DNA of 20,897 nt from a virus, in the IMG/VR virus record IMGVR_UViG_3300047370_000267, positions 1 through 20,897 of that record; one strand, written 5' to 3'. Made by a program: the position numbers and the translations under genes. The notes under the pieces were generated by a model. That model saw only the letters and a program-made list of their open reading frames with translations, was not told the origin of the DNA and did no database searches. Of this stretch, positions 1 to 20,897 are shown one piece after another; the stretch's first letter is position 1, and every line of letters begins with the position of its first letter.

Positions 1-346
1 TCTTATAACCCTCACGAACAAACTTGCCACCTGGCAAATGTGCCTCAAATTTATCACACACTTGTTCTACTGTCTCAGATGGACAAAGATGTTTAAACTT
101 AAATGACCATGAATATGAGGAGTCACAGCCTTTATCAAACACAGGAAGTTCCTCAACATTTGAAATACTATCAGGATCTACATCCTTGTATGGAAGTTCC
201 CATGTATTTTCATCGGCGGGATTTGTTTGACCAAAGCCATTACATTCAAGATTACAACCAAAGAAACGTAACCACACAGAAGGTTTACCTGCGAGTTCGG
301 CTTCACCTTGGAAGCTAAAGAATATTTCGGAATATTTTACATTCAT
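1..346 (-). CDS. queE: 7-carboxy-7-deazaguanine synthase QueE, 5' part (cut by window edge)
   Basis: Reading from ATG at 346 to the left edge gives 115 residues of an unfinished frame. QueE is a radical-SAM enzyme that turns 6-carboxytetrahydropterin into 7-carboxy-7-deazaguanine, a step towards queuosine or deazaguanine-modified DNA. The N-terminus shows YSEIFFSFQGEAELAGKPSV (residues 5-24), the QueE 'S.QGEG..G.P' signature, then WLRFFGCNLEC (25-35). Cys31 and Cys35 form CX3C. The third cluster cysteine appears to be Cys74 in KGCDSSYSW, matching the 'CDSxxxW' that follows the last cysteine in bacterial QueE, so about 38 residues separate Cys35 from Cys74. No Shine-Dalgarno is visible before the ATG. 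The gene follows gp55 after a 40-base gap that holds two sigma70-type promoters. The catalytic middle and C-terminus lie outside the window. QueE is well supported; a related radical-SAM activase is less likely. Confidence 0.88.
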   Translation of the reverse strand, partial: MNVKYSEIFFSFQGEAELAGKPSVWLRFFGCNLECNGFGQTNPADENTWELPYKDVDPDSISNVEELPVFDKGCDSSYSWSFKFKHLCPSETVEQVCDKFEAHLPGGKFVREGYK

Positions 347-353
347 AATAAAC

Positions 354-397
354 TTTATACACTAATTAATTATAAAAGTCAAGTATTTAATTGTCCA
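354..397 (-). promoter_or_regulatory. Two overlapping sigma70-type promoters for queE
   Basis: On the minus strand TGGACA (397-392), a 17-base spacer and TATAAT (374-369) form a near-consensus promoter whose start would fall near 362, giving a leader of about 16 bases. A second pair, TTGACT (382-377), 17 bases and TATAAA (359-354), overlaps it and would start almost at the queE ATG. The first -35 box lies inside the last codons of gp55. No TATAAATA late octamer is present, so queE is probably read early by host-type polymerase. Confidence 0.6.
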
Positions 398-983
398 ATT
401 CTTTGAGTGCATCAATTTTTTCTTTTGCATACTCAATTGCTTGTTTATCATCCAAATATTTTGGACGGCGTTTTACTAACTTTTGGTCAGCGTGTTTTTC
501 ATTCAACGAATTGGCTTCGTCAACTTGTTTACGCATATAGTCCAAAAACTCTGTTGTGCCGGGGTCACCATCGGAGCCTTGTGTTAACAGCTCTTGCATA
601 TCAATACTTTGAATATACTTATACTTTGTATCCAATTGTTTCTTTTCCTTTTGAATACGGCGTAAAAAAGCATAATATGTAATTTGTGTAAAATATGCAA
701 ATGGATTCTTAGACTTTTCAGGATCAAAATTATCAATGTATGTAATACAATTTTCAATCCCATCCAAAATCATTTCGTCACGGAAAGTGTAATTAACAAA
801 GTTCGACTTGTAAGCAAGATGGTTTGCAATTTTAACCATACATTCTCCCAAGTAATTTGTTACCCGAGGTTTTTCCTCGCCCGCCGCTTCCGCGGCAAGA
901 CGTCTCTCTCGATATTCAGATATAGCTTTAAGGAACTCTTTGTTGTCAATGTAGTGAGCTCCCTTCTCACGTTTTTTAGGCAT
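387..983 (-). CDS. 55: Late-transcription sigma factor gp55
   Basis: 198 residues, close to T4 gp55 (185). gp55 is the small sigma70-family protein that directs host RNA polymerase to late promoters (TATAAATA) and works with the sliding clamp and co-activator gp33. Residues 60-115 (SNFVNYTFRDEMILDGIENC and on through FDPEK, NPFAYFTQITYYAFLRRIQK) are the sigma region-2-like block typical of marine T4-like gp55. The flanks (1-45 and 140-198) are charged and variable. The start at 983 is supported by GGAGGA ten bases upstream in a 69-base gap after the preceding gene. Seven late-promoter octamers elsewhere in the window are its expected targets. No clear clamp-binding hydrophobic tail is visible in the C-terminal residues, which are mostly charged. 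Confidence 0.93.
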   Translation of the reverse strand: MPKKREKGAHYIDNKEFLKAISEYRERRLAAEAAGEEKPRVTNYLGECMVKIANHLAYKSNFVNYTFRDEMILDGIENCITYIDNFDPEKSKNPFAYFTQITYYAFLRRIQKEKKQLDTKYKYIQSIDMQELLTQGSDGDPGTTEFLDYMRKQVDEANSLNEKHADQKLVKRRPKYLDDKQAIEYAKEKIDALKELDN

Positions 984-1009
984 ATTGGTCCTCCATCATA
1001 ATTTAGTGC

Positions 1010-1039
1010 TTGACTTCTTTGTGGTTCTATGTGTATAAT
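1010..1039 (+). promoter_or_regulatory. Putative sigma70-type promoter antisense to the late-region genes
   Basis: In the gap between gp55 and the 126-residue gene, the plus strand reads TTGACT (1010-1015), 18 bases, TATAAT (1034-1039). Transcription would start near 1046 and run against the 126-residue gene and uvsW. No plausible plus-strand protein follows, so any product would be an antisense or small RNA. This rests on sequence match alone. Confidence 0.35.
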
Positions 1040-1052
1040 CGCTCTGTAGCGT

Positions 1053-1433
1053 TTAGGAAATCTTATTATCCTTTTGTGCTTCTGCATACTGTATTAGTGT
1101 TTCAATCTCTTCTTCAATTTCTGCTTGTTCTACTTCTGTTTCAAAAAATAAAACATTTACCATTTTTTCATAACCCTCGACAAATTCTTCTTTTAAGTCA
1201 ACCACCGTTGTGATGCGGCGGGCGTTAATCGACATCAGTGTCTCGTCTGAAATGCTGATCCAAGGTTTCATAGAATATTTTTCAATAACCTGCTCTCCCT
1301 TAAGATGAGCCTCAGAAATAATTTCAATCGGATATAATATCTGAACAAAATTATTTTCTGTAAAATCATCTTCCATGGTTGCAACTACAGTTTCGCCGCT
1401 TTCAAACTTAATTACTTTTATTTGATTGTCCAT
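1053..1433 (-). CDS. Small conserved phage protein, possible Sm-like fold
   Basis: 126 residues. The N-terminal part, IKVIKFESGETVVATMED (residues 5-22), followed by FVQILYPIEI and a later 'SMKPWISISDETLMSINARR' block, has the look of an Sm/LSm-like beta barrel: strand, G-E-x-V-V-A turn, 'P.eI', then a final strand pair. The C-terminus (about 85-126) is an acidic helix rich in Glu. The start codon overlaps the end of uvsW by 26 bases with no obvious Shine-Dalgarno, so translation is probably coupled to uvsW. A small protein at this place between uvsW and gene 55 is common in marine T4-like phages, but its function is unknown to me. The Sm-like call is an inference from pattern only. Confidence 0.7.
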   Translation of the reverse strand: MDNQIKVIKFESGETVVATMEDDFTENNFVQILYPIEIISEAHLKGEQVIEKYSMKPWISISDETLMSINARRITTVVDLKEEFVEGYEKMVNVLFFETEVEQAEIEEEIETLIQYAEAQKDNKIS

Positions 1434-2907
1434 TAGTTGGTAACCTTACTAGTTTATATTTAAAACCTTCTTCATTATATAACTTAACACGTTCAATCAT
1501 ATGATTCAATGTATAATTCTTCTTGGATTTCCAAGAGAGATCATCGCCAACATCATACAAATTACAGGAAGTTTTATTATCACCTAATCTCAAGCCTCTA
1601 CCAATTGACTGTAGATTTCTAATTCTACTTTTAGATGGCGATGCGAAAACAACATTATGCAAGTTCTTTATATTTATGCCTGTTGAGAACGTGCCATATG
1701 AGGCAATAATAATTGCATCGTTTGCTTTTTCAGTAAGTTCTCTAATTTTTTCACGTTGGTCAGTTTCAGTTCCGCCATAAACAAAATATACTGGGCGGGG
1801 GTCCTCAACCTTTTGTTTTACTCTGTCAAATAAATGGCGACCATGTTTGTCAACAAATTGAAAAAGGACTAATGTATTTCCCTTTTGTGAGGCTGTTAAA
1901 TTAGTTAAGATAGAATTTCTTTTAGGATGTGCTACAAGAAAATCCATTTCCTCTTGGTATGTCATATCCTTAACTGCCTTACGATCCTCATCTGAGTATT
2001 CTAACATAAGACATGTGACATTTAGATTAGCAAGTGAGCCTTTATCAATAAGTGTTTTTGTTGTTGTAACTTTGTAAACACGACCAAAGCATCCTTCAAG
2101 AACAAGTTTGTGTGTCTTTGTTCCGTCCAATGTGCCTGTAGTCCCTATACGATGTTTTGCACTTAGACACTTATTCATAATACCTGTCAGCGACTTTGCC
2201 TTAAACAAGTGTGCCTCGTCACCATATACAGCATCAAACTTTTCATACCATTTTTTAGGAAACTTGTAAATAGACTGCCACGTTGAAATAGTAATAGGAA
2301 ATTCATTAGACTTTTCTTTGCCACCATAGATACGATGACAGTTTTCACTAACCATCCATTCATCGTCACTTGCATAATCCTGGAAGTCACTATACATTTG
2401 TTCTACAAGGGACGTTGTAGGGACAATAAGTAATTGTTTTTTATTCCTTGCTTGTAAGTAACGTATGAGAACATAAAGAATAAGGGACTTACCACTTGCC
2501 GTAGGTGACAACAACAATGCCCTGCCTGTTCTAATACTTTCAGCAATAGCCTCAATCTGATAATCTCGTATTTCAATAGGCTTGCCGCCACTATGTAACT
2601 TCAAAGACTCTGCAAATTTTTTAACATATTCAGTTGAAACAGGGTCACCAACATCTTCAACATCAACATTAATTTTGTATTCTAGTTGTCCAGCAAATTC
2701 CTCAAGATAACTTAGAAGCCCTACAGGCAATTCTTTTGCGTATATGTTAAACAGTCTTGCTTTACCATCCCACATACGAGAACGATATGCAGGCATAAAT
2801 TTTGCGCCTGGAACCTCAAATGTAAAGAAGTCGTTAATTTCCTGTGCAACACTTACGTCACACTCTACATTAAGACTTGCTTCATTCTTTTTGGTTACTG
2901 TAATCAT
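1408..2907 (-). CDS. uvsW: UvsW RNA-DNA and recombination helicase
   Basis: 499 residues, against 503 in T4. UvsW is a superfamily 2 helicase that unwinds R-loops and branched DNA, helps switch replication from origin to recombination mode, and repairs stalled forks. Visible motifs in order: an N-terminal DNA-binding domain (about 1-100), Q-like IRDYQIEAI (113-121), Walker A SPTASGKS (134-141), motif Ia IVPTTSLVEQ (161-170), DEAH box GDEAH (229-233), motif III TTGTL (256-260), motif V STGINIKNL (408-416) and motif VI QSIGRGLR (433-440). All key residues are intact. The start ATG overlaps the uvsY stop (TAATG), as expected for a translationally coupled recombination pair. The downstream gene overlaps its 3' end. 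Confidence 0.95.
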   Translation of the reverse strand: MITVTKKNEASLNVECDVSVAQEINDFFTFEVPGAKFMPAYRSRMWDGKARLFNIYAKELPVGLLSYLEEFAGQLEYKINVDVEDVGDPVSTEYVKKFAESLKLHSGGKPIEIRDYQIEAIAESIRTGRALLLSPTASGKSLILYVLIRYLQARNKKQLLIVPTTSLVEQMYSDFQDYASDDEWMVSENCHRIYGGKEKSNEFPITISTWQSIYKFPKKWYEKFDAVYGDEAHLFKAKSLTGIMNKCLSAKHRIGTTGTLDGTKTHKLVLEGCFGRVYKVTTTKTLIDKGSLANLNVTCLMLEYSDEDRKAVKDMTYQEEMDFLVAHPKRNSILTNLTASQKGNTLVLFQFVDKHGRHLFDRVKQKVEDPRPVYFVYGGTETDQREKIRELTEKANDAIIIASYGTFSTGINIKNLHNVVFASPSKSRIRNLQSIGRGLRLGDNKTSCNLYDVGDDLSWKSKKNYTLNHMIERVKLYNEEGFKYKLVRLPTNGQSNKSN

Positions 2908-3350
2908 TACATAAGACCGTTTGTAAATTTAGTCCATTCAATACTGTTCTTAATATCCCATGTGCGACTATTTAGATAACGCATAACACGCTCTAAGAAG
3001 TCTGCCACTGTTCTAATATATTCTACTTTGTTTGTTTGCTCAATGACATCATCATCCGCATCCAACATATCGTTCATATCTTGTTTCAATGGTTTAGGAC
3101 CAAGATACTGTTCCCAACTTAAAGCATCAAGCTCTTGTTTACTAAGTTCACCACGATAATATTGCATTTTAACACGGCGCAGTTTTAGTAAAGCTGCCTC
3201 AGACTTACGCAATTGTAAACGAACATTAGACATGTGATTAAGATACTTGGAGTGTAGTTCTGGTATCCGTGTGCTTTCAGAACCGAGATTGAGTTCATCA
3301 ATCTTACTATCTTCAGCCCATGTTTCTTGAAGTTCTTTCAATGTAATCAT
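2907..3350 (-). CDS. uvsY: UvsY recombination mediator
   Basis: 147 residues, close to T4 UvsY (137). UvsY loads the UvsX recombinase onto single-stranded DNA coated with gp32. The protein begins with the family-typical MITLKELQETWAEDSKID and carries a long charged helical centre (about 35-75, LHSKYLNHMSNVRLQLRKSE onward), then a C-terminal segment with RTVADFLERVMRYLNSRTWD. Position between gene 3 and uvsW is the usual T4-like order, except that a cupin gene is inserted just before it. Its ATG overlaps the cupin stop (ATGA), and its own stop overlaps the uvsW start, so cupin, uvsY and uvsW look like one translationally coupled unit behind the late promoter at 3761-3768. Confidence 0.93.
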   Translation of the reverse strand: MITLKELQETWAEDSKIDELNLGSESTRIPELHSKYLNHMSNVRLQLRKSEAALLKLRRVKMQYYRGELSKQELDALSWEQYLGPKPLKQDMNDMLDADDDVIEQTNKVEYIRTVADFLERVMRYLNSRTWDIKNSIEWTKFTNGLM

Positions 3351-3742
3351 AATAATACTTTATCATCTTTGTCCAAATAAGGACCTTGTTTTACTTCGAT
3401 GATCTCACCTTCTTCTAAAAATTCAAATCCATGACCGCCTGAAACTAACAAAACCACATCACCTTTGCGTAATATTTTAATTGAAAAAAGTTTGTGGTCA
3501 TCATCATAAAAATTAACTTGTATAATACCTGATTTTACAAAAAGAGTTTCCTGTGTTTTGGAAATCTCTCTAACAACCTCACGATGTTCATGCGGAGGTA
3601 TCACATGTCCTTTCGGGCGTTTCATATAACCTAATTGTTGTGATGATTCGTTAGGTGTGAAAAAATGAATACCATCTTTTTCAAAATCATTTCGTAAAAT
3701 GATAGCTCTTGTTTCACCATTTAATATTACATTATCAATCAT
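3347..3742 (-). CDS. Cupin-fold protein
   Basis: 131 residues forming one cupin domain. Motif 1 is seen as GHVIPPHEHREV (45-56) with His46, His51 and His53, then Glu66 and Gly72. Motif 2 is GDVVLLVSGGHGFEF (94-108) with His104. These give a typical metal site. Small cupins of this kind are common beside sugar-nucleotide and surface-glycan genes in bacteria, where some act as sugar isomerases or epimerases, but the sequence does not fix a reaction. The gene sits between gene 3 and uvsY, where marine T4-like phages usually have no gene. It has its own late promoter 18 bases upstream and shares ATGA with uvsY. No strong Shine-Dalgarno is visible (TAGGT only). It may belong functionally with the glycosyltransferase-like cluster at the other end of the window. 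Confidence 0.85.
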   Translation of the reverse strand: MIDNVILNGETRAIILRNDFEKDGIHFFTPNESSQQLGYMKRPKGHVIPPHEHREVVREISKTQETLFVKSGIIQVNFYDDDHKLFSIKILRKGDVVLLVSGGHGFEFLEEGEIIEVKQGPYLDKDDKVLL

Positions 3743-3760
3743 ACATACCTACAAGAAGGT

Positions 3761-3768
3761 TATTTATA
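3761..3768 (-). promoter_or_regulatory. Late promoter TATAAATA (cupin-uvsY-uvsW)
   Basis: Exact T4-type late octamer on the minus strand, 18 bases before the cupin start codon and just after gene 3. It places the cupin and, by read-through, uvsY and uvsW under gp55 control. Confidence 0.75.
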
Positions 3769-3804
3769 AGTAAGTTAGCACGGAACGGTATAGAAGTCTA
3801 TATG

Positions 3805-4386
3805 TTAGGTGACCGTTTCGATTTTAAACAATCTGTATCTAAACGCGGCAACACCAACAAAATAGTTTTGGTCGCCAGAACTAATATCAAAATCTAAGCC
3901 TTCAAGACTGATAGTGAAAACATCTGTAAATGAAATTCTAAGATTGGGATTGTTATTAGAATCAAGGACAAACAAATCTGCATCACTAAATTGTGCGGAT
4001 TCCTTGCCCCTACCATTAGGAAAGCGGTATGACTGACTATCAATAAGGTCTGTAAATTGTTGATGACTTTCAGGTGAGCCTAGTCCGAGTAACCAATTGT
4101 AAAGTTCATTGTAGTTTGCCATGTCCTCTTGAACAAGGAATCGAATGACAAGTTCACCAAACTGTAATTTTTCACCTGGAAAAACAAGTGTAGACAAAGG
4201 TGTTTCTACAGTAGGACTTCCAATTGAAACTTGTGGTAAGTTGGCTGCCTGACAAAAGAAAGAAACATTAGGAATATTATGAACCTGAAATCTAAAACCA
4301 TTCGGTCTGAGAAAGTCCAGTTCTTGTGGATTGCCTGGATCGTTTTGTCCTGCTTCTTGAACACTAGTGATAGGATTATAAGCCAT
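3805..4386 (-). CDS. 3: Tail completion and sheath stabiliser protein gp3
   Basis: 193 residues, against 176 in T4. gp3 forms the terminator ring on the end of the tail tube. The sequence has the marine T4-like gp3 pattern: ELDFLRPNGFRFQVHNIPNV (22-41), FFCQAANLPQV, PLSTLVFPGEKLQFGEL, an ELYNWLLGLG block and a C-terminal SDADLFVLDSNNNPNLRISF segment ending in strands 'VAAFRYRLFKIE'. This layout resembles tail-tube-fold proteins. Start is supported by AAGGAG eight bases upstream. It stands alone between the gene 23 terminator and the cupin late promoter, with its own late promoter 17 bases before the ATG. Some annotations would call this family only a virion structural protein. Confidence 0.85.
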   Translation of the reverse strand: MAYNPITSVQEAGQNDPGNPQELDFLRPNGFRFQVHNIPNVSFFCQAANLPQVSIGSPTVETPLSTLVFPGEKLQFGELVIRFLVQEDMANYNELYNWLLGLGSPESHQQFTDLIDSQSYRFPNGRGKESAQFSDADLFVLDSNNNPNLRISFTDVFTISLEGLDFDISSGDQNYFVGVAAFRYRLFKIETVT

Positions 4387-4403
4387 TGTTTCTCCTTATA
4401 CCA

Positions 4404-4411
4404 TATTTATA
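4404..4411 (-). promoter_or_regulatory. Late promoter TATAAATA (gene 3)
   Basis: Exact late octamer on the minus strand, 17 bases before the gene 3 start and 12 bases beyond the hairpin of the gene 23 terminator. Confidence 0.8.
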
Positions 4412-4417
4412 ACGAAA

Positions 4418-4445
4418 GGAAAACCCCGGAACATAAGTTCCAGGG
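4418..4445 (-). terminator. Intrinsic terminator after gene 23
   Basis: On the minus strand, CCCTGGAAC (4445-4437) and GTTCCGGGG (4432-4424) form a 9-bp stem with one G-U pair and a TTAT loop, followed at once by TTTTCC. It lies 43 bases past the gene 23 stop and before the gene 3 late promoter, so it should end the highly expressed capsid transcript. Confidence 0.85.
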
Positions 4446-4488
4446 CCTCCTCAATAAGTGCCGCTTAACACGGTCTTATTATTTTAGC

Positions 4489-5754
4489 TTACATCAGGTT
4501 AGTAACTTTAACGCTTCTGTAATACTGGTTACGGTCTGCTGTAAATGTATCAGCATCTGTTGTGCCGTCAGACTGTGTAACGTATGGGTTAGCGACCATG
4601 CCGTAGCGTGTCTTAAAGCCGATTTTTGGCTGGAAGGTGCTAGGGTCAAGAGCGCGGACCATTTGCAGTGGGACGTATGGGCAGTAGAACAGACCAGCGT
4701 CATATGCAGATGAACCTTTATAACCTACAACGTAGAACTGACTTGCGGCGCCAGTGTTTGCACTGTATGGGTCGATATAAACTTTGTAGCGACCATTCAA
4801 TGTACCAGCAAATGTGTTGCCTGTGTCATCAACATTAAGGTTTGTGTCAAGGGCAGGAGTGTAATCAAGAACACCAGCCATTGCAAGGGCACTAGCAACA
4901 TCTGAAGAACAGATGATGAAGTTACCTTTACCGCGACGTGTGTCTTGTGCGATTACGTTGGCGTCACGTTCAATGTTGAACAACAAGCCTTTGAAACGCT
5001 CAACGCTCCAACGACCATTTGAATCAACGTCAAGGTCAAACGTGCCGGCAGTAGCCGTGCTAGCAGAACCAGTTTTAGCAACTTTGTAAATTGTTCTGAT
5101 AACTTCACGGTTAATTTCAGCCAGGATTTCCTGTGACAAAATGTTTGACAACTCAGACTCAGCATCGAGACCATGAACAGCTTTCAGGTCCTGAGCAAGC
5201 TCGATTGTGTATTCTGCTTTCAGGGCGCGTGTTTTAGCCGTTACAGTTGTTTTCTCGATTGAGAAAGCCATTTCGTTGAGTGTAGTTCCGTCACCAAAAC
5301 CTTCACCAGTTGCAGTTGCAACGCCGGTGCCTGTTGTGTATGTGCCGTCTACTGGGTTAGAACCGGCGTGTGTGCCTGCGCCAGCGAAGTCAGTATCGGC
5401 TTCGTTGAACAGAGCTTCTGTGCCAGTTTGTGAGGCGTAATGTGATTTCATTGCAAAGATAAGTCCTGTTGGACCTGTCATTGGCTGAACACCACATACG
5501 TCATATGCCATCAGGTTAGGCAATGCACGACGGACCAGTGAAATTAATACTGGATCGTAGTTATCAATGCTTGAACCTGTTTTGTTTTCATGTGTTGCTT
5601 CGAAAACAGCCTGACGCTCTTCGCGGATGGCTTTCTCTTGGTTTTCGAGAACAACAGTAGTAACAGCACGTTTGTGCGGGTCTTTAATGGAACCCAATTC
5701 TGGGTGCTCCAGGACTGGTTCCCACTTCTTTTGAAGTTCTTCTGAGAGATACAT
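4489..5754 (-). CDS. 23: Major capsid protein gp23
   Basis: 421 residues, shorter than T4 gp23 (521) but in the range for marine relatives. gp23 forms the hexamers of the head and is cut by gp21 during maturation. The diagnostic block ALPNLMAYDVCGVQPMTGPT (77-96) followed by GLIFAMKSHY is nearly invariant in T4-like capsids. The C-terminal part has the expected FKTRYGMVANPY segment. The N-terminal 60 or so residues are helical and charged (EELQKKWEPVLEHPELGSIK) and should be the removed propeptide. VFE/A at about residue 52 is one candidate gp21 cleavage site, but this is not certain. The start has AGAGGA upstream. A late promoter lies 31 bases before the ATG and a strong terminator follows the stop. 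Confidence 0.97.
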   Translation of the reverse strand: MYLSEELQKKWEPVLEHPELGSIKDPHKRAVTTVVLENQEKAIREERQAVFEATHENKTGSSIDNYDPVLISLVRRALPNLMAYDVCGVQPMTGPTGLIFAMKSHYASQTGTEALFNEADTDFAGAGTHAGSNPVDGTYTTGTGVATATGEGFGDGTTLNEMAFSIEKTTVTAKTRALKAEYTIELAQDLKAVHGLDAESELSNILSQEILAEINREVIRTIYKVAKTGSASTATAGTFDLDVDSNGRWSVERFKGLLFNIERDANVIAQDTRRGKGNFIICSSDVASALAMAGVLDYTPALDTNLNVDDTGNTFAGTLNGRYKVYIDPYSANTGAASQFYVVGYKGSSAYDAGLFYCPYVPLQMVRALDPSTFQPKIGFKTRYGMVANPYVTQSDGTTDADTFTADRNQYYRSVKVTNLM

Positions 5755-5785
5755 TTTTGTTTCCTCTGTTTAGTTGGTTATATAT

Positions 5786-5793
5786 TATTTATA
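5786..5793 (-). promoter_or_regulatory. Late promoter TATAAATA (gene 23)
   Basis: Exact late octamer on the minus strand, 31 bases before the gene 23 ATG, in the 44-base gap after gene 22. With the terminator at 4418-4445 it defines a separate capsid-protein transcript. Confidence 0.85.
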
Positions 5794-5798
5794 AAAAA

Positions 5799-7013
5799 TT
5801 ACTTTTTAACTGCTTTTGAAATAGCGTTGGCATAAATGCTCATTGGCGAATTGCCATCGACCATTTCCTCAGCCACAGTATCGTCCATTTTGTCATCGTC
5901 AGTAGCTCTTACTTTAGGGAAATAGTTTTCCTTAATGACAGCCACTTTCTCAGCAAACAAGTCCTGATTATCAAACTCTACGTCCTCAACCAGTTTAGCA
6001 AGTTTTTCTGCTTCGGTTACAGTGAGATCCTTTGTAGATTCAGCAATTACTTTACTACGCAGGAGATCTGTTGTTTCTGCTACCATTGCAACTTTATCCT
6101 CAATAGACTCGTCAAGTTTAGACTTGAGTGAATCAATTTCGGCTTGCATTTCACCTAGCACATCATACTTTTCAGTAGGTACTTCGATGTAATGCTCGGA
6201 AAAGAGAGTTTGCATACCCTTGATAAAGTCTTCGGTAATTTCTGTGCGAAGACCATGCTCAACAGCAAGTTCATTCTCTTTCATCCAATTCTCAGCAACG
6301 TATGAGAGATAGCCGTCAATTTTTTCGACCATTTCTTCTTTCAATGTTTCCTGAGCGATACGGGCTTCTTCAGCCAGTTCTTTTTCAATTTCTTCTACTT
6401 CAGCAGATACGCGAGCAGTGACAACAGCTTCAAACAATGAGGCAGCTTTTACTTTAAATTCTTCGGAAAGACCATCTTCGTCACCGAACAAACCTTCAAT
6501 GTCACCATCGAAAAGTGTTTCTTCTTCAACGACTTCTTCGTCTTCTTCCTCGTCCTCTTCAACGACTTCTTCTTCATCGTCTTCAATTTCTTCTACTTCT
6601 TCTTCATCATCTGTTACTTCTTCAAGTGTTTCTTCGTCAGAGACTTCTTCGTCCTCACGCACACCCTGAGATGTAGGTTGATTTACAACAGATGCTGTAT
6701 CTGTGCCGCCTTCAAAATTAGGGGCTTGACCAGCGCCAGTAGTAGCAGGAGCAGTAGCAGTTCCTTGTTTTCCAATAGCGGCTTTACCGATTTCAGCAGT
6801 AAGACCACCATTCTTGTCACCAGTGCCTGAAAGGTCAACCATTTCAGGACTAGAGTTAGATGAACCTTGAGCAGGCATTGATGCGTCTCCCTGACTCTTA
6901 TCGAGTGGGCGGGAAGCAGCTGCCTCGTCTAGTTCATTAGCTTCTTCAGTAAGTTCCGCTTCTACTTCGCGGCTCTTAGCAAGAAGCTCTCTGATTTTGC
7001 TTTCTACAGCCAT
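5799..7013 (-). CDS. 22: Prohead core scaffolding protein gp22
   Basis: 404 residues, longer than T4 gp22 (269). gp22 is the main internal scaffold of the prohead and is degraded by gp21. The N-terminal 115 residues are Ser/Gly/Ala-rich and probably disordered. Residues 119-166 are almost all Glu/Asp with a few Val. A helical C-terminal domain follows, with ENWMKENELAVEHGLRTEIT (241-260) and DFIKGMQTLFSEHYIEVP, the part conserved in marine T4-like gp22. Coiled-coil character continues through about residue 310. The start has TAGGAG upstream. Position between protease gene 21 and capsid gene 23 confirms the call. The late promoter lies 38 bases upstream. Confidence 0.93.
   Translation of the reverse strand: MAVESKIRELLAKSREVEAELTEEANELDEAAASRPLDKSQGDASMPAQGSSNSSPEMVDLSGTGDKNGGLTAEIGKAAIGKQGTATAPATTGAGQAPNFEGGTDTASVVNQPTSQGVREDEEVSDEETLEEVTDDEEEVEEIEDDEEEVVEEDEEEDEEVVEEETLFDGDIEGLFGDEDGLSEEFKVKAASLFEAVVTARVSAEVEEIEKELAEEARIAQETLKEEMVEKIDGYLSYVAENWMKENELAVEHGLRTEITEDFIKGMQTLFSEHYIEVPTEKYDVLGEMQAEIDSLKSKLDESIEDKVAMVAETTDLLRSKVIAESTKDLTVTEAEKLAKLVEDVEFDNQDLFAEKVAVIKENYFPKVRATDDDKMDDTVAEEMVDGNSPMSIYANAISKAVKK
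6516..6659 (-). repeat. Glu/Asp-rich low-complexity tract in gp22
   Basis: The DNA is a run of TTC/TCT/TCA-type triplets on the plus strand, coding for about 48 residues that are nearly all Glu or Asp (gp22 residues 119-166). It is a protein-level low-complexity region, not a clean microsatellite, because GAA, GAG, GAT and GAC are mixed. Confidence 0.75.
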
Positions 7014-7051
7014 TTGTTTTTCTCCTAATAGAGTTTTATTAATGTCTAAAT

Positions 7052-7059
7052 TATTTATA
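7052..7059 (-). promoter_or_regulatory. Late promoter TATAAATA (gene 22)
   Basis: Exact late octamer on the minus strand, 38 bases before the gene 22 ATG and 5 bases past the gene 21 stop codon. Confidence 0.8.
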
Positions 7060-7064
7060 CTTTT

Positions 7065-7718
7065 TTAGATTTTGGACAACTTATTTAAGAAGGAGTTAAA
7101 AACATTTAGTTTAGCTTCTTCTAGTTCATGCCGAGGCGTAGCTTTGATATATGCTTGTGCCTGCTCTATTTCACGAGCTTGCCATACACCATCAACCATT
7201 ACCCATTCACGAGATTCCATAATACCTTCTACATAAGCATCTGGTGCTGATGGGTCAGCAACAATATCCGCCGCAGTAGCAAGAACAAAGTCATCCTGAA
7301 CCTCGTTGATTCCGTCTTTTTCTTTAATTGAGCCAAGTCCTCTTGAACTAACGCCTAATTGTGCACCTGCTTCAATAAGATTAGATGCAATTTTACCCAT
7401 TGGTGTATCCAAAACTTTAGCTCTACCAATGTAATTATCACCACTTTCTTTAAGTGATGTAATCATGTGGGACACACGATCCAAATTAAGAGTTGGACCT
7501 TCCGGGTGACCTAGTTCACCGAGAGCTCTTTTCTTATCAATTTGCTCTGCAGTGTAACGTGCAACTTCCTTTTGCATAACCTCTTTAGGATATACACGAC
7601 CATTGCGGTTTTTAAGATTAGACTGTAAGAACACACCCTCAATATATAGGGTCTTCTTGCCATCTTTTTCTTCTTGGATATATTGAATTTCTTCTGTAAG
7701 TTCTTTAATAAGTCTCAT
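7065..7718 (-). CDS. 21: Prohead protease gp21
   Basis: 217 residues, against 212 in T4. gp21 is the serine protease, related in fold to herpesvirus assemblin, that processes capsid, scaffold and core proteins in the prohead. Visible signatures: KNRNGRVYP (36-44), GELGHPEGPTLNLDRVSHMI (67-86) with His71 and His84, and LGVSSRGLGSI (121-131) holding the nucleophilic serine (Ser124 or Ser125). ADIVADPSAPDA (150-161) is the conserved C-terminal loop. All expected catalytic elements are present. Its ATG overlaps the previous stop (TAATG), so it is coupled to the 128-residue gene before it. Confidence 0.95.
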   Translation of the reverse strand: MRLIKELTEEIQYIQEEKDGKKTLYIEGVFLQSNLKNRNGRVYPKEVMQKEVARYTAEQIDKKRALGELGHPEGPTLNLDRVSHMITSLKESGDNYIGRAKVLDTPMGKIASNLIEAGAQLGVSSRGLGSIKEKDGINEVQDDFVLATAADIVADPSAPDAYVEGIMESREWVMVDGVWQAREIEQAQAYIKATPRHELEEAKLNVFNSFLNKLSKI

Positions 7719-8104
7719 TAGCCTAGATCTCCCTGGTTCTGATGTTGTTGTGAACCGTAACCAGAAACTTTGGCAGCCTCTATAATAACGGTACCGCCAT
7801 TACCACCTGAGATAACAACTTCGATATCACTACCTTGTTCGTCATCATCAGAGAAACCATAAAATTCTAACTTACCATTGAGTGAAAGCTCGAACAACAT
7901 CTTACTGTTTCTTTGAACAATTGCTCTTGCACTATCTGATAAAGCCCAGTGAATAGCTTTGATATTTGCTTTAGGCGAAGACTGTGTTTCGGTTGATTTT
8001 TTTAATGTTGTTGCTAACGCAATTGTGCCTGTAGCGGCAGTCCCTCGGACGGCAACTACGCCTTGAGTTTGCGTCAATTTAAGTGTGTCTACTGTGACTG
8101 CCAT
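7718..8104 (-). CDS. Small virion or prohead-region protein, function unknown
   Basis: 128 residues. The middle holds KANIKAIHWALSDSARAIVQ (45-64) followed by RNSKMLFELSLNGKLEFYGF, which looks like an all-beta structural protein. The tail ends in Gly/Gln-rich SGYGSQQHQNQGDLG. Proteins of this type are found between gene 20 and gene 21 in marine T4-like phages, usually annotated as hypothetical or structural. T4 itself has only 67 and 68 there. The start has AAGGA upstream. The 10-base gap after the previous gene and the TAATG overlap with gene 21 place it in the prohead operon. I do not recognise a specific function. Confidence 0.8.
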   Translation of the reverse strand: MAVTVDTLKLTQTQGVVAVRGTAATGTIALATTLKKSTETQSSPKANIKAIHWALSDSARAIVQRNSKMLFELSLNGKLEFYGFSDDDEQGSDIEVVISGGNGGTVIIEAAKVSGYGSQQHQNQGDLG

Positions 8105-8114
8105 TTACTATTCC

Positions 8115-8465
8115 TTAGCTTTTTTTCTTTTTATGATTGCCGTGACTGCCCTCTTCAAGAACTTCGAGAGCATAAGTTTCACATGTTTCAATACCATGCT
8201 CAAACATTACTTTATACCACCAAACTTTTCCCTGTGCGTCAGGCTCTGCATGTTCACCCATAATAGGTTTGCCTTCACCATACTTAGGGTGAATAACTTT
8301 TGTAGCACATACATGTGTAAGACTAGGATCTTCAGAGCTGCCTTGTTTAGGAGGAGTCTCGTCACCTTTTGTGCCTACTTCTGTTGGATGATACGCTGTG
8401 GGATCGTCCATCTTAGGCTTTTCTACCGGGATTGCTTCTTCCCGAAAAAGTTTAAACGTCTTCAT
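8115..8465 (-). CDS. Small prohead-region protein with Tudor-like motif (gene 68 position)
   Basis: 116 residues. The start MKTFKLFREE is the kind of N-terminus seen on several core proteins of marine T4-like phages. Residues 20-50 are polar and probably disordered. Residues 57-104 (VIHPKYGEGKPIMGEHAEPD, then GKVWWYKVMFEHGIE) match the 'V.HP.FG.G' pattern of small SH3/Tudor-like barrels such as the C-terminal domain of UvrD/PcrA helicases. The C-terminus is basic (HGNHKKKKS). It sits where T4 has prohead core gene 68, so a core role is inferred from place only. The start lies inside the acidic tail of the preceding gene (14-base overlap) with GAGGAAG upstream. Confidence 0.8.
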   Translation of the reverse strand: MKTFKLFREEAIPVEKPKMDDPTAYHPTEVGTKGDETPPKQGSSEDPSLTHVCATKVIHPKYGEGKPIMGEHAEPDAQGKVWWYKVMFEHGIETCETYALEVLEEGSHGNHKKKKS

Positions 8466-8802
8466 TTTCTTCCTCTGTTTCTGTTTCAGGCTCTTCAGTT
8501 TCTACTTCCGCTTCTGCTTCTGTCTCTACTGGTTCTTCAGCCTCACCTGTTTGATCTGGCATAATATCAGATGCATCAGCCACGTCACCTTCTGGTTCAA
8601 CTGGCTGATTAAAAATGGACGCCGCTACTTCTGCTTTTCTGTCGGAAACAAGACTATCTGCTTTGTATCCAACAACATCATTAAATGTAGCCTGAGCATC
8701 AGTCAATTTACCATCAGCCCATTGGTCCATCATTTTACGAATACCATCTTCATTGCGTTTCCAGGTTTCGTCATCCATATGTTTTATTTCATTTTCACTC
8801 AT
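8452..8802 (-). CDS. Acidic prohead core protein, gp67-like by position
   Basis: 116 residues. The N-terminal half (about 1-66) is helical, with MDQWADGKLTDAQATFNDVV (25-44) and GYKADSLVSDRKAEVAASIF (45-64). The C-terminal 49 residues are nearly all Glu, Thr, Ala and Val with no basic residue. T4 gp67 is a small acidic prohead core protein directly after gene 20 that is cut to an internal peptide. The position and acidity here match, but clear sequence identity to T4 gp67 cannot be claimed by eye. Its ATG overlaps the gene 20 stop (ATGA) with AAGGTGA upstream, so it is coupled to the portal gene. Confidence 0.82.
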   Translation of the reverse strand: MSENEIKHMDDETWKRNEDGIRKMMDQWADGKLTDAQATFNDVVGYKADSLVSDRKAEVAASIFNQPVEPEGDVADASDIMPDQTGEAEEPVETEAEAEVETEEPETETEEENEDV

Positions 8803-10313
8803 TGTTCTGTCTCACCTTCTGGTTGAGGCTCTACAGCCTCGGCTTCACTATTTATTTCACCATCAATTCTTGCAACATCCTCGTCAGACATACGCAAAAT
8901 TTCTTTCTGGACATATTCTTTACTGAAGAATTGTCCTACATATCCTGCAACACCATTAAGAACTTCAATTCTACTACGCAGAATTTCTTGTTCCTTTGAC
9001 TCTGTATAATAAGCATCAGAGGCAAAGTGGTATTTAAGATCTTGTCTAATGTCTGACCAGTCATCCTCAGTAATAATACCCTTGAGTATCAACTGTGTTT
9101 TTAGCAAGTCATCAAACAAAGAACTAAATCGGCGGCGCAGTTTTGCGATAAACTTGGTAAATTTAAGTTCGTCACGGTTAATTTCCGCAGAACGACCAAA
9201 GTTTAATCCAGCCTGTTGTTCCAAACGCGATACAGGTACATTAAGTGCCTGATACAGTTTACGTTGGAAATAATCAACGTCACCTGTTTCACCTAAGTTC
9301 TGTCCGCCTGGCAATGTTTGAATCTCGGTTCCTCTACCACCTTCACGGCGTGGCATCCAATAGTCTTCAAGCATTGACATAAACTTTTTATCATCACGAA
9401 TCTCACCAGTGTTACCATCATAAACAAGTTTGTTACGATAGCGATCCATAATATCTTTGAGATACTGCTCTGCTTTAATCTTAGGCAAATTACCAGTATC
9501 TACATAAAAAATTCTTCTTTCAGGTGCTCTTGTAATACGATAAATTACAACAGCATTTTCCATCATTCTAAGTTGGTTTGCTGGACGGATTGCTTTGTGT
9601 AGATACGACAAAGGAATGTTTTTGTCCTGGTCAACCAAACCTGAAGGGCAATATGAAATAGCATCTTTGCTAATTTTCAGTGCCTTGTCATCTAAAGTAG
9701 TTGTAGACTTATACTGACCTGGCTTACTTGAAATACCCTTATCATCATATATAAAATATTCATTGATGTTCTTAATGAACTGGACCCCTGTTTGAGGATC
9801 CTTTTCTTTTTTTACTTCTCTAACTTTACGGATTTTTCGAGGATCAATATAACGAATATCCGTAATGCCTTGTTTCGGTTTCGCTGTATCAATCACTTTA
9901 TGAAAATAGATACGACCATCAATATACCAGCGTCTGAAATAGTCTTGCGCTCTGTTGTCAAAGTCAAATAATCTAAGAACGGTATCAAACTCTTCTTGGA
10001 TAGCCTTCTTTACTGTTATAGACTGTTTAATATTATCAGTGTTAACAATAACAGGCTTTTCATCATCTAGGTTAGATATGGAATCGTTAATAATATCTTC
10101 AATTGCCATATCTATATCTGACATCATAGATATATCTCTATATCTTTTTATCAGTTGTTCTTCGGTGTTTGCAACACCATCTACATCAAAGTAGGTGCCG
10201 TAATATCCACCACCACGGATGGACTCAATTGCACCTTCATCGGAAGGAGCCACAAAGGACTTTTCTGTCGCGGCGGGCTTCTTCCGATTGATTTCAAAAC
10301 CAAAAATTTCCAT
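8799..10313 (-). CDS. 20: Portal protein gp20
   Basis: 504 residues, against 524 in T4. gp20 forms the dodecameric portal that starts head assembly and passes DNA. Conserved blocks of T4-like portals are clear: AIEDIINDSISNLDDEKPV (71-89), a WYIDGRIYFHKVID segment, the IRYIDPRKIRKVREV block (about 153-167), PERRIFYVDTGNLPKIKAEQ, and EDYWMPRREGGRGTEIQTLP followed by GGQNLGETGDVDYF, the region used for gene 20 diversity surveys. Downstream, NVPVSRLEQQAGLNFGRSAE is also typical. The C-terminus is acidic. The start has AGGAGA upstream. The gene lies between the tube gene 19 and the gp67-like gene, the standard order. Confidence 0.97.
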   Translation of the reverse strand: MEIFGFEINRKKPAATEKSFVAPSDEGAIESIRGGGYYGTYFDVDGVANTEEQLIKRYRDISMMSDIDMAIEDIINDSISNLDDEKPVIVNTDNIKQSITVKKAIQEEFDTVLRLFDFDNRAQDYFRRWYIDGRIYFHKVIDTAKPKQGITDIRYIDPRKIRKVREVKKEKDPQTGVQFIKNINEYFIYDDKGISSKPGQYKSTTTLDDKALKISKDAISYCPSGLVDQDKNIPLSYLHKAIRPANQLRMMENAVVIYRITRAPERRIFYVDTGNLPKIKAEQYLKDIMDRYRNKLVYDGNTGEIRDDKKFMSMLEDYWMPRREGGRGTEIQTLPGGQNLGETGDVDYFQRKLYQALNVPVSRLEQQAGLNFGRSAEINRDELKFTKFIAKLRRRFSSLFDDLLKTQLILKGIITEDDWSDIRQDLKYHFASDAYYTESKEQEILRSRIEVLNGVAGYVGQFFSKEYVQKEILRMSDEDVARIDGEINSEAEAVEPQPEGETEQ

Positions 10314-10342
10314 ATTAAATATCTCCTACACTTTAGATGTGA

Positions 10343-10858
10343 TTATGCTACATCATAATGTGTGTATTGGAATGTCACTGTAAATTCTTCAAAGATATCA
10401 TTCTGTGCATATTGCAAAGCTATCTCTGACATGTTGATTGGAAAGGCATTACGCAGTGTGTATTTACCACCAGCTAATACTTCATCGTTACGATCGAGAT
10501 GCTCGACCATAATATCCGCTTGATATTCACTTGGTGTAAGAACACCTGTGTTATCTTCACGGTCATTAAGTCCATTCATCCACTCCTCAAAAGGAGTCCG
10601 CAGTGAAAAGTCCGAATCGTTTACAATTGTAATTGTGAACGGATCGAAAATTCTTTCACCAGCAAGTTTAATCTCACGACCTCTATACTGGATAATTGCT
10701 GGGTTAACGTTGGAAGCTGGGAGAGCCGCACCAGTTACAAGTAGACTGTAGCTATTGTCCACGTTACCTACATAACCTGGGAAAGCTAATGTCACTCTAA
10801 ACTGGTTAGGTCTTGCTCCACCTGCGCCTAGCCTAGCCTTAAACTCTTCAATATTCAT
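10343..10858 (-). CDS. 19: Tail tube protein gp19
   Basis: 171 residues, against 163 in T4. gp19 hexamers stack to form the inner tail tube. The sequence has the family pattern: MNIEEFKARLGAGGARPNQF (1-20) RVTLAFPG, then LPASNVNPAIIQYRGREIKL (46-65) AGERIFDPFTITIVND, PFEEWMNGLNDRE, and the C-terminal FEEFTVTFQYTHYDVA. AGGAGA lies upstream of the start. It follows the sheath gene 18, from which it is separated by 33 bases carrying a variant late promoter. High expression is expected. Confidence 0.95.
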   Translation of the reverse strand: MNIEEFKARLGAGGARPNQFRVTLAFPGYVGNVDNSYSLLVTGAALPASNVNPAIIQYRGREIKLAGERIFDPFTITIVNDSDFSLRTPFEEWMNGLNDREDNTGVLTPSEYQADIMVEHLDRNDEVLAGGKYTLRNAFPINMSEIALQYAQNDIFEEFTVTFQYTHYDVA

Positions 10859-10880
10859 TTTTATCTTCTCCTGATTGAAT

Positions 10881-10888
10881 TATTTATC
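10881..10888 (-). promoter_or_regulatory. Variant late promoter GATAAATA (gene 19)
   Basis: One mismatch from TATAAATA on the minus strand, 22 bases before the gene 19 ATG and directly after the gene 18 stop. The spacing matches the exact copies, and marine T4-like phages tolerate change at the first base. Confidence 0.55.
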
Positions 10889-10891
10889 TGA

Positions 10892-12808
10892 TTAGGCGCC
10901 AAGCTCTTCAAATGAAATGCCTGTGCGGGTTGCAACAAATGTCAGTGTAATAAAGTTAATAGAGCGGGCAGGCTTAATGAAAATGTCTGCTCTAAACTCA
11001 TTAGCATCTACTACCTGAGCTGTGTTATTTGTTTCGTCACATACGACACGGAAGTCATAAATGCCTCTACGACCTTGAACATCACGCAGGAATGGCTCAA
11101 CCAAACTACGGAATTGTGCTCTTGTAAACGCATCGTTAAATTCAAACAGTTGGAATTTAGCTGCCGTTGCAATTGCTTTTTCAAGAGTGATAAACAATCT
11201 ACGAACGTTAATACGGTTAAATGCACTTTCTTTATCGAGGTGTGTTTTATCACCAAACAATACAAAGCCGCTACCTTGGAAACCAACGATTGGGTTTGCA
11301 CCGCCTCTATAAAGTGTATCGCGATCTGCTTTCTTAGGATTAAATGCAAGTTTTACTGCATTTTTAATTTGTCCTCTGTTAAAGCCAGCAGGTGAGAACC
11401 AAGGATCTGCTTCTAAATCAGCAGTTACACATGTTCCTGCTGTATCGCCATTACATGGAATCCAACGATACTTATCATTGTATTTGTCATACATGTATTT
11501 CCAACCTGTATCAAATACGGCATATGAAGAACGTGTGTAGGATGACTGTGTGCCTTGAATTGATGTGACCTCAGAACCAGAGTTGTTTACAACGTTTGCT
11601 TTTGTAGGTGAAATGAATACCATACAATCCTTACGAACATCCGTAATATTGTCAATGATATAATCACCAACAGTTGCACTATGAGCACCAGCAAGAAGCA
11701 AGTTTACATCGACTTCTTCATCATTAGCAAACAAGTCATAACCTGCTTGTTTGTCACCATCTGCAGGTGAACCATCGACACCATTTATTAATGAAACATT
11801 AATATCATTAGAACCTGGATTGAGATCATCAAAGGTTACACCGGAAGCCTCGCTACCCCAGTTTGCACCATCACCTAGATGGTCCATCCAATAAATCCAT
11901 TGGGACTGGTTGTTAATTACGTTTTTATAGAAGTTACTTTCGTTTTGGTCATTTTTAGCATCAGACGCTTTTGACAAGCCTGCAAATTTTTCCAGAACTG
12001 TGCCTGCTGTGCCTGTAATTTTACCATCTTCGTCAACAACAATAATATGCAATTCATCACGCGATCCACCTTGGTTTGCGGCATATGTTGTTGTAGTAGG
12101 AACATAGTCAAAATTATTTTTGTATGTCCAGTTTGTTGTAAGTGCGGCAGTTGCAGTTGCGCCTGTGCCGCCACCTCCAGAAATTGTTACTGTAGGAGCT
12201 GAAGCGTAGCCAGCACCATGATAAGAAATAGTAATTGCATTAACTGACGCACCTGATAATGTTGCAGTTGCAATTGCAGTTTCTGTGCCTACGTCTGGCG
12301 CGGCGACCGTAACTGTTGGTGCGGATGAGTATCCTGAACCACCAGCTGTAACCGTGATAGAAGCAACCGATGTATTACCAAAAGATGTAATATCGGCAAC
12401 ACCTACTGCAAGTGAATTACCTAAAGTGCCTGGGTATTTTGCGGCCCATGGTCCAACACTAGCCTCACCGGCTTCGTAAGATGCTTCATATGAATCTCTG
12501 TTTTTAATTAAAACAGCCGTTCCTGATTGCACTGCATTTCTAGCGGATGAGCCTACTTCACGAACAACCTTAAGGGCTGAACCGTAAGCAAGAAAGCTAG
12601 CTGCCGTCAGAAAATCTGTAGAAGTTGTATCTGTAGGCTTACCAAAGCGGTTAACTAGGTTATTCTCGCTATCAATGGTAATAATTTCTCGGGCAGGACC
12701 CCAACTAAAATCACCAACAAAACCGCCAATGGTTGTGCCAACCGCTGGGACTACATTGGTAGCATCTTGTTCCTGAACGAGAACGCCTGGGGAAAGCTGA
12801 AAAGCCAT
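10892..12808 (-). CDS. 18: Tail sheath protein gp18
   Basis: 638 residues, close to T4 gp18 (659). gp18 forms the contractile sheath. The N-terminus MAFQLSPGVLVQEQDATNVV (1-20) and following VPAVGTTIGGFVGDFSWGPA are typical, as is the C-terminal domain with FNRGQIKNAVKLAFNPKKAD, NRINVRRLFITLEKAI, FLRDVQGRRGIYDFRVVCDE and IFIKPARSINFITLTFVATR, which makes the conserved sheath core. Residues 148-221 hold two Gly-rich repeats (GGSGYSSAPTVTV and GAGYASAPTVTIS) inserted in an outer domain. The start has GAGGAG upstream, and an exact late promoter lies 51 bases before it. The gene is intact. Confidence 0.96.
   Translation of the reverse strand: MAFQLSPGVLVQEQDATNVVPAVGTTIGGFVGDFSWGPAREIITIDSENNLVNRFGKPTDTTSTDFLTAASFLAYGSALKVVREVGSSARNAVQSGTAVLIKNRDSYEASYEAGEASVGPWAAKYPGTLGNSLAVGVADITSFGNTSVASITVTAGGSGYSSAPTVTVAAPDVGTETAIATATLSGASVNAITISYHGAGYASAPTVTISGGGGTGATATAALTTNWTYKNNFDYVPTTTTYAANQGGSRDELHIIVVDEDGKITGTAGTVLEKFAGLSKASDAKNDQNESNFYKNVINNQSQWIYWMDHLGDGANWGSEASGVTFDDLNPGSNDINVSLINGVDGSPADGDKQAGYDLFANDEEVDVNLLLAGAHSATVGDYIIDNITDVRKDCMVFISPTKANVVNNSGSEVTSIQGTQSSYTRSSYAVFDTGWKYMYDKYNDKYRWIPCNGDTAGTCVTADLEADPWFSPAGFNRGQIKNAVKLAFNPKKADRDTLYRGGANPIVGFQGSGFVLFGDKTHLDKESAFNRINVRRLFITLEKAIATAAKFQLFEFNDAFTRAQFRSLVEPFLRDVQGRRGIYDFRVVCDETNNTAQVVDANEFRADIFIKPARSINFITLTFVATRTGISFEELGA
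12145..12367 (-). repeat. Gly-rich 'GGxGYxSAPTVT' repeat pair inserted in gp18
   Basis: gp18 residues 148-221 contain AGGSGYSSAPTVTVAAPD and GAGYASAPTVTISGGGGTG, separated by a 'TATLSGASVNAITISYH' linker. The same unit occurs in gp15. Codons differ between copies, so they are conserved at the protein level and are not a fresh duplication. Confidence 0.75.
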
Positions 12809-12859
12809 TTTATTCTCCTCGAATTGTTAAGCGTTTTTCTTTATTAATCTGCTACAGAA

Positions 12860-12867
12860 TATTTATA
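12860..12867 (-). promoter_or_regulatory. Late promoter TATAAATA (gene 18)
   Basis: Exact late octamer on the minus strand, 51 bases before the gene 18 ATG and 6 bases past the gene 17 stop. It allows sheath and tube genes to be expressed above the terminase genes. Confidence 0.8.
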
Positions 12868-12873
12868 ATTCTT

Positions 12874-14505
12874 TTATTTTGTGTCCGCAAACATCCAAAC
12901 GTCACCGCCTATCACTTCCATTTCAGGTTCCGAGCCGTCTAGAATCTCACCGAATGGTGTGAGGTCATTTTCAATCATACGCATTTCAGAATTATATATG
13001 CCTTCACGAACATTAACATTTGTTAGGTCACTGAAAAATGAATTGGTTGTAACCCAACCAAACAATACTAGACTCATAACTAAGTCATCGTGATAACCTT
13101 CGTCTGCTTGAAACGTGCCGCTTCTTTCAATAAACGTAGAAAGTTCTTGAATAATATCTGCATCGAAAAGAAGAAGTTTCTTTTCTTCCATTAAACTTTT
13201 AAATGCAAAACAGCCTTGTCTTTTTACTGCTTTAGATGTTGTAACTCCTAAACGTGCCGTTTTGCCAAATCCAGGAGTAATATATTGTTTTCCGTTTTCT
13301 GTAACAGTTGTAAAAATGTTTTCATATTCATTTTCTTGATGTAGAATGTCTAATACTTGTTGTCCTATATCATTGGATTCAATCATTACAAAGGCATTAT
13401 TGTAGTCTCGACCTACTTTGTCAATAATATTGGGATACAATAATGGTGAAATTTTATTGTGTCTATATTTTGCAACAACCTTATAGGGCATTGCGGTTAC
13501 ATCCATTACAGTAAAAGCAGAATAATCTCCTCCTATACCTCTTGCAACGTCTGCAACCAATACATAGTATTTATCCTTTTGAGGTTCTTCATAAATATCC
13601 AAACCATCATTCGTATAATTAGGATCTATAGAACTTAATACTGCAATAGTTTTACCATTAATTAATGTGTTGGATGAACCAAGAAACTCACATAAAACTT
13701 CCTGATTAAATTTTAATTCACCTAGAAGTTGTAATTGTTGCTCTGCCCATGCTTCATCTCTGCCAGGTATCTCACTGTAGGGAATAAACATATTCTTAAA
13801 ACCATTGGTGCCTTTTTCAGATTCATTCCAGAACTTCCAAAAATGATTATAACCTAAGGGTGTTGATGTAAGCAGAATCTTTGTAGTTTCACCGGCAGAA
13901 ATAGTTGGATATACTGATGTAAAAAACTCATCTGCAACATTATTAGGAATAATTGCCGCCTCATCAATGTAAAGCCAGTTTACTGATTTACCTCGAATAC
14001 CACTTGCCGTTGTAGCGGCTGTAAATACACGGGAGCCATTTTCAAGATCCACGTCACCCTTGTTCCAAGTTTTAACACCTTGTTGCATCCATATAGGAAG
14101 ATTTTCATACATAATTTGATATCTAGCCAACACTTCTCTAGCCGCATTACTTTTGTTAGCCATAATTGCAACAGTTTTGGAATCTTGAAATATAGTGTAA
14201 TGTAGAATACATGCGGCGGCGGTAACTGTTTTGCCTTGCTGGCGTCCCTCCATAAGAATACAACGCCTATTATCCATTATGAAGTCTACTTTTTTCTTTT
14301 GACAATCATATAATTTAAAAGGTTGTAGCCCTTGGTCAAGTGTCACAATCATACAATAATTTTCAATAAAGTATATAGGATCTTCTTTACACTTCATATA
14401 TTCTGAAATTTGTTCCTTATTCCAATCGTGTTTATACCCTACCCGCTTTAGGTTAGGATTACCATGATAGGAGGTATCCTCAGTCTTTTCTATCTGTAGG
14501 GACAT
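12874..14505 (-). CDS. 17: Large terminase subunit gp17
   Basis: 543 residues from ATG 14505, against 610 in T4. gp17 is the ATP-driven packaging motor and the nuclease that cuts concatemers. Numbered from a longer possible start at 14529: Walker A GRQQGKT (95-101), Walker B LYIDE (186-190), coupling motif LTSTPLG (220-226), then the RNase H-like nuclease with Asp327 in VADVARGIGGDYS, Glu384 in VMIESND and Asp481/482 in GYHDDLVMS. All catalytic residues are present. I chose ATG 14505 (MSLQIEK) over ATG 14529 because AGAAGACG lies upstream of it and the extra eight residues (MTNRRRLK) are atypical; the longer start cannot be excluded. The gene overlaps gene 16 by 26 bases. Confidence 0.95.
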   Translation of the reverse strand: MSLQIEKTEDTSYHGNPNLKRVGYKHDWNKEQISEYMKCKEDPIYFIENYCMIVTLDQGLQPFKLYDCQKKKVDFIMDNRRCILMEGRQQGKTVTAAACILHYTIFQDSKTVAIMANKSNAAREVLARYQIMYENLPIWMQQGVKTWNKGDVDLENGSRVFTAATTASGIRGKSVNWLYIDEAAIIPNNVADEFFTSVYPTISAGETTKILLTSTPLGYNHFWKFWNESEKGTNGFKNMFIPYSEIPGRDEAWAEQQLQLLGELKFNQEVLCEFLGSSNTLINGKTIAVLSSIDPNYTNDGLDIYEEPQKDKYYVLVADVARGIGGDYSAFTVMDVTAMPYKVVAKYRHNKISPLLYPNIIDKVGRDYNNAFVMIESNDIGQQVLDILHQENEYENIFTTVTENGKQYITPGFGKTARLGVTTSKAVKRQGCFAFKSLMEEKKLLLFDADIIQELSTFIERSGTFQADEGYHDDLVMSLVLFGWVTTNSFFSDLTNVNVREGIYNSEMRMIENDLTPFGEILDGSEPEMEVIGGDVWMFADTK

Positions 14506-14929
14506 TTTCAATCGTCTTCTGTTCGTCATTTATTGCTTTTAACAAATCAGAAGTGCTTCCATTAAATACAATGTTTGTTTGTTTTTCAATCTTACTGGCG
14601 ACTTTACCATCAATTTTATCAATTTTTTGTTTGCGCTCCTGCACATCCATAACATCCTTTGCTTGGTCGCTCATAGTTTTTATTAATTGTCCGGCGACCT
14701 CAAATGCACGAGGATTATCTGAGTTTTGTGCTATTTGCAAAATGCCCTGAATTGCTTCTTCACCATATACCATTGCCCTTTTCAAGGCATTTCTAGCTTC
14801 CTGGAAATCATTTTCAAGTTGTTCATCCTGTTGATCTACAGGAATCATAGGAGTTTTTGTTTCCTCAACTTGTGTTAAGGTTCCAAACGTTTTATCCAAC
14901 GCATCAAATACTTTATTCTTTTTATTCAT
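14480..14929 (-). CDS. 16: Small terminase subunit gp16
   Basis: 149 residues from ATG 14929 (MNKKNKVFDALDKTFGTLTQ), against 164 in T4. gp16 recognises DNA and regulates gp17. The protein is almost all helical, with DFQEARNALKRAMVYGEEAI (about 41-60) and an oligomerisation-type helix PRAFEVAGQLIKTMSDQAKD followed by VMDVQERKQKIDKI, the conserved core of T4-like gp16. A longer frame opens at 15001, but those 24 residues only read through the coding end of gene 15. ATG 14929 has GAGGAG upstream and overlaps the gene 15 stop by 8 bases, so it is the likelier start. It overlaps gene 17 at its 3' end, the usual terminase pair. Confidence 0.92.
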   Translation of the reverse strand: MNKKNKVFDALDKTFGTLTQVEETKTPMIPVDQQDEQLENDFQEARNALKRAMVYGEEAIQGILQIAQNSDNPRAFEVAGQLIKTMSDQAKDVMDVQERKQKIDKIDGKVASKIEKQTNIVFNGSTSDLLKAINDEQKTIENVPTDRKD

Positions 14930-15941
14930 AAACTGTATCAAACTCCTCGAGGAATCTATACGCATCATCAATTGATTGTATTCCTGAGTCCGGTGCCTCA
15001 AATGTTACAGTGGGTGCAGATGAATAACCACTACCACCGGCATCTATTGTAACACTCTTGACTCTAAACTTACTACTATTTAGAGGATCTGCTTCCATAG
15101 TTACAGAAGCCCTTGCACCTGTTCCATCACCTGTTATAGTAATATTAGGACCTGCTGATGTATAATTACCGCCACTATATGTAACAGCTATAGCACTTAC
15201 CGCATTACCTGAAAGTGTTGCAGTACCTGTTGCTGTAGCAGATGATACTGAATATTGTTGCCGTGTTCTTTCACCCGTAAGATTAGGATTTTGATAAACG
15301 TCTGCAATAACTTTTCTTATGATTCCTTGATCTGCAACATGACCATAAAAGTTTAGTTTCATAGTAAAGTTAAGAGACCATATAATACTTTGTCTATCTG
15401 CAAACTGACCATATGTATTATCTTCATATGCAGTTGATTCCAACGTAATTTTAATGTCTCTTTTAATACCTAGTTCAGGCAAATCATTTACTGTAATGTT
15501 GAAGTCAGGATTAAAAAAAGGTAAAATCTGTTCTATGATTTGCAAACCATCTTCCTGATTCTTAGCAAAACAATATAAAGTAAGATTCAAATCATAAGGT
15601 GTAGACACAAATGTTTGTGTCATTTTAAGAGCATCAGATGTGTTTGTTTTACGATGTTGCTGAATAGGTGCAACTTTTCTTGTAGGATCATATGTAAGAG
15701 AGCTAATCTCAAATCCCATGCGAGGCAAAACTAATGCAACTTCTTGGTCAGTTAAATTCGGTTGTCCCTCAATACGGGATAAAAACTTTTGCTTCGTAGC
15801 ATACGCAAGAGGCACTCTAAGTGATTGAGCAACGTTACCACTAGAATCTTTACGTTGTATAACAATGTTGTTAAATATAGAACCAAATGCCGCAACAGCT
15901 CTGCGGACATGAGAGTGATAAAAAGTTTTTCCCTTAAACAT
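14922..15941 (-). CDS. 15: Tail sheath terminator/stabiliser gp15
   Basis: 339 residues, longer than T4 gp15 (272). gp15 caps the top of sheath and tube and joins the tail to the neck. The N-terminus MFKGKTFYHSHVRRAVAAFG (1-20) SIFNNIVIQR, the VPLAYATKQKFLSRI block (43-57), PRMGFEISSLTYDPTRKVAP (73-92) and the FNITVNDLPELGIKRDIKIT segment are the T4-like gp15 core. The extra length comes from residues 236-318, two Gly-rich repeats inserted before the last 20 residues, which return to the helical tail IDDAYRFLEEFDTVYE. The start overlaps the gene 14 stop (TAATG). Confidence 0.93.
   Translation of the reverse strand: MFKGKTFYHSHVRRAVAAFGSIFNNIVIQRKDSSGNVAQSLRVPLAYATKQKFLSRIEGQPNLTDQEVALVLPRMGFEISSLTYDPTRKVAPIQQHRKTNTSDALKMTQTFVSTPYDLNLTLYCFAKNQEDGLQIIEQILPFFNPDFNITVNDLPELGIKRDIKITLESTAYEDNTYGQFADRQSIIWSLNFTMKLNFYGHVADQGIIRKVIADVYQNPNLTGERTRQQYSVSSATATGTATLSGNAVSAIAVTYSGGNYTSAGPNITITGDGTGARASVTMEADPLNSSKFRVKSVTIDAGGSGYSSAPTVTFEAPDSGIQSIDDAYRFLEEFDTVYE
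14988..15236 (-). repeat. Gly-rich repeat pair inserted near the gp15 C-terminus
   Basis: gp15 residues 236-318 hold a degenerate unit (TYSGGNYTSAGPNITITGDG) and a clean unit (AGGSGYSSAPTVTFEAPDSG). The clean unit is almost the same as one in gp18 (AGGSGYSSAPTVTVAAPDVG), though codon choice differs. Confidence 0.75.
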
Positions 15942-16690
15942 TATAGCTCACCAAACGGATTAGATTCTGTGAAGTCAAGAATATTATCTACTTGTTGGAC
16001 ATTCACAAAGTCTGCATTGTCGCCTGCAACGGCTGGTCTAATTGCGTATGATTGTAGAATCAAACTACCACCATCTTCAAGAACAAGTGAATCGCCTGTT
16101 TCCAATTTAAATTCATGCAGTAATGCATCTACAGAAAGATTATCTTCAATAGCATCAATTTCTGCATTGCCTGTATCGAGAGCCTCAGAGCTGTATTCAA
16201 ATAATTCACAACGCAATCTAAATGTATGTAATTTACCTACTTGATAAAATGGATCTTGGTGTTCAACAAATTTAATCTCGAACAAAGATTTTGTCATGGG
16301 AAAATATAACAAGTCGCCTTCTGCAGGTCTAGAATCTAACTGAAAACTGCCGCCATATTGTTTGGCACTTTCAACACTTTCTTCCCAACGTCTTTTGGCT
16401 ACAACAAATGTTGCACTATCTCTAATTTCGATACCGAAACGTTGAAATAAATCTCCCTCACCTTCAAACCCGTCAACAGGTTCCATATACATTTCTAAAT
16501 GATATGCTTGTGTAAACTTAGACAATTCACTCTCGTCAAACAAAACATCTCTGTTTACAAGAGTCCTAGGCATGTAAAGGATATCGTGACCGTAAATTTT
16601 AAGAGCTTCAATATGGAGACTTTCCACAAGTGTTTGCTCATTTACTTCGCCGATTGACCTTCCGCGTTGGAAATAGTGATTAGTTGGCAT
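15941..16690 (-). CDS. 14: Neck protein gp14
   Basis: 249 residues, against 256 in T4. gp14 with gp13 forms the neck that closes the filled head and receives the tail. Family marks: MPTNHYFQRGRSIGEVNEQT (1-20), LVESLHIEALKIYGHDILYMPR (about 21-43), a YHLEMYMEPVDGFEGEGDLF block, and FGIEIRDSATFVVAKRRWEE. SRPAEGDLLYFPMTKSLFEI follows, with VEHQDPFYQVGKLHTFRLRC after it. These match cyanophage-type gp14 closely. The start has TAGGAT upstream. It lies 4 bases after gene 13 and overlaps gene 15, so the neck genes form one tight operon. Confidence 0.94.
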   Translation of the reverse strand: MPTNHYFQRGRSIGEVNEQTLVESLHIEALKIYGHDILYMPRTLVNRDVLFDESELSKFTQAYHLEMYMEPVDGFEGEGDLFQRFGIEIRDSATFVVAKRRWEESVESAKQYGGSFQLDSRPAEGDLLYFPMTKSLFEIKFVEHQDPFYQVGKLHTFRLRCELFEYSSEALDTGNAEIDAIEDNLSVDALLHEFKLETGDSLVLEDGGSLILQSYAIRPAVAGDNADFVNVQQVDNILDFTESNPFGEL

Positions 16691-16694
16691 TAAA

Positions 16695-17648
16695 TTATCC
16701 TACCATAAATGAAGGTGGAAGTTCATAATTAAGTTGCATCTCTTGTTCGACTGTGGAAATTTCTTGAATCGCCTCGCCGTAGATTTGGTCCCCATTAAGT
16801 GTAACTCCGCCTGGTAGTGCAATACCACCAAACTTTTTCATATTTTCACCCCATTGTCTTTTAATCAACGCAGTTGTATATCTTTTCAACCACATGTCAT
16901 CATAAACTTCCGAATATTCTGTTGGATTAATTAGTTTGTTACCTTCTGCAACAACATAATCCCCTATGTTAAATGTGCTATCCATATCCGTATCAATATG
17001 CAATTTATTTGTTTTACGATTAAAACGTATTGCTCTTTCATTCACAAACAAATTTTCCAACAGGTTAAGATGTGTTTTAACCATAGAATAATATGTTACG
17101 TCAGCACTTAACAAATTGTAAAGATCATTCAATGCAAATTGATAATCCACATCGAACAATCCATCAGATCTTGCACCTGCAATTAATCCAAACTTAAACA
17201 ATCGTGTAATGCCTAACCAGGAATCATCAACAACAATATAACCATTCTCAATATCACCTTTTGCGATAGATGTAATTGTAGTAGAAGCACCTGAGTCCGA
17301 ACCTGTGATTGTTTCACCAGCTTCAAATTTTTCTGCTGTTTTAGTGTTTTCATACACAAGTGCCGTAGTTGTTGTGTTCTCATGGACCGTAGCTGTTGCG
17401 CCGGATGTGCCGCCTGTAATTGTTTCACCTGTATTAAATGTAGTTGCAGGTATTGTAAGTGTTGATCCCGAAAGTTTCTTTTTCAGATAGGCACGTTCTA
17501 CACCATCAAAATGATATTCCTGCCACATTTGCAAAGCGTCATCTACGCGGTCACTAATTTGATCTTCGTCAACATTAATTTCTATTACAGGAAAACCTAA
17601 GCGGCGTAGTGAATAATCAATAAGTCCTTGTCTAGTTGTTATAGCCAT
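16695..17648 (-). CDS. 13: Neck protein gp13
   Basis: 317 residues, close to T4 gp13 (309). gp13 works with gp14 to form the head-to-tail neck. The N-terminus MAITTRQGLIDYSLRRLGFP (1-20) VIEINVDEDQISDRVDDALQ MWQEYHFDGVERAYLKK is highly typical, and so is the later segment GITRLFKFG with FDVDYQFALNDLYNL and YDDMWLKRYTTALIKRQWGE. C-terminal YELPPSFMVG fits too. Between them, residues 71-127 form a Thr/Gly-rich insert with two copies of a 'GETITG..SGA' unit. The start overlaps the previous stop (TAATG). Confidence 0.94.
   Translation of the reverse strand: MAITTRQGLIDYSLRRLGFPVIEINVDEDQISDRVDDALQMWQEYHFDGVERAYLKKKLSGSTLTIPATTFNTGETITGGTSGATATVHENTTTTALVYENTKTAEKFEAGETITGSDSGASTTITSIAKGDIENGYIVVDDSWLGITRLFKFGLIAGARSDGLFDVDYQFALNDLYNLLSADVTYYSMVKTHLNLLENLFVNERAIRFNRKTNKLHIDTDMDSTFNIGDYVVAEGNKLINPTEYSEVYDDMWLKRYTTALIKRQWGENMKKFGGIALPGGVTLNGDQIYGEAIQEISTVEQEMQLNYELPPSFMVG
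17268..17438 (-). repeat. 'GETITGxxSGA' repeat pair inserted in gp13
   Basis: gp13 residues 71-127 carry FNTGETITGGTSGATATV and FEAGETITGSDSGASTTIT, about 37 residues apart. This beta-rich unit differs from the 'GYxSAPTVT' units in gp15 and gp18. Confidence 0.7.
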
Positions 17649-17992
17649 TATGCCCTCGTTACGTTTGGTCTTACAGTTACTATACCCTCAAAAGGTCTAA
17701 GTGTTTCAGAAGAAGATGCAACTTCAACATCATAAACAAATCTATTGTTGCCTGTAGAACCAACTGAAATAGCCGCAGTTTGTGCCGCAGTTAGTGAAAG
17801 TGTTACCTTACCTGTTGCGTCAACAACGGCAGTGGTGAAGGCAGTAGATGTGGATGAATAGTGAGATCTACGCATTTGTGCGGTCGCCGTATAACCTGTC
17901 AAGTTTTTGGCACTTCCTGCAGAGTCCAATACTGTAAACTCTTGAGAAAATGTGGCGCCCTGCTCAATTACAATGTTAGTAGTTGTTGCCAT
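17648..17992 (-). CDS. Small virion structural protein, BppU/Ig-like fold
   Basis: 114 residues. The order of elements is that of small phage beta-sandwich proteins of the BppU N-terminal type: a polar opening TNIVIEQGATFSQEFTVLDS (6-25), LTGYTATAQMRRS (32-44), GKVTLSLTAAQTAAI, a VYDVEVAS strand and a final GIVTVRPNVTR. Such proteins are usually baseplate, fibre or neck-associated structural parts. It is the first gene of the minus-strand morphogenesis unit, with AAGGAAGA before the ATG and a late promoter 25 bases upstream, and it is coupled to gene 13. Its exact place in the virion is unknown. Confidence 0.82.
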   Translation of the reverse strand: MATTTNIVIEQGATFSQEFTVLDSAGSAKNLTGYTATAQMRRSHYSSTSTAFTTAVVDATGKVTLSLTAAQTAAISVGSTGNNRFVYDVEVASSSETLRPFEGIVTVRPNVTRA

Positions 17993-18017
17993 TGGTCATC
18001 TTCCTTGTTTGTTCTAC

Positions 18018-18025
18018 TATTTATA
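18018..18025 (-). promoter_or_regulatory. Late promoter TATAAATA (head of the morphogenesis unit)
   Basis: Exact late octamer on the minus strand, 25 bases before the 114-residue gene that leads genes 13 to 17. It lies in the 49-base divergent gap before the plus-strand glycosyltransferase-like cluster. Confidence 0.8.
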
Positions 18026-18041
18026 CAACTAAATAATAGAC

Positions 18042-18725
18042 ATGATTACAATACACACATTACTTTATGGCGACAAATATACATATGATGATGTAAATCG
18101 TATTGCCGCATCGGTTCCTAACATGGATTGCCGCTTTGTTTGTCACACAGATCAAGGTGAGAAACTTCGCAAGGATGGTCTTTACGAGGATATCATTCTA
18201 AGATGGGCTGATATTGAATTAGGCACATTTGAAAAAGTAAACATTCTTGGTCAAGATTGGGGTCATTCAATATATCTTGATTTAGATGTTGTGATACAAA
18301 AACAAGATTTGTCAGATTTTATAACAATTCACGGTAATGCTATATGTAAAACTTATTGGAAGCCTGAAGGCTTTGAAGCTGAACATAAAGGCGGTGACTT
18401 CAACTCCAGTGTCATGTCATGGAGAGGTATTAGTGGACTGCCTATCAAAAAACACTTCAATAAAAATCCTTACAAGTGGATAAAAGAATATGACGGGTGT
18501 GACGATAAATATCTTTTTCACGAACACAAGGATAAGTTTCACCCATATGAGAAAGGTAAAATTTATTCCTATATGTTTGGCATAGACCACGAAACAGATG
18601 TAAGTCCTCGTGGCAGAAAATATAGATCTAAACCCGATATTTGTTTATTGAATGGTCAGGATCGCTTTAACTTTGATTTGAGGACTGATTACTATACTCA
18701 CTTTTCTAACAATAAAGTGGGGTGA
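18042..18725 (+). CDS. Glycosyltransferase-like protein 1 (GT-A type, DLD motif)
   Basis: 227 residues. The N-terminus MITIHTLLYGDKYTYDDVNR (1-20) and HTDQGEKL look like the nucleotide-binding half of a GT-A fold. IYLDLDVVIQ (77-86) supplies the D-x-D motif (Asp80, Asp82) that binds metal and sugar nucleotide. Further shared points are YWKPEG (105-110) and FNSSVMSW (120-127). The family is seen in marine phages and in bacterial polysaccharide loci, but the donor and acceptor are not visible. No Shine-Dalgarno is clear before the ATG. The gene starts the plus-strand cluster, divergent from all structural genes. Its last 38 or so bases overlap the conserved beginning of the next gene in another frame. 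Confidence 0.78.
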   Translation: MITIHTLLYGDKYTYDDVNRIAASVPNMDCRFVCHTDQGEKLRKDGLYEDIILRWADIELGTFEKVNILGQDWGHSIYLDLDVVIQKQDLSDFITIHGNAICKTYWKPEGFEAEHKGGDFNSSVMSWRGISGLPIKKHFNKNPYKWIKEYDGCDDKYLFHEHKDKFHPYEKGKIYSYMFGIDHETDVSPRGRKYRSKPDICLLNGQDRFNFDLRTDYYTHFSNNKVG

Positions 18726-18762
18726 CAAATACTCCGCTGATTATGTAAACAATCTGTATGGA

Positions 18763-20079
18763 ATGATTGATGCTAATTATGTCAATCAGTTTCGTATGGT
18801 TTGCTTTACTGACGAACCTGACAATATCCGAGAAGAAGTAGAAATACATCCTATTCCGGATATAGAACCTTTGCATCCTAAATATTGGTTTGGTAAGGAA
18901 AACTACTGTTGGGATCGCAGTAAGTTTCTTCTGTTCAACGCACATAAACTATTATCTACTGAAGGGCCTTTTTGTTATTTTGATCTTGACATTGTAATAC
19001 AGGATAGTATAGATGAATTTTACGAACTTGCCTTTCAACCTCACATTTTGTATTCCCATTGGCAGCCTGAAGGACAACTAAAAGAAAGACGTTTTCGAGA
19101 TGTCAGAGGAACATATTACAATTCTAGTTGTATGTTGTGGTGGTCAGATCAACCTCAAAAAATATATGAGGATGTTGTAAACAATCCTAATATTTTTAAA
19201 GTATTTTACAAAGGCTCAGATAATTACCATCAGTGGCGGCGTCCTGCAGGAAAAGACTTCTGGAACTTTTTGCCGTGCGATTGGTATTATAGTTACAATT
19301 ATGAGGATGCAAACTACAAAGCCAAACTAGCTTTATTCAATCAGAATATGATTGAAGGTGAAGACACTGTAAGTTTAGATAAATGTGAAGATGCCTCCAT
19401 ACTTAATCATTGGTATGGTAAATATGACATGTATAAAGAACTACCGACAAGAGTAGTTCTAGAACTTACAAACAAATTCAATGATACAGATAATAAATTT
19501 AATAACATTTTTGTAGAAGAGGATGAACTAACTCTTGCAGATATAAAACGTATATTCAAAAATTATAAACTAGAATATGTTACTCTGCTTAGAACACTCT
19601 CAGCACCTTGGAGATGTAAGGATTATTTTGAAATTATAGAATGGTTTGGTGAACAGGGTGCTCAAGTAATCATGCCCATATTAGAAATAGATGACGAGCC
19701 TCAAACTACTGAAGTTCAAGAATCTATACGAGATATTGTAAGTAGAGAAAATATTTACGACTTCAAACAAACATATGAATATCGCAATATTGACAAGGAA
19801 GAAAAATGGATTATTGATTGTGAGGCAAGAAATGATAATAGCATATATGTAAATGCAAAAGGTCAAGTTTTTCCTTGTTCATATATTGCTAGAGACGTAT
19901 TAGAAAATAGATTGTATCCTTTGCATCCAATTGACTATCCTTATAACAATAAATACAATAACGCCAAGTCTTTCGCTGTGAAAGACATTGTTTATAATGA
20001 CGACTTCGAGCATTATAATGAAAGTCTCAAACGAGACCATTTGAAAATTTGTAAAGAGAAGTGTGGAAGATGCGTGTAA
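18763..20079 (+). CDS. Glycosyltransferase-like domain fused to a degenerate radical-SAM/SPASM domain
   Basis: 438 residues from the first ATG. Residues 1-225 are GT-like: HPKYWFGKENYCWDRSKF (38-55), YFDLDIVIQ (72-80) with the DLD motif, YYNSSCMLWW (118-127) and YKGSDNYHQW (149-158). Residues about 228-438 resemble a radical-SAM/SPASM protein: PTRVVLELTNKFN (228-240) is where 'ELTNKCN' is expected, but the CX3CX2C positions are Phe239, Asp243 and Phe246. The SPASM-like part keeps IIDC (Cys353), YVNAKGQVFPC (Cys372) and CKEKCGRC (Cys430, 434, 437). The frame stays open 27 codons upstream, and those codons encode family-like KWGDKYSADYVNNLYG, so the true start is probably a rare codon near 18688-18694 (AGGA at 18681-18684). 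Function unknown; radical-SAM chemistry is unlikely. Confidence 0.8.
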   Translation: MIDANYVNQFRMVCFTDEPDNIREEVEIHPIPDIEPLHPKYWFGKENYCWDRSKFLLFNAHKLLSTEGPFCYFDLDIVIQDSIDEFYELAFQPHILYSHWQPEGQLKERRFRDVRGTYYNSSCMLWWSDQPQKIYEDVVNNPNIFKVFYKGSDNYHQWRRPAGKDFWNFLPCDWYYSYNYEDANYKAKLALFNQNMIEGEDTVSLDKCEDASILNHWYGKYDMYKELPTRVVLELTNKFNDTDNKFNNIFVEEDELTLADIKRIFKNYKLEYVTLLRTLSAPWRCKDYFEIIEWFGEQGAQVIMPILEIDDEPQTTEVQESIRDIVSRENIYDFKQTYEYRNIDKEEKWIIDCEARNDNSIYVNAKGQVFPCSYIARDVLENRLYPLHPIDYPYNNKYNNAKSFAVKDIVYNDDFEHYNESLKRDHLKICKEKCGRCV

Positions 20080-20870
20080 ATTTTGTATGTGCTAAATGGG
20101 GCACCAAATATGGACCACACTTTGTCAATCGGTTATGTAATATGGCTAGGAGAAACTGCCCTGACCATTTTGATTTCCACTTCTATTGTTACACTGATGA
20201 TAGTGTTGGTCTTCAATCTGATATTACGGTTATCCCCTTTCCAGATATTCCGAACATCCATCCTAAGTATTGGTTCGGGAATGATAATTTTAAATACGGA
20301 ATGGCTCGCTGTTGGGATCGCCCAAAAACTTTTGTTTTTAACACCCATAATTTCGCCGATGACAAACCTACTGGTCGGTTCGTCTTTCTAGATTTAGATG
20401 TCATCATTCAGAACGACCTAACTCCTATCATTACATATAATATGGAACAACCTACTAAGATGCGTTCTTGGTGGCAGGATCCACGCCCTATGGATACTCG
20501 CCGCTTTAAAGTTTCACATGGGGCGTTTACAAATGGAAGCTGTCAAGTATGGAGCGATGACCAATGTGAACCTATCTGGGAAGATGTATTAGAGCATCAG
20601 GATAAAATTTGGTTCACATATACAGATGGCACTGATAATTACCACAGTTGGAGATGGCGTGAGCTATGGGATTACTTTCCGAGCTGGATGGCATATTCTT
20701 ATAATCGCGGCCGCTCATGGGATGAGGATGATTTAAATGTAGGAATATATCGTGGGAACTGCATTCTATGTGTATTCAATGTTGACTTGTTGCCCTTTGA
20801 AGATGCATCAAGAGGAAAAACAAAACAGGATGAATTAGCAGACCCCAAGTTGTTGGAACATTGGCAGTGA
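20070..20870 (+). CDS. Glycosyltransferase-like protein 3 (GT-A type, DLD motif)
   Basis: 266 residues from ATG 20070 (MRVNFVCAKWGTKYGPHFVN). A GTG at 20061 would add three residues, but ATG 20070 fits the family start better and has AAGAGAAG upstream. Shared with the preceding protein: KWGTKY and FVNRLCNM near the N-terminus, HPKYWFG (64-70), CWDRPKTFVFNTHN (81-94), FLDLDVIIQ (106-114), NGSCQVWSDDQ (155-165), YTDGTDNYHSW (184-194) and WMAYSYNRG. It lacks the C-terminal SPASM-like half. The start overlaps the previous stop by 10 bases, and the stop overlaps a GTG that may begin the next gene. It is clearly a paralogue of its neighbour's GT half. Substrate unknown. Confidence 0.8.
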   Translation: MRVNFVCAKWGTKYGPHFVNRLCNMARRNCPDHFDFHFYCYTDDSVGLQSDITVIPFPDIPNIHPKYWFGNDNFKYGMARCWDRPKTFVFNTHNFADDKPTGRFVFLDLDVIIQNDLTPIITYNMEQPTKMRSWWQDPRPMDTRRFKVSHGAFTNGSCQVWSDDQCEPIWEDVLEHQDKIWFTYTDGTDNYHSWRWRELWDYFPSWMAYSYNRGRSWDEDDLNVGIYRGNCILCVFNVDLLPFEDASRGKTKQDELADPKLLEHWQ

Positions 20871-20897
20871 CATACGAATATAGAAACTTTAGAGGTA
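20867..20897 (+). CDS. Start of a further gene (cut by window edge)
   Basis: A GTG at 20867 overlaps the preceding stop (GTGA) and opens a frame VTYEYRNFRG that runs off the window. The overlap style matches the rest of the cluster, but ten codons are too few to name a product. Confidence 0.35.
   Translation, partial: MTYEYRNFRG

Follow-up and report, generated by a model that had tools for sequence, protein, structure and literature searches.

A radical-SAM-derived pseudoenzyme module as the predicted C-terminal arm of a glycosyltransferase in marine T4-like phages

Why would a phage glycosyltransferase carry a C-terminal half laid out like a radical-SAM/SPASM protein, yet lacking the cysteines that bind the SAM cluster? 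The question is raised by a gene in a 20,897-nucleotide stretch of viral DNA (IMG/VR record IMGVR_UViG_3300047370_000267, hereafter the window). The original prediction read this gene as a catalytically dead radical-SAM barrel, kept for its SPASM clusters or as a scaffold and joined to a glycosyltransferase. Its account of the sequence and its residue numbering, counted from the ATG at 18763 so that residue 228 corresponds to nucleotide 19444, are correct: F239, D243 and F246 lie in LELTNKFNDTDNKF, IDC-EARNDNSIYVNAKGQVFPC is part of the C-terminal half, which terminates in CKEKCGRCV, and both IDCEARNDNSIYVNAKGQVFPC and CKEKCGRC are found, with the cysteines C353, C372, C430, C434 and C437. The features discussed below are located in Table 1.

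Table 1. Positions in the window of the fusion gene, its domains and sites, and its neighbours
Feature	Position	Strand	Basis or remark
Glycosyltransferase and pseudo-radical-SAM/Twitch fusion gene	18685..20079	+	probable CTG start at 18685
GT-A-type glycosyltransferase domain (predicted), DxD-like F-D-L-D and H-W-x-G-K	18706..19443	+	phrog_1962, motifs, tblastn
Radical-SAM barrel remnant (beta1-alpha1-beta2-alpha2-beta3) without CX3CX2C cysteines	19444..19683	+	hhalign, predicted structure
Site of lost SAM-cluster motif, F239-N-D-T-D243-N-K-F246	19477..19500	+	column counts
Twitch/SPASM-like C-terminal domain	19765..20076	+	Pfam SPASM, hhalign, purifying selection
C353-x13-G-x4-C372, first cysteine pair of Twitch/SPASM signature	19819..19878	+	column counts
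C430-x3-C434-x2-C437, closing cysteines	20050..20073	+	column counts
Upstream glycosyltransferase paralogue, same cassette, overlaps fusion gene start	18042..18725	+	ORF, synteny
Downstream glycosyltransferase paralogue, same cassette	20070..20870	+	synteny

The virus is a marine, T4-like phage whose capsid protein is nearest to that of Pelagibacter phage HTVC008M (67.8% identical), and the fusion gene belongs to a glycosyltransferase cassette that is conserved among pelagimyophage-like viruses. One and the same glycosyltransferase gene lies directly downstream of it in 59 of 61 distinct loci. L011 and L051 lack this usual neighbour and have in its place a gene that begins with 'TFGCSFT' and looks SGNH-hydrolase-like by eye. 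Elsewhere in the window, repeat-like GGSGYSSAPTVT segments occur in two structural proteins, one tail-sheath-like and one baseplate-like (10892-12808 and 14922-15941), with additional copies in L010. Glycosyltransferases of the same phage group are known from the host-recognition cluster of pelagimyophages: according to a pelagimyophage survey, this hypervariable cluster contains radical-SAM cassettes as well as glycosyltransferases, the latter mostly GT8 (PMC7029224). In the survey's account of the cluster the two appear as separate genes, unlike here, and neither a fusion nor a loss of cysteines is mentioned (PMC7029224).

The mechanical ORF caller places the start of the gene at ATG 18763 (ORF 18763-20079), and the conserved N-terminal motif I-K-W-G-x-K-Y falls upstream of this position in the family alignment; a standard caller removes the corresponding KWGDKY from the fusion protein. 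The codon aligned with 18685 is CTG in most members, ATG in L021, TTG in L048 and L050, and ACG in L009 and L024. From this alignment, a non-AUG start at CTG 18685-18687 is probable. The candidate start overlaps the end of the upstream gene, falling among its last 14 codons.

The N-terminal domain is a predicted GT-A-type glycosyltransferase. Its glycosyltransferase motifs contain an invariant D-L-D (DxD), and D93, D95, N234, H235, W236, G238 and K239 are all invariant in the family alignment. The glycosyltransferase profile phrog_1962 matches 12 of 16 full-length members weakly (best E 6e-5) and tblastn matches phage glycosyltransferases; a Pfam search gave no match for this domain.

Viral contigs were scanned, with a profile as guide in the later rounds, and the family grew from near-identical copies to 62 distinct domain sequences whose identity falls to about 33-36%. 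The proteins that contain them measure about 465, 735, 840 and 916 aa. The long forms (735-916 aa) have the same architecture, and the fusion of a radical-SAM-derived domain to a glycosyltransferase, as originally predicted, is conserved family-wide. In three long forms (L028, L230, L242), about 240-430 residues separate the glycosyltransferase from the pseudo-radical-SAM module, and a weak DUF6557 match directly precedes the latter. No relative turned up when 84,980 bacterial and archaeal genomes were scanned, in a pattern-limited way, for peptides conserved in the family, so it looks phage-borne. No intermediate form, in which the glycosyltransferase would be joined to a radical-SAM barrel that is still intact, occurred among the motif-scan matches listed.

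Intact radical-SAM proteins are also encoded by related phages. There are 8-9 radical-SAM matches on contigs G001 and G002, and intact proteins of 400-530 aa occur in tandem on G001, G002, G003 and G005 (L079, L082, L085-L087), several of them with a SPASM/Twitch-like match before the barrel. One long intact radical-SAM/SPASM protein stood among the motif-scan matches listed (positions 1462-3192 of L278; contig G015; 576 aa); its C-terminal part resembles a short-chain dehydrogenase, and its phage also carries the pseudo form.

Does the C-terminal half really descend from a radical-SAM protein? Searches with single sequences gave little: phrog_21308, a 'radical SAM domain-containing protein', matched the window protein at E 0.003, tblastn with the domain alone against annotated phages returned nothing at E<=1, and a sequence search of the PDB gave no radical-SAM match. 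We then compared profiles. A family profile made without any radical-SAM protein, searched against every ORF of the loci collected, recovered the intact proteins L149, L193, L141, L114, L182, L209 and L210 with whole-sequence E-values from 8e-11 (L149) to 3e-8, and these are colinear with the family apart from one large deletion. Against 12 intact phage radical-SAM/SPASM proteins, hhalign gave a domain-wide probability of 98.6% (E 5e-15; 97.7% at default settings), with 93.5% (E 2.4e-7) for the first 80 residues alone and 95.6% (E 1.3e-8) for the C-terminal part alone, while 16 column-shuffled controls reached at most 0.9%. Because this intact set came from a motif scan and was then picked by the family's own profile, the hhalign E-values are optimistic; the two halves and the shuffles still support the relationship. 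Common ancestry with the radical SAM superfamily (PF04055) is thus found by profile, with each half above 93%, and the ancestry proposed for residues 228-438 stands with clean controls.

Two control sets of radical-SAM proteins from the same phages, the B12-type and the N-terminal-Twitch types, did not match the family in hhalign, so its closest relatives are specifically SPASM proteins of the L149 type (phrog_21308), the closest intact homologues that we found. They share with the family the ELTNKCN start, the E[LI]TLxxxKxIF helix, C-x13-G-x4-PC and the closing C-x3-C. They differ in having intact CX3CX2C, GNxGDP, TNG and S-x-DG motifs, and those examined carry no glycosyltransferase domain. 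On the strength of these alignments, descent from a phage radical-SAM/SPASM protein followed by loss of catalysis is very probable.

The loss of the SAM-cluster cysteines extends well beyond the window. In column counts, none of the 54-55 sequences covering the site has a cysteine at any of the three positions; the CX3CX2C loop of PF04055 is absent from all of these, and the loss is older than the spread of the family. At position 1 of the lost motif the residue is Q, R, H, S, Y, F or T, and an invariant N follows; G, D, N, K and E occur at position 5, and position 8 is always F or Y. F-x3-D-x2-F, first proposed as the specific replacement, was accordingly rejected as a signature, being the variant that the window's own lineage shows at a varied site. 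The claim that the replacements keep the exact CX3CX2C spacing survives for position 1, which the alignment fixes by K-x-N against K-C-N in intact proteins, but not as firmly for positions 5 and 8, which match the spacing only without a gap, where HHalign inserts one. We also looked for homologues whose cysteines align elsewhere in the protein, and the earlier reading was not refuted. A working radical-SAM enzyme that uses other residues or a partner's cluster might be suspected, since the closing C-x3-C-x2-C happens to match radical-SAM spacing. The intact relatives, however, have a CX3CX2C on the N-terminal side in addition to their closing cysteines, and it is with the latter that this triplet aligns. 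With the TNG and S-x-DG strands of the SAM pocket deleted as well, such an enzyme is very improbable.

The barrel itself was not retained whole, contrary to what had been supposed. The first motif position and the first SPASM cysteine are separated by 114-136 residues in the family versus 215-258 in intact relatives, a shortening of about 80-140 residues that removes about half of the barrel. According to the profile alignments, the deleted stretch includes the TNG and S-x-DG strands, and the GNxGDP of intact proteins persists as xTLxxP, which extends to the whole family the earlier remark that the Gly-rich and TNG segments look lost. None of the SAM-pocket motifs of PF04055 (GGE-like, TNG, S-x-DG) appears in the alignments, and the spacing, the deleted strands and a model with three strands only speak against its partial (beta/alpha)6 barrel.

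Structure prediction, which had been suggested as a check, was informative in part. With a mean pLDDT of 57, the domain model reaches good confidence only over beta1-alpha1-beta2-alpha2-beta3 (pLDDT about 70-94) and is poor past residue about 77, and the model of the full-length protein is unusable (pLDDT 38). Fold searches with the domain model gave no match at E <= 0.001. Ranked by E-value, the PDB entry closest to the half-barrel model is SpeY (probability 0.89), a Twitch radical-SAM enzyme; SuiB (0.72) and BlsE (0.66) are also among its PDB neighbours. Phage radical-SAM proteins (0.97, 0.95, 0.91, 0.90) make up many of the viral matches of highest probability. With both the cysteines lost and the barrel shortened, radical chemistry is very probably excluded, on two counts.

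The C-terminal cysteines, in contrast to those of the SAM cluster, are kept, in agreement with the original prediction. C353 and C372 are present in all 62 sequences (with the G between them in 46), and C430, C434 and C437 in all 57 that extend that far; the closing C-x3-C is common to the family and to intact phage relatives such as L149. Pfam SPASM matches the window protein weakly (E 0.001; 15.5-19.7 bits against a gathering cut-off of 21.5), as it does all nine members tested (best E 1e-4), and reaches 21.6-22.0 bits in several relatives on related phage contigs. TIGR04085 gave E 0.34 with the window protein as single sequence. SPASM domains are defined by CX9-15GX4C-gap-CX2CX5CX3C-gap-C and hold two clusters, whereas Twitch domains hold one (PMC6231123). 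Only five conserved cysteines are found here instead of the seven of the two-cluster SPASM domain (PF13186/TIGR04085), and C-x13-G-x4-C followed by C-x3-C agrees with the Twitch pattern of C-x9-15-G-x4-C and a later Cys pair. With four ligands and one spare in C-x13-G-x4-C then C-x3-C-x2-C, the domain is Twitch-like, and in place of the plural SPASM clusters first proposed there are cysteines enough for one.

Judging from this conservation, the Twitch cysteines are likely to retain one metal site, most likely Fe-S. A zinc-ribbon-like structural domain, with zinc bound by the five cysteines and a purely historical radical-SAM origin, would fit their arrangement in two knuckle-like groups beside a decayed barrel, and cysteine conservation alone looks the same for Zn and Fe-S. 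Because the C-x13-G-x4-C signature is unchanged from cluster-binding relatives, with a spacing common to the intact phage homologues, we consider zinc unlikely. Twitch radical-SAM enzymes (BtrN, MoaA, SkfB, SpeY, BlsE) show the same order of barrel then Twitch, and their C-x9-15-G-x4-C with a later Cys pair is enough for one auxiliary cluster (PMC6231123). They differ in possessing CX3CX2C, a partial (beta/alpha)6 barrel and SAM binding, whereas the phage module, joined to a glycosyltransferase, has no CX3CX2C cysteines and retains about half the barrel.

Selection was estimated between the window and nine full-length relatives, with synonymous sites near saturation in most regions. The C-terminal domain has dN of 0.03-0.13 against eight of them (dN/dS 0.04-0.10 where computable) and 0.29 against the ninth and most distant, L035, where synonymous sites are saturated. 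The half-barrel has dN of 0.14-0.37, and the linker in place of the deleted strands changes fastest (dN 0.7-1.9). The remnant is, by this measure, functional, with constraint strongest near the cysteines. As dozens of related phages have the same fusion, the remnant has apparently been kept for a new, non-radical job. The lost catalytic residues and the large deletion could also be expected of a decaying pseudogene or an assembly artefact, but 62 distinct sequences from many metagenomes, an open frame, and the preservation of synteny and strong purifying selection render this extremely improbable.

What could the new job be? One candidate is a redox relay or sensor, in which the Twitch cluster feeds electrons to phage radical-SAM enzymes or redox-gates the glycosyltransferase. 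Every Twitch ligand is invariant, as many as 8-9 intact radical-SAM proteins are encoded in the genomes of related phages, and electron transfer between radical-SAM enzymes through auxiliary clusters has a precedent in PapB, which activates QueE as long as it has either the RS cluster or AC2 (PMC10470005). The site described here, however, is most like AuxI/Twitch, whereas in PapB it is the distal AC2 that is implicated, and no intact radical-SAM gene adjoins the fusion gene in the examined loci, where the neighbours are glycosyltransferases and methyltransferases. We therefore find a redox relay or sensor quite unlikely.

We favor, as reasonably likely, a radical-SAM pseudoenzyme module that serves as the C-terminal arm of a phage glycosyltransferase, with one metal site and a docking or structural function. 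As the sequences show, a phage radical-SAM/SPASM ancestor lost its three SAM-cluster cysteines and about 80-140 barrel residues, including the SAM-pocket segments, while the Twitch-type cysteine set was kept and the module was long maintained in the glycosyltransferase cassette. The resulting arm would be unable to bind SAM via an iron-sulfur cluster and would perform no radical chemistry. C353, C372, C430, C434 and possibly C437 would hold one metal site that rigidifies the C-terminal fold, and this fold may dock either a partner enzyme from the cassette or an acceptor, which might be a carrier-linked sugar, a surface protein or a phage protein; a docked acceptor would be glycosylated by the N-terminal domain. 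Docking or scaffolding may be the role of the module, and we propose it with some reserve. The idea of a dead radical-SAM protein kept for its clusters or as a scaffold thus holds in that the catalytic site is lost family-wide, but not for a whole barrel or for more than one cluster. More tentatively still, the family as a whole may represent a marine-phage pseudoenzyme in which a truncated barrel and a one-cluster Twitch domain form a metal-holding arm for docking or redox control of the glycosyltransferase.

We found no described pseudo-radical-SAM protein with a SPASM domain in the open literature, which does not prove its absence. For a SPASM protein whose radical-SAM part is atypical, the grasp-with-spasm SPASM maturases are a possible precedent; they differ as bacterial peptide maturases without a glycosyltransferase. 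A paper on graspetides treats the SPASM enzymes that it describes as radical-SAM enzymes. The phage module is best classified as a radical-SAM-derived pseudoenzyme module and not as a radical-SAM enzyme. It also represents a fusion within the surface-sugar cassettes of phages akin to those that infect SAR11. The role of auxiliary clusters in radical-SAM enzymes is hard to assign because the catalytic cluster adjoins them. In a natural, widespread protein with half a barrel and no catalytic cluster but with all the cysteines of the auxiliary site, that site could be studied alone, and the family would show that such a site is useful without radical chemistry.
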